Below are positions 1 to 64,000 of a stretch of 64,000 bases of DNA, piece by piece. The stretch spans positions 1 to 64,000 of the forward strand of contig RECI01000164.1 in the NCBI GenBank assembly GCA_007694095.1, read 5' to 3'. How positions within the stretch are numbered: position 1 is the stretch's first letter; each line of letters begins with the position of its first letter. The translations under genes and the position numbers were made by a program. The DNA comes from Balneolaceae bacterium. Lineage in GTDB: Bacteria; Bacteroidota; Rhodothermia; Balneolales; Balneolaceae. The notes beneath the pieces are model-generated. The model did not search any database. It was not told the origin of the DNA and saw nothing but the letters and a program-made list of their open reading frames with translations.

Positions 1-1
1 A

Positions 2-607
2 AGAATAGCTTTATGCTTGCTTTCATTTTTGTTTTTATCTGCTGATGTATTTGCTCAAATTGGGGTACAAGCGGGTTTGATTGGTGTTCCGGGAGAGGCC
101 TTTACCACAGCAGACGGTCTCGATAAAGCGGGGGGAGCGATGGGTTTTACATTTGGCATGTTTTATAATTATCCGGTAAGCGAAAAGATTACATTCCAGC
201 CCGCACTAAATTTTGTTAATAAAAAATGGAAAGATGACCTCGACGGAATTGAAATTACAGAGGTAAGTATCAATTATCTCGAAATACCACTGCAGGTTGT
301 GTATATAACAGGTGGCGACAAGGGATTTTTTATTGGAGCCGGCCCATCAGTTATGTATGGATTGTCTGGTAAAGCGGATATCACAATTGGTGGTTCAAAA
401 ACAAGTTTTGATTATGAATTCGGGAGCGGAGAGTTTGAAGAAAACCCTTTCACTGTTGCAGCGAATATTATGGCGGGTTACTCATTCGGAAGCCTGAATA
501 TCAATCTTAATTTCAGCCAGGGTCTCACGAACCAGCCTGACAGCAACCGTGACCAGGGTAATGAAAACCACTTTGCACTCAGGGTTGGTTTTACATTCGG
601 GAGATAA
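2..607 (+). CDS. Porin-family outer-membrane beta-barrel protein, 5' end outside window
   Basis: The protein has a hydrophobic leader ending in ADVFAQ, followed by alternating glycine- and aromatic-rich strands (GFTFGMFYNY, FFIGAGPSVMYG, IMAGYSF) and a closing strand LRVGFTFGR with near-terminal aromatics. This is the pattern of small outer-membrane barrels of the PorT/OMP_b-brl_2 type common in Bacteroidota. The reading frame is open to the first base and the codons before position 17 encode more hydrophobic signal-peptide residues, so the real start lies upstream and the TTG at 17 is probably not used. Function is unknown. It is convergent with mgtE. Confidence 0.7.
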   Translation, partial: RIALCLLSFLFLSADVFAQIGVQAGLIGVPGEAFTTADGLDKAGGAMGFTFGMFYNYPVSEKITFQPALNFVNKKWKDDLDGIEITEVSINYLEIPLQVVYITGGDKGFFIGAGPSVMYGLSGKADITIGGSKTSFDYEFGSGEFEENPFTVAANIMAGYSFGSLNINLNFSQGLTNQPDSNRDQGNENHFALRVGFTFGR

Positions 608-700
608 CCGTATCACACGTTTTTAATTTTGGTGACTGGATTTTTATTTTTTTTGGTAAAGGATTTGATTTACAATCTAAGACATTGATCAATAAGCTAT

Positions 701-2068
701 TTACCCGACAAGTAAATTTGCCAGTAACATAGTACTAAGGCCGAGATAGATGGTTACCCCTGTTATATCGGTGACGGTAGTAAGCACCGGACCGGTCATC
801 ATGGCGGGATCACCCCCAAGGCGTTTGATGATAAAAGGCAGGGTTCCGCCAATAATTCCCGCAAGCAATACATTACAGCCAAGTGCAATTCCTGCTACTA
901 TTCCGAGGGTGGGGTTGCCCTGTATGATGAGCGCAATCACTGTAAAGAGTAAACCCAGAGCCAGGCCGTTCACGCAGCCAACGATTACTTCTTTGCGGGC
1001 AGCACGCCAGTAATCGCTCAGCCTTACTTCACCCAGGGCTATGCTCCGTATAGAGACCGAAAGCGCCTGTATACCAACATTGCCACCCATATCGGTAATC
1101 ATTGGGAGAAAAATGGCAAGAGCTGCCACAGCTTCTATAGTTTCTTCGAAAGAAGCAATAACAGCAACTGCGCCGAGGTTCAGGAAAATATTACCTGCCA
1201 TCCACGGCAGACGTTTTTTTACTGAACCGAGTGGCGGAGTATAAAACGATTCTTCAATAGATGCTGCACCCATCTGTACAAATTGGTCGGCAAGGTTTTC
1301 CGACAAAATATCAATGGCATCGTCCAGCAGCAGTACACCTACCAGTACATTGGTTTCGTTTACAACCGGTATCATCTGGAAGCGCCGGTTTCTCAGAAGC
1401 TGTGCGGCGTGAATGGCCTTGTCGTAAGTATGTACAACAACAATATCTCTTGTACTGATTTCACTGATATCTTTTGCGGGGTCTGTACGAATAAGGTCTT
1501 TCATAGAGGCTGCACTTACAGGCTTACCGTCACCGTCCACAACATACACATACGCCCGGTTTTGAATCTGAGCAGGGGCATCTTTCATTGCGTTCAGTGT
1601 ATTGCCCACAGTGGTACCCTCGCGTACGGCAATGTAGTATGTATTCATTACCGATCCCACAGAATCGTGCTCATACCTCATCAAATCGCGTATAGTGTTA
1701 CCGATCTCAGGATTGATTTTTTCAAAAATCAAGCTAATTTCATCTTTTTCGAGCAGGGCAATAATATCGGCTGCATCATCAACAGGAATCGTATCAAGAA
1801 GACGTGTGGAGAGTTCGGGCTTAATAAGTCGGAAAATCTCGGCAGCCATTTCATGCGGCAACTTAATGATGATGTCGGCAGCCAGTTTTTCATCCACTTT
1901 TTCGAGAAAAGGGATTACAACATCATTATCGAGTTCGGTGAGAATCTGGGCAATTCTGCCGGATGAAAGGTTTGGTGCAATATCTACAGCAGTGTCTACT
2001 TTTTTTTCTGCCATAGCCTCGGCAAATTTATCCCGGTAAGCAGTTAAAACTTGGGGTTCTAAAATCAT
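701..2068 (-). CDS. mgtE: Magnesium transporter MgtE
   Basis: This 455-residue protein is the usual MgtE length. An N-terminal helical MgtE_N domain (about 15-130) is followed by two CBS repeats (about 135-260), which in this family sense cytosolic Mg2+. A membrane domain of about five helices follows (about 285-455). The pore signature DMGGNVGIQ is at 326-334, and DPAMMTGP at 420-427 is followed by D434, equivalent to the conserved pore aspartate near the family's C-terminus. It acts in the inner membrane as a gated Mg2+ channel/transporter. It stands alone between a convergent barrel gene and a SPOR protein. No Mg2+ riboswitch is visible in its short upstream gap. Confidence 0.95.
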   Translation of the reverse strand: MILEPQVLTAYRDKFAEAMAEKKVDTAVDIAPNLSSGRIAQILTELDNDVVIPFLEKVDEKLAADIIIKLPHEMAAEIFRLIKPELSTRLLDTIPVDDAADIIALLEKDEISLIFEKINPEIGNTIRDLMRYEHDSVGSVMNTYYIAVREGTTVGNTLNAMKDAPAQIQNRAYVYVVDGDGKPVSAASMKDLIRTDPAKDISEISTRDIVVVHTYDKAIHAAQLLRNRRFQMIPVVNETNVLVGVLLLDDAIDILSENLADQFVQMGAASIEESFYTPPLGSVKKRLPWMAGNIFLNLGAVAVIASFEETIEAVAALAIFLPMITDMGGNVGIQALSVSIRSIALGEVRLSDYWRAARKEVIVGCVNGLALGLLFTVIALIIQGNPTLGIVAGIALGCNVLLAGIIGGTLPFIIKRLGGDPAMMTGPVLTTVTDITGVTIYLGLSTMLLANLLVG

Positions 2069-2133
2069 GATTTATGATGATTTTGGTTCAAATTGAATGT
2101 GTAATGACATACTTGATACTGAAGATCAAATAT

Positions 2134-3441
2134 TTATGGCAAAGTCATCAGAAAATATTGGTTTCTGATAGGCGGGGGTAAATGATTCGCTGCCTGAATC
2201 GCTCTGTATCTTGTTTCGTATTGCCCGATCGCAACACGATAATAAGTGGTGTTGTTTACAATTGAAGGTATTACCAAAATCCTGTAACCGGCCTGCCTGA
2301 GTTCATCAGCAAGCCTGTTTGCCCGGTTTAAATTTACCAGCGAATGAACAACGATTGTATAACCTTCGAGTTCTACGGTATTCCATTCACCGGTTGTGCC
2401 ATATTCTGAAACAATAGATGGCAATGGAGACATTACCAGATCTTCATCACTCAGGGCTTGGACAATGTCTTCTGTTCGGTCGTCTCTTTCAGTTACCGGA
2501 ACGAACTCGGAGATCACTTCCTGTTCAATATTAGTTATTGAAAATGTTATTTCCGAGTATGAATCAAATCGATGAAAATTTTCACGGGTAAGTTCGTTTC
2601 GAATGTCATTAGCAGCAACAAGTGAATCCAATGATGGTTCTTTAATATAGATGGATTCAAAAAAATCTGAGAATGAGGGTGGTGCAGGTTGTGGAGTTAA
2701 TCGTTGGGAATGGAAATTGTTTTGAACGTAAGGAACCTTCTTCCGATGGAATTTTATTTGAATACCCGCCTGAAGCCCCCTCCATCTGCTGCTTGTACTT
2801 GTAAAATCAGTATTAAGATTGTCGCGGATTATATTCGAATCTATAATCTGCTTGTCAGATATGAACAAGTTGTATTCCGTGAAGAGGTTCACATTCGAGG
2901 ATATATATAGCCGTAGCCCCCCTCCAATGGTATAAATCGGATTTTGGGTATTCTTTTTTTGAGATTCGATAGTATTGTTATTTTCGGGAACAACGGAAAG
3001 GCTATTGAAATTTAATCCGAATCCAAATAGCCCATATATATTCATCGGTTGTGGCGGAACTCCGAGATACCGCATCAAACTGAGTTGGGCTGAAATGGAA
3101 GTTGTAATAAAATCATTGGTAAAAATCAGATCAGGCCAACCGGCATAATTAGTAATTAATGAAAATTTTCCCGAAGAGATATCAGTGCGGATTGCTTCGT
3201 ATGGACTGAAATCGTATTGAATGTTTAATCGATAACTGAGATAACTATTTTGATTGAGCAAGAATGGATTGATGTCTTCAAAGAAGAAATCTCCGCCTGA
3301 TGCAAGATTCGTATTTATTACACCTGCTGATAAGCCGAGACCCCATCCTTTGGCTATCAGGTGGTCCTGCGAATAAACCTGATTTGTCGTAAATTTAAAA
3401 AGCAGGAGTATTAACAAAAAAGGTAATTTATAAACTTTCAT
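2134..3441 (-). CDS. Outer-membrane-type protein with C-terminal SPOR domain
   Basis: I chose the ATG at 3441, because it begins a clean signal peptide (MKVYKLPFLLILLLFKFTT... ending VYSQ); the frame extends 20 codons further upstream. Residues 25-240 look like a barrel-type domain. A low-complexity middle follows, and the last 80 residues form a SPOR domain (VELEGYTIVVHS ... YYRVAIGQYET), a fold that binds denuded septal peptidoglycan. The N-terminal domain is clearly paralogous to that of the protein at 11887-13992: both carry TTSI-x-QLSL-x-R followed by NIYG-x-FG-x-GL. A role in linking the outer membrane to the cell wall or septum is inference. Confidence 0.75.
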   Translation of the reverse strand: MKVYKLPFLLILLLFKFTTNQVYSQDHLIAKGWGLGLSAGVINTNLASGGDFFFEDINPFLLNQNSYLSYRLNIQYDFSPYEAIRTDISSGKFSLITNYAGWPDLIFTNDFITTSISAQLSLMRYLGVPPQPMNIYGLFGFGLNFNSLSVVPENNNTIESQKKNTQNPIYTIGGGLRLYISSNVNLFTEYNLFISDKQIIDSNIIRDNLNTDFTSTSSRWRGLQAGIQIKFHRKKVPYVQNNFHSQRLTPQPAPPSFSDFFESIYIKEPSLDSLVAANDIRNELTRENFHRFDSYSEITFSITNIEQEVISEFVPVTERDDRTEDIVQALSDEDLVMSPLPSIVSEYGTTGEWNTVELEGYTIVVHSLVNLNRANRLADELRQAGYRILVIPSIVNNTTYYRVAIGQYETRYRAIQAANHLPPPIRNQYFLMTLP

Positions 3442-3637
3442 GATCGAATTACCAATTAAGATTTGGCAATATGTAGATAATTTCCGAATTATCAATATCA
3501 TACAAATGTATAAAAAAACGGGGGAAATGGAAACTTAAAGGTGATACCTGCTTATGCCATGTTCAGTAACATATAAGAAACAAGTTTTATTTTTACATGA
3601 TAAAAAATACAATTTTATTATCAATCAATGATTATTT

Positions 3638-6607
3638 TTGTTCATTATTATTATTAAGATTTTTGTGCAAAGACTTAAGATTTCAATAATTGGATTTCTA
3701 TATGTCCTTTTTCTTGTGACAGAATCAGCATGTCAGGGGTTTAATGTATTTAATAACCGTAACCATCCCTACCTAAACTGGCTGGTCGCCGAAACCGAGC
3801 ATTTTGAGATCATTTACCCGGAGAGAATATCAGGAATTGAATTAGAAGCTGCAGCAATTGCAGAGGAGAGCTACCGCGCACTATCGGAAAATATGGGAGT
3901 CACATTTTCCTCGAAAATAAGGATCTATCTTGCGGATATGGATGAAATTTCCAACGGTTTCGCCAACCCGATAGGAAAAGGGTATACAATGATCTGGGTA
4001 AACCTGAATGATTACAGTGTCATTAAAACAGGTCGTTTGAAATGGCTGCGCAGTGTGATTGCACACGAACTGGGGCATATTTTCCATTTCAAGGCAGTTT
4101 GGTCGGACATGGGGCTGTTGAACTTCGTACTGGGGACACCATTCCCGATATTCTGGACTGAAGGTATCGCTCAGTATCAGGCAGAAGAGTGGAATTCTGA
4201 GCGGGGCGACCGATGGCTGCGGAAAGCTATTTTCGATAGCAGGCCCGATTTCAGGCGCCGGGAATCTATTGAAGACGGACGACTGATGTATGCAGCGGGC
4301 CACTCCCAGGTACTCTATTTTACGGAAAAATATGGCGACAGCACTCTTGTTGATATGCTCTCGCACAGGAACAAGCGGCTGGGATTGTTTGAATACCACG
4401 ATTTTTATGAAGCATTCGACGAATATGTGGATGGAGGATACGATTCTTTTTATGAAGACTGGCTGAAGCACATGAATATTCATTATAACACACTTGCTTC
4501 ACAAATGGAGAGGGTTGATTCTCTTAAAACAGATGCCCTTGATTATCCCGGCCAATTTTATTTCGATATGGCGGTAAGCCCGGATGACAGGTTCGTGGCG
4601 GTTCTCGGTTTAGAGTCGTTGAGGAGGCCGGTTCGGAACCTGTACATCGTAAAAAACGATTCTACAAATGAATCCAAAAAAATGGCTGAAGGGAGTATCC
4701 GTGACGATCTGAACTGGAGCCGTGACGGAAACTTTCTCTATTATGCAAGGCTCGTAAGAGGGGAGAAGTCCGAAATCCTGAACGATATTTTCCGGCTGGA
4801 TGTGAATACTGGACGGGAGAAACAAATCACTCACAGCCGCAGGGCACGGTTTCCTGTTGAAGGGCCCGGGGAATATGAAATCAGCTATATCGTGAATGAG
4901 GGGGGGACGGGTAATCTCGTAACACTTGATACCGAAGCCGGAATTGAAACCCGCCTCACAAATTATACCGGGGATGTGCAGCTTCACTGGCCGGTTTGGC
5001 TTGAATCTCAAAACAAATGGCTTCTTTACAGGTTTGATAAATCCGGAAACCGCAACCTGATTCTGTTTGATCCGCAAACAGGTGGGGAAACAATTCTGGA
5101 TGATGGGGATCTGGACAACAGAAAACCTGTTTTGAGCCCTGATGAAAAGAAAATAGCATTTACCTCGCTTCGTGATGATGTACCGAATGTTTTTGTGTAT
5201 CATTTTGATACAGGAAAGACCCGGCGTGTAACCCACCTGTTTACCGGTGGTGAGGTTTATGGCTGGATTGCAGAAAATGATACCGTTGAAACAGAAAAAC
5301 TGTTAATCAAAGCGAGTGAAATTAAACAAAAAGATCACGTTTTTTGGGTAGATACAAACCGAAGTTTACCCGCTTACAATGTTGATGCAGCAGCGGATTA
5401 TGCAAGCTGGCGAATGAAAAAACCACCCAGGCAAATTCCACAAGTAATTGAATCTGATACATCACTGGTATTAAACCGCTATCACTACCGTCCGTTCAGC
5501 AACATTACACATGCTGCTTCATTTGCACTGCCATATTTCGCAGGCCCGGATAACTGGGGAGTGTTTGCCACTTCGAACTGGACGGAACCACTTGGCAAAC
5601 ATATTATATCAACCCTGGGCTGGGTGTCTGTTTCAAATCCGAAAAGGCATAGCTATGGCGCCATTAATTACGTGAATAACCTCTTCTATCCTACTTCGGT
5701 ATTATCTATTTACAGGATCCCGGGTGAATCAAAATATTATGGTAACCGATTTTTAGTTCAGGAACTTACAGGAGGTGAATGGTCAGTAACCTGGCCAATC
5801 GATTTGCTTGACAGGCCGTACCAATCTTCAATGTTCAGATTGCGACTTCGCCATGTCCTGATAAACCCGATAAATCGCGATCGTTTTGAGGATCTGCCCA
5901 ATATCCCACAGCCGGAGAAAGGGAAGCAGACGGATTTCGGGCTGGAATGGATCATAAAAAAGCAGAGGCCGTGGAGTGATAATTCTATCCATCCACTGGA
6001 CGGCCACGGAGTGAAAATCAGCCTTATAGGTGCGGAGAAATCGCTGGGATCGGATGTATCGTTTCTGAGGGCTGATGTCAATACATATAAAATACTTCGA
6101 TCAATAGGGCTTCAGCGGATTTATTTGCAGGCACGATACCAACAGGTATGGGGAAAAGAGCTTCCGCAGAATTATATCGGATTTTCAAGGTACGATAATA
6201 TTTCACTGAACTTACCTGACCTGGTATTCCTCCGGTTTTTCCAAGATACTGAGAGGGTTCGCGGATACCGTAATTTTATCGCAGGTAAGCAGGTATTATT
6301 CGGCTCACTCGAATATCGTGTGCCATTTTTACCATCACTCCAAACAAAAATCCTTGGGTTTGCAGAGCTTGGATCAACAGCTGTTAACATTTTTTCGGAT
6401 GCGGGGGTTATTTGGAACGCACTATTTTCTGATGGGGATAACAGCACGGAACACCGCTGGGGAGCCGGCGCTGAATTAAGAAATGAACTGCGCCTGTTTG
6501 GAATCGGTATATCTCATTCAGTAGGTATAGCACAGCCTGTAAATAAACTGTTTAAAGATGACTCTTATGATCTTTATTACCGGGTTAGAGCTGTTATTCC
6601 TTTTTGA
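3638..6607 (+). CDS. Gluzincin-type metallopeptidase / TolB-propeller / outer-membrane barrel fusion
   Basis: Three modules can be read in this 989-residue protein. Residues 45-290 form a zinc metallopeptidase-like domain with HELGH at 143-147 and WTEGIAQY at 173-180, where the glutamate fits the third zinc ligand of gluzincins. Residues 305-620 carry TolB/WD40-like propeller repeats (SPDDRFVAV, SPDEKKIAFTS). The C-terminal third looks like a surface-antigen/BamA-type barrel, with GYRNFIAGKQ and a final strand ending VIPF. A signal peptide ends near SACQG. The TTG at 3638 is the longest start; the GTG at 3665 gives a better signal peptide. The substrate is unknown. Confidence 0.75.
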   Translation: MFIIIIKIFVQRLKISIIGFLYVLFLVTESACQGFNVFNNRNHPYLNWLVAETEHFEIIYPERISGIELEAAAIAEESYRALSENMGVTFSSKIRIYLADMDEISNGFANPIGKGYTMIWVNLNDYSVIKTGRLKWLRSVIAHELGHIFHFKAVWSDMGLLNFVLGTPFPIFWTEGIAQYQAEEWNSERGDRWLRKAIFDSRPDFRRRESIEDGRLMYAAGHSQVLYFTEKYGDSTLVDMLSHRNKRLGLFEYHDFYEAFDEYVDGGYDSFYEDWLKHMNIHYNTLASQMERVDSLKTDALDYPGQFYFDMAVSPDDRFVAVLGLESLRRPVRNLYIVKNDSTNESKKMAEGSIRDDLNWSRDGNFLYYARLVRGEKSEILNDIFRLDVNTGREKQITHSRRARFPVEGPGEYEISYIVNEGGTGNLVTLDTEAGIETRLTNYTGDVQLHWPVWLESQNKWLLYRFDKSGNRNLILFDPQTGGETILDDGDLDNRKPVLSPDEKKIAFTSLRDDVPNVFVYHFDTGKTRRVTHLFTGGEVYGWIAENDTVETEKLLIKASEIKQKDHVFWVDTNRSLPAYNVDAAADYASWRMKKPPRQIPQVIESDTSLVLNRYHYRPFSNITHAASFALPYFAGPDNWGVFATSNWTEPLGKHIISTLGWVSVSNPKRHSYGAINYVNNLFYPTSVLSIYRIPGESKYYGNRFLVQELTGGEWSVTWPIDLLDRPYQSSMFRLRLRHVLINPINRDRFEDLPNIPQPEKGKQTDFGLEWIIKKQRPWSDNSIHPLDGHGVKISLIGAEKSLGSDVSFLRADVNTYKILRSIGLQRIYLQARYQQVWGKELPQNYIGFSRYDNISLNLPDLVFLRFFQDTERVRGYRNFIAGKQVLFGSLEYRVPFLPSLQTKILGFAELGSTAVNIFSDAGVIWNALFSDGDNSTEHRWGAGAELRNELRLFGIGISHSVGIAQPVNKLFKDDSYDLYYRVRAVIPF

Positions 6608-6817
6608 GTCATGAGCAGAAAATAGTGCAAACGTCCCGTTTGTGCTGTCATTGGATGTAGAACACGCAAGCAGCAAAACCAATCCGTGCCGTTTTAGGTA
6701 CGGTATATTTTACAAAAGATGAGAAAGACTTCTGGGCATTGCGCCACAATACACCATGCAATATTTCTTGTAAACCAATTTCAATCCTTTCAAATCTCAC
6801 CCCCACAGCTGCTCTTT

Positions 6818-7585
6818 CTAAATCCCCCTTCGTAAGCCGCGCTCTGTGAAACGCCACTCTTCTATTTCGGCATTGATTTCCCTATTACTCCAGGTGAGTT
6901 CAGTTTTACGGTTGTCTTTGTGATCGTACATGGTCATTTTTCGCGGGCTCCATAGCCTGCCAGTAAGCTGCTCAAAATCTTTGGCTTCAAGACGTTTTAT
7001 TTCTTCTCCCGCGCTATTAAAGTATCGAATTGTTTCCAATGCGAGTGTTTCCTTAATAATTTCAAATTCTAGATAAGCGTATTGATCAGAATCTGGCTTG
7101 GAAGCCCTGATGGTGTGATGAGTCTCGCCAGTTTCAAGCCATTCGAATTCAAAGTCGTCCGGGTCCTGGTCGCCCAGGTCTTCATAGGTAAAGTCGCTTC
7201 CCATGAAACGGTCGCCCCGTTCTGTTGATCCAATCACCTGAATTCTGCCGACTGACGGAAGATATAATCGCTGCGTGCGGTTACCACCTTCATTGATGGA
7301 GAGGAAACCGGTGCCGCGAACATTGCCGGGTTCAGCAAAAACGATGAGAGTCATGGTGTCGTCACCCGCATTTTTTATCCAGGAGCGAAGCATCCGGGTA
7401 CGGGTTCGCCCGCGGTTATCGGTAATCACCATGGTTAAATCTGAAAGCTCGGTTTCGATGGAATTTCTTCGTTCATCCATTTCTTCAAAGATGGCACGAG
7501 CTTCTTTTTCATCTGAAATTCTTTCCTGGGCGTTAAGCTGAAGAACCGAAAGAACGATAATTAAAACTGATAATAAGATTTTCAT
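6818..7585 (-). CDS. LolA-like outer-membrane lipoprotein-sorting family protein
   Basis: A 255-residue exported protein with a signal peptide (MKILLSVLIIVLSVLQLNAQ). The body fits the LolA-like family often annotated as outer membrane lipoprotein-sorting protein: strands WIKNAGDDTMTLIVFAEP, RTQRLYLPSVGRIQ and the signature MGSDFTYEDL. The same MGSDFT-x-x-DL signature occurs in the protein at 57147-57917, so these are paralogues. Here no ABC permease is adjacent; the neighbours are a metallopeptidase fusion and a lipoprotein. The family is thought to bind lipid or lipoprotein in the periplasm; the ligand is not known. Confidence 0.75.
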   Translation of the reverse strand: MKILLSVLIIVLSVLQLNAQERISDEKEARAIFEEMDERRNSIETELSDLTMVITDNRGRTRTRMLRSWIKNAGDDTMTLIVFAEPGNVRGTGFLSINEGGNRTQRLYLPSVGRIQVIGSTERGDRFMGSDFTYEDLGDQDPDDFEFEWLETGETHHTIRASKPDSDQYAYLEFEIIKETLALETIRYFNSAGEEIKRLEAKDFEQLTGRLWSPRKMTMYDHKDNRKTELTWSNREINAEIEEWRFTERGLRRGI

Positions 7586-7746
7586 ATCTGTGTAATGTTC
7601 ACGGTTAAACGTACTGAAACAGACAAACGTTCAGCAATTTTTCACTCATGTAAAATCTCATTATTTGATCCGGTTTTGTCAAAAATGTTGCATATCCCTT
7701 AAAAACGAAGTAGATCCGCAAACCGGGTGTAATCAAATTAAAAAAA

Positions 7747-8505
7747 ATGAAATCAGTAATCAGGAACCTGAAAAGAGTTCATATTTTTCTCTTCTTCGCA
7801 GGTATGTTTATGATGCTGGTGGCATGTAACAGTAATAACTCTACAAATGCTGTCGAAAACCTGACATCGGAACTGTGTCCAGAGCTGCGCGGCCCGGAAG
7901 CGCTGTATTGGGACCTTGCCAACGGTATTCCGCGAGGTGATATCCCTGGCGGCTTGCCAACCGTCCGAAACGTTGGTGGATCCTTTATTCACCCGGCATC
8001 CCCGCTTCTCAGTTTTGTTTATCCGGCAGGATACCAGGCCAGTATTGATCCGACACAAAATACCATTGGTGTAAATGTAATCCGAAACGATAACCAGTCT
8101 ATATGGCGGCAAGCTCAGATCAGTCTGCCGAACGTTCAGCTAAATTCGGCCCAAGTCATGGATGTTGAAATGCGTAACCTGTTAAGTTTCCTGGGTCGCA
8201 ACAACAGTACACCAAACATTGTCTGTGTGAATCAGGGTTCCGGGCCTGCTCCCGGCGGCGGTGGTTTGTTGATGTCGGATTTTACCAATATTTTTTTAAG
8301 GGTAGATAATTTTACAGCCACTTTAGTAACAAGGGTAACTATTTTGCAAGGCACTGATGTTACTTTTTCCACTGTAGATATTGGTGTTACAGCCGCACCC
8401 ACATCCCAGTATAATGATGAAATATTGCTGACTTTTCTTCCAATCTCCTGGCAGCTTCTTTTTAGGGACCCTGATCTGAGGGGCAAAACCGATTATGGTG
8501 AGTAG
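7747..8505 (+). CDS. Hypothetical lipoprotein
   Basis: A 252-residue protein with a lipoprotein signal: a basic n-region (RNLKR), a hydrophobic core and lipobox L24-V25-A26-C27. The mature part starts with a serine/asparagine-rich spacer and then a beta-rich domain with no motif I recognise. The sequence PGGG near residue 170 looks like a flexible linker. It is probably anchored in the outer membrane facing the periplasm, by analogy with other lipoproteins of the phylum. It starts about 160 bp from the divergent LolA-like gene, so the two probably have separate promoters. Confidence 0.65.
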   Translation: MKSVIRNLKRVHIFLFFAGMFMMLVACNSNNSTNAVENLTSELCPELRGPEALYWDLANGIPRGDIPGGLPTVRNVGGSFIHPASPLLSFVYPAGYQASIDPTQNTIGVNVIRNDNQSIWRQAQISLPNVQLNSAQVMDVEMRNLLSFLGRNNSTPNIVCVNQGSGPAPGGGGLLMSDFTNIFLRVDNFTATLVTRVTILQGTDVTFSTVDIGVTAAPTSQYNDEILLTFLPISWQLLFRDPDLRGKTDYGE

Positions 8506-8833
8506 CTAAATCACATTCCATTCCAGTTTTGGAAACGGTAGTAAATTCTTTGGTTCTACCACTAATTATATTGTTAAACAGTAAACCCCGATACCCCGAT
8601 GAGTAAACCCAAAATTCAAAACTTAAAAATCACAATACAAAACCAAATATCATCCGAATTAATTAATAAAGTGGTATTCAGGAATTGGGATTAATCTGAA
8701 CTGGCAAGAAATTGAAAACTCGATTATAGTTTGATTTTTAGATGGATTCAAGGATATTAGTTGGTTTTTAACCTTCTGATAGCCAATCACTTAGAAAATA
8801 ATATCCTTCAAATTAATGCAGGGCGGGCCTCTT

Positions 8834-9001
8834 TTAGAAGCCCTTGGCCCGCTTAAATTCACCGCCAAATAATTCAGGCCTATAAAACCGGGCAGCCCTG
8901 GCTTCCATGTTTTCGGTATCCCCGCTTTTCACCTGCCGGGCCATATAGCGTAGCGGCTCTCCGTTTTTTCCGGCTGTTAAAGAAAAGAGTTGTTTTGAGC
9001 A
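8834..9001 (-). pseudogene. Truncated reading frame, 3' remnant of an unknown gene
   Basis: On the minus strand an open frame runs from just after a stop near 9003 to TAA at 8834-8836. It encodes about 55 residues with a protein-like composition (GKNGEPLRYMARQVKSG, then ARAARFYRPELFGG). It has no convincing start other than an internal ATG that would leave about 35 residues. It lies directly downstream of the nucleotidyltransferase gene. I read it as the 3' end of a gene whose 5' part was lost when the neighbouring module was inserted. The family is not recognised. Confidence 0.35.
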
Positions 9002-9013
9002 TCACAGGCCGGG

Positions 9014-9490
9014 TTATTTCCTGTTTCGGTAATTCCTGATTTTTTGTAGTTCTTCAACATCGGCTTTGTCTTTTAGCCTGCCGGTTAACATTTTATTTGT
9101 AATCAGGTCTTCAATTCGGAGAAATCTGACGGTAAGTTGATTTTGAAATTGGTAAGGAATGCTGTTATCAAATGCTTCATCATAGCGAAGTCCGCTTACG
9201 GCATTGAAAATGTCGATCTGTAAAGGTTCATCTCCCAATTTCACAGCGAAAGGCTTTGTAAAGTCAAGTTCCTTAATATGTTCAATCAGTTCAGAAGTGA
9301 AATTTAAATTTTTGAAGGCGTATATAATTTTCTCTTTGTTTCCCGGATCAGGTTTAATCCATATATCCATATCGCCGGTGGTTCGCACATAGCCGTGAAA
9401 AATGACCGCATATCCACCCACAATAAGATAACTGACCCCAAAAGTCGTGAACTCTTTTAAGACCTCTTCAAAATTATTGGCCAGAATCAT
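9014..9490 (-). CDS. Nucleotidyltransferase-fold protein (AbiEii/MNT-like)
   Basis: A 158-residue protein with the minimal nucleotidyltransferase signature: LIVGGYAVIFHGYVRTT followed by D-x-D (GDMDIW, residues about 39-44), and a later acidic strand LQIDIFNA giving the third carboxylate. The C-terminal part (RIEDLITNKMLTGRLKDKADVEEL) is typical of the DUF6036/AbiEii-like group. Its start lies 17 bases inside the preceding gene, implying translational coupling. Such proteins occur in toxin-antitoxin or abortive-infection modules, but here no HEPN partner is seen, so that role is inference. Confidence 0.75.
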   Translation of the reverse strand: MILANNFEEVLKEFTTFGVSYLIVGGYAVIFHGYVRTTGDMDIWIKPDPGNKEKIIYAFKNLNFTSELIEHIKELDFTKPFAVKLGDEPLQIDIFNAVSGLRYDEAFDNSIPYQFQNQLTVRFLRIEDLITNKMLTGRLKDKADVEELQKIRNYRNRK

Positions 9491-9740
9491 GGTTGTGAAG
9501 TTTTTTTATTTGAAAGGCTTTGGAAAGTGAAGGCCATCTGCCATCCGGCAACAAATATTGATGGAAAACCATTTTGCGAAGTTCTTCTACATGTAATAAC
9601 CGTTTATCGTAGGATAAACCGGCCCGTTGTTTGGTTTCAAACTCAGCAGCTTCTTCTAAAGAGTTGAATATGTGCACGTTTTTAAAAGCAACAGAGGGCT
9701 CTTCGGTTTTATTGGTTGTATCTTTGTTCTTATTTTTCAT
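9474..9740 (-). CDS. Small hypothetical protein coupled to the nucleotidyltransferase
   Basis: An 88-residue protein with a charged, lysine-rich N-terminus and a helical segment (SLEEAAEFETKQRAG) followed by HVEELRKMVFHQYLLPDG. No signal peptide or known domain is recognised. Its end overlaps the start of the nucleotidyltransferase gene by 17 bases, which supports a two-gene operon. The gene order small protein then nucleotidyltransferase resembles compact toxin-antitoxin-like pairs, but nothing in the sequence proves that activity. Confidence 0.6.
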   Translation of the reverse strand: MKNKNKDTTNKTEEPSVAFKNVHIFNSLEEAAEFETKQRAGLSYDKRLLHVEELRKMVFHQYLLPDGRWPSLSKAFQIKKLHNHDSGQ

Positions 9741-9870
9741 TATTCCTAAATCTAATCTTTTTAATCAGAAAATCAACCATTTGACCGGCAGGCAGGTGGT
9801 GGCCACAGTAAAATTGCTGTTCGTGCTCTGAACTCTGTAAACAGTGATAGATTGGATACCTGTAATCGGG

Positions 9871-10671
9871 TTACGATCTTCTGAATATCTTTCGTACGCT
9901 GGCAGCAAAACCATCTACCCACTTTATAGTTGTTACCGTTCGGGTAACCCGCGGATCTCTCGTGGGTGAGGCCATGATCAGGCGCGCAAGTACAGCGGCC
10001 TGGTCATCGAGTGCCCTGCGGAGTATTCTTGATTCGGTAGGAGTAGCTGCACGGGTTAAAGCGATCGCAAACGACCAGGCATGATCGCGAGCTTTCGGTA
10101 TGCTGAAATTGGTAATCTCATCACTTACGTAGCCTGTTTTTTTATCGAGCCGTTTCAGTATGGGAGCGTATTTAACCGAAACCTCACGTTTCATCTGTTC
10201 TGTGGCTTTTGCCAGGACGTCATTGATCCTGTTGTGATCACCATATTTTTGAACCCTCTCAGGATCGATGGAGACATCAAATAGTGCAATGGCTAAATCG
10301 TGGTTGATATGCGCGTTGATGCCAAGCAGCAGATGCTGGATTATAAGACCTTCTTTTTCCTTTGCAAGGCTGAATGATATTTTCCACGATTTTGGGACAA
10401 GATTTAGGTTCCCCTTTTCATCATTCATCACCGCTTCGCGATACAAATTGGCAAAGCGTATCAGGTAGATACGGGTCCAGGTTGCATCAGTAAAAACTGA
10501 GTCGCCAAGCCCTTTTTCTATTGACCTGGTGATGTGGAGATATGCGGTGGCAAAAACGCCACGTAAATCACCTGATTCCAGGCAAAGATCTTCAAATGCA
10601 GATAGTTTTTTTATGACCTCATCAACAGATATAAATTCATCACGAAAGAGAAACTGGACTTTTTCTGGCAT
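9871..10671 (-). CDS. DUF5995 family protein
   Basis: A 266-residue predicted cytoplasmic, all-helical protein. The motif LLLGINAHINHDLAIAL (about residues 123-139) matches what I recall of DUF5995, whose biochemical role is not established. The C-terminal region is rich in arginine and alanine (ALTRAATPTESRILRRAL). It starts two bases after the end of lgt on the same strand and is probably co-transcribed with it. No signal peptide is seen. The family assignment rests on the HIN-x-DL motif and overall length only. Confidence 0.65.
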   Translation of the reverse strand: MPEKVQFLFRDEFISVDEVIKKLSAFEDLCLESGDLRGVFATAYLHITRSIEKGLGDSVFTDATWTRIYLIRFANLYREAVMNDEKGNLNLVPKSWKISFSLAKEKEGLIIQHLLLGINAHINHDLAIALFDVSIDPERVQKYGDHNRINDVLAKATEQMKREVSVKYAPILKRLDKKTGYVSDEITNFSIPKARDHAWSFAIALTRAATPTESRILRRALDDQAAVLARLIMASPTRDPRVTRTVTTIKWVDGFAASVRKIFRRS

Positions 10672-10673
10672 CT

Positions 10674-11705
10674 TTATTTTTTCTTCAGGGGTGCCCCGGC
10701 TTTATTCCAGTTTACTTTTTTCAGCAGGAGCCAGATACCTATCAAAACGAATGGAATACTAAGAAGCTGACCCATGTCGAGTGCTGCACCGGCAAGAAAA
10801 TTGGCCTGGGTTTCTTTTGTAAATTCAATCAAAAATCTACCGGTAAACAACATTACCAGGAAAGTGCCAAAAAGTGATCCTTCGGGTGGGTTTTTTTCAT
10901 ATTTGTAATAAATCCATCCCAGCACAACCAAAACTAATATACATAGTAAAGCCTCATAAAGCATGGATGGATGACGCGGGAGCATATCCACTTTTGCAAA
11001 GATAATGGCCCAGGATACATCGGTTGGCATACCTAGAATTTCGGAATTAAAAAAGTTTCCAAAACGGATAAACATCCCACCGATAGCAACACCCGGCACC
11101 ACTCTGTCAGCTACCCACATAAATGTGGTTTTGGCAGTTTTTCGGGCATAGAGATACATTGCAATAATGATACCTACGGCTGCGCCGTGGCTGGCCAGGC
11201 CGCCAGTCCATACCTGAGGAATAAGGTGGATATTCCGCAGGTAATAGTCAGCCTCGTAAAAGAAAACATGGCCTAACCGGGCTCCGATAATTGTTGCCAC
11301 AAGAACGTAAATCAAAAGCCTGTCAAGCTCTTCCTGAGATCTTCCGGCATCTTTAAACATTTTGAAACCAATCATGTAGCCTGTTATAAAAGCCATTGCA
11401 AACATCAGGCCGTACCATCGCGGTTCGAGAGGGCCAATACTATTCAGGGAAGGCGAATCGATAAACAGAAATGGCAGTTGAGCAATAATGATTGATCCGA
11501 CTAAAAGAAGCCAGAATTTTGCCGGTGGTGGTGGTTCTGGTTCCTGGCCTTTTTTTACTTTAGGTATGATTTGCTGATATCCGAAATAAAAAAGTATAGC
11601 CGCCAAAACCAGGCCCCAAATAGAAATGGAAAACGGTAGTTGGACTTCAGGAATCGAAAAGAGTACAGGATCAAAATCCCATATAATGAAATTGTTAGAA
11701 TTCAT
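10674..11705 (-). CDS. lgt: Prolipoprotein diacylglyceryl transferase
   Basis: Lgt transfers diacylglyceryl from phosphatidylglycerol to the lipobox cysteine of prolipoproteins in the inner membrane. This 343-residue protein has seven or so membrane segments. The Lgt signatures are GGLASHGAAVG (equivalent to the family's HGG region), RFGNFFNSEILG (equivalent to GRIGNFINGE-x-WG) and RHPSMLYEA. It is longer than E. coli Lgt, partly from an N-terminal extension with a proline run (EPEPPPPAKFW). It is first in an apparent pair with the DUF5995 gene. Many lipoproteins elsewhere in the window are its predicted substrates. Confidence 0.93.
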   Translation of the reverse strand: MNSNNFIIWDFDPVLFSIPEVQLPFSISIWGLVLAAILFYFGYQQIIPKVKKGQEPEPPPPAKFWLLLVGSIIIAQLPFLFIDSPSLNSIGPLEPRWYGLMFAMAFITGYMIGFKMFKDAGRSQEELDRLLIYVLVATIIGARLGHVFFYEADYYLRNIHLIPQVWTGGLASHGAAVGIIIAMYLYARKTAKTTFMWVADRVVPGVAIGGMFIRFGNFFNSEILGMPTDVSWAIIFAKVDMLPRHPSMLYEALLCILVLVVLGWIYYKYEKNPPEGSLFGTFLVMLFTGRFLIEFTKETQANFLAGAALDMGQLLSIPFVLIGIWLLLKKVNWNKAGAPLKKK

Positions 11706-11830
11706 GTGGTTTATTAATAATTAAACTGTATAACAAAACAAAATACAAAAGCGGGAATCTAAATTCTTTCAGAGATTAAACTGAATTATCCTGTTCAGCT
11801 AAAAAGTTAGAGCACCTGATTTACAAGGCA

Positions 11831-11866
11831 TAAAAAAAGCCCCTCATTTTTTTATTGAGGAGCTTA
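11831..11866 (-). terminator. Intrinsic terminator after the coiled-coil barrel gene
   Basis: Read on the minus strand, AAGCTCCTCA, an A/T loop and TGAGGGGCTT form a stem that is followed by seven Ts. It lies 20-55 bases past the stop codon of the gene at 11887-13992 and insulates it from lgt. Confidence 0.85.
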
Positions 11867-11886
11867 TGAATATTGTTTATAAATCT

Positions 11887-13992
11887 CTATTTCTTTTTGG
11901 ATTTGGATGAAAACAGGTCACCAAAAAAGTCAGAAACTTCGGTGGCAGCCATCGAAAAGAAGGCAAATACGGATGAACTGTTTCGCCCATTCTTGTCAGC
12001 CCGGGATTTTTTTGACTCATCTGGAATTTCTTCTACTTTTGGCGCAATAGGTTCTTTCTGCTTGGGTCTCTTGGGCTCTAATACCACGCTGTGTTCCGGA
12101 ACAGTGTAACTTGGTTTTGCTTTGCTTTCAACTTTAGGAATTACAACTTCTTCAATATTCTGATCGTTATCCTCTTCTTTTACAGCCCCGGCAGCAACTG
12201 CTCCGGTTGCCGCGGCGGTACCGGCACCGGTTCCTGATTTTTTCACACCTGATTTGGGTGAAAATGCTTTTGCAACGTAGTAAATAATTCCTGCGGCCAC
12301 TAAAGCAAGTATAACATAGATGAGCCACAGCGGACTTCTCCGATCTGCTTCATCGGCTTCAGCATCTTCAGGATCGAGCATAGGTTCTTCTGTAACTGCT
12401 CTTTCATCTGGTGTAAGCTCTTCTGCAAGCTCCGTGTCTTCAGGTGAGATTTCATCGATTGCAGCTCTCTCTTCCCGCTCGACCCGGTCATCAGTGTAAA
12501 AATCCTCGACGATTGGCCGGTCTTCCTCTCGGTCATCATCAGGTTCAATTTCTTCCATTTCCGGTTCTTCAAGAAGGTCGGTTTCCGGTTCCTGGGCTAC
12601 CGTTCGTGGTACATCGACTATTATGGTTGTATCTTGTTCATCTTCATCAAGTGGTTCCTCCGTTGTCGGCAGATCAGCGATATCAGTCAGAGGATCGGTT
12701 TCTTTCCTTCCCTCAAGTTCCGGCTGCATTCGCGCCTGGTAGTCGGGATCAGCAGGATCAACAATCGTCTCTGGCTCATCCGGCCTTAGCAGATCGCTGA
12801 TATCGCGCCCGTCAATTGCACGTTCAAGATCACGTTCAAGAGAATCGATTTCACTCTGAAGTTCACGGATCGATGCAGCATACTGTTCTTCCTGCTGAAC
12901 CCTTGCCTGTTCTTGAGCAGCAAGTTCGTCTTGCAACGAACGTATAATAGACGACAACGATTCAATTTCAGTTGCATTTGCATCAGCTCTTCCTCTTTCT
13001 CTTGCAAGTTCTTCTTCAAGTGCTGCAATTCTTGATTGAAATTCATTGAGGGTGTTTGCATAGTGTTCAACGAGTGCATTACGGGCTTCTTCTTCGGATA
13101 GCCTTTGTGCTTCAAGTGAGTCAATGAGACTTCTTAGTGATCTGACTTCCTCAGCAAAGAGTTCATCCTGCCGGGCAATTAGTGCTTCTTCAAGTTCACG
13201 AAGTACGTCACGATCGCCCAATGTTGGCAAAGCAGGTGCCCGCGACGGTACATGCCAATCAGCATCACGGCTACTACCCCCAAACTTAAACTGTATACCA
13301 ACCGATACCGCGCTCCATGATCTTGAACTTTGAGCAGCTCCTCCAAGATTCAGTAATTCACCAACAAAATTTCCATCAATGATATCCCTGCTTGAGGAGA
13401 TGTACTCGTATTGAGCAAAGGAGTCAATTCTTGGCCCAAGATTAAACCTCACACCACCACCAAAAGTTGTGAAAAAAGAAGTAAAGGGGTGGTCTTTAGC
13501 AGAAACTGAAGATTGATTTATTTCCGGCCTGTCTGATTCGATGCTAACATTATTGAACATTAAGCCGGTCCCGAAACTGCCGTAAATATTAAAATTACTG
13601 GATGTGGCACCAAACAACCGAAGTAAACTTAATTGAGTTGTAATCGAAGTGGTGAGGTAATTATTTTCAAAAGAAAGAAGGTCCTGGTCAAAAAAATCAC
13701 TTAGAATGGTGAATCTGCCATAAACAATATTAGATTGCAGGGCTATTTCGGGGGATATTACATATCGAATATTGAAGCCGAGATTTGTATTAAACTGATC
13801 CTGAAACTCAAAAGCACCTGCAACACCCGACTGGAAAGATGAAGTGCCCATGTGGCCTTTCGCAACATTACCCATTATGCCAAGGCTTAATCTATTAGGC
13901 TCATCGTCATTATTATTTTGTGCGTGCAAATGGGTGGTTTGCCAAATCAGCAAAGTAAAAAGTATTGTTAGAATCTTCCCCGAATACATCAT
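11887..13992 (-). CDS. Barrel-type outer-membrane protein with long coiled coil and C-terminal membrane anchor
   Basis: A 701-residue protein. After a signal peptide (ending HLHAQ), residues 30-245 are a barrel-like domain paralogous to that of the SPOR protein at 2134-3441 (shared TTSI-x-TQLSLLRLFG and NIYGSFGTGL). Residues 265-395 are a coiled coil rich in E, R, L and A. Residues 400-545 form a very acidic low-complexity linker. A hydrophobic segment (LWLIYVILALVAAGIIYYV, about 555-573) precedes a lysine/proline-rich tail ending SKSKKK. The order of barrel, coiled coil and membrane segment suggests an envelope-spanning tether. That role is inference. Confidence 0.65.
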   Translation of the reverse strand: MMYSGKILTILFTLLIWQTTHLHAQNNNDDEPNRLSLGIMGNVAKGHMGTSSFQSGVAGAFEFQDQFNTNLGFNIRYVISPEIALQSNIVYGRFTILSDFFDQDLLSFENNYLTTSITTQLSLLRLFGATSSNFNIYGSFGTGLMFNNVSIESDRPEINQSSVSAKDHPFTSFFTTFGGGVRFNLGPRIDSFAQYEYISSSRDIIDGNFVGELLNLGGAAQSSRSWSAVSVGIQFKFGGSSRDADWHVPSRAPALPTLGDRDVLRELEEALIARQDELFAEEVRSLRSLIDSLEAQRLSEEEARNALVEHYANTLNEFQSRIAALEEELARERGRADANATEIESLSSIIRSLQDELAAQEQARVQQEEQYAASIRELQSEIDSLERDLERAIDGRDISDLLRPDEPETIVDPADPDYQARMQPELEGRKETDPLTDIADLPTTEEPLDEDEQDTTIIVDVPRTVAQEPETDLLEEPEMEEIEPDDDREEDRPIVEDFYTDDRVEREERAAIDEISPEDTELAEELTPDERAVTEEPMLDPEDAEADEADRRSPLWLIYVILALVAAGIIYYVAKAFSPKSGVKKSGTGAGTAAATGAVAAGAVKEEDNDQNIEEVVIPKVESKAKPSYTVPEHSVVLEPKRPKQKEPIAPKVEEIPDESKKSRADKNGRNSSSVFAFFSMAATEVSDFFGDLFSSKSKKK

Positions 13993-14420
13993 TTAAAGAG
14001 CTGTTTGGAGTAATAAGAAATGACATCAATAGATAGTAACATAACCATTTCGATAAAAAAAAGCTTTAAACATAAAAAAACTTTTCATTAGTAGATTTTT
14101 CGAAGAGTTTCAAATAAACATTTTCGAAAATCGATTTCCGCTTCTTGCAACCTGCAACGCAAGATTTAAAGTGGTTTTGTAGAAGCGTTGTAACTATTAA
14201 CTTCACATTATTTATAAAAAAAGTACATCTAGTGCACACAATATACTTATTAAAAAAAAAAAACAAGTATAAATAGTGAAATTTAACAGCTGCAACCGGT
14301 TGATTAAAAAATCACATAAATTCGAAATCAATATGTCAATCACACCGGCTTAATGATCATTTTTACCCTTGTATTGTGAATATATGTTTCATTACGGAGA
14401 ACATGTAATTCACTTTAGCT
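13993..14420. other. AT-rich intergenic stretch, no gene recognised
   Basis: This 430-base stretch separates two minus-strand genes and is very AT-rich, with several runs of A or T of eight or more. A 66-codon frame inside it is lysine/phenylalanine-rich and looks like chance. It must hold the promoter of the gene at 13992, but I cannot name its elements. Confidence 0.5.
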
Positions 14421-15434
14421 TTATTCGAGGATCGTTACACATGTATGTGCGTTGCCAATATCAAGGCCCAGGCTTAGCGTATCAGGTGAACTTCGTTTAT
14501 TGGCAGAATGTAAGCAATATCCAGTGCTGGCCATTGTAAGCGGATCATCCGGAATTTCAATTTTCAGAAGGCCTTTAAACTCGTCGTGAAAGCAATTCAC
14601 CAGTTCAGGGTAATTAGCACCGCCGCCAACCAAAATTAATGTACTGGATTTGTTAAAATCTTCATCAATCCAGGTATTCTGAATCAATGGCGAAATGACG
14701 TTACTGTAGTATTGTTTCATTACAGTTTTTCGAATTTCCGTCAAATCAATTCGTTTTCTGTTAATGGTAATACTGCCATTTTTTAAAGCCTGGTCGAACT
14801 GGTGTTCGGTTCTGAGTCCCAAATAATGGGTTGTTGCCATTTCTTTCATCGCGGAATCTATGGCGTAGCGAAGTCCATTACCGCTGTTTAGTGTTCGCTG
14901 GATGAAACCATTGTCGGTACATAAACCGAATTCCAGTGTGCCATATCCCAAGCTGACAACAAACATATTTCCGCGAATATTCATATCCCCCTCGCGGGCC
15001 GTGATGATTGATCCAAATAACTCCGGGATTATATTAATCCGTTCCAGATTCACTTCAACATCTTCATACCCGGGGCCGCCATAGGGCCTTGTATCCTGTC
15101 GTATGGTTTCAAGTTTACTGATATAATCGGATGCGGCGGTTTTAAAGATATTAAACGTAGCGTGAGGAAAACCGGTAGTCAGGGATATTGGTTTGTCAAG
15201 AGCATAATCGGCAGCAATAACCAAACCTGATTTAAGCAGTAACTGATAATCAAGGTCATCCGGGGCGCTGTTGATGCCTTTATGCGGTGCTTTGCCTTCG
15301 GATAGTGCTAAATGGCCAATGATATAATCTTCTTTTTCGTGCTGGATTTTTATCCCGGCAGACCTGTCTGTGGTAACATTTACTAAAGTGGAGCCGAAAC
15401 TTTCCGAAACACTTGGATATAGAAATTTTTTCAT
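14421..15434 (-). CDS. ParM/Alp-like actin-family ATPase with circularly permuted order
   Basis: Actin-fold features are present. YPSVSESFG at 6-14 and DYIIGHLALSEG at 36-47 are typical of early strands of archaeal/plasmid actin-like proteins. SLGYGTLEFGL at 161-171 sits where the phosphate-2 loop belongs, though its usual aspartate is serine. LVGGGANYPEL at 268-278 is the adenosine motif. The phosphate-1 motif GLDIGNAHTCV, normally within the first 15 residues, is at 323-333, five residues before the end. An in-frame TAA lies seven codons upstream of the ATG, so no N-terminal copy can be added. This indicates a circular permutation. Its role (filament, DNA or cell-shape function) is unknown, and it appears monocistronic. 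Confidence 0.75.
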   Translation of the reverse strand: MKKFLYPSVSESFGSTLVNVTTDRSAGIKIQHEKEDYIIGHLALSEGKAPHKGINSAPDDLDYQLLLKSGLVIAADYALDKPISLTTGFPHATFNIFKTAASDYISKLETIRQDTRPYGGPGYEDVEVNLERINIIPELFGSIITAREGDMNIRGNMFVVSLGYGTLEFGLCTDNGFIQRTLNSGNGLRYAIDSAMKEMATTHYLGLRTEHQFDQALKNGSITINRKRIDLTEIRKTVMKQYYSNVISPLIQNTWIDEDFNKSSTLILVGGGANYPELVNCFHDEFKGLLKIEIPDDPLTMASTGYCLHSANKRSSPDTLSLGLDIGNAHTCVTILE

Positions 15435-15630
15435 AGATTGGTAATAGATTAATTATTTTAGATTTAAAGATGTAAATGGTCGATAAATCAAGATTCAGAA
15501 ATCACCATAATCTTATATCTGCATAAACTAACAATAGTTTTGAAAACTAACTTATCAGGAAAAGTATAGAAAATTTCCGACAAATGATGATTTCATTCAT
15601 GCAAGGCACTAAATAAAATTGACTGTTACC

Positions 15631-18600
15631 CTAATTTAGAAACCTTCTCAGTATATCCCTTGCTCCATCCTGCACGGCATCTCTTACGATTCGTTCAATG
15701 GTTTCACCATCCGGGCGAACCTGCGGGTTTGAAGTTGTACCTGTAATTCTGACCGGAACTGCCATTCGCCCGTCTTCAAGCTGCAGGGCATTTGCTGCTG
15801 TGGAAGAAATGACCGATGCAATTCCCTGTTTGAAGCGCTCAGGAAGCAGGATTGTTGCCTTATAATTGATACGGTCGTTCACCATATGGAGGGTTCCTTC
15901 AAGTTGCATGCCAAGATTGCCGCTGGTGAGGCTAAAGTTCTGTATGGTCATCACTGTATCTTTAATACTGAAATCTGCATTCCAGGCATCAAGAGTGAGT
16001 GCTTCAAGTTCGCTGGCATTTAAAAATTCTGCAACACGTTTTTGAATGGGATGGCCCCGCATTTGTGCACGGCTCATGCCAAATGTTCCGCTGGCATCTG
16101 TGGTGGTGATATCGGGGTTGATCTCCGGGGTAAGTTCTGTGTAATATCGTATTTCTGTGTTGAACACTCCGGAAATATAGTTGTGTAGTGTACTTTCAGG
16201 GCCAAGGAATCCGGTATCACGGAAGAATGTTTCAGCTTTTACTCCTTCCAGCTTTCCATTAAACAGGAGATTGGTTTTAATAGGATCAGGTACATTCCAG
16301 TCCATTCGCCCGGTGGCTTTGCCATCAAACAATTTTGCTTCAGCCTCATCCACCCGGATCAGCGTTGGTGTGATGCGGCTTGTCCCTTTTATTTCAGTAA
16401 TCGGGATCCCGAAAATCACAAGTCGTTCGATATTTGCATTTACGTTTGCTGTAAGATTGGGTAACTCAATAGGAATAGGATCGTCCGTTTCATCATCCCA
16501 GTCAATCATCTCGTCCATATTTAAAAACCGGCTGTGGTAGGTTCCTGAAATGGCTGGCATGGTTTCGGTTGAGGTATGATCATCCAGAAAGCCAAGATAA
16601 TTGCGCAGTGATCCCTGCAGTGTGATGTCGGTTGATCCGTACATCATGGAGAAGCGTTCGAGATTCATGGATTGCGGTGTGATACTCATTCTGCCATTGA
16701 GATCAGTTACCGGCAAAAACAGCGAATCACCGGCAGCAGAAACATTGTTTACTTCGAGTGACCCATTGAGTGCAATTCTTTTAATATCATTAACCGGTCC
16801 TCTGGAGCGAAGGTTCATTACGGCGGTACCCTGAAGTTCCTGAATCCACGGTTCTAGTGTATAGTAAGAAGTTACACTGCTTAACAAAGCATTTCCGTCA
16901 ATGGTGAGATCCACTTCAGGGTTATCGCTTAAATAATTTGTAACAGTTCCGCTCATTGACAAGGCATTATCTCCAGTTTTAAAACGTGCCTCGCTGATAT
17001 TTAACCTTCGGCCGCTCGCTTCTGCCCGAAATGTAACATCCTCCAGCGGATTCGTTGTGATGCTATGGGCAAGATATCCGTTGGTAAGCTCAAACGTACT
17101 CTGCTGCAGAAGCGATTCTATCTGATCGGGATCGGGCCGGCCACGGAGGTTGATTTCTGCAATCAGCCTGCCGCTCATTCTCAGAGTGTCTTCATCAATC
17201 GGGTAAAATTCTTTGATTGTAGCAAGGTCAAAGTTAATATTAGAGCGTACATCCACGGTTCTGCGTTCTTCGTCAAGAGGACGAAGAATGGATCCGGATA
17301 GTGTAAACCGGTTGTTTGCAGCGGTAAAACCCGATTCAGCGATTAGAATACGCTCCTGGTTTGCATCAACCCGGGCATTGATCTGTTCAATGGCACGCGG
17401 AACATCAATGTATTTTAAAAGGCCGTTTGTAAGCTGGAAGTTGCCTGAAAAGGTGGCGTTTTCGGGCTGATCAATTCTGCCATTGGCCCGCGCATCTGTC
17501 TTAAGTAACCCGGCAAGCTGTTCAATTCCCAAATCCTGGATCGGGTAGAAACTGCTGACGGTGGCCAGGTCAATATCACCATCCAGGTCGAGTGAAAATG
17601 TGGCATCCTCTTCGAGAGGCCGTTCAATAGTGCCGGAAGCTGTTACACTGTTCACACCCGCACGTGCCCTGAAATTGCTGATGGTGGCAAGCTCGTTATT
17701 AAAGAGGATCTGAAAATGAATATCCTCGATTGCCTGGGGCAGGTCAGGATTTTGCAGGTACCCATCGGCAACCGCAATGATTAAGTCAAAATTGGGCAGA
17801 GTTTCTTCTGAATAAACACCATTAACAGAACCTTCAAGAACCAGTGAACCGCGTGTTTGCAATCCGGTGATGTACTCCTCATATTCAGCCGGAGCGAGCC
17901 GTAGCAATTCACCGAAATTTTCGGATGTGGATGAAAACTGAAGGGAAAGTGCAAGCTCATCACTGCTCCAGTTTGATACAGAACCGACCAGGTTCAGCGC
18001 AAGCCCGCGAATGGAAACGGTACCTTCAGTGAAGTTTAAAATTTCATTTTCAAGATCGAGTGTGGATACCTGGTTAATACTTAAATTAAGATTTGTGATA
18101 TAGGATGAACCATCTATGATCACATTCAATGAACCAACTTGAGCGTTGATTCTGCTTTCAATCAGCTCGGCAAAAAAGAGGGAAATGTCAGCATCAAGCT
18201 GTTCAAGAGTGACAATTGAATTGGTGGTATTATCGGTATAAAAGACAGAGGCATCATTCAGTTTAAAACCAGGAATGGAGATACTGTAACCTTCACCGTC
18301 ATCCACTGCTTCTTCGTCATCCAGAAGAAAATCAATATTGGTGGTAGAGTCAGCAAAAACTGTATAGTTCAGTATTGGTCTTGTAATTGAGAGACGTGCC
18401 ACGGAGATTTCATTCCTGAAAAGCGGGAATAGTTCAAGTGAGAGCAATAATTCATCAACAGATGCAACAGGGTTACCTTGCGGATCGGGTATTCGGAGGC
18501 CGTCAATATCTAGGCCGAAACGGGGGAATGTGCGGAAAAATGTAATAGACATTTTATCGACTTCCACCTCACTGCCAACTGCAGCCTGAACATGTGGTAG

Positions 18601-18705
18601 TATGGTATTTTTAAGGCGGTCGTCGGTGAAATAAAGATTTAATCCTACAAGCACCAGGATAAACAGCGCAAGCAAGACAGCAAGTATTTTTAAAAATAGT
18701 TTCAT
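15631..18705 (-). CDS. AsmA-family inner-membrane-anchored protein
   Basis: A 1024-residue protein starting with one membrane anchor (FLKILAVLLALFILVLVGLNL, about residues 4-23) followed by DRLKNTILPHVQAAVGSEVEV, the classic AsmA beginning. The rest is long repetitive beta structure with recurring N-F-x-L-x-G or SGT-type turns. This fits the lipid-channelling beta-groove of AsmA/TamB-like proteins. The C-terminal part (FGMSRAQMRGHPIQKRVAEFL, then a basic tail) matches the AsmA_2 region. Members are thought to move phospholipids or affect outer-membrane assembly. It is flanked by gaps on both sides and probably forms its own transcript. Confidence 0.88.
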   Translation of the reverse strand: MKLFLKILAVLLALFILVLVGLNLYFTDDRLKNTILPHVQAAVGSEVEVDKMSITFFRTFPRFGLDIDGLRIPDPQGNPVASVDELLLSLELFPLFRNEISVARLSITRPILNYTVFADSTTNIDFLLDDEEAVDDGEGYSISIPGFKLNDASVFYTDNTTNSIVTLEQLDADISLFFAELIESRINAQVGSLNVIIDGSSYITNLNLSINQVSTLDLENEILNFTEGTVSIRGLALNLVGSVSNWSSDELALSLQFSSTSENFGELLRLAPAEYEEYITGLQTRGSLVLEGSVNGVYSEETLPNFDLIIAVADGYLQNPDLPQAIEDIHFQILFNNELATISNFRARAGVNSVTASGTIERPLEEDATFSLDLDGDIDLATVSSFYPIQDLGIEQLAGLLKTDARANGRIDQPENATFSGNFQLTNGLLKYIDVPRAIEQINARVDANQERILIAESGFTAANNRFTLSGSILRPLDEERRTVDVRSNINFDLATIKEFYPIDEDTLRMSGRLIAEINLRGRPDPDQIESLLQQSTFELTNGYLAHSITTNPLEDVTFRAEASGRRLNISEARFKTGDNALSMSGTVTNYLSDNPEVDLTIDGNALLSSVTSYYTLEPWIQELQGTAVMNLRSRGPVNDIKRIALNGSLEVNNVSAAGDSLFLPVTDLNGRMSITPQSMNLERFSMMYGSTDITLQGSLRNYLGFLDDHTSTETMPAISGTYHSRFLNMDEMIDWDDETDDPIPIELPNLTANVNANIERLVIFGIPITEIKGTSRITPTLIRVDEAEAKLFDGKATGRMDWNVPDPIKTNLLFNGKLEGVKAETFFRDTGFLGPESTLHNYISGVFNTEIRYYTELTPEINPDITTTDASGTFGMSRAQMRGHPIQKRVAEFLNASELEALTLDAWNADFSIKDTVMTIQNFSLTSGNLGMQLEGTLHMVNDRINYKATILLPERFKQGIASVISSTAANALQLEDGRMAVPVRITGTTSNPQVRPDGETIERIVRDAVQDGARDILRRFLN

Positions 18706-18911
18706 ATGGGGCTCAATTGATTTAACAGGTAAACGCTTGAGAAGGCAGATTGTTTCTTTTCGGTAGGTACGAAATAAAATGGATATCTGATATAGAGGTG
18801 GGGCAAATTTTTATCAGGGCCGGTTATGATTATGATAAGGATGAGATTCTTTGTTAAAACTCTCAGCCAAGCGGCGTTACTACCAATGCAAAACCAGATC
18901 GGTCAATCACC

Positions 18912-18958
18912 ATTCGGTCATTCGGTTTATCGCAAATCAAAGAAGGGAATGACCGAAT
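18912..18958. repeat. Inverted repeat with 12-bp perfect arms
   Basis: ATTCGGTCATTC at 18912-18923 is mirrored exactly by GAATGACCGAAT at 18947-18958. Additional partly complementary bases (CGGTTTAT against AATAACCG) flank the arms. There is no T-run, so it is not an obvious terminator. It opens the repeat-rich gene-free region. Confidence 0.7.
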
Positions 18959-19009
18959 AACCGAAGAATCGAATGGCGATTGGCGAATGGATTAAACCCG
19001 CCCCCTTGC

Positions 19010-19260
19010 AAACACCCTGAAAGGGTGAAACAACAAAGCCCCGGGCGCAATGAGGGAAATCGCGCAGCGAATAGCCCCATGGAGCCCGGGGATAAACGAG
19101 CCGAACCCCCGCGTCTCCCGAGCGAAGATCTCTTGAAAGTGAAAATTAACATCGAGGGGATGGTGACAACGCGTTGTCAGGGTGATCAACCCCTTGCGGT
19201 GGCCAATGCCAGCCATCATGCCGCTGCCCCTCGAAACCTGCCGTACCTCCGGCACGGGGT
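19010..19260. repeat. Palindromic repeat modules
   Basis: Several short palindromes follow one another. ACCCTGAAAGGGTG begins near 19014. CCCCGGGC at 19039-19046 pairs with GCCCGGGG at 19084-19091. CCGTACCTCCGGCACGG lies near 19239-19255. Between them is GC-rich sequence unlike the flanking coding regions. I recall similar modules as dispersed elements in Bacteroidota genomes, but cannot verify the family. The small open frames crossing this region on both strands have no protein-like features. Confidence 0.55.
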
Positions 19261-19275
19261 CGCGCTTCGATCGCT

Positions 19276-19468
19276 GGTTTCTACAAACATTTCGCACCTC
19301 ACGGCGCGCTTGGTTTCATAAAATACATCGACGCATGAATAGGTTTGTGATTCAGAGATCGTTTGTTCCAATGCAACTTCCCTCGTCCCGGCAGGGATGG
19401 TATGTTTGTAGAAAATGACCGGCCCGAACATGCCTTTGTCCCGGCAGGGACAATATGTTTCTGGTTAA
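19276..19468. repeat. Repeat with TTTCTACAAACAT inverted arms and two GTCCCGGCAGGGA units
   Basis: TTTCTACAAACAT at 19278-19290 is the exact reverse complement of ATGTTTGTAGAAA at 19402-19414. The right arm belongs to a unit starting GTCCCGGCAGGGA at 19384 and continuing to TATGTTTGTAG. A second unit, GTCCCGGCAGGGA then CAATATGTTTCTGG, starts at 19438. No transposase is encoded, so these look like non-autonomous or decayed elements. Confidence 0.6.
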
Positions 19469-20124
19469 ATAAAATTGTCGTACGGCGTATTTGCGGACGT
19501 CCTTTCAGCATCGAAGGTCAGTTTCCGGTTGAATGATAAAAATAAGCCCTACCTCCGGCGTTTTTTTGCGTCGGGTGCAGGAGAGGGGTAGGGTTGAAAT
19601 AGTTGGAAATCGATTCTATCATTCATCACCTAAATTTATAAAGCTTAAAAATGGCATTAACGACTTTTGAGACAGCCTCTAACGATGTCGTTGGCGCATC
19701 CAAACCCGAAATACCGCAAAGCGATCCCTTCGGGGAATTCCGGGGCTATAACATCGGTCATCCGTGATGCGGATTGTTTTGAGCAGATGACCGGTACAGA
19801 ACCTAAAAAACCGGGTTATGCATTGCACAAAACAGGAAAAGGAATAGCAACGACAACGCCATTTTGGGGAAGTTGAGTTAAAAAGAAAATTTGAAAATTA
19901 AGAGGTCTGATATATCAGCAAAAGATTATTGATCAAGTATAAAAAAGCAGGTGGAAGAAAGTCTGATCGTAATGGTTTGGAAAAATTGGAATTACTCATC
20001 AAAACTTAGTCCCGACATGGTATTTCTATTCGGAGAAGTGCCTGAAATTGTCTTGCAATTGAGATTTATGCAGACCGGTTTTATAGGATAAACAGAATTA
20101 CCACGTCTCATTTGAAAGACAGGC
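19469..20124. other. Gene-free stretch, no coding sequence recognised
   Basis: A further inverted pair, CCCTACC near 19546 and GGTAGGG near 19588, encloses a T-run. The rest is mixed AT-rich sequence. A 69-codon frame starting at 19667 has no hydrophobic core, domain or upstream ribosome site and is probably chance. The 3' end of the downstream TonB receptor gene borders the stretch. Confidence 0.5.
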
Positions 20125-22404
20125 CTAAAACTTCATTTCCACCACCACCTGGAAATTTCTCGGCGGGGCAAATATTGCAGGCCGTTCCACATAGTAATAG
20201 TTAAACAGGTTCCTGGCCATCAGAGTAGCACTCATTTCAAACCGGTTTGCCGGCTGTGCCCATATAAAACGTATTCTGGCATCAGTTACATAAACAGCAG
20301 GGAATACCTCGGCATCACTCACAAAAAATGAAAAATCGGTATCCACTCGGTCAGGCGCACTTGCCGTACGAAAATCGAGGCCGGCCTCTATCCAGCTTGT
20401 GATGAAAGAGCGGCCGCTCAACTGGAGAAGGTGTTTCGACCGGTAGACCAGTGGCTGATTCAATTCAAGATCGGCCGGATCCAAAAGTGTATAACTCGCA
20501 GTGACCTGGTGGTTCTGATCCAGCGTGGTGACAGACATGGATGCTTCCGCGCCACGTATTCGTGCTTCGGTGAGGTTTACAAACTGGAAAGAGCCGGATG
20601 AAGGTTGGAATGTTGGTTCTACCAGCCGCTGGTATTCGTTCCAAAAACCTGTGAGTTCAGCCCTGAGGCTGAATAAACTTCGAACCGGCCTCATGTAGGT
20701 AAACCCGGCCTCATAGCCGGTACTGGTTTCCGGCTGCAGGGTGATATTCGATACAAGCGGAAAAAAATCAGCATTATTGAAAAAACGTTCGGCAACACTG
20801 GGAACCCGGAAACCGCGGCCGAAGGATCCCCTTACAGTCAGATAATCATCCACAACATAGGATGCACTGAACTTTGGGCTGAATTGTGTGGCAGTCTCGA
20901 GGGTATGTACCTGGTAAGCATCGTACCTGAAGCCGGCAGTTGTGGTTAACCGGTTGCTCCAGTTATACTCTGCCTGGAGAAAAATTGCCCCTTCAGGCTG
21001 GTTTCTAACCATCAGTGAATCTTCACCCACAAAAACATCCGAGCGGATGTAATTTTCATCAAACGATCCTCCGGCAGTTATAATCAGCTCATCAGATGCC
21101 TGGATGTTGATTTGTGCTTCACCTCCATAGCGAACACCAACATTATGCTTTTCTGATGGGCGCACATTCCCCTGCCTGTCAATGGGACGGAAAGCCACAC
21201 CAAATAATCTGCCTTTCAAAGAATACTGTACGTGCGGGCTGATGTTATGTGTGAAAACAGGGAGAATGGTGAGGCGGTCGGAAAGACCCCTGTTAGAACC
21301 GGATGCAGTGTCGCCTGTAAGGCGGATTTCACCCGGACGGAGCGGATCTTTAAGCCCGTTCCAGTAAAGAAACTGGTAATTCCGGTTTCTTCGTGCGCTG
21401 GTGTAAAGCGAAAAATCGATCTTGCGGGTAACATTCCAGCCAAGTTTACTGTAAAGTTCAAGCCCTTCGGTGGTATTATTTTGCAGGTAACCGGCATTGT
21501 CGTGCAATTTTCCGCTGAGCCAGAAACCGAAATTATCGCCCGCTTTTTGTGAGTGGCCAAAAAGCAATCCCCTGAACTGGCGGTAATCTGATGCACCATT
21601 CCACGTCTGCCACACATCGTACCTTACCGGCTCATAAACACCGCCATAAAATCGCAGTGTGGTTTCGGGCTTTTCGGGAAAATCTTTTGTGATGATATTG
21701 ATCACCCCTCCAAGTGCCCCGCCTCCATAGAGGGCAGAACCGGGGCTTTTCAATACTTCGATCTGCCGGGTTTGGGTAAGCGGGAGGCCGTCAAAATCCA
21801 TTCCGCCCTGGTCGGGACCCATCATCGGAACACCGTCTACGAGTAAAAGTACCCGGCTTCCCACACCATAGGTAAATCCGGATGAGCCGCGTACGTTTAC
21901 AGAATTCCCAAGTACCTGTACACCGGGCACATAATCCAGGGCCTGGTCAAGAGATGTAATATTTCTCGACTGGATTTCTGCGGGTGTAATCGTATTCATA
22001 CTTACCGAAACCCTGCCGATCAGCTGGCTTCGCCGTGATGCCGTTACCACCAGTTCACCCGATTGCATGGTGATTGGTTCCAGTTCTATATCAAGAATAG
22101 TTATTTCACCGGAGGAAAGCAGGATGTTGAAATTTACTGTTTGAAATCCAACCATGGATACCCTCAGGGAATAGGAGCCGGGAGGAAGTGAGCGGATACG
22201 GTACACTCCTTCAGAATTGGTAACTGTTCCGGTCTGCAGTTCCGGGATAAAGAGATGTACTCCGGGCAAGGTTTCGCCGGTGGTGCCCTGAACAACGCCC
22301 CGCAGTTCGGCCCCGGCATCCTGTGCATAGCTATAGCTGTGCGTGCTGCTCAGCAAGGCAATAATCATGAAGAGGATGTAGCAGTATTTCACAAGATCAT
22401 TCAT
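20125..22404 (-). CDS. TonB-dependent receptor with carboxypeptidase-regulatory-like domain
   Basis: A 759-residue outer-membrane receptor. A signal peptide (ending HSYSYAQ) is followed by a carboxypeptidase-regulatory-like domain (about 32-108, RGVVQGTTGETLPGVHLFIP). Next come the plug (about 120-225, with VNVRGSSGFTYG and VLLLVDGVPMMGPDQGG) and a 22-strand-type barrel whose last strand ends VVVEMKF. The plug motif ALGGVINIITK is typical of siderophore/cobalamin-type receptors. It follows a lipoprotein gene after five bases, so the two form an operon. The ligand cannot be read from sequence, and no cobalamin riboswitch is visible upstream. Confidence 0.93.
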   Translation of the reverse strand: MNDLVKYCYILFMIIALLSSTHSYSYAQDAGAELRGVVQGTTGETLPGVHLFIPELQTGTVTNSEGVYRIRSLPPGSYSLRVSMVGFQTVNFNILLSSGEITILDIELEPITMQSGELVVTASRRSQLIGRVSVSMNTITPAEIQSRNITSLDQALDYVPGVQVLGNSVNVRGSSGFTYGVGSRVLLLVDGVPMMGPDQGGMDFDGLPLTQTRQIEVLKSPGSALYGGGALGGVINIITKDFPEKPETTLRFYGGVYEPVRYDVWQTWNGASDYRQFRGLLFGHSQKAGDNFGFWLSGKLHDNAGYLQNNTTEGLELYSKLGWNVTRKIDFSLYTSARRNRNYQFLYWNGLKDPLRPGEIRLTGDTASGSNRGLSDRLTILPVFTHNISPHVQYSLKGRLFGVAFRPIDRQGNVRPSEKHNVGVRYGGEAQINIQASDELIITAGGSFDENYIRSDVFVGEDSLMVRNQPEGAIFLQAEYNWSNRLTTTAGFRYDAYQVHTLETATQFSPKFSASYVVDDYLTVRGSFGRGFRVPSVAERFFNNADFFPLVSNITLQPETSTGYEAGFTYMRPVRSLFSLRAELTGFWNEYQRLVEPTFQPSSGSFQFVNLTEARIRGAEASMSVTTLDQNHQVTASYTLLDPADLELNQPLVYRSKHLLQLSGRSFITSWIEAGLDFRTASAPDRVDTDFSFFVSDAEVFPAVYVTDARIRFIWAQPANRFEMSATLMARNLFNYYYVERPAIFAPPRNFQVVVEMKF

Positions 22405-22409
22405 AAAAA

Positions 22410-22883
22410 TTATTCCGGAGGGAAGGGTGGAAGGTTGTCAAAATCTACGTGAATGTGGATGGTGGTAGTGTCTCCATTTACAACGATGATGCCATCATTT
22501 TCGGTGTAAATTCCTACCGGACGCCAATCGGCCAGAATGTTGTTGCCAAATTGCTGTGCGATGATATTGTAAACATAAACCCCGTTTACTACGTCTTCCA
22601 CGATAAATGTATCATCCTGAACAAAGTATTGAAGGCGTCCGCTGAATCGCAGGTTTTCGAGGTCTGCGAAAATATCAAAGACAGTTTGTGGCGCTTTTGT
22701 GAGTGGCACAAACCTCAGGTCGACCAGGGATTGTTGTGGTGGCCATTCACCACTGTAAGAAATCGTGCCGCGAATAGCTCCGGGTGGCAACGGGTCTTCA
22801 AATGGGGGTTTTAATCCGCTATCACAACCGGCTATAATCAGCAAGCTGATCAGACAAGAAAGAATGGGGGCAACTCTGGCCAT
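22410..22883 (-). CDS. Lipoprotein partner of the TonB receptor
   Basis: A 157-residue protein with a short signal peptide and lipobox I17-A18-G19-C20, then a proline-rich spacer. The body is beta-rich (GAIRGTISYSGEWPP; VEDVVNGVYVYNIIAQQ; TTTIHIHVDF), reminiscent of carboxypeptidase-regulatory or transthyretin-like folds. It ends five bases before the TonB receptor gene on the same strand. It may be a surface lipoprotein helping substrate capture, as in other receptor/lipoprotein pairs; the substrate is unknown. Confidence 0.7.
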   Translation of the reverse strand: MARVAPILSCLISLLIIAGCDSGLKPPFEDPLPPGAIRGTISYSGEWPPQQSLVDLRFVPLTKAPQTVFDIFADLENLRFSGRLQYFVQDDTFIVEDVVNGVYVYNIIAQQFGNNILADWRPVGIYTENDGIIVVNGDTTTIHIHVDFDNLPPFPPE

Positions 22884-22966
22884 AATATCGGACCTTTTTC
22901 AGCTAATATGTACAACATGAAGGATGCAATCAAGAGCCCGCGAAAGAATTGAGTTAGAAATTTAAG

Positions 22967-23066
22967 GCAGACATGGTATGTTTATTCGTGCAGGTCAACC
23001 GGTCAATATCACATCGTTTATTCGAAGTCGAACAAGGTTCTTGATCCCGTACAAACATACCATGCC
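22967..23066. repeat. 100-bp inverted-repeat element after gltX
   Basis: CATGGTATGTTT at 22972-22983 and AAACATACCATG at 23053-23064 are perfect 12-bp inverted arms, with further partial pairing inside (TTCG against CGTA). The element fills the gap between gltX and the lipoprotein gene. TGGTATGTTTGTA also occurs in the repeat at 19384-19414, so it is probably the same dispersed family. Confidence 0.6.
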
Positions 23067-23084
23067 TTTTCCAACCGGATGGAA

Positions 23085-24572
23085 TCAGCCAATTTTTTCA
23101 ATCGCTGTATCAATTCTTCTCAAAACGGTGGTTTTGCCGAGTAGTTCCATAGATGTAAACAGGTCGGGCCCGAAACCCTGTCCGGTTACAGCAATCCGTA
23201 GCGGCATCATCAGTTTGCCAAAGCCGACACCATGCTCACCGATAACTTCTTCAAGAAGTTTTTTCAGGGTAACTGCTTCAAACTTTTCTTCGGGTATAGG
23301 TTGAATTCTTTCCCGGTATTCTGAAACAAGTACAGTGCTGTCTTCTTTCCACTTTTTCAGGGCACTTTCATCATAAATTTCCGGGTCTTCAAAGAAAAAT
23401 GATGCCATGTCTATGATTTCATCGAGTTTACTGACCCTGTCTTTTACCAGTCCGATTACACCTGCGAGAAACTCATCATCCGATTGTTTGATGATCTCCT
23501 TGCTTGTAATTGCTTTTACCCTTGCTGCAAGCCGGAGGTTTGGCTGTTCGCGCAGATAATGTTCGTTGTACCAAAGAAGTTTTTTGTGATTAAAGACCGC
23601 ACCGCCCTTACTTACCCGGTCAAGTGTAAACAACCGGCAAAGTTCATCCAGTGAATGGATTTCACTATCATCACCGGGACTCCATCCAAGGTATGCAAGG
23701 AAATTAATGAGCGCCTCCGGTTCGTAATGCAGTTTATTGTAATCCTTTGTGTTGATTGGAATACCTTCCGATTCGGCGTTTCGTTTGGAAAGTTTGCCGC
23801 CGGAGGGAGACATGATCAGTGGCAGGTGCGCCATTTGTGGAGCATCCCACCCAAAAGCCTGGTAAAGCATGATGTGTTTTGGGGTACTGGACAGCCACTC
23901 TTCACCACGGATTACATGTGAGATATTCATCAGGTGATCATCCACCACATTGGCCAAGTGGTAGGTAGGCATGCCGTCTGACTTCAGCAGAACCTGGTCA
24001 TCCAGGCCCTTCGATTCAAAGGAAACATGTCCTCGAATGAGGTCTTCGAACCTGATGGTTTCCCTTCGCGGTACTTTCAGGCGTATTACATATTCAGCAC
24101 CGCTTTCGAGCAGTTTTTGCACCTCATCGTTGGGCAGCGTCAGGCTGTTTTTCATCGACTGACGGGTGATTGAATCGTACTTGGGAGATGGATTGCCAGA
24201 TTTTTGAAGGCGTTCCCTCATCAGATCCAGCTCTTCGGTAGTATCAAAAGCATAATATGCAGCTCCATTTTTGATGAGTATTTCAGCATACTTACTGTAA
24301 ATATCTTTTCTTTCACTCTGGCGGTAGGGTCCGAAATCACCCGGAATCCCCGGTCCCTCGTCAATTTTTATACCACTCCATTCCAGGGATTCAATGATAT
24401 CCTGCTCAGCATTTTCAACGTAGCGGCTTTGATCTGTGTCTTCAATTCTTAAAATAAATTTGCCGTTGTGATGGCGTGCAAAAAGGTAATTATAGAGTGC
24501 GGTTCGCAATCCCCCAATATGCAGATATCCGGTTGGTGATGGTGCAAATCGAACGCGTACGGTATTTTTCAT
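23085..24572 (-). CDS. gltX: Glutamate--tRNA ligase
   Basis: A class I aminoacyl-tRNA synthetase of 495 residues that charges tRNA-Glu in the cytoplasm. The HIGH-type motif is H18-I19-G20-G21 inside RFAPSPTGYLHIGGLRTAL. The KMSKS-type motif is K260-L261-S262-K263-R264. Adjacent GEEWLSSTPKH and FGW are typical of bacterial GltX. The C-terminal anticodon-binding region is helical and complete (LITSK-type GKLMMPLRIAVTG). I cannot tell from sequence alone whether it is discriminating or also charges tRNA-Gln. Confidence 0.96.
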   Translation of the reverse strand: MKNTVRVRFAPSPTGYLHIGGLRTALYNYLFARHHNGKFILRIEDTDQSRYVENAEQDIIESLEWSGIKIDEGPGIPGDFGPYRQSERKDIYSKYAEILIKNGAAYYAFDTTEELDLMRERLQKSGNPSPKYDSITRQSMKNSLTLPNDEVQKLLESGAEYVIRLKVPRRETIRFEDLIRGHVSFESKGLDDQVLLKSDGMPTYHLANVVDDHLMNISHVIRGEEWLSSTPKHIMLYQAFGWDAPQMAHLPLIMSPSGGKLSKRNAESEGIPINTKDYNKLHYEPEALINFLAYLGWSPGDDSEIHSLDELCRLFTLDRVSKGGAVFNHKKLLWYNEHYLREQPNLRLAARVKAITSKEIIKQSDDEFLAGVIGLVKDRVSKLDEIIDMASFFFEDPEIYDESALKKWKEDSTVLVSEYRERIQPIPEEKFEAVTLKKLLEEVIGEHGVGFGKLMMPLRIAVTGQGFGPDLFTSMELLGKTTVLRRIDTAIEKIG

Positions 24573-25088
24573 GAATTATGTAATGTTCAGTTAAAAACCT
24601 TTTTTCATTAACTTTGAAAGTTAAGGCGATTTATAATCGAAGGCTAATTTAATCGGGTTGTGGGAGTGAGGTAAAAAGAACTATCCATAATGTTTTGTTC
24701 AGTACCGCATGCTAATCGCTCTGGTGGGCTGTCAGAGGTCAAATCAAGGAGATCTCGTTCTGAAATCAAACCTTTATCAAGGAGATTCCTCTTACGTGTC
24801 CCGAGCGATTTGATTAGAGGATTGTTTATTTTGGAATTACCTTAGTACCATGAGATCCTTCACTACGCCCCGGCAAAAAGAGCCTGGGCCTTGTTCCTAG
24901 ATAGCACTATGTGGGGGATTGATTTTCAACTGGAGAAAAAAACTGTCCTAAACAGACGGAAACGAAGTTATATTGCAATTTCTAAAAAGTTTTGGACAAC
25001 TAAGGGTGGTAATATAAAAAACCGAAGCCTCTCAAAATTTTTTAAAAAAAAGTTGCATTTAAATTTTTTTTGGGCGAAACTTACAGTT
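24573..25088. other. Long gap between gltX and the arginine leader, with decayed repeats
   Basis: AATCGCTC at 24714-24721 pairs with GAGCGATT at 24803-24810. Between them ATCAAGGAGAT occurs twice (24743-24753 and 24776-24786). The segment near 24850 (GAGATCCTTCACTACG) resembles a widespread dispersed bacterial repeat. The last 130 bases are strongly AT-rich and should hold the arginine operon promoter, but no clear -10 and -35 pair can be chosen. A frame open from 24891 joins the leader peptide frame and is probably not translated. Confidence 0.5.
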
Positions 25089-25151
25089 ATGAAATTTAAC
25101 TCACAGATAATCTTATCTAATCTTCGCCGTCGCCGCCCTTTGGGCGTGTGA
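25089..25151 (+). CDS. Arginine-operon leader peptide with four consecutive Arg codons
   Basis: A 20-codon ORF, ATG at 25089 and TGA at 25149-25151, encoding MKFNSQIILSNL, then RRRR (CGC CGT CGC CGC at 25125-25136), then PLGV. It lies 170 bases before argF and directly ahead of an intrinsic terminator. A run of codons for the end product of the operon just before a terminator is the hallmark of ribosome-mediated attenuation leaders such as hisL or leuL. No strong Shine-Dalgarno is visible, as for most genes here. The frame is open further upstream, but the ATG at 25089 is the natural start. I do not recall a named arginine leader of this type. Confidence 0.8.
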   Translation: MKFNSQIILSNLRRRRPLGV

Positions 25152-25219
25152 TATAAGTGTAGTTAAATCTGCAAAGGACTTATCACCAGCCCCGACATAT
25201 TATGATCGGGGCTTTTTTT
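25131..25219 (+). promoter_or_regulatory. Transcription attenuator controlling argFGH
   Basis: Alternative hairpins can be drawn. 1:2 is CGCCC (25134-25138) with GGGCG (25142-25146), overlapping the fourth Arg codon. 2:3 is GTGAT (25148-25152) with ATCAC (25182-25186), and AAGT (25155-25158) with ACTT (25178-25181). It can extend by GGGC (25142-25145) with GCCC (25189-25192). 3:4 is the terminator. The extended 2:3 pairing takes bases from the terminator's 5' arm. A ribosome stalled on the Arg codons would open 1:2 and allow 2:3. A ribosome reaching the stop codon at 25149 would cover segment 2 and allow termination. Confidence 0.75.
25188..25219 (+). terminator. Leader terminator ahead of argF
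   Basis: AGCCCCGA (25188-25195) pairs perfectly with TCGGGGCT (25206-25213) across a 10-base loop, and seven Ts run from 25213 to 25219. It sits 37 bases after the leader stop codon and 100 bases before argF, so it is positioned to stop transcription before the structural genes. Confidence 0.9.
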
Positions 25220-25320
25220 ATGCTTTTTCAATTTTGTTCTGAAATTGCAACCCTGCCAGGTCCTTCTTACCCCAATTAATCACCTATTTTTTAACAAACA
25301 AACATACCATATACAATACC

Positions 25321-26307
25321 ATGAATCATTTATTAACCATTGGAGAACTCGAACCCGAAATCATTGAGGCCATTTTGGAACTCAGTGTTTATCTCGAAGA
25401 GACCAATGAACCCGTACTGAAAGGGAAAAACATCGGTTTCGTATTCGAAAAACCATCACTTCGAACAAAAATCGGAACTGAAGTTGCCATCAATCAATTA
25501 GGCGGAGATGTTGTTAAAATTGAGGCCGACCTTTTGATGGCTAACGGGAAAGCAGTACCGTTTACCAGTCGTGAATCACTTTACGATGCCATGATGAATG
25601 TATCACAATGGTGTGATGCCATATTTGCCAGGGTATATGCGCACAATACCCTTGAAAAAATGAAACAATACGGCACTATTCCAGTGGTGAATGCACTTTG
25701 CAACCTGCATCATCCGATGCAGGCACTGGCCGATTTGTTAACCATCAGGCAAAATTTCGGCAGTGATAAACCTTGTAACATCACCTTTGTGGGTGATGCC
25801 AATAATGTGGCTTTTTCATTAACTGAAATTGCACTTTTAACGGGTAACCATGTTACATTCGCAGGCCCTGAAGATTACAGCTGGAATAAAGATAAGCTCA
25901 GTTATTTTTCACTTCTCTCCGTTCAATATGGCGGTAGTTTTTCCAGCACCACAAACCCCGAAGAAGCGGTTCTTAACGCAGATGTGGTTTACACGGATAC
26001 GTTTGTTTCAATGGGAGAAGAGCACTTGTTCGAAGAAAAAATCAGGCATTTTCAACCCTACCAGGTTAACCTGGAATTATTTTCAAACGCGAAAAAGAGT
26101 GCAGGATTCATGCATTGCCTGCCTGCCCACAGGGGTTATGAAGTAACCGATGATGTAATTGATCACCCGAATTCATGGGTGTTTCAGCAGGCAAAAAACA
26201 GGAAAGTGGTTTCGAAAGGTGTTTTTGCCCTCCTGCTCGATGAAACCATCCGGAAAAATTATCTGAAAAATCATACAACATCCGAAGTTTTGAATGTGAA
26301 AACGTAA
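25321..26307 (+). CDS. argF: Ornithine carbamoyltransferase
   Basis: It converts ornithine and carbamoyl phosphate to citrulline. The protein is 328 residues. The carbamoyl-phosphate loop reads FEKPSLRTK (S46-L47-R48-T49). H131-P-M-Q134 and the ornithine-site motif H265-C-L-P-A-H-R-G are intact, as is VYTDTFVSMG. HCLPAHRG, not the HCLPVRRN I recall for Bacteroidetes N-succinyl/acetylornithine enzymes, points to plain ornithine as substrate. It is the first structural gene after the attenuator, with argG 66 bases downstream. ArgA-E genes are not in the window. Confidence 0.92.
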   Translation: MNHLLTIGELEPEIIEAILELSVYLEETNEPVLKGKNIGFVFEKPSLRTKIGTEVAINQLGGDVVKIEADLLMANGKAVPFTSRESLYDAMMNVSQWCDAIFARVYAHNTLEKMKQYGTIPVVNALCNLHHPMQALADLLTIRQNFGSDKPCNITFVGDANNVAFSLTEIALLTGNHVTFAGPEDYSWNKDKLSYFSLLSVQYGGSFSSTTNPEEAVLNADVVYTDTFVSMGEEHLFEEKIRHFQPYQVNLELFSNAKKSAGFMHCLPAHRGYEVTDDVIDHPNSWVFQQAKNRKVVSKGVFALLLDETIRKNYLKNHTTSEVLNVKT

Positions 26308-26373
26308 CAGACAGTATTCAAATCCAAGATTAACCATTTTTAAAAACCTGAAACTTCCAATTATTTAACCACC

Positions 26374-27642
26374 ATGGAACAAACAACCAATTATAAAAAA
26401 GTCGCATCTCACGAAGCCGAAAAAGGAACTTTTAACACATGTCTGCTTCTCTACTCAGGCGGACTCGATACCAGTGTTATGCTGAAATGGATACGGGAAG
26501 AGTATGAATGCGAGATTATCGCTCTTACGATTAATATCGGCCAAACGGCGGATAACCTGGATGCCATCAAACAAAAAGCACTGAAACTGGGTGCGAAAGA
26601 TGCTATTGTATATGATGCCAAGGATGAATTTGCAGAACTTTGCGCTGAAGCAGTAAAAGCAAATGCCGATTACCAGGGAGGTTACGCACTTGGGTGCCCG
26701 CTGGGAAGAGTGATGATCTCCAAGCTGGCAGTACAGTTTGCGGCTGAATTTGGCTGTGAAGTAATTGCACATGGCTGTACAGGAAAAGGCAATGACCAGG
26801 TGCGATTTGAGAGCTATATCACCACCCTCGATCCATCCCTGAAAATAATCGCACCTGTTCGGGAGTGGGGCATGGGCAGGGAAGAAGAAATTGCCTATGC
26901 CATAAAGAATGGCATACCTGTAGAACAGACAAAAAAAAGCCCCTACTCCTATGATGAAAATATGTGGGCAAATACCGGTGAAGGAGGCGAAATTGAGAAT
27001 CCGCAGCTTATACCACCGCTGGAAAATATTCTGAAATGGTGCAATACGCCGCAAAATGCACCCAACCAGGAAGAGCTTGTAAAAATTGGCTTTGAGCAAG
27101 GTGTACCGGTTTCATTAAATGGTATTGAGTACGACAAAAAAGACCTTATCATGCTGCTGAACCAGATTGGCGGAAAGCATGGTGTGGGATATTTCCACCT
27201 GATTGAAGACCGGATTGTGGGGCTTAAAGTTCGGGGTGTATATGAGAATCCGGCAGCACATATATTGATCCAGGCACACAAAAACCTGGAGCAGCTTGTT
27301 TCCACCCGGGAGGAAAATGAAATGAAAACACTTATAGATCAGAAATGGGCTTATCTTGTCTATGGCGCTAAATATTTTGAACCGGTATTGGACAATATAA
27401 GGGCCTACATCAATGAACAGAATAAAAAGGTAACCGGTGAGGTAACCGTAAGGCTTTACAAAGGAAATTGTGAAGTGGTTGCACTGGTTTCTCCCTATTC
27501 CCTGTTTGATGAAAATTTGGCTACCTTCAACAAGTCAGCAGCATTTAATCAGAACGCTTCAGCCGGATTCATTGAGTTGTGGAACCTGCCTCAGAAAACG
27601 GCTTACCAGCTCAAACAACAGGTTATAAAAGAAGTTGTATAA
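26374..27642 (+). CDS. argG: Argininosuccinate synthase
   Basis: It joins citrulline and aspartate using ATP. The protein is 422 residues. The N-type ATP pyrophosphatase loop SGGLDTS is at 28-34, followed by family motifs ALGCPLGRVMISK, HGCTGKGNDQVRFE and IAPVREWGMGREEEIAYA. All expected regions are complete to the C-terminus. It is second in the argFGH operon, and the spacing to argF (66 bases) and argH (130 bases) is modest. A structured segment lies in the second gap. Confidence 0.95.
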   Translation: MEQTTNYKKVASHEAEKGTFNTCLLLYSGGLDTSVMLKWIREEYECEIIALTINIGQTADNLDAIKQKALKLGAKDAIVYDAKDEFAELCAEAVKANADYQGGYALGCPLGRVMISKLAVQFAAEFGCEVIAHGCTGKGNDQVRFESYITTLDPSLKIIAPVREWGMGREEEIAYAIKNGIPVEQTKKSPYSYDENMWANTGEGGEIENPQLIPPLENILKWCNTPQNAPNQEELVKIGFEQGVPVSLNGIEYDKKDLIMLLNQIGGKHGVGYFHLIEDRIVGLKVRGVYENPAAHILIQAHKNLEQLVSTREENEMKTLIDQKWAYLVYGAKYFEPVLDNIRAYINEQNKKVTGEVTVRLYKGNCEVVALVSPYSLFDENLATFNKSAAFNQNASAGFIELWNLPQKTAYQLKQQVIKEVV

Positions 27643-27716
27643 GCCAGTGTACTGACTGCAAAGATCGCTATATTCGCAAAGCGAAAAATTATAGTATTTA
27701 AGATTGCTAAATATAT

Positions 27717-27772
27717 AATTGCCGGATCACACGGTACAATCGTGATCACTACGGCTCTATCCGGGAACAATT
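27717..27772 (+). repeat. Hairpin-forming segment between argG and argH
   Basis: CCGGAT (27722-27727) pairs with ATCCGG (27759-27764) and, nested inside, GATCAC (27725-27730) can pair with GTGATC (27742-27747). AATTG at the left end matches CAATT just before the argH ATG. There is no T-run. It may influence processing or argH translation; it could also be a small palindromic insertion. Confidence 0.45.
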
Positions 27773-29080
27773 ATGACCAAATTGTGGAAAAAAACAACGG
27801 GTGAAAATTCCAATGATCTCACCAGGAAAGTAGAGGCTTTTACTGTCGGAAATGATTATATGCTCGACCAGGTACTGGTGCCATATGACCTTGCCGCATC
27901 CGCAGTTCATGCTGAAGCATTGACAATTGCCGGGGTGATTTCGGATGAAGAGTACATGCTGCTGACTCACGGTTTAGAGGATATACATGAAGCCTGGAAG
28001 AAGGGTTCATTCAAGATACTTCCTGAAGATGAGGATATGCATACGGCAATAGAAAATGAGCTCACCTTGAAACTCGGAGAACTTGGAAAAAAAATTCATG
28101 CCGGCCGTTCGCGCAATGACCAGGTTTTGACTGCTGTTCGATTATACGAAAAAGAGAAACTGAACGAGGTGTTAAGGTCGGTTATAAAAACTGCTGAATT
28201 GCTGATCATATTTGCTGAAAAATATGAAAAAGTACCAATGCCCGGATTCACACACACCCGCAAAGCCATGCTGAGCAGTGTAGCATTATGGGCCGGAGGG
28301 TATGCAGAACTGCTGATTATGCAGGTGAAGGCTGCCGATGGTGTTCGTTCGCTTGTTGACCGCTCCCCGCTTGGTACAGCTGCCGGATTTGGCACCACGT
28401 TTTCAATCAACAGAGAACTGGAGGCAGAGAAGCTCGGCTTCAGACAGACAATGATCTGTGCAACAACTGCGCAGCTTTCGAGAGGGTGGGTAGAACTTCA
28501 ACTGGTTCAATACCTGTCGGCTCTAAGCTCAATTATCAACAGGCTGGCCTCCGATGTGATTCATTACAGCAGCGAAGCCTACGGTTTTTTTGATCTTGAC
28601 GAGGCAGTCTGTACCGGATCCTCCATTATGCCCCAGAAAAAGAACCCGGATCTTGCCGAACTGATGCGAGCCCGCCATTCAAGAATGGCAAGCCATGCAT
28701 CAGCACTCCAGACACTAATTGCCAATTTAGGGAGCGGATATCACCGGGATTTACAGCTGACCAAAGAACCGGTGATTCAGTCTTTCGAAGATGCACTTGA
28801 GCTGTTTGAAGCGGCAAAGTGGTTGATAGTTTCCATAAACCCGCAGGTGGAGAAGCTCAAAAATGCATGCACACCCGAACTTTTTGCGGCTGAAGCTGCC
28901 AACCACCTTGTAAAAAATGAGGGTAAGTCGTTCAGGGAGGCATACAGAATTATCAAAGAAAATCCCGGGTCCATACCACACCAATCACCGGAAGAGATGT
29001 TAAAAGAGTATTCGCATCTTGGTTCGCCAGGCAACCCGGGGCTGTCACTTCTTAGGGTGGAGCTAGAAAACCTGACTTAA
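27773..29080 (+). CDS. argH: Argininosuccinate lyase
   Basis: It splits argininosuccinate into arginine and fumarate. The protein is 435 residues of the fumarase/aspartase superfamily. The signature GSSIMPQKKNPD is at 282-293, with the catalytic serine in the SS pair. HAGRSRNDQV at 109-118 and PGFTHTRKAM at 157-166 are the other two conserved regions. The usual HLQ after T reads HTR here. It is third in the arginine operon and is followed after three bases by the beta-lactamase-like gene. Confidence 0.95.
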   Translation: MTKLWKKTTGENSNDLTRKVEAFTVGNDYMLDQVLVPYDLAASAVHAEALTIAGVISDEEYMLLTHGLEDIHEAWKKGSFKILPEDEDMHTAIENELTLKLGELGKKIHAGRSRNDQVLTAVRLYEKEKLNEVLRSVIKTAELLIIFAEKYEKVPMPGFTHTRKAMLSSVALWAGGYAELLIMQVKAADGVRSLVDRSPLGTAAGFGTTFSINRELEAEKLGFRQTMICATTAQLSRGWVELQLVQYLSALSSIINRLASDVIHYSSEAYGFFDLDEAVCTGSSIMPQKKNPDLAELMRARHSRMASHASALQTLIANLGSGYHRDLQLTKEPVIQSFEDALELFEAAKWLIVSINPQVEKLKNACTPELFAAEAANHLVKNEGKSFREAYRIIKENPGSIPHQSPEEMLKEYSHLGSPGNPGLSLLRVELENLT

Positions 29081-29083
29081 TTT

Positions 29084-30043
29084 ATGACGGATATTTTTGC
29101 AGGTGTTGAGAACCGCTTTTTATTACAACATGTGAAGCAGCCATTTTTGAAAATCACTTTCGCTTTATTTATTGGTTTGTTTCTTATCTGGCCGGCTGAT
29201 GCACGGCAAAAACAAACATCTGTTGCAGATCTTAAAACTGAAATTGAACAATTTCTGGACTCCCTGGAGGGTACCTTTGCAGTCTGGTTTCAGCACCTTG
29301 ACGATGAAAATCTTCATATTTCCATCAACCCTGATACCCTCTTCCATGCTGCAAGTACCATGAAAACTCCGGTTATGGCAGAACTGTTCAGGCGTGCCGA
29401 ATCAGGGGATTTCGACCTTGCCGACTCTATTCAGGTTGTAAACCTTTTTTACAGTATAGTGGATGGATCAGAATTCCAACTGGATCTGAACCCGGACGGC
29501 GACGACCCGTTTGAAAGGAAAGTTGGTGAAATGGCCACTTTGTTTGATTTGAATCATGCCATGATAACCTATAGCAGTAACATTGCCACCAATCTAATAT
29601 TGCAGCTTGTTGGCGTAGAAAAGACCACAGAAACCATGCGTAAGTTAGGGGCGGAACGGATTGAAGTGATTCGCGGGCTTTACGATATGAAAGCATTTGA
29701 GCTTGGCCTGAACAATCGTACCACCGCGCAAGATCTTGGAATTATTTTTGAAAAAATTGCCCGCAAGAAGGCTGTAAGTCCTGCAATGGATGAGCTGATG
29801 ATTGAGGTTCTGAAAGACCAGTTTTACCGGGATGTGTTTCCCGTCCATTTACCTGATAATGTTGTGGTGGCAAACAAAACAGGGTTTATAACCGGGGTAG
29901 TTCATGATTCAGCGATTATTTTCCTGCCTGACGGCCAATCGTATGTATTAATTTTTCTTTCCAAAAACCTGCCTGATAATCAAATTGGAACAGCTGGCGG
30001 AGCTGAAATTTCAAGGATGATTTACCAATATCTCACACAATGA
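29084..30043 (+). CDS. Class A beta-lactamase-like serine hydrolase
   Basis: All motifs of class A enzymes are readable in this 319-residue protein. S91-T-M-K94 is the nucleophile motif. S164-S165-N166 stands for SDN. E206-x-x-L-N210 stands for the general-base motif. K265-T266-G267 is followed by FITGVVHDSA. A hydrophobic N-terminal segment (ITFALFIGLFLIWPADA) is an uncleaved anchor or signal peptide for periplasmic location. Its start lies three bases after argH, so it is likely co-transcribed and translationally coupled to arginine synthesis genes. Whether it hydrolyses beta-lactams or acts on peptidoglycan-like esters or amides is not decidable here. Confidence 0.85.
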   Translation: MTDIFAGVENRFLLQHVKQPFLKITFALFIGLFLIWPADARQKQTSVADLKTEIEQFLDSLEGTFAVWFQHLDDENLHISINPDTLFHAASTMKTPVMAELFRRAESGDFDLADSIQVVNLFYSIVDGSEFQLDLNPDGDDPFERKVGEMATLFDLNHAMITYSSNIATNLILQLVGVEKTTETMRKLGAERIEVIRGLYDMKAFELGLNNRTTAQDLGIIFEKIARKKAVSPAMDELMIEVLKDQFYRDVFPVHLPDNVVVANKTGFITGVVHDSAIIFLPDGQSYVLIFLSKNLPDNQIGTAGGAEISRMIYQYLTQ

Positions 30044-30161
30044 AATAAAAAAGGTGCGATTATGGTGGAGCAAAATAGATTTGGCAGCTTTTGAAAAATT
30101 TCCCACCTTGTTGGGCGAGTATGAAACTAACCATTAAACAATCTGCAACGGTTCTAGTCAC

Positions 30162-30923
30162 ATGAGATATTTCATTTTTATTGTTACCGTATTTATACTT
30201 TGTTATCAAGATCTATCTGCCCAGGCAGATTCGGGTGCCTACCTGAAAATTACCTACCTGAATTCAGATGCCGGAATGCCAATCATTCAACATATGGACA
30301 TCATCAAAGAAACACAGAAGAAAAGAGTTGAGGAGGGGGAAATCGATACATGGCGTTTCTATCAGGTACTGTACAGCAGCAATGCTTCGCACCGTTATCG
30401 GTTTGTGACAGTGGAAATATCCGGGCATTTGAATGGATTGCAATCGCTTCCGTTTGGAAGTGCAGGGACTGCAGAAGAGCGGGGACTTGAAAATGTAATT
30501 GCTTCCGCAAAAGTACATTCAGAAATATGGAATACACGTGCAAATGTTTATCGGGAGAGCCTGGATTCACCGAGCCGTTACAAAAATGCAAACTTCATGC
30601 GTGCAACACCCGGGCGGCTGGAAGAATATCTTGATCTTGAAATCAATATTGCCGCACCGTTGCACCAAAACCAGGCCAATAATGGTCGCATGGATGGCTG
30701 GAATTTTAACCGGTTGGTTTTCCCTACCGGTACTTCAGTAGCTTACAATTTTATTACTGCCGATTTTTACAGCGAACTGGAACAAATTGAAATGGGCATT
30801 ACCCGAGATTTGATTGAAAAAGTGCATCCGGACATGGATGTAAACGAGTTTGAAGATTTTGCTGACTCAATCCGCGAAAGGGTTTGGAGCGACCTTTGGG
30901 AGCTTCTTGAATACGTTGAATGA
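30162..30923 (+). CDS. Exported protein of unknown function with internal duplication
   Basis: A 253-residue protein with signal peptide (MRYFIFIVTVFILCYQ... LSAQ). Two halves resemble each other. YLKITYLNSDAG then GEIDTWRFYQVLYSS is echoed by YLDLEINIAAPL then GRMDGWNFNRLVFPT, each followed by a basic/aromatic strand (RYRFVTVEI; AYNFITADF). This suggests two ferredoxin-like or ABM-type repeats. No catalytic motif is recognised. It follows the arginine operon after 118 bases on the same strand, so it may or may not share the transcript. Confidence 0.65.
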   Translation: MRYFIFIVTVFILCYQDLSAQADSGAYLKITYLNSDAGMPIIQHMDIIKETQKKRVEEGEIDTWRFYQVLYSSNASHRYRFVTVEISGHLNGLQSLPFGSAGTAEERGLENVIASAKVHSEIWNTRANVYRESLDSPSRYKNANFMRATPGRLEEYLDLEINIAAPLHQNQANNGRMDGWNFNRLVFPTGTSVAYNFITADFYSELEQIEMGITRDLIEKVHPDMDVNEFEDFADSIRERVWSDLWELLEYVE

Positions 30924-31033
30924 TCAGTTTTTTATAAACCGTGGTGAGCTTGATATCTTTAATCAAAACAACATTGGCTGTGTTGATTAGTATGGCCAAG
31001 GTATTCAGGCAGATTTATTTTACCGCGTACAGA

Positions 31034-33010
31034 TTAAAATCGTATTTCCAGGCGGGACATGTAACCAAAACCCTCTCTGATACCAATTGGATGTGTCTGG
31101 TAATCATAATTAAGGATGTTTTTAAGCTGTAATGCCACACGCAGCCGCTGCTGCCACAGCCATTTCGAAACGCGAATATCAATCCTCAGATGTTGCGGCA
31201 GAGTATTTGAGTAGGTAAAATATTTAAACGGGAACTGTACGTAAAAAGAACGGTTTAGCTCACCGTCAAGCCTTGAAAATTCTGGCCAGGTTCGTTCTGA
31301 GAGGTATTGCACATCGAGCTGAAGTTCAAGGTCGGGGGATGGGGTGTAAAGAGCCGTATACTGAAATCGAATTGCAGGTGTCATTTCCCAGTATTGCTGA
31401 TAAACGGCATCACCATCCATGGTAGTGCGATATGTAAGATCAGCCGTTTGCTTGATCCGGTATGTGGTTTGATGATGGAGCCTGAAAGTGGCTGCCAGTC
31501 TTTCACCGGATTGTCCGCTGTAGAGGCTGAAAGTACCCGGTTGAGTACTGAATGGCAAATCATAGAGTACTCTTTGAAAAGGGATTTGAAGCGATAAATG
31601 GCGGAAGAATTGGAGGCCCATTTCGAGATTCCAGTCATCGTGCAATTTGATTTGATTATTTAAAGCCAAGTGTAATAAACGGTTGTTTTCGATTTCAGAC
31701 GGTATGTCAGATGAAATATTGAGATGAGAAAACAAATCATAGCCCTGGTTTATCCAGGTTTCAAGCGGGTTTGATTGTTCCGGCAGTAATTCACTGAATC
31801 CACCGGTTATTTGAACCCGCCATCCGGTAACAGGAAGGAGATCAATTGTGGAGTTCGAAGAAAAGCTACGGTTGTTATCATAAAAATGTACAATATTTTC
31901 TGTAGTAATCGAGAGACTTCTGTGAATACTAAACCGGTTTTGCATAAAGAATGAGGGAATGGTTACCTGTTTAAACGATGTCTGACGGCCGGTTGCCTCT
32001 GTCGACTCGTTTCCCATGCCGGCATCAATCCCTATTCGGTCTCCATCAATATAAAATGAACCACGCCAGGTGTGCACCTGTTTTTCCCACCCGATATCGA
32101 AATCAAATATATTACTGCGGAATGTGGTGGCCAAATTGCGCTGCTGGTAAAGTCCCCTGATGCCGCTTTTTTCCGATGTTCTCACATGTGCAAATGCTGA
32201 GTACTGTTCGGTTTCAAAACCTGTTGGAATTTCTCTTCCAAGTGGCTGGAAGAACAGAAAATCGGTGCTTTCAGACCTGGTTCCCTGCAGGCGTATTTCA
32301 ACGCGGTCACTTAAAAATCCGGTTTCTACAAGCCCAAGAGTGGAGATCGCATCAACCCTGAGCCAGATATTTTCTTCCGGAATACCCCTCATATTAATGA
32401 TCCGTGTCTGGATAAATTCATCAATATGCAGGTAATCGTGATAACGCAGGTTTCCTTTTGCATACCATCCTCCAAACCGCACTGAGAGCCCGGCATCGAG
32501 CCAAGGCCCAAATCGCTCCACGTTTGGTGTAACTTTATTCGGGTCAAATACCCAAGGCCCCGGTTCACCGCTGTTATGCCCGAGTTGACCGGACCCAAAA
32601 AGGGAGATACCCCTAGGAATGGGTTCAGATTTCAATTTCATGATTCCGGCCTGATATGGCAGGCCATTTTGGATGCCTGAACCATGAAAAGTCTCAAGGT
32701 TTTCTATCCTGAAAAGTGAAAGAGGAAATAGCTGTGCGTAATGAACTCCAAAAAAACCGGGTTCAAATGGGATGCCGTCTAATACAAAGGTCGGTTGAGG
32801 GCCGTAATACCCGTATTCGTTTGAATTGATCATAACCGACATACGATCCATAGAAGCATAATCCCACCCTGTTTGCCATACCAGGTCTTCCACTCCCATC
32901 ACAAATGATGAGTTGACGGAGTCTGGCTCAACTGCATGCAATGAACCAATTTCATCAAAGGCAAGCAGCATCGGGATAAAAAGGGCAACAACAGTTGAAA
33001 CAATGGGCAT
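31034..33010 (-). CDS. TonB-dependent receptor-like outer-membrane protein
   Basis: A 658-residue protein with an N-terminal hydrophobic signal. A plug-like segment (FVLDGIPFEPGFFGVHYAQLFPL, about 74-96; IENLETFHGSGIQNGLPYQAG) has TonB-plug character, though it lacks a carboxypeptidase-regulatory domain and a clear TonB box. The remainder is barrel strands, closing with LQLKNILNYDYQ and YMSRLEIRF. Start and stop codons of this gene and the upstream gene share one base (TAATG at 33010), a sign of translational coupling. The substrate is unknown. Confidence 0.75.
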   Translation of the reverse strand: MPIVSTVVALFIPMLLAFDEIGSLHAVEPDSVNSSFVMGVEDLVWQTGWDYASMDRMSVMINSNEYGYYGPQPTFVLDGIPFEPGFFGVHYAQLFPLSLFRIENLETFHGSGIQNGLPYQAGIMKLKSEPIPRGISLFGSGQLGHNSGEPGPWVFDPNKVTPNVERFGPWLDAGLSVRFGGWYAKGNLRYHDYLHIDEFIQTRIINMRGIPEENIWLRVDAISTLGLVETGFLSDRVEIRLQGTRSESTDFLFFQPLGREIPTGFETEQYSAFAHVRTSEKSGIRGLYQQRNLATTFRSNIFDFDIGWEKQVHTWRGSFYIDGDRIGIDAGMGNESTEATGRQTSFKQVTIPSFFMQNRFSIHRSLSITTENIVHFYDNNRSFSSNSTIDLLPVTGWRVQITGGFSELLPEQSNPLETWINQGYDLFSHLNISSDIPSEIENNRLLHLALNNQIKLHDDWNLEMGLQFFRHLSLQIPFQRVLYDLPFSTQPGTFSLYSGQSGERLAATFRLHHQTTYRIKQTADLTYRTTMDGDAVYQQYWEMTPAIRFQYTALYTPSPDLELQLDVQYLSERTWPEFSRLDGELNRSFYVQFPFKYFTYSNTLPQHLRIDIRVSKWLWQQRLRVALQLKNILNYDYQTHPIGIREGFGYMSRLEIRF

Positions 33011-33597
33011 TACTGCAGAAAATTTTTGAGCCAGGCCGGAGTTTGAAATTTCAGTGTAACCCCTGCGGTTCCGTAAAATGCAGCGAAAGGAATGTTAAAA
33101 ATTGTACGATTATAGGATGCTGACATAAAAAACTCAGTGTTTTTGTTGATTTCAAGCTGGAGTCTTGCAAAAAGTTCATAAGAAAATTCACTTTCTTCAC
33201 GGCTGAATTTATACTCATCAGCATATATTTTATCGCGGTCGTGTAGTATAAAATTATTGCCCAAGCGGATTCCGGAGGTAAAAATCAGGTCATCGGCAGC
33301 GATATAACTATAGTTCCACCCGGCAAACACGTAGTGAGAGTGAAAGCCGGACCCTTCAAAGGTAAATTCATCGAATCTGGTGTAGCGAAGGCCTGCTTCA
33401 AAATTTCCAAATATATAAGGGGCACTCAATTCAAAACCGATCCCGTTTGCTGCATCCCAATTCCTTATAATAGTATTTCCGGCAAGCAGCCGGTGTCCTG
33501 TTACGGATATGCGTGTTCTTTCAAATGCAATTTGCCCATAAGAATAATCCACAGGCATAAAGGCAAGAAGTAAAATTATGAAGATCAGCTTATTCAT
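33010..33597 (-). CDS. Small outer-membrane barrel-like protein
   Basis: A 195-residue protein with signal peptide (MNKLIFIILLLAFMPVDYSYGQ), then alternating strands rich in F, Y and G (GNFEAGLRYTRF; HYVFAGWNYSYIAADDLIFTSG; AAFYGTAGVTLKF). It resembles a small outer-membrane barrel and is co-translated with the receptor-like gene downstream. Its start codon lies in a 20-bp tandem duplication, which duplicates the first residues' codons upstream in a frame that stops immediately. Function is unknown. Confidence 0.65.
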   Translation of the reverse strand: MNKLIFIILLLAFMPVDYSYGQIAFERTRISVTGHRLLAGNTIIRNWDAANGIGFELSAPYIFGNFEAGLRYTRFDEFTFEGSGFHSHYVFAGWNYSYIAADDLIFTSGIRLGNNFILHDRDKIYADEYKFSREESEFSYELFARLQLEINKNTEFFMSASYNRTIFNIPFAAFYGTAGVTLKFQTPAWLKNFLQ

Positions 33598-33616
33598 ATG
33601 AAGATCAGCTTATTCA
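33577..33616. repeat. 20-bp perfect tandem duplication over a start codon
   Basis: TATGAAGATCAGCTTATTCA occurs at 33577-33596 and again at 33597-33616. The minus-strand start codon of the barrel gene falls at the junction (33595-33597). The upstream copy creates a TTG mini-frame that ends in TGA overlapping the real ATG. Confidence 0.85.
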
Positions 33617-33912
33617 ATAGCAAACGGATTTTTGATACTGTGATAATATGATAATCTGCAGCCATTTTCCTGAACAATCCTGGTTTCTTAAAATTTTTTC
33701 ATAATTTGGAAAAAAGATGGCCTAAATTACAATAAAATTGCGTATTTCCGTGTAAAGGATATAATTGTTTTATAATGAAGACAAAATGCTGACCAAATCA
33801 AGACAGAAATCCGCCTGAACAGGTTGTTAACACATTTGCAGATATGGTGAAACTGTCTGGATTGTTGATAAATGTGGTTTTAGCAGTTCAAACAACCTAT
33901 TCGGCGGTTTTT
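33617..33912. other. Intergenic stretch, nothing recognised
   Basis: AT-rich sequence between the divergent regions of the barrel gene and mscS. A weak AACC/GGTT hairpin followed by Ts lies near 33893-33916 on the plus strand, but no plus-strand gene precedes it. No small gene or RNA is supported. Confidence 0.4.
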
Positions 33913-35055
33913 TTATGTAGTTGAATCCGGGCCACCGGCTGAGTTTGGGTTTTTTTCCAGACCGATATTCAGTGGTCGCTTGCTGTCGCCGGCAAGATGA
34001 ATGGTTTGTGTCGGGAACGCAAAATCAATTCCTTCTTCGTTAAATCTTCTGAAAATTTCACGGTTTACCCATTCAGTAAACTGCATGTATAGCCAATAAT
34101 CGGGCGGATGGTACCAATAGAAACATTTCAGGTTCAGAGAGTCGGCATTTAATTCATCAAAGAAGACACGAGGCGGCATATCCGGGTTCATTCCTTCGTG
34201 ATCTTCAAGGATCTCTTTGAGGATTTGAACAGCCTGGTCAACTTTTGCATGAGGTGTGTCATAGGTAATGGTCACATCGAACACGCGCCGGATGAATTGC
34301 CGTTTGCCTATATTATGAATGGTCATGTTGGCCAGGTTACCGTTGGGTACGGTGAGCATATGTCCGTCAAGTGTTCTAATTTTGGTAGTACGCACACCTA
34401 CCTCTATGATCACTCCCAATTTATTATCGAGATTGATCAGTTCACCTACGTTGAAGGGTTTGTCAGCAAAAATCATCAAGGAACCAAAGAAATTCCGGAT
34501 CGTGTCCTGGGCAGCGAGTCCAAGTGCCAGGCCTCCTATCCCAATGCCGGCAAGAATACTCGTGATCGGCTGGTCGCTGAGGGTTTGTGCTGCCTGCAGG
34601 ATAATGAGTATAACGACTGCCACCCGGATCGATTTGCCCACAATCGGGATCAGCATCTGGTCAATATTTGCAGTGTCCTCTTTTGCAAAACTTTTTATCC
34701 AGGCATCCAGCACATCAACCTGCCGGTAGGCAAAATGTCCGAATGCCAGGACGATAAGCAGTTCCAGAGTCGTAAATAACAGGCTATGAAATCCTTCGGG
34801 TATATTCAGAAACGAGATACCCACTCTTAAACCGATTGCGAAAAAGAGAAAAGTGACACTTAAAGATGCCGCTTCGGCTGAGACCGCAAGCAGGTTTTTT
34901 TGCATCGCTTCCAGTTTTGGCTTTAAACGATGAAGAAAAAATTTCAGAATTCTGCCTAAAAAGAGTGACAGTGCAATAATGATTATGAGCAAGGCAATAC
35001 GCCACACTTCATTTCCTGCAAACACAAATTCTGCAGGTTCGGTTAGTAAGTCCAT
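33913..35055 (-). CDS. mscS: Small-conductance mechanosensitive ion channel family protein
   Basis: A 380-residue inner-membrane protein. About four N-terminal membrane helices precede the MscS pore and beta domain. The diagnostic stretch is ILAGIGIGGLALGLAAQDTI then NFFGSLMIFADKPFNVGE (about 160-200), followed by TTKIRTLDGHMLTVPNG, the conserved PN turn. The glycine/alanine-rich pore helix is intact. Members open under membrane tension to release solutes. It follows a chitinase gene by 19 bases on the same strand, probably as an operon. The gene symbol reflects the family only. Confidence 0.88.
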   Translation of the reverse strand: MDLLTEPAEFVFAGNEVWRIALLIIIIALSLFLGRILKFFLHRLKPKLEAMQKNLLAVSAEAASLSVTFLFFAIGLRVGISFLNIPEGFHSLLFTTLELLIVLAFGHFAYRQVDVLDAWIKSFAKEDTANIDQMLIPIVGKSIRVAVVILIILQAAQTLSDQPITSILAGIGIGGLALGLAAQDTIRNFFGSLMIFADKPFNVGELINLDNKLGVIIEVGVRTTKIRTLDGHMLTVPNGNLANMTIHNIGKRQFIRRVFDVTITYDTPHAKVDQAVQILKEILEDHEGMNPDMPPRVFFDELNADSLNLKCFYWYHPPDYWLYMQFTEWVNREIFRRFNEEGIDFAFPTQTIHLAGDSKRPLNIGLEKNPNSAGGPDSTT

Positions 35056-35074
35056 ATTTGTAACTGATCTGAGA

Positions 35075-36262
35075 TTATTCTTTTATTAAACCATTGTAGA
35101 GAGCTTCCAATAATTCGCCATTCAGATTTTGGCTGTACTCCCAAAACATTGCGCCACCCAGCCCTCTTGCTTTTATATAATCTGTTTTATGCTGAATGGA
35201 TTCCTCATCATCATAAGACCAAAAAGTACCGGTTTCGGGATTCCAAAGCCAGGGAGCTTTTGCCTCTGGGTCCCAGTAACGGGTAAAACCGTTTTTGTTA
35301 ATATATTCAGCTTTGAGCCGGTCGAAACCGGCTGCACCCCTGTCGCTGCCCGGAGCAAACTGGTAAAGCCCGTTGTCAACCGGTCGTACATCGGTCCAGT
35401 ACCGGCCATAAAATGCAACCCCAAGTACCAGTTTTTCAGATGGGATCCCCGAATCAATAAACCATTGTACCGACTGGTCGGCAGAACCTCTTGTATAGTG
35501 AAGGCTTTGTGAGCGGAAAAGATTGGTGTGATGGCCGGCAACAGGTGAGCCACCCGTGTGATAATCGTACGTCATCAATAGCACATAATCGAGATACTGG
35601 TGGGCCTTGTTCATTTCAGTATTCTGAAGAAATCCCTGGCTTGCCCCCGTGGCAATGGTAAGCAGATACGGGTCGGTTTCCCGGCCGTCAAGTACTGTTT
35701 GCCTGTCCAGGCGAATCCTCAGCTCCTCAAGCAGAAAGGTGAAGTTTTCACGGTCAACCGCGCGGAAAACATTTCCGGCGCCGGGGCTTCCCGGGTACTC
35801 CCAGTCAAGGTCAATACCGTCCAGGTTATAACGCTGTAAAAATTCGATTGCACTTTCAGCGAATTTTTTTCGCGATTCTTCGGTAAGGGCTGCATCTGAA
35901 AAATAGGTTGACCTGCTCCATCCGCCTACTGAAACCAGGATTTTTAATTCAGGATTTATCATCCTCAGTGAATCGAGAATAGCGTAATTAATGTCATCGT
36001 TGTCCAGGTAGGAGTTAATTTTTCCATCCTTGATATCAGCAAATGCATAATTGATGTGAGTCAATTTTAAAGCATCGATTTGTGTTGTTGACCACTCTCG
36101 CCAGCCTGCTACATAAGCTGCAATGATATAATCCTTACCTGTTTCATGGTTTGTTACTTCCAGACCCAGACCTGATTCAGAGTTCATATGGCCCAAAGTA
36201 TTTTGTGGTACAAGAAAAACAATGAAGCAGAGAGCTGCGGTATAGATTGTGAAGTATTTCAT
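35075..36262 (-). CDS. Secreted glycoside hydrolase family 18 chitinase
   Basis: A 395-residue protein with signal peptide (MKYFTIYTAALCFIVFLVP). It carries the GH18 catalytic signature D148-G-I-D151-L-D153-W-E155 (D-x-x-D-x-D-x-E), where E155 is the acid. The preceding strand motif SVGGW (111-115) and the later MTYDYH and YGRYW regions complete the chitinase barrel. It should cut chitin or related beta-1,4-GlcNAc polymers. No carbohydrate-binding module is attached. It is co-oriented with mscS 19 bases downstream. Confidence 0.93.
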   Translation of the reverse strand: MKYFTIYTAALCFIVFLVPQNTLGHMNSESGLGLEVTNHETGKDYIIAAYVAGWREWSTTQIDALKLTHINYAFADIKDGKINSYLDNDDINYAILDSLRMINPELKILVSVGGWSRSTYFSDAALTEESRKKFAESAIEFLQRYNLDGIDLDWEYPGSPGAGNVFRAVDRENFTFLLEELRIRLDRQTVLDGRETDPYLLTIATGASQGFLQNTEMNKAHQYLDYVLLMTYDYHTGGSPVAGHHTNLFRSQSLHYTRGSADQSVQWFIDSGIPSEKLVLGVAFYGRYWTDVRPVDNGLYQFAPGSDRGAAGFDRLKAEYINKNGFTRYWDPEAKAPWLWNPETGTFWSYDDEESIQHKTDYIKARGLGGAMFWEYSQNLNGELLEALYNGLIKE

Positions 36263-36367
36263 CTAAAAAATCTTTGAATTACGAAAATGATTCCATTCTC
36301 TTAAATATGGGCAAATTTTTGGCGATATTCTTCCCCGATTCAATGAGTATAGAAAAAACAGGCATTC

Positions 36368-37825
36368 GTGAAAGAAAAGAACAACATTAAGCAAAAGCTA
36401 TCGGAGCTGGAGGGGGTATCCAAAACTCTGGAATCATCAACGGAGCGTAGAAATATGTTGAATACCCTAGCATTTAATTATGCTGAGCGGTTTTATGCTT
36501 CAATGAAGCAGGAGGCTGCATATCATTCATTTGATGAAACCGTGAATGATTTGCTAAACATTCCGTTAAATGAAGACGGGGAAGGTGCTGAAGAAGCTTT
36601 TTCATTTATAGAGGAAAAAATTATCCGCCCGGGGTTAAATTCAGCATCCGGGCGGAATTTTGGCTATATACCCGGCAGCAGCCTCTCAATCGCAGCTATT
36701 GGCGATTACCTGGCAGCAGTTACAAACCGTTATGCCAGTGTATATTCATCTTCGCCGGGAGCTGTTTTGCTGGAGACACAATTGGTTAAATGGATGGCGG
36801 ACACAGTGGGGTATCCTTCAGGTTCCGGCGGATATCTGGCATCGGGAGGCAGTATTGCTAACCTGACTGCTGTGGTTACTGCCCGCGACCATGCCCGGCT
36901 AAAAGGTGAGGATTTTATTAGGGTTGTGGTCTATCTTACAGATCAAACCCACCATTGTGTTGACCGTGCTTTGAATATTTCCGGCCTCAGGGAGTGCATC
37001 CGCAGGTATGTTCCCATGGATTCCGCATTTCGAATGATACCGGGTGAGCTGGACAGGCAAATTACAGAGGATAAAGAAAACGGGTTGATTCCATGGCTAA
37101 TCGTGGCATCTGCCGGTTCTACAGATAGCGGCGCAGTTGACCCGCTTGATAAAATCGGTTCGATAGCACAGTCACATAAACTCTGGTTTCATGTGGATGC
37201 AGCCTATGGTGGTTTTTTCCTGTTAACTGACGAGGGCAGAAATAGAATGAAAGGGATCGAACTGTCTGATTCGGTGGTACTTGATCCGCATAAAAGCCTT
37301 TTTTTACCATACGGTACAGGGGCATTGCTGGTGAAGGATATTGTTAATCTTGCTTCCTCCCACGCTTATAACGCAAATTATATGAAACATGCTGCAAGTG
37401 ATACCGGCATATACTCGCCAGCCGATATTTCTCCAGAACTCACGAAACATTTCAGGGCCATGAGAATGTGGCTTCCGCTTAAAATACATGGAGTCCGGGT
37501 ATTCAGAAGTGCACTTGAAGAAAAACTTCTGTTGGCAGATTACTTGTGGAGGGAGTTTAGCACGATGAATGATATTGAAGTAAGTCCGCCGCCCCAGTTA
37601 AGTATTTTCTTGTTCCGATGGGTTCCGGAAGGCGGTGATCACGAATTATTGAACCGGAGACTGCATGACTCACTTTTGCGGGATGGGTGTGTATTCTTGT
37701 CAACAACAGAGGTATATGGAAAATTTTATTTCCGGGTAGCAGTTCTGTCGGCCGCCACACATCTTGAGGAAGCAGAAATCTTTGTTCAAACCGTAAAAGA
37801 AAAAATGGCAGAGATCGGCCGGTAG
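36368..37825 (+). CDS. PLP-dependent aromatic-L-amino-acid/group II decarboxylase
   Basis: A 485-residue cytoplasmic enzyme. The PLP lysine is K309 in DPHKSLFLPYG. H195/H196 in TDQTHHCVDRA stack on the cofactor, and D277 in HVDAAYGG pairs with the pyridine nitrogen. YIPGSSLSIAAIGDYLAA and LASGGSIANLTA are typical of the group II (DDC/TDC) family. The substrate (tryptophan, tyrosine, DOPA or another) cannot be read from sequence. The start is GTG at 36368; the gene is divergent from the chitinase with a 105-base gap that must hold both promoters. Confidence 0.9.
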   Translation: MKEKNNIKQKLSELEGVSKTLESSTERRNMLNTLAFNYAERFYASMKQEAAYHSFDETVNDLLNIPLNEDGEGAEEAFSFIEEKIIRPGLNSASGRNFGYIPGSSLSIAAIGDYLAAVTNRYASVYSSSPGAVLLETQLVKWMADTVGYPSGSGGYLASGGSIANLTAVVTARDHARLKGEDFIRVVVYLTDQTHHCVDRALNISGLRECIRRYVPMDSAFRMIPGELDRQITEDKENGLIPWLIVASAGSTDSGAVDPLDKIGSIAQSHKLWFHVDAAYGGFFLLTDEGRNRMKGIELSDSVVLDPHKSLFLPYGTGALLVKDIVNLASSHAYNANYMKHAASDTGIYSPADISPELTKHFRAMRMWLPLKIHGVRVFRSALEEKLLLADYLWREFSTMNDIEVSPPPQLSIFLFRWVPEGGDHELLNRRLHDSLLRDGCVFLSTTEVYGKFYFRVAVLSAATHLEEAEIFVQTVKEKMAEIGR

Positions 37826-38049
37826 ATTCGGATATCCCGGATTATTCACCTGTCTCATTGTTCGAAAGCGAAGCGATATTTCGTTGTGAGTAAGGCAAAA
37901 GGTAAAAAGCGACTGAAGGTAATCTGTTATCCCCCCTCGGTTTGATAATTGGCTTTAACCGGTTGAACGCTCGGTTGCGGAATGTGTGTGTTACTTCGCG
38001 CTGCATTGTGTGGCTGCCCAAGCGCTGACCGGCATTTCTCCCGGGGCTG

Positions 38050-38082
38050 CAAAAAGCTCACCTTGCTGGATTGAAAGGTGAA
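38050..38082 (-). terminator. Intrinsic terminator after the acidic-linker gene
   Basis: On the minus strand TCACCTT (complement of 38075-38081) pairs with AAGGTGA (complement of 38058-38064) across a 10-base loop, followed by GCTTTTT. It lies just after the stop codon at 38101 of the minus-strand gene. Confidence 0.7.
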
Positions 38083-38100
38083 CACTAAAAACTAAAAAAG

Positions 38101-38877
38101 TCACTCTAAACCTAAGCTAAAACGGTCGCGCAGTTCCTGTACATATATGCCAATATCGTTCCTTATTTCGAACAGTCGTGAATGGAACCGTGAGTAGATT
38201 GAATCTACGATAAACGGCTCACGTTTCATTTTTTGCAGGTACGAGAGAGCATCGTTGGCACTGTAGAGTGCTTTTTTGGTGTAGACAATGTTACCGCCAA
38301 GCACATCCTGTTCAAATCCGAATGAATAGCCACCGGCAAGTTTCGCACTGATTTTGAGAATGCTGATGATAAACTCGTGCACCTGTTTGGTTTGCAGATG
38401 GTCGGGAATGGCTTCAGCCCATTTCAGGATATCAACGGCAAAATTCCTTGCTTCGCGATATATATCGAGATTTTCGATGGATCCATAATCGGAGAATGTG
38501 AAATCTTCACTTAGTTCTTTCCATTCTTCACCGTAATCGAAATCGTCATCATCCTCATCATCCGCCATAAATGGTATGGAAGAGTCATCGAAAAAGAAAT
38601 CATCATCATCGATTTCATCCTCATCATCTTCCCAGTCATCCTCATCTTCAGGGAAATAGGCTTCATCTAAGAGCAGTTCTTCCTCGATAAAAGCCTCAAC
38701 CGCGTCAAGTTCGTCAAGACTTTCCTGAAGCAGCGTAATCCATCGGGGGGTATTGCCTTTAGGGTCAGAGGTGATAAAGCGCCTTAGTTGTTCGCTCCGT
38801 TTTTCGATTTCGTTTAGATGAGACTCCCATTGGAACTCGTTCCAAACGGGGCCGTCTTCAAAACCGTCTAAGCTCAT
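38101..38877 (-). CDS. Hypothetical protein with very acidic low-complexity linker
   Basis: A 258-residue protein with no signal peptide. Residues 1-75 are helical and charged. Residues 75-118 are a near-continuous run of aspartate and glutamate broken by a few aromatics (DDDDFFFDDSS). Residues 130-258 form a helical C-terminal domain with conserved-looking motifs (FAVDILKWAEAIP; SFGFEQDVLGGNIVYTKKAL). It could be an adaptor or nucleic-acid-mimic type protein, but no family is recognised. It is the last gene of the minus-strand group after PNP, with a 113-base gap, and ends at a terminator. Confidence 0.7.
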   Translation of the reverse strand: MSLDGFEDGPVWNEFQWESHLNEIEKRSEQLRRFITSDPKGNTPRWITLLQESLDELDAVEAFIEEELLLDEAYFPEDEDDWEDDEDEIDDDDFFFDDSSIPFMADDEDDDDFDYGEEWKELSEDFTFSDYGSIENLDIYREARNFAVDILKWAEAIPDHLQTKQVHEFIISILKISAKLAGGYSFGFEQDVLGGNIVYTKKALYSANDALSYLQKMKREPFIVDSIYSRFHSRLFEIRNDIGIYVQELRDRFSLGLE

Positions 38878-38990
38878 TCAGTGATGTGCTAATGTTAATG
38901 GGTTATCGCATTAAAATAAAAGTTGCGATTAATTACAACCTGAAAAATACGATTTTTGCTAAAGAAAAACAGGAATAATATGCTCCGGCA

Positions 38991-39827
38991 TTAAAGTTTC
39001 TCAAGCACCCGGATCATTACTTTTGTCATTTTTGGTTCAGCCATGGCTGCCGCGTCCAGTATATCCTCAATAATCACGGGCTCGAGGGCATCGGGGAAGC
39101 ATTCATCGGTAATTACAGAAATACCGAGAACATCCATTCCCATGTGTACCGCGGCAATTACTTCGGGTATTGTACTCATGCCAACCACATCAGCGCCGAT
39201 GAGCCGGAGGAACCGGTACTCGGCCCTGGTTTCGAGCATGGGGCCGCTTACTGCCACATACACTCCCTGGTACATCTGAATGGCTTCTTCAAGTGCCACA
39301 TTTTGTGCTATTTCACGAAGGCGCTCGGTATAGGGATCGCTCATATCGGGGAAACGAGGTCCTAATTCGTTATCGTTTGGCCCAATAAGCGGGTTGTCGC
39401 CAAGCAGGTTGATATGATCACGGATAAGCATGATATCTCCCCGTTTGTAGTTTGGGTTCATTCCGCCGCATGCGTTGCTAACAAAGAGAGTGTCGGCGCC
39501 ATTGGCTTTTAGAACACGCACGGGAAAGACTATTTGCTGCATAGTGTACCCTTCATAGAAATGAAACCGCCCCTGCATGGCTACCACTTCTTTACCGCCG
39601 AGTTTTCCGAATAACAGTTTGCCGGCATGACTTTCTACGGTTGAGAGTGGAAAATGCGGGATGTCTTCGTAATGTATTTCGGTTTCAATATCCATTTCAT
39701 CGGCAAGCTGGCCAAGGCCGGTACCGAGTATAAGCATATAATTGGGTCTCAGGTCAGTTTGTGATTGTATATATGCAAGTGCTTCATTTCGTTTTTTACG
39801 AAAAGATTCGATGGATTCAGGCTGCAT
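38991..39827 (-). CDS. Purine nucleoside phosphorylase (trimeric PNP/MTAP type)
   Basis: A 278-residue cytoplasmic enzyme that phosphorolyses inosine/guanosine to base and ribose-1-phosphate. The family features are LILGTGLGQLADEM (phosphate loop), HFPLSTVESHAGKLLFG, MQGRFHFYEGYTMQQIVFPVRV, SNACGGMNP and GMSTIPEVIAAVHMG. The last part (GISVITDECFPD) resembles the region where an asparagine fixes the 6-oxo group in type I PNPs. The equivalent here reads ITDECF, so base preference is uncertain. It ends the DivIVA gene cluster with an 18-base gap. Confidence 0.92.
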   Translation of the reverse strand: MQPESIESFRKKRNEALAYIQSQTDLRPNYMLILGTGLGQLADEMDIETEIHYEDIPHFPLSTVESHAGKLLFGKLGGKEVVAMQGRFHFYEGYTMQQIVFPVRVLKANGADTLFVSNACGGMNPNYKRGDIMLIRDHINLLGDNPLIGPNDNELGPRFPDMSDPYTERLREIAQNVALEEAIQMYQGVYVAVSGPMLETRAEYRFLRLIGADVVGMSTIPEVIAAVHMGMDVLGISVITDECFPDALEPVIIEDILDAAAMAEPKMTKVMIRVLEKL

Positions 39828-39845
39828 GTAAAAAAGATGTTTTGG

Positions 39846-40454
39846 TTAGTCGATGTCGTCCAGAATATCGTCAATTTTTTCGGTACCTGGTACTGTACTT
39901 TTTAATGATGCAGACTCAGGTTTCGGTTCTTTATCAGTTTGCTGTTTTTTCTTTTTTTGTTGTGATTCAAATTCAGATAAATCCGGAAGTGTGAATAATG
40001 AAGCATCGTCCTTACTGAACTGATGAACGTACTCGCTGGCATTATCCAGAAATGAACGGAGAGTTCTGATGATTTCAGTTCGTTTGTCAACTAATTGATG
40101 AATATTCTGCCTGATTTCTCTACGGGCTTCGTAAGCCTCTTTGATAATCTTTTCAGCTTCCAGTTCAGCTTTATCTTCTATCAATTTGGCCTGACGGCGT
40201 GCCATGCTAAGTTTTTCCTCAGCTGAACTTTTTGCAGTTTGAAGGGTTTCGTGCAATGCTTCCTCAACCCGCTCATAATGCTTTAATTTATCATTCAGTT
40301 TGTCGACCTGGTTCTCAAGTTCTCTCATTCTTCCTGTCATATGTTCCCACTCGCTCGCCAGCAGGTTCAGAAATGAGTTCACTTCACCAGGATCATATCC
40401 TCTTAATGATTTTTCAAACTGCTGCTGCTTAATCTCAAGGGCCGTTAATTTCAT
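39846..40454 (-). CDS. DivIVA-domain coiled-coil protein
   Basis: A 202-residue cytoplasmic protein. The N-terminus (MKLTALEIKQQQFEKSLRGYD then EVNSFLN) is the DivIVA lipid-binding motif: LT-x-x-x-I-x-x-x-x-F followed by G-Y-D-x-x-EV-x-x-FL. A long coiled coil (about 30-140) and a polar, lysine/glutamine-rich tail with DDILDDID at the end follow. DivIVA proteins recognise curved membranes in Gram-positives. In this phylum similar proteins occur with no defined role. It is followed by PNP and preceded by three small membrane proteins. Confidence 0.85.
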   Translation of the reverse strand: MKLTALEIKQQQFEKSLRGYDPGEVNSFLNLLASEWEHMTGRMRELENQVDKLNDKLKHYERVEEALHETLQTAKSSAEEKLSMARRQAKLIEDKAELEAEKIIKEAYEARREIRQNIHQLVDKRTEIIRTLRSFLDNASEYVHQFSKDDASLFTLPDLSEFESQQKKKKQQTDKEPKPESASLKSTVPGTEKIDDILDDID

Positions 40455-40486
40455 AATGCAAAGAGGTAATAATGTTAATGGAATAA

Positions 40487-40855
40487 TTACTGGTTGAGCA
40501 TGTTGCGCAGCTTACTGCCCTGATTTGTTGCTTCTTTTTTACCTTCGTTCTCAATTTCTATTTCTATGGAACTTTTCTGTTCCAGCCTTGGAGAATCTTT
40601 TTTAGTGGCGGCAGATCTGCTCATTGCATTCTCAGGTTTATCATCTGTAACGATGGCTTCAAGGTTTGCAAGCCGCCGGTCGGTTTTCTCTTTAAATTCA
40701 CGGAGTGCCGACAGAAACTCCTGGTTCTCAGTGATATTTTTTCCTGAACCTCTTTTCACCCAAGCCTTTATGATACTGCCCACTATACCCAGGAAAACGA
40801 TGGTAACGACGCTTCCAAATACAATAGCTACAATTGCGATTTCTTGAGGATCCAT
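40487..40855 (-). CDS. Small single-pass membrane protein, paralogue 3 of 3 (PspB-like)
   Basis: A 122-residue protein with one N-terminal membrane helix (IAIVAIVFGSVVTIVFLGIVG), a short coiled coil (NITENQEFLSALREFKEKTD), the motif RRLANLEAIVTDD and a polar tail ending LRNMLNQ. The arrangement and the NLEAIV-x-D motif recall phage-shock protein B, which has a TM helix and a cytoplasmic coil ending near LE-x-I. It is clearly paralogous to the gene immediately upstream (shared SALREFKE / AALREFKE and NMLNQ end). Function is unknown. Confidence 0.65.
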   Translation of the reverse strand: MDPQEIAIVAIVFGSVVTIVFLGIVGSIIKAWVKRGSGKNITENQEFLSALREFKEKTDRRLANLEAIVTDDKPENAMSRSAATKKDSPRLEQKSSIEIEIENEGKKEATNQGSKLRNMLNQ

Positions 40856-40897
40856 AAAATTTGTTCTTGTTGTGTTATTGGTTGTTTACAGCCGAAT

Positions 40898-41263
40898 TTA
40901 CTGATTCAGCATGTTTTTCAGTTTAGCTTTTTGTCCGGATCCTGATTCACCGGGTTCTGTATCAATTTCAATATCAAGCAAGCTCTTTTGAGCGGGTTTC
41001 TGCTGCTCTTGTTTACTTTTTACACCAGCACTTTGCCTTTGGTCGCCCACAATGGCTTCAAGGTTAGAAACACGGCGTTCCATATTTTCCTTGAATTCCC
41101 TCAGTGCAGCTAAAAATTCACGGTTTTCGGTAATATTGCTCCCGGAATCTTTTTTAATCCAGGCTTTTATAATGGTTCCTATGGTTACAATTAAAACTAT
41201 TGCAACTCCACTTCCAAATACTAAAAGTGCGTGCGGGTCTACTCCTGTTAACATATCAATCAC
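40898..41263 (-). CDS. Small single-pass membrane protein, paralogue 2 of 3 (PspB-like)
   Basis: A 121-residue protein with one membrane helix (LLVFGSGVAIVLIVTIGTII), then KAWIKKDSG, a short coil (NITENREFLAALREFKENM) and RRVSNLEAIVGD. A polar tail ends KLKNMLNQ. It is the closest relative of the next gene, sharing the C-terminal NMLNQ. Its start overlaps the end of the upstream paralogue by eight bases, so the three are co-translated. Membrane topology and PspB similarity are read from sequence; function is not known. Confidence 0.65.
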   Translation of the reverse strand: MIDMLTGVDPHALLVFGSGVAIVLIVTIGTIIKAWIKKDSGSNITENREFLAALREFKENMERRVSNLEAIVGDQRQSAGVKSKQEQQKPAQKSLLDIEIDTEPGESGSGQKAKLKNMLNQ

Positions 41264-41567
41264 CTTTCATTGTTGCTTTTTTGGCTACAGTTTTTCGATT
41301 GTTTTCTTTAATGGATTCATGGTCATCTATTTCAATTGAAAAAGCGGATGCTTCTGAATTATTACCATGAAATGTATCATCAGTAACAATAGCTTCCAGG
41401 TTCTCAATGCGTTTTGTCATTTTTCCAATGGTAATCCGCAACTCTTCTATCTCTGAATCACTTTGCTGATTTTTGGATTGCATCTTCAGCTTATTTTTCT
41501 GGTAATCAATTAAATACCCGCCTATGATTGCTGTGAGAATGATGAGGGCTATCAGAGTTCCTGACAT
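41256..41567 (-). CDS. Small single-pass membrane protein, paralogue 1 of 3 (PspB-like)
   Basis: A 103-residue protein: membrane helix at the very N-terminus (LIALIILTAIIGGYLI), a lysine/glutamine-rich stretch, a coil (SEIEELRITIGKMTKRI) and the shared ENLEAIVTDD motif. Its tail is different from those of its two paralogues and lacks NMLNQ. It is the first of a minus-strand run continuing through DivIVA to PNP. A 184-base gap separates it from yggS upstream, where the run's promoter should lie. Confidence 0.6.
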   Translation of the reverse strand: MSGTLIALIILTAIIGGYLIDYQKNKLKMQSKNQQSDSEIEELRITIGKMTKRIENLEAIVTDDTFHGNNSEASAFSIEIDDHESIKENNRKTVAKKATMKGD

Positions 41568-41751
41568 AACAAAGTATAAATCGAAATTGTTAATAATTGC
41601 CGGTTTTCCGGTTATTTACAGGCTTTCGCCTATCGTAAAAGTAATAAATTAATGAGACTATTTGTTGAGTTTCTTGGGCAGCGTTATGGAATATTCTTTG
41701 ATAAATATTAACTGCCGGTTGTATAACGATTATAAGATACGTTTAACACGT

Positions 41752-42450
41752 TCAGTAGTTTCGCTCTCCGAAAATTGCCGTTCCCACCCGCACCATTGTT
41801 GCACCTTCTTCAATGGCTACTTCAAGGTCGTTGGTCATTCCCATTGAAAGCTGTTCAAGGGAAACGCTCCCGCTTTCCATGTGACGATGTTCATCCCGCA
41901 GTGTACGGAGTTTTCTGAATTCGGGCCTCACTATTTCCGGGTTATCAGATAAGGTGGCCATGCCCATTAAACCTTTTACTTTAACGTGTGCAAGAGGTTG
42001 GGCAGTATTCAATATTGTCTCTAGTTCTTCCGGATCACAACCGCTTTTCTGGTCTTCCTCACTGATGTTTACCTGTATCAGTACGTTGATTTCCCGGTTT
42101 TCAGCGGCTGCCCGTTTCTCAATTTCTTCAAGTGCTTTCTTTTTATGTACGGATTGAATCCAGTTCACGCGTTGAGCCATAAATTTGATTTTATTTGTCT
42201 GAAGTGTTCCGATAAAATGCCATTGTACGTTCGGATCTTCTATGGAAGCCATCCGGTCTTCAAGGGCTTTCGCGCGGTTTTCACCAAAATGGAGATGACC
42301 GGCATCAATCAACTCAAGAACGTCAGAATCGGGTTTGGTCTTGCTAACTGCAACAAGGGTAATTCCGGACGGGTCACGGCCAGCCAGTTTACAGGCGGTA
42401 TTGATTCGATCAAGAATTGAATGATAACGGCTTTTAATATCTTCCGGCAT
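41752..42450 (-). CDS. yggS: YggS/PLPBP-family PLP homeostasis protein
   Basis: A PLP-binding alanine-racemase-like barrel protein that buffers PLP in the cytoplasm. From the preferred ATG at 42450 it is 232 residues, the family's normal length; the frame extends 16 codons further upstream. The PLP lysine is K37 in LVAVSKTKP. The conserved C-terminal signature SMGMTNDLEVAIEEGATMVR then GTAIFGER is complete. GENRAKAL and HFIGTLQTNK are the other family motifs. It lies upstream of the DivIVA group, as it does near cell-division genes in other bacteria. Confidence 0.93.
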   Translation of the reverse strand: MPEDIKSRYHSILDRINTACKLAGRDPSGITLVAVSKTKPDSDVLELIDAGHLHFGENRAKALEDRMASIEDPNVQWHFIGTLQTNKIKFMAQRVNWIQSVHKKKALEEIEKRAAAENREINVLIQVNISEEDQKSGCDPEELETILNTAQPLAHVKVKGLMGMATLSDNPEIVRPEFRKLRTLRDEHRHMESGSVSLEQLSMGMTNDLEVAIEEGATMVRVGTAIFGERNY

Positions 42451-42557
42451 GAATAACTTGGGCAAAAGGGTATAAATTTCGGTTATATAAGGTAACAAAT
42501 TTTATAGGTTAAATGATCCGTCTGCTTTCAGGTTGCAGGACTAACCCGCCAATGCAC

Positions 42558-42647
42558 AGTACAGCGGGTCGCGCCACAGGCATTCCTCCGGAGCTGACCC
42601 GCTCGGGAAAGACTTTGCCCGCTGCCTGATTCTTTATTTCAATGCTC
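42558..42647 (+). repeat. REP-like palindrome, long-loop copy
   Basis: CAGTACAGCGGGTC leads into stem GCGGGTC (42565-42571) and GACCCGC (42597-42603) around a 25-base loop that itself holds CTCCGGAG. It is followed by TCGGGAAAGACTTTGCCCG and a tail to about 42647 nearly identical to the copy at 43596-43661. It lies just before the LytTR gene. Confidence 0.8.
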
Positions 42648-42747
42648 ATTATCCATCAAGATTATTCTTCACTGAAATTCGGTACTTTTCAATGAAGGAT
42701 AACTTATATCAACAAAGACTGATGTGAATCGGGAAAATTTGGTTTAG

Positions 42748-43614
42748 ATGTTAAAAAAAATCCACCATTACAGTTTAAAACCCTATCCAAAAAACTTTCT
42801 GCTCAAGAGGCCTGCCGCCGGGGCATCCATTATTGCTCTGTTCAACTACCTCTTCCTGATGATATATCGTCCGGTTCATACACAACCGGGATATCTGTTT
42901 AATTATGAACTCACCATGGCCATTTATTGCCTTGGGGGTGGGGTGGCTGCATTTGCCGCGATACTAATTGTGAGCCATTCCGGCATCTTCAAGCCGGGAA
43001 AAAGATGGAATATTTTGAAGGAGATATCAGCCATTATCCTGGTGATTTTTGCTATGGGTACAGCTGTCTTCCTCCTTGCTTTCATTGTCGAGGTGCCCGG
43101 CGACAGGTGGAATCTTGATACAATCATCGACTCTTACCGTCTTACTTTTATGATTGGCGGCATACCGCTTTATCTTTTTACGATTCTCAATTTCAATTAC
43201 CTGTTTCAGTCTAAACTTACCCACCAGGACACCGGAAGAGAATCAGAAGGTGAAATTGAGGAGATTATTACCATCAATACCCCGCTGAAAAAGGAGGAAC
43301 TCAGTTTTTATCCCCGGGAATTTCTTTATGCCGAATCGGAGGGAAATTATGTGAATGTTTATCTGCAGAAGGGGGAGGAGGTTCGGAAAGAGATTATCCG
43401 GATTTCCATCAGCAGTTTTGAAGAACAGCTTTCTGAGTTGTCTTTCATCATGAGAACACACCGGGCCTATATCGTGAACCTGAAAAAAGTAACAGAAGCA
43501 AGCGGTAATTCGCTTGGTTACCGGCTAAACGTGTTCGGTGTCAAGAGTGAACTTCCTGTTTCAAGAAGGCACACCGGCAAGTTCAGGGCACTTTACAGTA
43601 CAGCGGGTCGCTGA
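42748..43614 (+). CDS. LytTR-type DNA-binding regulator with membrane domain
   Basis: A 288-residue protein. Residues 25-155 hold four membrane segments. Residues 185-285 form a LytTR DNA-binding domain (FYPREFLYAESEGNYVNVYL; IIRISISSFEEQL; FIMRTHRAYIVNLKKV; LPVSRRHTGKF). There is no receiver domain, so it probably senses a membrane signal directly, like other membrane LytTR proteins. The last codons and the TGA stop (43612-43614) are inside a REP-like palindrome that also occurs before the gene. The C-terminal residues STAGR are therefore encoded by the repeat. Confidence 0.85.
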   Translation: MLKKIHHYSLKPYPKNFLLKRPAAGASIIALFNYLFLMIYRPVHTQPGYLFNYELTMAIYCLGGGVAAFAAILIVSHSGIFKPGKRWNILKEISAIILVIFAMGTAVFLLAFIVEVPGDRWNLDTIIDSYRLTFMIGGIPLYLFTILNFNYLFQSKLTHQDTGRESEGEIEEIITINTPLKKEELSFYPREFLYAESEGNYVNVYLQKGEEVRKEIIRISISSFEEQLSELSFIMRTHRAYIVNLKKVTEASGNSLGYRLNVFGVKSELPVSRRHTGKFRALYSTAGR

Positions 43615-43661
43615 CCCGCTCGGGAAAGACTTTGCCCGTTGCCTGATTTTTTATTTCAATA
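43596..43661 (+). repeat. REP-like palindrome overlapping the LytTR stop codon
   Basis: CAGTACA precedes stem GCGGGTC (43603-43609), loop GCT and GACCCGC (43613-43619). TCGGGAAAGACTTTGCCCG and a T-rich tail follow. The TGA stop of the preceding gene uses the last loop base and the first stem bases. The downstream 45 bases match the copy at 42597-42647 almost exactly. Confidence 0.85.
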
Positions 43662-43719
43662 CGCTGTTTGTCTTTTGGGGAACATGATCCCGGTAATGTC
43701 GGGGATGTTCTGATTTCGA

Positions 43720-43776
43720 AGGCTTTCCTTTTCCGGGTCGGCCCCGGAGGGATGCCTTCGGCACGACCCGGGGTAC
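43720..43776 (-). repeat. REP-like palindrome, inverted long-loop copy
   Basis: Read on the minus strand: GTACCCCGGGTCG, a loop with AAGGCATCCCTCCGGGGC, then CGACCCGGAAAAGGAAAGCC. The loop resembles that of the copy at 42558. The flank GACCCGGAAAAGGAAAGCC is shared with the copy at 49994. With the copy at 43596 it makes an inverted pair about 180 bases apart. Confidence 0.75.
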
Positions 43777-43949
43777 GGTTTACCATTCATCACAAAACGT
43801 TTCCGTTTATCACAAAAGGGCTGATTCAGGTTAGCTGTTCACGTCAAAAAGTTGCTGTGTGTCCCTGTTCATTGTTCCTTTATTGGCTCTCCGCGAACTT
43901 GTTTGTAGCGAAAGCCGCAAACCAAGAATAAGACATACGGAGAACCATC

Positions 43950-46301
43950 ATGAAAACAATAATCAGCACATCATTAGCAATAAAATTCTTTTTGTTATTT
44001 GCCATAATTACACTTCAGGCCGTACACCTTTTTGCCCGGCAGGCAGGCGATATAACCGGGATTGTCACAGATAGTGAAACTAAAGAATCTGTGCCATTTG
44101 CACATATAGCACTTCTGGATGCAACCGGTTCAGGGTTTCTTGCCGGCACGGTGAGTGATATTGACGGGATCTTTACCCTCAATTACTCTGAAGGTGGCAC
44201 CGTAATCTTACGCATCAGTGCTATCGGTTACGAAACCTGGCAGATAGAAAAAGTCCTGGAATCAGGTTTGAGTATTAATCTCGGTGAAATTCCACTGACT
44301 TTTGCGACAATCACACATGAAGGAATTACCGTAGTGGGTGAAGTGACGGCAAGAACGGAGGCCGGACGCACCTCTTATTATGTTAATGAAAATATGGTGG
44401 CTGTATCGTCAGCAGGTACCGATATTTTAAAAATGATTCCAGGGGTAGAGGTGGATATCATGCAGAATATCTCGCTGGAAGGGAGCCGGAGCATCCTTAT
44501 TTTTGTGGACGGAAAGGAGCGAGACCGTAGTTACCTGAACCAGCTTCACCCATCACAGATCAGCCGGGTAGATATCCTAAACATGCCTCCTGCCAGCTTT
44601 GATGCCGGCATTACCGGTGCCATAAATATTGTTCTGAACCAAAAACCGGAGAACCATTTAAGCGGCCATGTAAACCTGGATGTACCGGCTATACAGTCAG
44701 AAAAATATCTTTTTCCGGCTTACAGCATTCATTATGGAACTGGCAGGATCAACTTTTTTACTTCGTACAACGGCGAATTCAGTTACTTCGATGTAATGGA
44801 AAATTCGCGGAGAACCACACCGATTTCAGTTTGGGAGAGCCGGCAGAATGTTCGGCAGCAATACTGGTCACATAAGTTCCACTACGGTATGGATGTAGAT
44901 CTTGGCAAAAGGCATGAGTTCGGTTTTTATGGCTGGCTGAATCCATACTCACAGGAAAACAGCGGCACGGCAGAACTGATTGTAACCGGCGAAAACCGTG
45001 AGAACTGGCTGGCAGATAAAAAGGATGAAGATTCAAATCTCGGTGCATTTTACGCCTTATCATATAACTTTACTCCAGAAAGCAATAACGGCAGCCACCT
45101 CCGGGTTGATGCAGCATACCAAACGCTGGAGGCATCCAATACTATCACATATACAGGACTTCAAGATGTACTTCTTTATAAAAATCGGGTGGAACCTGTG
45201 CAGCAGACATTCAGGTTCAGGGCGGATTTAAATCAGCCGGTTACCGATAATGTGTCAATCGAAACGGGTTTTCATCTCACAAGTTTATCACTTCGTGACC
45301 GGGCAGTTGATGAGTACCGGTATAATCACGGATCTTTGGCGGGTTATGGTTCATTGAGTGCCCGTTTCAAACAATTTGAATTTACAGGCGGGATGCGGGT
45401 TGAACGGATTGTATATGGCCTGAACTCCAATCCGGAGAATAAGCTTATGGCGCTTTTTCCCAATGCATCCATCAAATACCAGTTTCCCGGAACGGGGCAA
45501 AACATCCGTTTGTCGTACAGAAGGTCGGCTCAATACCCGCACCTTTATCAGCTCAGTCCTGTTGTGACAGCAGATGATCCCTACAGCAACAGAAGCGGCA
45601 ACCCGGCACTGGACCCTGCTGTTCGCGGGCAGGTAAACCTGGAGTACAGTGTATTGTTTGGCAGCAGTTTTATCACAGCCAATCTGTTCTACACACAACA
45701 CTCACGTGCTATCCATACACTGAATACTATCAGCCCGGATGGGATATATGAGAGCATATGGCTGAATATGGGCGATGTTAGACAGGCCGGTATACGATTT
45801 TCAGGCTCATTGAACCTGGGTGACAGAACCGGTATCCAACCATATCTGAGCCTCTATGATGTACAAACATCACCCAATAGTGTTGCTAAAGAACACGGCC
45901 TCACCGGCCAGCGGTCATATGCATACGAAACCGGATTGTCGGCATTTGCCGGGTTTGGCAGCGGCTTTATGGCCAGTGTGCTGTTTCAGTATGCAAGCCC
46001 TGCGGCGGAGATTCAGCGATCGCTTTTCAGCGACGCGCTCTATTTTGTAAGCCTGGAAAAATCGTTCGGACCGGATTTGAAAGCGGGGATTGTGAGTGCC
46101 CTTCCGTTTGCAAAATCCTTTACCTATGGCGGTCATAAAATCGAGGGTATAGATTTTGAAAGCCGCTCCGAAGGGATCATCCGTACCTCTGCCGTCCCGT
46201 TTTGGTTCACCCTGAATTATCGGTTTTCGCGGGGAAATGCCAAAGAGCGAAGCATGAATGTGGATGTCATTGCACCAGATGTTCCAAGGCGGGGGTTATG
46301 A
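43950..46301 (+). CDS. TonB-dependent outer-membrane barrel protein with carboxypeptidase-regulatory domain
   Basis: A 783-residue protein with a signal peptide (ending HLFARQ). A carboxypeptidase-regulatory domain (about 32-105, GIVTDSETKESVPFAHIALLD) is followed by a plug (GTDILKMIPGVEVD; ILIFVDGKERD; IDILNMPPASFDA). A barrel of the OMP_b-brl_3 type follows (SYRRSAQYPHLYQLSP; NPALDPAVRGQVNLEYS). The end is unusual, because the last residues (VDVIAPDVPRRGL) do not form an aromatic-terminated strand. It is followed by a strong terminator. The substrate is unknown, and the upstream LytTR gene may regulate it. Confidence 0.88.
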   Translation: MKTIISTSLAIKFFLLFAIITLQAVHLFARQAGDITGIVTDSETKESVPFAHIALLDATGSGFLAGTVSDIDGIFTLNYSEGGTVILRISAIGYETWQIEKVLESGLSINLGEIPLTFATITHEGITVVGEVTARTEAGRTSYYVNENMVAVSSAGTDILKMIPGVEVDIMQNISLEGSRSILIFVDGKERDRSYLNQLHPSQISRVDILNMPPASFDAGITGAINIVLNQKPENHLSGHVNLDVPAIQSEKYLFPAYSIHYGTGRINFFTSYNGEFSYFDVMENSRRTTPISVWESRQNVRQQYWSHKFHYGMDVDLGKRHEFGFYGWLNPYSQENSGTAELIVTGENRENWLADKKDEDSNLGAFYALSYNFTPESNNGSHLRVDAAYQTLEASNTITYTGLQDVLLYKNRVEPVQQTFRFRADLNQPVTDNVSIETGFHLTSLSLRDRAVDEYRYNHGSLAGYGSLSARFKQFEFTGGMRVERIVYGLNSNPENKLMALFPNASIKYQFPGTGQNIRLSYRRSAQYPHLYQLSPVVTADDPYSNRSGNPALDPAVRGQVNLEYSVLFGSSFITANLFYTQHSRAIHTLNTISPDGIYESIWLNMGDVRQAGIRFSGSLNLGDRTGIQPYLSLYDVQTSPNSVAKEHGLTGQRSYAYETGLSAFAGFGSGFMASVLFQYASPAAEIQRSLFSDALYFVSLEKSFGPDLKAGIVSALPFAKSFTYGGHKIEGIDFESRSEGIIRTSAVPFWFTLNYRFSRGNAKERSMNVDVIAPDVPRRGL

Positions 46302-46366
46302 AAAGAAGCTTTATTTGTTGATGATAAAACGATACTTCCGGGCGAGCCCCGGTTAAAAAATACTGC

Positions 46367-46400
46367 ATGAGCGCATTACTTTGATGCGCTCATTTTTTTT
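46367..46400 (+). terminator. Intrinsic terminator after the TonB receptor gene
   Basis: ATGAGCGCAT (46367-46376) and ATGCGCTCAT (46384-46393) form a perfect 10-bp stem with a seven-base loop, followed by eight more Ts. It is 66 bases after the receptor's stop codon and is one of the strongest terminators in the window. Confidence 0.95.
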
Positions 46401-46653
46401 CAAGAGATGGCTAGGCCCGAGAATTCGTGCCGTATCCACACAAAATCGCGTAGCAGTCAATGAAGATCCTACGAATGGATACATTCTTTTAGGTTTAAAT
46501 GCCGGATATCATTTTAAACCCAATTTTTCATTGGCATTCAGGGTTGACAATCTTTTGAATACAAGCTACCGGGATCATCTGAGTCGCATTGAAGAACGGA
46601 ATAATCCCATGCCGGCAAGGAATTTTAATGCGATGCTAAGATGGGATTTCTAA
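46400..46653 (+). pseudogene. C-terminal fragment of a second TonB-dependent receptor
   Basis: The frame encodes about 80 residues matching the end of a siderophore-type TonB receptor: STQNRVAVNEDPTNGY, then LAFRVDNLLNTSYRDHLSR and the closing strand ARNFNAMLRWDF. Upstream of this the frame enters the terminator of the preceding gene, so no signal peptide, plug or rest of the barrel is present. It differs in sequence from the complete receptor just before it, which lacks such a terminal strand. I read it as a remnant of a deleted receptor gene. Confidence 0.75.
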
Positions 46654-46785
46654 TATAGTCTATTAGAAAATCAGTAGTCTCAGGGACCTCTCTTAAAGCC
46701 ACAATATGCACAGTGAGCTGCAGAGTGTAATACTATTGAGATGCGCAATCGAAAAACCTATGCGTTGCTCTGTAATCTCTGCAGT

Positions 46786-47124
46786 TCACCCCCTAAATGG
46801 GGTACATGCGGTTTCCCACCCGTCAAACTCTACACCAAAGTGTTCAGCCAAAATTGACATTTCCATACACACCTGGTCAAGCAATTCGATGCCTGGACTC
46901 AAGGTGCGTTCGGCAATACAAAGCCAATTACCCGAATTGTTTGTAAATTCGCAACAGACAATCTCATATCCGATGTTCTGCAGATAAGCCGCCAGCCGAT
47001 AGCTTTTCTCTTCATTCGCTGAATAGAACCAAAAGGTGACAGGTCTTGCATTTTCCGGATTGGAATCCAGGGCTTTGATGTAGCTGATCACCTTCCTGTT
47101 AAGTATGGGTATGATTGATTTCAT
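46786..47124 (-). CDS. RraB-family ribonuclease E inhibitor-like protein
   Basis: A 112-residue cytoplasmic protein. It matches the RraB pattern: VTFWFYSANEEKSYRLAAYL, then a GYEIVCCEF strand, W-x-C-I-A-E-R-T and the ending LAEHFGVEFDGWET. In E. coli RraB binds RNase E and lowers its activity. RNase E/G is not in this window, so the target here is unknown. It is a single gene on the minus strand, ending near the receptor fragment. Confidence 0.72.
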   Translation of the reverse strand: MKSIIPILNRKVISYIKALDSNPENARPVTFWFYSANEEKSYRLAAYLQNIGYEIVCCEFTNNSGNWLCIAERTLSPGIELLDQVCMEMSILAEHFGVEFDGWETACTPFRG

Positions 47125-47430
47125 TATTCTCTCTTTTTATTTCGATAGTTGTAAATACAGTTTTCTTATAAGTAAGAACCATTATTTTGAAAATTCTTAC
47201 AAAGATTTTTTAAAAATATCGAACATTCAAAACTAATGTGGCTTTTTTGGTCGATAGCTGCATTGTCAGGTAAGACTTGATGAGGTGTTCCCATGATTTG
47301 GGTGATACTTCTGCTTCACCATTATGCAGCAGAGGTGTTCTTCTATTGAAACGTTATATTCAAAATTTTCACAAAAACTGTTTTTAATGGAAGTAAATCA
47401 TTCGTATTTTTAGAGTCTGTGAAAAAAACA
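47125..47430. other. Intergenic stretch ahead of the nif3 operon
   Basis: An AT-rich stretch between the divergent rraB-like and nif3-like genes. It contains no repeat or hairpin of note and should hold both promoters; no -35/-10 pair can be chosen with confidence. Confidence 0.4.
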
Positions 47431-47532
47431 ATGATTCACCAGCGAAAATTGATATACCGGGCGAACCTGCTGTTCGATTCCCAAAACCACTTTAAGCCTT
47501 ACCAGGGTATGACGGGAGGAGAACAAACTTGA
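47431..47532 (+). CDS. Possible 33-residue ORF coupled to nif3
   Basis: ATG at 47431 opens a 33-codon frame (MIHQRKLIYRANLLFDSQN then HFKPYQGMTGGEQT), also reachable from GTG at 47419. Its TGA at 47530-47532 overlaps the TTG start of the nif3-like gene (TTGA). The Shine-Dalgarno of nif3, GGGAGGAG, lies inside its last codons. This is the usual shape of translational coupling. No homologue is recognised, and it may only be a regulatory upstream frame. Confidence 0.35.
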   Translation: MIHQRKLIYRANLLFDSQNHFKPYQGMTGGEQT

Positions 47533-48581
47533 ACACTCAGGTACGTCATATAACAAGCTTTATACATCAATGGGCACCGCCCGGTATAAAGATGAGTTAT
47601 GACAATGTAGGCCTTCACCTGGGCGACCCCTCCTCTCCTGTCTCAAAAATTCTTGTTAGCCTTGATGTTACCGAGGCGATTGTTGATGAAGCGATTGAAA
47701 AAAAGTGCGAGCTGATTGTTTCACACCATCCGCTCATTTTTGAAAAACTTTCGTCTATAAACCCCACCGACGAGAAGGGTCGCATCATTTATAAGATGAT
47801 CCGCAATAACATAGCCCTGCTCACTGCACACACAAACCTGGATGCTGCACTTGACGGGGTATCGTTTGTACTTGCTAACAACCTGGGCCTCGATGATCTC
47901 CAGTTTCTCGACAAAACGTACAACATCAGCCGCAAAATTTCACTCACCACCGATTATGATGATACGGAAGCGGTGCTGAAGCTTCTTAACTATCATTCGG
48001 CAGAAGAAGCACATTTTTTTGAAGTAAATGGAAGAAAAGGCGGTCAGAAATATTTTGAAGCTATCATTGACCAGCACAATGTTTCGCAGCTGCGAAATGC
48101 TCTCGAAAAAGAAGGTCTGCTAAAAAAGGGAAGCTTCCAGGAAATTGAAATATCCACACCAACAAATAACTTTGGGATGGGTGTTCTCGGGTATTATCCT
48201 GATTTGGGGATTGCCATGGAAGAGTTTTTACACCTGGTATGCCGTGCACTTGATGTGCCGACAGTGAGATATTCAGGTCGTGCCGACCGTATACGGAAAG
48301 TTGCGGTTTGTGGCGGTGCAGGGATTTTTCTCAAGAAAGCGGCTATTAAAGCGGGAGCGGATGCGTTTGTAACCGCAGACATTAAATACCATGATTTTTT
48401 TACCGAAAAACCGAATTTTTTACTGGTGGATACCGGCCACTACCAAAGCGAATTTCCTGTTGTAGAGGCCATTCGAAAGGAACTGGCCGAAGCATTTGAG
48501 CATATCCAGGTAGAAGCTACCGAAGTGGTGACTAATCCAATGAAGATCTACGTAACCGATTTTGAACCCAAAAACATTTAA
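47529..48581 (+). CDS. Nif3-like dinuclear metal centre protein
   Basis: A 350-residue member of the NIF3/YbgI family. Metal-site motifs are present: SYDNVGLHLGD, VSHHPLIFEKL (HH), HTNLDAALDGV and, near the C-terminus, CGGAGIFLKKAAIKAGADAF, ADIKYHDFF and DTGHYQSEFPVVE. A central insertion (about 135-240) resembles the PII-like domain seen in longer members. It is thought to be a hydrolase or GTP cyclohydrolase I type 2-like protein, but its substrate is debated. The start is TTG at 47529, supported by GGGAGGAG seven bases upstream, an unusually strong ribosome site for this window. The next gene follows after 19 bases. Confidence 0.88.
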   Translation: MNTQVRHITSFIHQWAPPGIKMSYDNVGLHLGDPSSPVSKILVSLDVTEAIVDEAIEKKCELIVSHHPLIFEKLSSINPTDEKGRIIYKMIRNNIALLTAHTNLDAALDGVSFVLANNLGLDDLQFLDKTYNISRKISLTTDYDDTEAVLKLLNYHSAEEAHFFEVNGRKGGQKYFEAIIDQHNVSQLRNALEKEGLLKKGSFQEIEISTPTNNFGMGVLGYYPDLGIAMEEFLHLVCRALDVPTVRYSGRADRIRKVAVCGGAGIFLKKAAIKAGADAFVTADIKYHDFFTEKPNFLLVDTGHYQSEFPVVEAIRKELAEAFEHIQVEATEVVTNPMKIYVTDFEPKNI

Positions 48582-48600
48582 TATCCCGTAAGAAAGAGCC

Positions 48601-49335
48601 ATGGAAGAGGTACTTCAACAACTCGCAAACCTTCAGTATATCGACAGCCGCATTGATGAAATCCGACAGCTTCGCGGCGACCTTCCCGAAGAAGTACTCG
48701 ATATTGAGACCAACATTGTACGATTTGAGGCTAAACTCAAGCAGCTCGGTGATGAACAAACATCACTTACCAGCGAGAAGAACAAACTCGAATTGGACAT
48801 TGAAACCTCGATGGAAAAAACAAAAAAATATGAGGAGCAGCAGCTAACCGTTCGTAATAACCGGGAGTATGACGCATTGACCAAAGAGATTGAAGCCCAA
48901 AAGCAGTTTGTAGAAAATGCCATTTCCAGGATTGAAGAGATTGAGAAACGACAGGTAGAAGTTGTCCAGGAAATTGAAACCCATAAGGAGAATCTGGATG
49001 AAACCATGGTGCTGTTCAAAGAGAAAAAGGAGAACCTCGACAGTGTAATAGAGAGTACGAAATCTGAGGAGGAAAAACTGTTGAAGAAAAGGGGCGATCT
49101 CGAAAAAGAGCTCGATACGAGGTATGTTCGAAGCTATAACCGTCTTCGTGAAGGACTCACCAACGGCATTGCCGTGGTTGCAATGGAAAAAGGTGCAGCG
49201 CTTGGAATGGCACTTCCTCCACAAACCCAGGTTGAAATCCGCCGGAAAAACAAGGTAATTATCGACGAACACAGTGGCCGTATTGTGATTGATCCATCAT
49301 TTTTCGCCGAAGCCAGAAAACAGCTGCAAATCTGA
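48601..49335 (+). CDS. Zinc-ribbon-family coiled-coil protein lacking its cysteines
   Basis: A 244-residue protein. Residues 5-175 are a long coiled coil with the family motif QQLTVRNNREYDAL (80-93). The C-terminal part reads VAMEKGAALGMALPPQTQVEI then KVIIDEHSGRIVIDPS. It aligns with the C4 zinc-ribbon of this family as I know it (ACGGCF-x-x-x-PPQ and C-E-x-C-GRI-x-x-D), but all four cysteine positions are replaced (A200, M203, D222, S225). The whole protein contains no cysteine. The fold is probably kept without zinc. It is co-transcribed with nif3, a common pairing in Bacteroidota and other phyla. Confidence 0.85.
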   Translation: MEEVLQQLANLQYIDSRIDEIRQLRGDLPEEVLDIETNIVRFEAKLKQLGDEQTSLTSEKNKLELDIETSMEKTKKYEEQQLTVRNNREYDALTKEIEAQKQFVENAISRIEEIEKRQVEVVQEIETHKENLDETMVLFKEKKENLDSVIESTKSEEEKLLKKRGDLEKELDTRYVRSYNRLREGLTNGIAVVAMEKGAALGMALPPQTQVEIRRKNKVIIDEHSGRIVIDPSFFAEARKQLQI

Positions 49336-49560
49336 GCCAATCCACAACACGTTATTCCCCCGCAAATTCGTTATCTTACCGGATGAATCGACATTCGTGA
49401 TGTTGATAACTATGATATTGTAATCGTGATACTTTCTTATCAGAGAGGTATGCACCGAAATGCAATATCGAAGACAGGTACTTTTGTTTTACCACAAAGG
49501 CTGTAAGGTAACAGAGTTTTCAAATAATATTTGTGCAATTGCGCCTTCGTGGAAAAAAAA

Positions 49561-49941
49561 TTGAAAGGTTCCGGGCAATCGTCCCGACAAGCATGTCGGG
49601 AAGGAAAGTCCGAACACCAACGAGAACCGTGCCCCGGGAAACCGGGGGGCTTCCCGATTTGTCGGGAAGAACAGACAGTGCCACAGAAAACAGACCGCCC
49701 CGGTGCGTAGCACTGGAGTAAGGGTGAAAAGGCGGGGTAAGAGCCCACCGCCCCGGCCGGTAACGGTCGGGGGCACGGAAAACCTCACGGGGTGCAAGTT
49801 CACGCAGGTTGTGCGCCTCTCGTCGCTATACAACCGGGTGGAACGCTAAATGTACCGGGAGCAATGCCGGTGCCAGATAAATGATTGCCATCCCGACAAG
49901 CTTGTCGGGTTACAGAATTCGGCTTACAGGGAACCTTTTCA
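49561..49941 (+). ncRNA. rnpB: RNase P RNA, bacterial class A
   Basis: Ends pair as helix P1/P2 (GAAAGGTTCC at 49563-49572 with GGAACCTTTTC at 49930-49940). Conserved core segments are present: AGGAAAGTCCGAACACC (49602-49618), the AGTAAGGGTGAAAAGGCGGGG and GTAAGAGCCCACCG regions, GGCACGGAAAACC and ACAGAATTCGGCTTAC (49912-49927). Three peripheral hairpins carry CCCGACA/TGTCGGG-type arms: 49582-49601, 49650-49669 and 49892-49909. It cleaves 5' leaders of pre-tRNAs with the RnpA protein. The small open frames crossing it on both strands are not genes. Confidence 0.95.
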
Positions 49942-49944
49942 ATC

Positions 49945-49985
49945 TAAGGCTGTCCCGGCACATTGCCAGGGCAGCCTTTTTTTAT
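49945..49985 (+). terminator. Intrinsic terminator of rnpB
   Basis: AAGGCTG (49946-49952) pairs with CAGCCTT (49972-49978), continued by CCC against GGG inside, and a seven-T run ends at 49983. It begins right after the 3' end of the RNase P RNA. Confidence 0.92.
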
Positions 49986-49993
49986 TAGAAGCC

Positions 49994-50152
49994 GTAGCCC
50001 GGGTCGCTGACCCGGAAAAGGAAAGCCATTGCAAAAAGGAAGTCAATGGAGTTGCCGTGATTCTGGATAGGAAACCATCCAACCGATACCATTCAGTCAA
50101 GTTGCAGAGATCAACCAGCCGGCTCAGCGAGCCGGGGTACTGTAGCCCGGCT
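49994..50152. repeat. Inverted pair of REP-like palindromes after rnpB
   Basis: The left unit on the plus strand is CCGGGTC (49999-50005), loop GCT, GACCCGG (50009-50015), then AAAAGGAAAGCC. The right unit on the minus strand is CCGGCTC, GCT, GAGCCGG (complement of 50119-50135), preceded by GCCGGGCTACAGTACC. One stem pair is swapped from G-C to C-G between the two with the loop kept. The inner 100 bases are not coding. Confidence 0.8.
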
Positions 50153-50247
50153 TTCTATTAAAACTTGTAATGCCGGGCAATAAACCCTTATACTTAAGGT
50201 TGTAATTTTACAATTTCACTATAAAAAAAACGAATACTGATATATTT

Positions 50248-50739
50248 ATGACATTTTATAAAAGCCTGTCAATTACAGCCCTTGCACTTGTTTTTTTTGC
50301 AGGAGCGGCATTTGCACAAGTTCAGCAGCAACCACAACAAATGCCAGACCTGCCCAGCTCTGAAGATGTTACTGATGAAGAAATTTCTTTATTGGTTGTT
50401 ACTTTGAATGACCTCGGCCCTATTGAAGAAAAAGCCCAACGTAAAATTGAAGAGGCGGTTGAGGCAGAAGATATGAGCTTTAACCGGTTCAGGGAAATGA
50501 TGATGGCCATGCAGAATCCCCAAATGGCCGGAGATGCGGACATCACGGATGAAGAGATGACCAAAATCCAGAACCTTCAGCCCAAACTGATGGAAATTCA
50601 GGGTGAAGCTGAACAGGAGATGATTGCGAAAATCGAAGATAACGGGATGACAATCCAGCGTTACCAGGAAATTATTATGGGCGCCCAACAGGACCCCGAT
50701 CTCATGCAGCGTTTGCAGGATGAATTGGGCATCGAATAA
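50248..50739 (+). CDS. DUF4168-type exported helical protein
   Basis: A 163-residue protein with signal peptide (FYKSLSITALALVFFAGAAFAQ). The mature part is glutamine-rich, then holds two helical repeats: VTDEEISLLVVTLNDL and ITDEEMTKIQNL, each followed by a coil ending in the F/Y-x-x-x-M-x-x-x-Q motif (RFREMMMAMQN; RYQEIIMGAQQD). This matches DUF4168. The role is unknown; members are periplasmic or secreted. It is a single gene with an AT-rich upstream region. Confidence 0.75.
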   Translation: MTFYKSLSITALALVFFAGAAFAQVQQQPQQMPDLPSSEDVTDEEISLLVVTLNDLGPIEEKAQRKIEEAVEAEDMSFNRFREMMMAMQNPQMAGDADITDEEMTKIQNLQPKLMEIQGEAEQEMIAKIEDNGMTIQRYQEIIMGAQQDPDLMQRLQDELGIE

Positions 50740-50819
50740 ATGCATTCTATTCAACAATCCTGAACAAGAACAACCAGGCTCATTGACCCGCTGTACGGCA
50801 ACGGTTCCGGGTTGGGTGA

Positions 50820-51311
50820 TTACAGGTTTACGCTATACGTGCCTTTCACTTTACGGTCGAGTTCCCTGCGTACATTTTTTTCTTTGATATCTTCGCGTTT
50901 GTCGTACTGTTTTTTACCGCGTGCAAGGCCAAGCATTATTTTCGCATATCCGCCCTTAAAGTAGAGTTTGAGCGGCACGAGTGTGAAACCTTTCTGGTTG
51001 ATGTGCTTGTCGATATCCCTGATCTCTTTTTTCTTTAAAAGCAGTTTTCTGTCCCGGCGTTCATCATGATTATTATAGGAACCGAATTCGTACGGTTTTA
51101 TATACATATTTTTGAGCCATACTTCTCCCTGGTTCAGGTAAGCAAAAGCTTCGTTCAGGCTCGCTTTGCCAGCCCGAATTGATTTTACTTCCGTACCCCG
51201 CAAAGCAATACCGGCTTCAAATGTTTCATCGATATGGAACTCATGCCGGGCCTTCCGGTTTTCAATGGAAGGAGGTGCGCTCTTTTTATTTTTTTCAGCC
51301 TTTTTTACCAA
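50820..51311 (-). CDS. smpB: SsrA-binding protein SmpB
   Basis: SmpB brings tmRNA to stalled ribosomes. The 163-residue protein is the family length, with a lysine-rich N-terminus. Core motifs are ENRKARHEFHIDETFEAGI, GTEVKSIRAGKASL, RKLLLKKKEI, LYFKGGYAKIMLGLARGKK and a YDKREDIKEK tail. The basic helix that reaches the decoding site (KNVRRELDRKVKG) is intact. No tmRNA gene is seen in the neighbourhood. A degenerate REP-like copy lies just after its stop (50777-50797). Confidence 0.95.
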   Translation of the reverse strand: MVKKAEKNKKSAPPSIENRKARHEFHIDETFEAGIALRGTEVKSIRAGKASLNEAFAYLNQGEVWLKNMYIKPYEFGSYNNHDERRDRKLLLKKKEIRDIDKHINQKGFTLVPLKLYFKGGYAKIMLGLARGKKQYDKREDIKEKNVRRELDRKVKGTYSVNL

Positions 51312-51679
51312 AATGATGATACTAAATGATTTTTAGAATGGTAGAATATAAGGGTTTTTGAATTGCCTGTCAGGTTTATAGCGCGGCACACATAGCGCCG
51401 AGCTCAAAACGTATGATCACTGCACTGCAGGCGCCTTTGTCATCACACCTGCCTCAGGGGAGTGAGTGAATTGAGGGATAGCACTTCATGTGCAACAGAT
51501 GAGCATCGAGCCTGGATAAGATTTGTTTAAGACAATGCACTAATTTCATGCATTGAATCAGTACTTTCTTAAGGGTTCTGTTTAAATGTCATCCAGCATC
51601 CAGCATCTGATATCCTGCGACGCTGACAGAACCCCGGGAACGCACCGGGGATGCTGTCAGGTCGAATCGGTATCATGTA
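51312..51679. other. Intergenic stretch with a strong palindrome
   Basis: The stretch holds a large hairpin: CTGACAG (51623-51629) against CTGTCAG (51654-51660), with CCCCGG (51632-51637) against CCGGGG (51645-51650) inside. No T-run follows in either direction, so it is more like a dispersed palindrome than a terminator. The rest shows no gene or RNA I recognise. Confidence 0.6.
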
Positions 51680-52126
51680 TTAATATTCAAATCCTACTTC
51701 CCTGAGGCCTTCGAGCACATCAGGGTCAGGATCGCGGTTTGGGATAGTGGAGTAAATCATTAATATTTGTTCTATCTGCTCGCGGGCTACCACATTTCCT
51801 GGGTTAAGTTTCAAAACTTCCGTGAATTGAACCAGAGCGTTATTCATTCGGGTACGCATTTCGTTCATATCGAACGTACTCATGCTGTGCAGCCCGAAAT
51901 TGAGATGTGTTTTTTCGAGCAGTAATCTGATTTCAGGATCTTCGCGATCATGTGTCTCCAAAATGGATAATGCCGTAGTATAGCGGTCATTTTCAATAAG
52001 CCGGTCAATTTGCTGATCAAGCGGCAGATTTTCGTCAATCAGATTGGTTTCCGAATTACTGCAGGCAGTAATGACGAAAACAAGAAATAAAATGGCAGAA
52101 ATTTTTAATAAAAGACTATTTAGCAT
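51680..52126 (-). CDS. Lipoprotein with a tetratricopeptide-like helical domain
   Basis: From the ATG at 52126 the protein is 148 residues with signal peptide and lipobox I19-T20-A21-C22; the frame extends 11 codons upstream, but the shorter start gives the better signal peptide. The mature part has two helical hairpins (LDQQIDRLIENDRYTTALSIL; NNALVQFTEVLKLNPGNVVA) of TPR character, the second with the typical ALxFxxxLxLxP pattern. It is probably an envelope scaffold. It is downstream of the M50 protease gene by 90 bases on the same strand. Confidence 0.7.
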   Translation of the reverse strand: MLNSLLLKISAILFLVFVITACSNSETNLIDENLPLDQQIDRLIENDRYTTALSILETHDREDPEIRLLLEKTHLNFGLHSMSTFDMNEMRTRMNNALVQFTEVLKLNPGNVVAREQIEQILMIYSTIPNRDPDPDVLEGLREVGFEY

Positions 52127-52216
52127 AATTGATGTAAATATATATGGTTGGGAAAACACGGATCAAATTCGGGATCACAGATTTTCAGATATCGTTAATC
52201 AAATCTGAAGGTTATT

Positions 52217-53416
52217 TCAGGTTAAAAAATAAATGGGTGTAGGGCTTATGCACAAAATAAACACTGCCATGCTGATCCATCCAAGCCGTTGACGGGCAGG
52301 TGATAATGTTTGCTCGAATACTACGGGTGGATGCTCAATTCTAACAAAATACACCAGGAAAAAGCTCCAGAATACCCATATTAATGATCCGGCCTGTTCA
52401 AAACCGGATGTAATTATCAAATAGAGAACGGACGCTCCGAGCGAAAGCACCCACAAAGGGAATATCCAGCGGATGTCATTATAAAATCCTTTTTTCATAA
52501 AAAACAATAGCAATACAGCCCAAAGCAGTATCGCAGTGAATCCGAATCCAGGAAACCACTCACTGATATTCATGTAAAGAAACGGAATTGCTTCAATACC
52601 TCCGAGAGTTGTGATACCGCCAAAAACAACCCTCGCCACCTGTTTATGCTTTTCATAGCCAATAAGCGAATACAGAATATGCCCGCCATCGAGCTGGCCT
52701 ACTGGAGTGAGATTCAGGGCTGTAAAAAAGAGGCCCAACCATCCAGCAAAGAGAAATGGATAGTGATACATTTCGTACATGGGGGGGACATTATTGAAAA
52801 AACCGGCAAGAAATGAGTAAAGCAATGTCTGTCCAAGGATGATGGTTGCGCCGTTTGGATCAGCAGCCGGAGGTGCTTCGGGAAAAGTTCCAGTTTCCTG
52901 GATATGTGATATGATTGCTTCATGACCGCCAAAATTTTCGATAAACTCCGGACCCGGAAGTGTTGCAAAGCCATAAATCAAAATTCCCAAGGATACAATG
53001 AACCCGGCAATGGGACCCGAAATGCCGATATCAAATAATTTTTTGGTATCACGGATTCTTTCCTCAATTTTAATGACAGCGCCAAGAGTACCAATACCGA
53101 TGGGTACCGGGATAAAATAGGGCAGTGTAACTTTCACATTGTGATACACAGCTGCAAAATAGTGGCCGAATTCATGTGTTGCAAGGAACGCCAAAAGCAG
53201 CACGGCAAAAAGTGCGCCTTGCGGCCACATTTCCCAATACGATTCCGCATGCGCAGAATGACCCACCCAGATAATTCCAACAAAAGTTACGCACAAAAAG
53301 GTAAGTACGAATAACGTGGTATGCTTTATAATTGTCCAGAGGGTGGGACGGTTTTTTTGTTTCTTGTTCAGATCTTCTATTGGAATAGTCCGATACTCAA
53401 TTTCCGGGTACGACAA
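52217..53416 (-). CDS. Site-2 protease-type membrane metallopeptidase (M50 family)
   Basis: A 399-residue membrane protein with seven or eight helices. The zinc motif HEFGH is at 81-85 and the third ligand region LTPVGQLDGGH at 236-246 (D243). GTLGAVIKIEERIRDTKKLFDIG and SGPIAGFI between them match the EGY1-like site-2 proteases of bacteria and plants. It has no PDZ domain, unlike RseP. It lies 27 bases after arcA on the same strand, so it may share its transcript; a substrate is not suggested by the neighbours. Confidence 0.87.
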   Translation of the reverse strand: MSYPEIEYRTIPIEDLNKKQKNRPTLWTIIKHTTLFVLTFLCVTFVGIIWVGHSAHAESYWEMWPQGALFAVLLLAFLATHEFGHYFAAVYHNVKVTLPYFIPVPIGIGTLGAVIKIEERIRDTKKLFDIGISGPIAGFIVSLGILIYGFATLPGPEFIENFGGHEAIISHIQETGTFPEAPPAADPNGATIILGQTLLYSFLAGFFNNVPPMYEMYHYPFLFAGWLGLFFTALNLTPVGQLDGGHILYSLIGYEKHKQVARVVFGGITTLGGIEAIPFLYMNISEWFPGFGFTAILLWAVLLLFFMKKGFYNDIRWIFPLWVLSLGASVLYLIITSGFEQAGSLIWVFWSFFLVYFVRIEHPPVVFEQTLSPARQRLGWISMAVFILCISPTPIYFLT

Positions 53417-53443
53417 AATGATTCAGCTTTTAAATATTATCGA

Positions 53444-54661
53444 TTATAGTCTTGATATTGGAAGCGTCATGCAACGGGCTCCGCCGCGCCCCCGGCAAAG
53501 TTCATGTCCTTCAAAGCTGATGGCAATTTTCTTCCTGTTATCAGCCGGTATACCTTTTCCTTTATATTCTTCAACAAACTCAAACTGGGTCATGTGGGTA
53601 TAGCCATAATCTGCCATGGTTTCAAAAGTTTTTGTATTGCGGCCGTAACCAACTACCACACCCGGGGCAAGGGCAAAAAGATTTGCGCCATCGGTCCATT
53701 GTTCGCGATACTGGCTTATTTGCTCTTCACCACCGCATTTCATGAAGGTAAATTCCTTGCCGGTTAGTTCTTCAAGGGCATGCTTAAGGGAATAAAACTG
53801 CCTGCTTTGCACAAAATCGCCCCCTGAAAAGAGGTCGACAACATTGTGTGTTTGCTCCATAATAGCTGGTGGAAAAGCCACACATTCGGTTTCATCGGCA
53901 AAGGTAAAGATGGTATCCAGGTGCATGGAAGAGCGCTGTTTGGGAATATCAACTGCGAGCACATGCTCCACACCGTGAGCGTGAAGTTTCCCTGCTACGC
54001 TCATCAGGCCGCTGAAAGATGTACGCTCGCTCATTCCGATTAACACAATTTTTTCACTGGCAACCAATACATCACCACCTTCGATGGATTGCTTTTTGCC
54101 TATAGAAATTACTTTTTTTCGCACCTTTTCAAATAAGGAATGATATTTGGTGATAATCCGGATCAATAAAAATTCGCGGGAGCGGGCATGTTTTGCCGCC
54201 CGCGAGAGAATGATTCCATCACCGACTACTGCTGCAAGGTCGCGCGTGAAGAGCAGATTGGGGGCGGGCTGCAGATTAAAAAAACCACCAATGGTGCCTT
54301 CAACGGCAAAACGCAGCAATTTCTCAGGCTCAAGCTGTAAAAGTTCCTTTTCTATCGCTTTTATGTTCTCGAAAGGCAGCTCAGTTTCCATCATTTCGAT
54401 AAACTCTGCCCGGGCATCTTCAAGTTGAAAACACTCAAGTGCAAGATCCGTTATCTCATAAACCCGTCCATCAGGTGGCATGGCGGCGCGGAAAATATCG
54501 AGCATGTCAAGGTGTTCCTGGCGCGCATCATTTTCGAAAATTATATCATCAAACAGCAACTCTTCTTTCAGTGCAGGGTTCACAAGGGATACCTCGCGGC
54601 CCGGTGTATGCACAATCACTCCTCTGAGATGACCTGTTTCCGATGTTACATGAACATTCAT
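53444..54661 (-). CDS. arcA: Arginine deiminase
   Basis: It hydrolyses arginine to citrulline and ammonia. The 405-residue protein has the catalytic cysteine C397 in GGARCMTLPISR, H-x-D (SMHLDTIFTF), ECVAFPP, a central EGGDVLV and the start SETGHLRGVIVHTPG. No arcB or arcC follows; argF elsewhere in the window is a biosynthetic carbamoyltransferase. Arginine made by the attenuated operon could be recycled through this enzyme, an interesting pairing in one window. Followed by the M50 protease gene. Confidence 0.93.
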   Translation of the reverse strand: MNVHVTSETGHLRGVIVHTPGREVSLVNPALKEELLFDDIIFENDARQEHLDMLDIFRAAMPPDGRVYEITDLALECFQLEDARAEFIEMMETELPFENIKAIEKELLQLEPEKLLRFAVEGTIGGFFNLQPAPNLLFTRDLAAVVGDGIILSRAAKHARSREFLLIRIITKYHSLFEKVRKKVISIGKKQSIEGGDVLVASEKIVLIGMSERTSFSGLMSVAGKLHAHGVEHVLAVDIPKQRSSMHLDTIFTFADETECVAFPPAIMEQTHNVVDLFSGGDFVQSRQFYSLKHALEELTGKEFTFMKCGGEEQISQYREQWTDGANLFALAPGVVVGYGRNTKTFETMADYGYTHMTQFEFVEEYKGKGIPADNRKKIAISFEGHELCRGRGGARCMTLPISRL

Positions 54662-54982
54662 AGTATTTTTACCGTAAATAATGCAAAGGTTTAAGCGCTT
54701 ATCGCATTTGTTTGAAATTATAACTGCATCAAATTGGGCAGAAATAAAGAAATCTTTTTATATAAATTTCAGCGTGGAAGATACGCTTTTTAGAATACTT
54801 TTTTGGTGTGAAGAATAGAGGGCTGAATAGTCTCTTCTATTTTCCCGGGGTTAAGGGGGTAGTTGGTTTAGAAGAATGACACATATTATTCTGAAAGCGG
54901 AATGCAATTCAGGTGATTTACCTGAGTAACCAAAAAAAAGATTATACGTAAAGGAGTATGTTACTCCTGTGAATACATCATC
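54662..54982. other. Intergenic stretch with two hairpins before the surface-repeat gene
   Basis: TCAGGTGATTTACCTGA at 54909-54925 and AGGAGTATGTTACTCCT at 54952-54968 are perfect short hairpins in what would be the 5' leader of the gene at 54983. The second contains an AGGAG sequence, but it is too far from the ATG to be its ribosome site. No small gene is seen. The promoters of arcA and the repeat gene should lie here. Confidence 0.5.
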
Positions 54983-56254
54983 ATGTCGTCTGCGGTTAAA
55001 ACCTCCCTTTTACTTTTTTTGATTTTTACGATGCCTGTTATGTCACAGGCCCGGCAGGATTCCGGCCTTGAATACCGTGCATTCAGGGTTACACTGATTC
55101 CCGGACTCGGTTCGAACGGAATTGAGGCACACCGGTATACTGCCAAATATTCACTTAATATCCTGGGTGGCTTTCACGGAGGACTGGAGGGGTATGAAAT
55201 CGGAATCATTAACCTCAACGAAAGATACACCACCGGATTCCAGCTTGGCGCACTAAATGCATCAGGAGGGGAGATGACAGGTGTAAATATTGCTGCCATT
55301 GCAAACCTGTCAAGGCGTGAGATGACAGGAATCCAGTTTGCATCCATTGCAAATGCGGCTGAGGGAGAGCTTGTTGGGATACAGGCAGCGGGGTTTATCA
55401 ATACCGGCTTCCGGTCGGTGACCGGACTGCAGGTTGCGGGTATCGGTAATCTGGCGCGCGGCGATATGCTGGGTTTACAATTTGCAGGGCTGTTTAATGC
55501 ATCAGCCGAAGATGCGCGTGGCCTGATGGTTGCTGGTTTTGGGAATGTTAATGCCGACCGGGCACAGGGATTTTTTATCGCAGGAGTTGCCAATCTGGCA
55601 AGGGATACACAAGGGGTAACAATTGCCGGCCTGTTGAATGCTACCCGCAGGATGCAGGGCTTCCAGTTATCGGGCCTGGCAAATATTGCTTACAGGGTGC
55701 AGGGGATGCAAATCGGTTTAATCAACTATGCACACGACTTTGAAGGCATTCCGGTTGGTTTGATCAGTTATTATGGCAATGGCCGAAAAAACATGGATAC
55801 CTGGATATCGGATGGCGGATTCCAGAATATCGGGATCAAGCTTGGTACCAGCTCGATATATAATATGCTCTTTTTTGGATACAACCCCTTACTGAAAGAG
55901 AGAGAAGTGTGGTCCGTTGGCTGGTCAATTGGTTCCTATACCCCGCTTGATGAGGCATGGAACCATCACAGGTATGAAGGCTATTTCCGTATGCGCGATT
56001 TTACCATTCAGCAGGTGCAGGAAGGCAGGCAGAGGGTCCGGCTCAACACCATCTACAGCTACCGCTATTTGCTGGGCAAAGATATTACCAATAGATTTGG
56101 GATATATGCAGGCCCAAGCCTGAATTTTCTCCTGTCACGTGAAGCGAGAAGCAATGAATATTCGTGGTATTCCATTTTCCGTGGAGAGAGGGGTGGCAGT
56201 GATTTTGCCATCTGGGTCGGATTCACTGTTGGTATGCAGTTTTTTGGACATTAA
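54983..56254 (+). CDS. LA_2272-type surface-repeat protein
   Basis: A 423-residue exported protein with signal peptide (ending SQARQ). Residues 70-270 are about ten tandem repeats of roughly 20 residues with consensus G-x-Q-x-A-G-x-x-N (e.g. TGVNIAAIANL, TGIQFASIANA, VGIQAAGFINT, LGLQFAGLFNA). This is a stacking solenoid pattern also seen in the leptospiral LA_2272 family. A barrel-like C-terminal part follows, ending FTVGMQFFGH. It may be surface-exposed; function is unknown. It is followed by the exporter cluster, but the gap makes co-transcription unlikely. Confidence 0.75.
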   Translation: MSSAVKTSLLLFLIFTMPVMSQARQDSGLEYRAFRVTLIPGLGSNGIEAHRYTAKYSLNILGGFHGGLEGYEIGIINLNERYTTGFQLGALNASGGEMTGVNIAAIANLSRREMTGIQFASIANAAEGELVGIQAAGFINTGFRSVTGLQVAGIGNLARGDMLGLQFAGLFNASAEDARGLMVAGFGNVNADRAQGFFIAGVANLARDTQGVTIAGLLNATRRMQGFQLSGLANIAYRVQGMQIGLINYAHDFEGIPVGLISYYGNGRKNMDTWISDGGFQNIGIKLGTSSIYNMLFFGYNPLLKEREVWSVGWSIGSYTPLDEAWNHHRYEGYFRMRDFTIQQVQEGRQRVRLNTIYSYRYLLGKDITNRFGIYAGPSLNFLLSREARSNEYSWYSIFRGERGGSDFAIWVGFTVGMQFFGH

Positions 56255-56458
56255 TTGCGAATGGCCCGGAACGTTGTGCACATTGCCCTCCTTTGTGCCA
56301 AAATCAGCCCTTTTTTTTGCCGAAACTAACTGCTTACACAGCGAGCTTAATTAATAAGAAATACATTATTCAGATAAAAATATCTAAATAATGCAACTCC
56401 TGTCTCAGTCATTCGTATTAGGTGTAAGATGTTCATTTTGATGTACTAATGATTTTTT

Positions 56459-56494
56459 GTTCATTTAGTTCAATTTTTATTGAACTAAATGAAC
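56459..56494. promoter_or_regulatory. Perfect 16-bp inverted repeat, likely operator of the GbsR-type regulator
   Basis: GTTCATTTAGTTCAAT (56459-56474) and ATTGAACTAAATGAAC (56479-56494) are perfect arms around TTTT, 20 bases before the regulator's ATG. A further half-like GTTCATTTTGATG lies at 56431. Dimeric winged-helix MarR/GbsR proteins bind such symmetric sites; autoregulation is the simplest reading. Confidence 0.75.
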
Positions 56495-56514
56495 TTACTT
56501 TCGTATATTGAGAT

Positions 56515-56976
56515 ATGGATAAGGAACAACTCTCATATATCGAAGAATCAGGAATCATATTTGAACAAATGGGAATGACCCGAATGGCAGGCCGGATATT
56601 TGGTTTTTTGGCTGTTTCAGACAAGAGCGAGGCTTCATTTGATGAAATCAGGCAGGCGCTCGATGCCAGCAAGGGGAGTATCAGCGGTACCACAAAGCAG
56701 CTGATCAATGCCGGGCTTGTACAGCCGGTATCGCTGCCTGGTGACCGAAAAACCTATTATAGGTTGAATAAAGTAGCGGTGGGTCAGTTATTAAGGGCCC
56801 GTATTCAGCTGTTTAACATATTCGCCGATTTGCTCTCCAAGGGGAGGGAATTAAAAAAAAGCGAAGACGATGTTTCAGAATGGCTGAAAGAAGTCTCAGC
56901 TTTCTATACCTGGCTTGGTGGAGAAATTAACGCAGTTATAGAAAAGTGGGAAAATGTTAAAGATGATATCATGTAA
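56515..56976 (+). CDS. GbsR/MarR-family winged-helix regulator
   Basis: A 153-residue cytoplasmic DNA-binding protein. Residues 15-75 form the winged helix: MARIFGFLAVSD-type first helix (RMAGRIFGFLAVSD), then SFDEIRQALDASKGSISGTTKQL as the recognition helix, and VQPVSLPGDRKTYYRL as the wing. A C-terminal helical dimerisation part follows (FADLLSKGRELKKSEDDV). It is the first gene of the exporter cluster, with a perfect inverted repeat just upstream. It likely represses the cluster until an envelope or solute signal appears. Confidence 0.85.
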   Translation: MDKEQLSYIEESGIIFEQMGMTRMAGRIFGFLAVSDKSEASFDEIRQALDASKGSISGTTKQLINAGLVQPVSLPGDRKTYYRLNKVAVGQLLRARIQLFNIFADLLSKGRELKKSEDDVSEWLKEVSAFYTWLGGEINAVIEKWENVKDDIM

Positions 56977-56978
56977 TC

Positions 56979-57122
56979 ATGACAACAAAATCACACAAAA
57001 GGAGAGTGCAATCCGGCTCAACCTTTACACACATTCAACATTTTTTTCAGGAGCTCGATGAAAGAATAGAAGAGTGGGTCCGACATTTCATCAGGCAGAT
57101 TGAAAAAACCTATCAAAGTTAA
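56979..57122 (+). CDS. 47-residue hypothetical protein
   Basis: ATG at 56979 opens a 47-codon frame ending TAA at 57120. The product begins with a basic stretch (TTKSHKRRVQSG) and ends in an amphipathic helix (FFQELDERIEEWVRHFIRQI). It sits in a two-base gap after the regulator and before the LolA-like gene, so it is almost certainly in the same transcript. Nothing is recognised; small basic helical proteins of this size can act as adaptors or membrane-peripheral factors. Confidence 0.6.
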   Translation: MTTKSHKRRVQSGSTFTHIQHFFQELDERIEEWVRHFIRQIEKTYQS

Positions 57123-57146
57123 TTATTGACTATAAATTGCAGGACG

Positions 57147-57917
57147 ATGAGATCAATAAAAATAATCAGCGGATTAAAAATAATCGTGGCCACAATTTTG
57201 CTAAGCACTGTATACAAACCAGCTTTAGCCCAAGATGCAGCTGAAATACTTGACAGAATGGAGCAGGTTATGAGAGGCGATTCGGGTTATTCTGAAATGA
57301 CGATGAAAATTGTTCGCCCACGATACGAACGGGAAATTTCTATGAGGTCGTGGCATTTGGGAACAGACTATTCACTGATACTTATAACCGCACCTGCCCG
57401 TGATGAGGGAATCGCTTACCTGATGAGGGAAAACGATATCTGGAACTATGATCCCAGAATCGATCGCACAACACGTCTCCCTTCTTCAATGATGGCACAA
57501 TCATGGATGGGTTCGGATTTTACCAACGATGACCTTGTGCGCGACACGGATATCATCCGGGATTATGAACACACAATCCTGAGAACCGAAGAGGTTGATG
57601 GCAGGGAAAGTTATGTTATCGAGATGATTCCGAAACCGGGTACGCCCATCGTATGGGGTAAAGTATTGGTTTGGGTAAGCAAGGACGATTACCTGCAGCT
57701 CCGGGCTGAAAATTATGATCAGCGGTTTGAATTGGTGAATACCATGACGCTGGATGAAATCAAAGAGTTGGGAGGTCGCACAATACCCTCACGAATCACC
57801 GTCACTCCGGCAGACAAGCAAAATGAACAAACCGTTCTGAATTACCGGGCCATGGAATTTGATATCGACATTGATGAGAATTTCTTCTCAAGAGCTAACA
57901 TGCAGCGCGTAAGGTAA
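57147..57917 (+). CDS. LolA-like outer-membrane lipoprotein-sorting family protein of the exporter cluster
   Basis: From the ATG at 57147 it is 256 residues with a signal peptide (MRSIKIISGLKIIVATILLS ... ALAQ). The frame can start at TTG 57126, seven codons earlier, but that adds no signal-peptide feature. The body carries the LolA-like signature MGSDFTNDDL and strands YEREISMRSWHLGTDYSLIL and IWNYDPRIDRTTRLP. The same motifs occur in the paralogue at 6818-7585. Directly followed by two FtsX-type permeases and an ATPase, it looks like the periplasmic carrier of an ABC-driven transport path. Confidence 0.83.
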   Translation: MRSIKIISGLKIIVATILLSTVYKPALAQDAAEILDRMEQVMRGDSGYSEMTMKIVRPRYEREISMRSWHLGTDYSLILITAPARDEGIAYLMRENDIWNYDPRIDRTTRLPSSMMAQSWMGSDFTNDDLVRDTDIIRDYEHTILRTEEVDGRESYVIEMIPKPGTPIVWGKVLVWVSKDDYLQLRAENYDQRFELVNTMTLDEIKELGGRTIPSRITVTPADKQNEQTVLNYRAMEFDIDIDENFFSRANMQRVR

Positions 57918-57980
57918 CTCTGCATCATCTTCTATATAACTACGGTATGATGACAACCTGTAAAAGCAAAGGGACGAACG

Positions 57981-59201
57981 ATGAAAATCTACTTAAAACT
58001 GGCGTGGAGAAATATCTGGAGGAATAAACGCCGCACAATAATTACAGTTTCCGCGATAATATTTGCAGTAATGCTGGCCATTATTCTGCAATCCGTTAAC
58101 CGGGGAAGCTATGAAGTGATGATTGACCGGATGGTGAGTTTCAATACCGGATATGTGCAGATTCAGGATATGCGGTATGATGAAGAATCTTCACTTGACA
58201 ACTCTTTTTGGTATGATGAGGAGTTGAGAGACCGGATTCTGAACGCCGATTTAAGAATAGAAAGGATGGCGCCCAGAATTGAAACATTTATGCTGGCAGC
58301 GAATCACACATCTACACGCGGATCGGTTGTATTCGGCAAAAACCCTCAAAAAGAAAAGAAATTTAACGATTTTGAAAACTATCTGAGTGAAGGACGCCTT
58401 TTTGAGATGAATGAACAGTCAGTGGTGCTTGCACGTGGGCTTGCTGAGCGGCTTCAATTAGGAGTTGCCGATACGTTGGTTCTCATCGGACAGGGCAGGT
58501 TTGGTATGTCGGCAAGCGGGCTGTTCGAAATCGTAGGGATTTTGGATCACCCTGTAAGACAACTGAATAATAACGGTGTTTTTATGGCTCTTGACACCGC
58601 ACAGCACCTGCTTTCGGCTGAGGGCTATATTACCGGGCTGATGATTGCACCTGTGCATGAGAGGCAGACAAACTCCGTCGCTTCGTCACTGAAAGAAGAA
58701 TTGAAAGATGAAGAACTGGCTGTCTATACATGGCCTGAATTAATACCTGAACTTCTCGAGCTGATGGAAATGGACCTGGCCACTCCCCGACTTCTCACAG
58801 TTGTGCTTTATGTGGTGATCGGTTTCGGCTTTTTGGGAACCATTCTAACCATGACACTTGAACGGCTCAGGGAATTTGGTGTATTGCTGTCTGTGGGTAT
58901 GCAAAGATTTAAATTATCTGCGGTTCTGTTTATTGAAACCATCTTTATCAGCATAATCGGTGTATTGGCCGGAATCGCTGTTGCCTGGCTGATTCTGGTA
59001 CTGATTGACCCGATTTATCTTACCGGTGAGGCGGCACAGGCAGTGATTGATATGGGTTTTGACCCGGTTATCCCGATGTCGTTTGCCGCTGATCAATTTT
59101 ACAGACAGGGTTTCTTTGTGTTCCTGGTTGCGGTAGCAGTATTCATGTTTCCGCTGATTAAAATCTCAAGGCTGAATATCCTTGATGCAGCAAGATCATA
59201 A
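57981..59201 (+). CDS. FtsX/LolCE-type ABC transporter permease, first pair, A
   Basis: A 406-residue inner-membrane protein. One N-terminal helix after YLKLAWRNIWRNKRRT, a large periplasmic domain (about 45-270), then three C-terminal helices (VVLYVVIGFGFLGTILTMT and following) give the MacB/LolE topology. LSVGMQRFKL after the second helix is the cytoplasmic coupling region. It pairs with the next gene and the ATPase at 60501. The gene at 62574 is a clear paralogue (shared SLDNSF-Y-YD and LVLLGQGRFGMSA-like motifs). Confidence 0.88.
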   Translation: MKIYLKLAWRNIWRNKRRTIITVSAIIFAVMLAIILQSVNRGSYEVMIDRMVSFNTGYVQIQDMRYDEESSLDNSFWYDEELRDRILNADLRIERMAPRIETFMLAANHTSTRGSVVFGKNPQKEKKFNDFENYLSEGRLFEMNEQSVVLARGLAERLQLGVADTLVLIGQGRFGMSASGLFEIVGILDHPVRQLNNNGVFMALDTAQHLLSAEGYITGLMIAPVHERQTNSVASSLKEELKDEELAVYTWPELIPELLELMEMDLATPRLLTVVLYVVIGFGFLGTILTMTLERLREFGVLLSVGMQRFKLSAVLFIETIFISIIGVLAGIAVAWLILVLIDPIYLTGEAAQAVIDMGFDPVIPMSFAADQFYRQGFFVFLVAVAVFMFPLIKISRLNILDAARS

Positions 59202-59239
59202 TTGAGAGACAATAACAGGAATTTATAAAATCGAATGAC

Positions 59240-60460
59240 ATGAAAACCTTATTAACCATAGCCTGGAGAAATATATGGCGGAATCCGGCAAGAAGTGGAG
59301 TATTACTTGCCGCTATTGTGGCGGGCCTTTGGGCCGGAGTAGTAACGGTAGGCATCATCAACGGCCTGATGCAGCAGCGAATCGATTACATGATTGAAAG
59401 CGAAATCACACACGCCCAAATCCATCACCCTGAATTTTTAGCCGAAGGGTATTCCTGGCTTTACATTCCGGATCACGATGAGATAATCAGCCGGCTGGAA
59501 AACGATTCACGGGTACTGAGTTTCACCTCGCGAACCATCACCGATGGCATGCTGCAATCGCCGGTTAAAACGTCAGGGGTGCGTATCCGGGGCATAGATG
59601 CCGATAAGGAAAGGGAAACAACTACCTTCCATGAGAATCTGATTGAGGGTGAATATCTCGATTCCGGTATGTCATCAGCCATACTTATAGGGCAGGAAAT
59701 GGCCAGGGAACACAGCATGGAAATCGGAAATCGCGTGGTACTTACTTTTGAAGATGTCAATAATGAACTTATCTCAGCTTCATTCAATATTGTTGGCATT
59801 TTCAGGTCGGCATCAACGGATTACGACAGAACCAATGTCTTCATCCGGTCTGAAGAATTTATTAAGCTGCTGAGCCACAAGCCGGTTTATCACGAAATCG
59901 GAATGATGCTTGTGCATGAAGACCTTGCCGGAGAAAAGGTGGCAGACCTGAATGATCATTTTGCCGGAATCAAAGCGCAAACCTGGCGTCAGCTTTCTCC
60001 GGAACTCAGCATGCTTGTTGAGCTGGGCGGTGTGATGGTGATCATTATTACCATGATCATTATGGCGGCGCTGGCATTCGGCATTCTGAATACCATGCTG
60101 ATGGCACTTTTTGAGAGAATGAGAGAAATCGGGATGCTGATTTCCATCGGGATGAGCAAACTACGGGTATTCACTACAATCATGTTTGAATCGGTAATAC
60201 TGACGCTTACAGGCGCTGCTGCAGGTTTTCTGCTCGCATGGATTACCATAGGTTATCTGAGCGGTTCGGGCTTGAATCTTGAGATGTTTGCTGAAGGCGC
60301 CGCACAACTTGGATGGGACCATATTATCTATCCGGTACTTACACCCGGCGAATATGTGATCATCATCATTGTAGTGGTTCTGATCACACTGATATCATCA
60401 CTTTATCCAGCAATTAAGGGCATTCGCATCAATCCGCTCGAAGCGGCAAAAAGCAGCTGA
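59240..60460 (+). CDS. FtsX/LolCE-type ABC transporter permease, first pair, B
   Basis: A 406-residue permease with the same topology. The N-terminus AWRNIWRNPARSGVLLAAIVAGLWAG marks the B subtype (NPARSG rather than NKRRT). The periplasmic domain spans about 45-275, then three C-terminal helices with FGILNTMLMALFERMREIGML. It is probably the second half of a heterodimeric permease with the preceding gene. The partial gene at the end of the window is its paralogue. Confidence 0.88.
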   Translation: MKTLLTIAWRNIWRNPARSGVLLAAIVAGLWAGVVTVGIINGLMQQRIDYMIESEITHAQIHHPEFLAEGYSWLYIPDHDEIISRLENDSRVLSFTSRTITDGMLQSPVKTSGVRIRGIDADKERETTTFHENLIEGEYLDSGMSSAILIGQEMAREHSMEIGNRVVLTFEDVNNELISASFNIVGIFRSASTDYDRTNVFIRSEEFIKLLSHKPVYHEIGMMLVHEDLAGEKVADLNDHFAGIKAQTWRQLSPELSMLVELGGVMVIIITMIIMAALAFGILNTMLMALFERMREIGMLISIGMSKLRVFTTIMFESVILTLTGAAAGFLLAWITIGYLSGSGLNLEMFAEGAAQLGWDHIIYPVLTPGEYVIIIIVVVLITLISSLYPAIKGIRINPLEAAKSS

Positions 60461-60500
60461 AATGAATATTTAAACAGTAAATACTAACAGTGAGACAATT

Positions 60501-61208
60501 ATGGCTATCTTGCAAACCAAAAATCTGTCAAAAGTTTATAACCCGGATACAGTTCCGGTTCATGCACTTCGTGATGTATCCATTACCATCGATAAAGGAG
60601 AATTTACAAGTATAGTAGGCCCCTCAGGGTCAGGAAAAACTACACTTTTGAATATGCTAGGCGGACTCGATAAACCCACGTCAGGTAGTGTCTGGGTCAA
60701 TGGAGAAGAGATCACGAGCATGAAAGAGAGTAAACTCATCGATTTTCGACTGCATAACATTGGATTTGTATTTCAGCATTATAACCTGATCCCAGTATTC
60801 ACCGCACATGAAAATGTTTCATTTATCATGCTGCTTCAGAACAGGAGCAAAAAGGAGATAAGGGAGCGGGCCGACGACCTTCTCGAGCAAGTTGGACTTG
60901 GTGACAGAAAAAATGCTCGTCCGGTTCAGATGTCGGGGGGTCAGCAGCAGCGAGTGGCAGTTGCCAGGGCACTTGCATCAGAGCCAAAATTTATTCTGGC
61001 TGATGAACCGACTGCAAATCTTGATTCAACCTCTGCCATGAATCTGCTCGATATCATGAATAAAATGAACCGGGAACAGAATGTTACCTTTGTTTTCTCC
61101 ACGCACGATCAGCGGGTGATTGACCGCGCCCGACGTGTGATCACAATGGTTGACGGGGCAATCCATAAAGATGAGTACCGGGATGTGGAAGAAACAGCAG
61201 AAAATTGA
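60501..61208 (+). CDS. LolD/MacB-type ABC transporter ATPase
   Basis: A 235-residue cytoplasmic ATPase. Walker A is G40-P-S-G-S-G-K-T-T48, the Q-loop is Q92 in FVFQHYNL, the signature is MSGGQQQRV (144-152), Walker B is FILADEP (164-170) with E169, and the switch histidine is H202. The LTPxxN-like FTAHENV motif fits the LolD/MacB subfamily, which powers FtsX-type permeases without a substrate-binding cavity in the membrane. It is the only ATPase in the cluster, so it may serve both permease pairs. Its end overlaps the next gene. Confidence 0.94.
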   Translation: MAILQTKNLSKVYNPDTVPVHALRDVSITIDKGEFTSIVGPSGSGKTTLLNMLGGLDKPTSGSVWVNGEEITSMKESKLIDFRLHNIGFVFQHYNLIPVFTAHENVSFIMLLQNRSKKEIRERADDLLEQVGLGDRKNARPVQMSGGQQQRVAVARALASEPKFILADEPTANLDSTSAMNLLDIMNKMNREQNVTFVFSTHDQRVIDRARRVITMVDGAIHKDEYRDVEETAEN

Positions 61209-62379
61209 TCTGGTGCCGGGAATCCTGCCGGCACTGGTCGTCATTATTCTTATTGTGCTGCCGGCTGATATGATCGCACAGCGAGGCGATAATTTCTGGA
61301 TCAGGGGTTATCTGCAGACGAACCCGGTACGGATATCAGCTGATCTGCCGGAACCTTTTGGTGAACAGGTGTGGATGGAATACCGTTTGCAAAACCGGAT
61401 GAATGTAGCCTGGTACACCACACCAAACCTCACATTTCACTGGCAGATGAGAACCCGGTTCTTTGCCGGAGATCTTGTGAAGGATTTTCCTGCATATGGT
61501 GATGGTATTCACTCAGACGACGGCCTTGTGAACCTCTCATGGATGATAGCCCGCGAGAATAACTGGCTTTTGCATTACATCCCCGACCGCCTCTATGCCG
61601 AATGGGATAAAGGTGACTGGAATGTAAGAGTTGGCCGGCAGCGGGTGAACTGGGGAGTAACCATGGTTACCAATCCGAACGACATATTTAACATTTACTC
61701 ATTTTATGATTTCGACTATCCGGAACGCCCCGGGAGTGATGCCATACGGATTCAGCGTCATATCGGCTTTGCATCAAGGTTTGAGATTGCCATCAGCCCG
61801 GCCAGGGAGCTGGAAAACAGTGTGGTCGCTGCACTTTACGGGTTTGATCTTCGGGGTTATGATGTGCAGCTTATCGGTGGTTACTACCGCGAAAGGCTGG
61901 CTTTGGGCGGCGGATGGGCGGGTGATTTCAGAGGTGCAGGCCTGAAAGGAGAAACCATGTTCTATACCGATATCAACCCTGTTGACGGCGAAAGATCTTC
62001 CAATGTTATCATTGCCACATCTGTAGACTATATGTTCGAAAACAGCCTCTTTCTGGTTGCTGAATTTCTGTTTAACGGTGATGGCGGAAGGGAAGAGTTT
62101 ACACTATTAGCAGATACCTTTACCCCGGATAACCCATCATTTTCTAAATACCAGTCAACCATTAGTATGTCTTATCCCATTCATACCCTGGTGGATGGAA
62201 CCCTGGCAGCAATCTGGTATCCCGATGAAAAGGCAGTGTTTATCAGTCCTTCAGTTACGTGGTCGGTTATCGAAAACCTCGATTTCAGAATGGTTGCACA
62301 GTTCTTTACCGGCAGTGATGATTCCATTTTCGGAACAGCCGGAAATATTATTACAGCCTCGCTGAAATATAATTTTTAA
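61183..62379 (+). CDS. Outer-membrane barrel protein of the exporter cluster
   Basis: From the ATG at 61183 it is 398 residues; earlier starts exist at 61150 (TTG) and 61171 (ATG), but this one gives the clearest signal peptide (MWKKQQKIDLVPGILPALVV ... DMIAQ). The body is a barrel: GYLQTNPVRISADLPEP, the porin-like RVGRQRVNWGV then NPNDIFN, and a closing strand ASLKYNF. It overlaps the ATPase gene by 26 bases. It completes a periplasm-spanning path with the LolA-like protein and the permeases; it resembles DUF1302-like outer-membrane proteins. Confidence 0.8.
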   Translation: MWKKQQKIDLVPGILPALVVIILIVLPADMIAQRGDNFWIRGYLQTNPVRISADLPEPFGEQVWMEYRLQNRMNVAWYTTPNLTFHWQMRTRFFAGDLVKDFPAYGDGIHSDDGLVNLSWMIARENNWLLHYIPDRLYAEWDKGDWNVRVGRQRVNWGVTMVTNPNDIFNIYSFYDFDYPERPGSDAIRIQRHIGFASRFEIAISPARELENSVVAALYGFDLRGYDVQLIGGYYRERLALGGGWAGDFRGAGLKGETMFYTDINPVDGERSSNVIIATSVDYMFENSLFLVAEFLFNGDGGREEFTLLADTFTPDNPSFSKYQSTISMSYPIHTLVDGTLAAIWYPDEKAVFISPSVTWSVIENLDFRMVAQFFTGSDDSIFGTAGNIITASLKYNF

Positions 62380-62573
62380 ACTAATGAAGATTTCATACAA
62401 TGATTATTTATAAGGTTCTGCTTTTTTTAACCTTGAACCTTGAATTAATTTGTAGCCAAAGGTGATGATTTATGTACCTGGAGACAATTTGCCGTCTGCT
62501 GACTCCTGAATGCTGTCTGCCAATTACCTTCATCCATCTGCTGAAACGGTGGATTTAATCAAATAAATATGCC

Positions 62574-63794
62574 ATGTACCTGAAACTTGCCTGGAGGAAT
62601 ATCTGGAGAAATAAACGGCGGACACTCATCACCTTGAGTTCCATTCTGTTTGCAGTGGTTTGCGCTCTTTTTATCGAATCAATAGAAAGAGGTTCGCACG
62701 ATCTTACTGTAGAAAATATGACCCGTTTCCATACAGGATATCTGCAGGTTCAGGATTTTCGCTTCGAAGATGAGCCCTCTCTTGATAATTCATTTTACTA
62801 TGATCCCGAATTCTTTGGTTCCATTGAAGAAAATGTGGAGGGGATTGAATTTACGGTTCCCAGGATTGATGGCTTTATGCTGGCTGCAGGAGAGGAGCTA
62901 ACACGTCCCGCAATGGTATTGGGCATCCTTCCCGGGCGCGAACAGAGGCTAAATGGCCTTGTAGACAGGCTTGTTGAAGGGCGATTTTTTAATGAGGGGG
63001 AGAGTACAGCCGTAGTGTCACAAGGGTTGGCAAGCCGGTTGAATGTTGCTGTGGGTGATACTTTGGTCCTTCTTGGTCAGGGGCGTTTCGGGATGTCAGC
63101 AGCGGGAAAATATTATATCAGTGGCATCGTAAAATTACCGCTGCGAGAGATGGACAATCAAACCATTTATCTCTCAATAAGTGAAGCACAATGGCTCCTT
63201 TCTGCCGAGGGCTATATTACTTCCTTGTTGATAACACCCGAATCGGCCGCCCAGGTGAACATATTAGCAGAAGCTTTGTCGCAGATTTTTGAGGGTACAG
63301 AGTATCGGGTGCTTACATGGCGCGAAATGATGCCAGAACTTATTGAAGCACTTGAATTCGATAAAGCAGGTACACGGATGTTTATGGCAATCCTTTATGT
63401 AGTGATTGGTTTCGGAATTTTCGGAACTATACTCACTATGACCCTGGAACGCCTGCGCGAATTCGGGATACTGCTTTCTGTAGGCATGAAACGAATGAAA
63501 CTGGCGGCTGTAGTATTTATTGAAACCTTGCTTATTAGTATTCTGGGTGTACTGAGCGGATTCGGACTCGGCCTGTTTTTAATCATCTATTTTAATATCA
63601 ATCCTATTACAATTGGCGGTGATGGGGCGGAGTACATGCTGGATATGGGATTTGATCCGATTCTTCCAACAGCCATTGCACCAGATATCTTTTTCTATCA
63701 GGGCAGTGTAGTATTTCTCATTACACTGGTGATAAGTTTGTATCCATCATTCAAAATTCTGAGGCTTAACATAATTGAAGCGGCAAAGAAATAA
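62574..63794 (+). CDS. FtsX/LolCE-type ABC transporter permease, second pair, A
   Basis: A 406-residue paralogue of the permease at 57981. It has the same start (YLKLAWRNIWRNKRRT), the same SLDNSFYYD, LVLLGQGRFGMSA and LSAEGYITSL in the periplasmic domain, and IGFGIFGTILTMTLERLREFG at the C-terminus. The two are of equal length. A 194-base gap separates it from the barrel gene, longer than gaps inside the first half of the cluster, so it may have its own promoter. It probably pairs with the truncated next gene and uses the ATPase at 60501. Confidence 0.87.
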   Translation: MYLKLAWRNIWRNKRRTLITLSSILFAVVCALFIESIERGSHDLTVENMTRFHTGYLQVQDFRFEDEPSLDNSFYYDPEFFGSIEENVEGIEFTVPRIDGFMLAAGEELTRPAMVLGILPGREQRLNGLVDRLVEGRFFNEGESTAVVSQGLASRLNVAVGDTLVLLGQGRFGMSAAGKYYISGIVKLPLREMDNQTIYLSISEAQWLLSAEGYITSLLITPESAAQVNILAEALSQIFEGTEYRVLTWREMMPELIEALEFDKAGTRMFMAILYVVIGFGIFGTILTMTLERLREFGILLSVGMKRMKLAAVVFIETLLISILGVLSGFGLGLFLIIYFNINPITIGGDGAEYMLDMGFDPILPTAIAPDIFFYQGSVVFLITLVISLYPSFKILRLNIIEAAKK

Positions 63795-63823
63795 AATAAA
63801 TACTCATTTAATTTAAATTAGTC

Positions 63824-64000
63824 ATGAAAATATTAGCTGCTATCGCCTGGCGGAATATATGGCGCAATCCGGCTCGAAGCGGGGTGCTTATTGCCGCCAT
63901 TGTTGCCGGGCTTTGGGCAGGTATTTCGGTTTCGTCGCTTTCAAACGGTCTTATTGTTCAGAGGTTTAATAATCTCATTGAGCAGGATCTGACCCATCTT
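63824..64000 (+). CDS. FtsX/LolCE-type ABC transporter permease, second pair, B, truncated by window end
   Basis: ATG at 63824 begins a frame still open at the last base (59 codons). It starts MKILAAIAWRNIWRNPARSG, then LWAG, nearly the same as the permease at 59240, so the A-then-B order of the first pair is repeated. The rest lies beyond the window. The start follows the previous gene by 29 bases. Confidence 0.85.
   Translation, partial: MKILAAIAWRNIWRNPARSGVLIAAIVAGLWAGISVSSLSNGLIVQRFNNLIEQDLTHL

Follow-up and report, generated by a model that had tools for sequence, protein, structure and literature searches.

A predicted ribosome-mediated transcription attenuator with an arginine-codon leader peptide upstream of argFGH in a Balneolaceae bacterium

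Introduction

Leader open reading frames (ORFs) with arginine codons are known for speF and rbf. In the orf34 (speFL)-speF leader of Salmonella, consecutive Arg codons sense arginine and alter the folding of the downstream RNA (PMC6386406), and the leader ORF rbfL of Staphylococcus aureus senses arginine limitation (PMC13009471). For Flavobacterium psychrophilum, leader-peptide attenuation of amino acid operons has been proposed on the basis of transcriptome data (PMC9723704). In the open-access literature we found no arginine biosynthesis attenuator of the kind described below, and earlier predictions may exist in subscription journals. The statement of an earlier note on this DNA, that no experimentally described arginine leader peptide of this class is known from this phylum, holds in this sense for biosynthetic operons.

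Here we analyse the DNA upstream of argFGH in a stretch of 64,000 nucleotides from a Balneolaceae bacterium (contig RECI01000164.1), referred to as the window. With a probability of roughly 90% we read the argF leader, from its sequence and that of its relatives, as a ribosome-mediated transcription attenuator of the his/trp/leu type that senses charged tRNA-Arg.

Results

The argF leader and its RNA structure

The leader region comprises a 20-codon ORF, whose peptide MKFNSQIILSNLRRRRPLGV was read off the sequence, and an intrinsic terminator located about 100 nt 5′ of argF-argG-argH (Table 1). The three downstream genes make arginine, the amino acid presumed to be sensed. The upstream gene gltX is divergent from the leader, so that the leader terminator cannot belong to or end an upstream gene. 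A promoter-like block about 36 nt 5′ of the leader ATG is present before most leaders of the genus, and its position suggests a very short 5′ untranslated region. The group rarely uses Shine-Dalgarno sites. Downstream, the gene of a class A beta-lactamase-like protein (window 29084-30043; 83.6 bits against a family cut-off of 200) begins 3 bases past the argH stop codon and possibly shares a transcript with argFGH.

Counting both strands, the 64-kb window contains 86 pairs of a short ORF and a terminator, of which the argF leader alone has four Arg in eight residues, and a covariance-model search of the leader's own genome returned it as the sole strong match (next match E 0.09). Rfam contributed no leader family at gathering and permissive thresholds, Phe_leader scoring 16.5 bits versus a gathering score of 55; no T-box or riboswitch reached its gathering score, at which the only match in the 64-kb window was RNase P RNA, bacterial class A, at 49564-49942. 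The minimum free energy (MFE) of the 151-nt leader region is −41.7 kcal/mol compared to −27.6 ± 3.3 kcal/mol for shuffled sequences (z −4.2; 0 of 200 as low).

The earlier note had described the ORF with four consecutive Arg codons, a perfect intrinsic terminator and the competing pairings 1:2 and 2:3. The ORF was confirmed base for base and the two-part helix 2:3 in its coordinates, while the terminator indeed consists of a perfect 8-bp stem and a U-tract; with a loop of more than 8 it escapes a simple pattern search. Helix 1:2 exists as proposed (25134-25138/25142-25146) and is lengthened by folding, with the consequence that Arg codons 2-4 fall inside the helix. Folding also revealed a helix absent from that note, helix 0, in which codons 3-8 of the ORF are paired with bases after the leader stop.

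Table 1. Features of the argF leader and the operon behind it (window coordinates)
Feature	Position	Strand	Basis
Promoter-like block: A-tract, TTGCATT (25053-25059), GCGAAACTT (25074-25082)	25053..25082	+	conservation in genus
Leader peptide ORF, MKFNSQIILSNLRRRRPLGV and stop	ATG 25089 to TGA 25149-25151	+	homologous ORFs in relatives
Helix 0, 25094-25104/25157-25168, closing the ORF and helix 1:2	25094..25168	+	MFE fold, co-evolution
Regulatory codons CGC CGT CGC CGC (Arg x4)	25125..25136	+	
Helix 1:2, 25129-25138/25142-25152	25129..25152	+	fold; no variation of the 5 inner pairs across 16 sequences
Antiterminator 2:3, 25142-25145/25189-25192 and 25148-25158/25178-25186	25142..25192	+	pairing, co-evolution
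Small hairpin inside the 2:3 loop, 25159-25162/25169-25172	25159..25172	+	
Intrinsic terminator 3:4, stem 25188-25195/25206-25213, U-tract 25213-25219	25188..25219	+	compensatory changes, three stem pairs
argF, ornithine carbamoyltransferase	25321..26307	+	TIGR00658 above curated cut-off
argG, argininosuccinate synthase	26374..27642	+	TIGR00032 above curated cut-off
argH, argininosuccinate lyase	27773..29080	+	TIGR00838 above curated cut-off

Conservation of the leader among relatives

Upstream DNA was taken from an ArgF search of 58 relatives and named genomes. Upstream DNA was intact at 25 of the retrieved Balneolaceae/Balneolales argF loci, and at every one of these an Arg-cluster leader ORF is followed by a terminator; Rhodohalobacter sulfatireducens, a member of the same genus-level group as the window's genome, is among the carriers of the leader (L157). 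The loci L004, L006, L020 and L027, cut by contig ends, were left out of this count. Twenty-four of these leaders are of the run type, the remaining one (L170) carrying NRRSLFRV, and most read RRRR or RRRRP in synonymous CGN codons, with endings such as LRRRRPLGV, LRRRRPWGA, RRRRRSGV, RRRCRTG or RRRRP directly before the stop. The first three run positions are Arg in 31 of 32 leaders and encoded by CGC, CGT, CGG or CGA, up to a run of four CGG in another clade. AGA and AGG, which account for 76 of the 216 Arg codons in the window genes sampled, do not occur in the Arg runs. The Arg run, the ORF and the terminator are thus all kept in relatives, so that the lack of an Arg-codon run there, which the earlier note had named as refuting its reading, is not what is observed. 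A count by codon position was discarded as circular, since positions 1 and 2 had been fixed in the search pattern.

Genus members without argF are also devoid of the leader, except for a decayed copy in genome G019, where positions 1447-1601 of locus L060 retain an Arg leader that reads RRRRC and is followed by no arg gene; argF, argG and argJ were not detected in this genome. Run on 244 genomes of the class, the covariance model of the leader found the argF type in further genera, matches with E above about 1e-4 being mostly unrelated terminators. Horizontal transfer of leader and argF to candidate-phylum bacteria was considered and rejected, as their ArgF is 50-56% identical and a comparable leader is absent. 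In the Cytophagaceae genome ECT2AJA-110-C (CP030886.1, locus L174) an Arg-rich ORF, MTNSYNNIVNIRRSYRRYRRS, with repeated AGG CGC/CGG codons lies 5′ of argF, accompanied by a weaker hairpin with a T-run.

Co-evolution of the competing helices

Compensatory changes are seen in both the terminator and the loop hairpin across an alignment of 16 leaders, and none of 500 column shuffles reached the observed covariation score. For the antiterminator 2:3 the share of paired cells is 95.6%, compared to 33-45% after sliding by 1-3 columns. For distant leaders, where alignment fails, the pairing of region 2 with region 3 of the same leader was compared with swapped partners in 17 clade representatives, which gave −14.4 versus −11.3 kcal/mol; 0 of 20,000 permutations were as good, permutations that only partly remove relatedness among representatives spanning several genera and families. 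The terminator of L055 is mis-assigned but was retained in this test, which works against the result. Helix 0 likewise co-evolves across leaders, as exemplified by ACACAGAG:CUCUGUGU, GCACAC:GUGUGC and GCAUACC:GGUAUGC, with 1 of 20,000 permutations as good. Of the three stems for which the earlier note had envisaged covariation, 3:4 covaries and 2:3 co-evolves, while 1:2 is invariant in the genus, so that covariation cannot test it there. A mutually exclusive antiterminator kept by compensatory change, as expected of a leader-peptide attenuator, is present.

These data also bear on the view that the region exerts no arginine-specific control, being a structured leader or a constitutive 5′ terminator whose Arg codons merely reflect a GC-rich hairpin. 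Such an explanation would fit the overlap of helix 1:2 with Arg codons 2-4 and the dominance of the terminator at equilibrium (see below), but appears very improbable given that Arg persists across four different CGN codons, in the other clade as a run of CGG, that helices 2:3 and 0 co-evolve, and that unrelated leaders before argG are enriched for Arg only.

The proposed switch and its energetics

The energetic consequences of ribosome position were calculated for a ribosome whose 3′ edge was assumed to lie 13 nt away from the A-site codon, counted from its first base. The predicted pre-terminator fold in the window amounts to −18.5 kcal/mol with the ribosome at Arg1 or Arg2, −11.9 at Arg3, −9.4 at Arg4 and −0.9 at the stop codon, and the loss from Arg1 to the stop is at least 10 kcal/mol in 23 of 23 leaders. 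According to these predicted energies and the assumed footprint, a ribosome at the stop masks region 2 and one at the regulatory codons frees it. In the stalled state the antiterminator is predicted to be favoured before region 4 is made and the terminator at equilibrium afterwards; once region 4 is present, the predicted equilibrium favours the terminator in all ribosome states. The terminator is preferred even upon stalling because no more than about 4-5 bases are common to 2:3 and the terminator stem. Antitermination must therefore be kinetic, a requirement that counts as a genuine weakness of the calculated model.

The attenuator reading of the earlier note, in which low charged tRNA-Arg permits readthrough into argF, is supported by the comparative evidence, and we propose the following scenario. 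The leader ORF is presumably translated. When charged tRNA-Arg is ample, the ribosome would pass the RRRR run, reach the stop codon and cover the 5′ half of the antiterminator; terminator 3:4 would then form and transcription end before argF. When charged tRNA-Arg is scarce, the ribosome would stall at the first Arg codons and hold 1:2 open, which would allow region 2 to pair with region 3 ahead of the synthesis of region 4 and thereby sequester the first bases of the terminator stem, such that RNA polymerase continues into argFGH. On a leader without a ribosome, helix 0 and 1:2 would close region 2, making termination the default. The scenario assumes transcription-translation coupling in the phylum.

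The stalling signal might, alternatively, be arginine or a related metabolite acting as ligand on RRRR(P) in the exit tunnel, with nascent-peptide arrest taking the place of uncharged tRNA. In most leaders the residue after the Arg run is Pro, and there are precedents in arrest peptides and in the speF Arg-codon leader, which responds to ornithine and arginine. Yet the N-terminal sequence is not conserved, Ser or Cys replaces Pro in other clades, the Pro is accounted for by helix 1:2, and the argG-type leaders have quite different peptides; we consider arrest unlikely, and distinctly so.

A second leader type and arginine control in the class

The covariance-model search led to a different Arg-rich leader, e.g. 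MISHNSYSQRTKFRRRRFRRRLMAGVCEDCV, preceding an argG-argC-argF′ operon and deviating from the argF type in structure and peptide (e.g. RRRRFRRR). Argininosuccinate synthase loci of this type were gathered across the class by searching from that argG. A short ORF plus terminator with at least four Arg in eight residues was found at 41 of 53 loci; applied to other amino acids, the same test was passed at no more than 4 of 53 loci each, and for Arg on the antisense strand at 2 of 53. Since only Arg is enriched and the antisense value is low, GC content does not explain these leaders. Most of a further sample of 20 loci agree. Family f8 mostly lacks an argG-type Arg leader, and among 31 other Bacteroidota one was seen in a single weak case (L251). 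In nine Balneolaceae genera with another argG type no Arg leader was seen, an absence that is less certain because argG is maybe not the first gene there.

Further leaders were noticed during this survey. A leader ORF of argJ, conserved in the same genus (L286 in G000:C25, L287, L292, L297, L298, L299, L302 and L303), has PTPPGRRV or APPGRRV at its end and contains a nearly invariant CTCCCGGCAGGCGGGT; Arg-rich copies (PRRRS, RRLRR) occur among these leaders, most of which lack a U-tract terminator. The first 400 bases of L082 and L083 (genomes G053 and G051) contain MIFTNAHINNTWWWSIR or a close variant, then a terminator, 5′ of a trpE-like operon, which probably represents a tryptophan attenuator of the same order.

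Arginine is usually regulated by ArgR in many bacteria, and argFGH might accordingly be under ArgR or another promoter repressor, the leader being incidental. A profile search with PF02863, which as a control finds ArgR in eight well-known genomes including those of E. coli, B. subtilis and Bacteroides, detected it in a single one of the 244 genomes from the class; genome G000 yielded no match, and in the sole positive genome, G152, the ArgR gene lies directly 5′ of argG, and no leader is found there. However, 29 of 31 leaderless Bacteroidota are likewise without ArgR; its absence is therefore background that proves nothing alone and tells no more than that attenuator and ArgR are not redundant. 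Taken together, we regard control by a promoter repressor with an incidental leader as scarcely plausible.

Discussion

The attenuator reading would add arginine biosynthesis to the amino acid pathways under leader-peptide attenuation. It also offers a testable answer to how arginine synthesis is controlled in a class almost devoid of ArgR, and predicts tight transcription-translation coupling in the group. Attenuation may even be how the class as a whole (Balneolales and Rhodothermales-like families) chiefly controls arginine, having evolved in place of ArgR in two or more architectures of the leader and on two types of arg operon. In view of the argJ leader ORF of the genus, which ends in PPGRRV, the regulon may combine codon-run and nascent-peptide sensing; this wider proposal is tentative, and we hold it to be rather doubtful.

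Among the described arginine-related leaders, Salmonella speFL-speF shares with the argF leader the Arg codons in a leader ORF and the refolding of RNA. It differs by controlling ornithine decarboxylase via Rho, masking of the ribosome binding site and RNase G, by its conserved DUF2618 core with HIRRT and by the lack of an intrinsic terminator switch of the argF-leader kind (PMC6386406). An assignment of the argF leader to the speFL/DUF2618 leaders was rejected, as its peptide has no HIRRT core and the downstream genes differ. Unlike the argF leader, rbfL of S. aureus targets translation initiation of a biofilm regulator, and starvation represses (PMC13009471). The F. psychrophilum proposal concerns the same phylum-level group and likewise amino acid operons, but its main text names hisG and pheA among the sites of structured elements, and not arg (PMC9723704).

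The closest correspondence is to the his, trp, leu, thr and phe attenuators of Proteobacteria, which likewise combine a run of end-product codons with helices 1:2, 2:3 and 3:4, a ribosome that masks region 2 at the stop codon and a terminator before the matching biosynthetic genes. The argF leader departs from them in the amino acid, arginine, in its occurrence in Balneolota/Rhodothermota, in the extra helix 0 and in the scant room for a Shine-Dalgarno site. The mechanism itself is classical; the probable arginine attenuator, which has a second form widespread in the class, extends a known kind.
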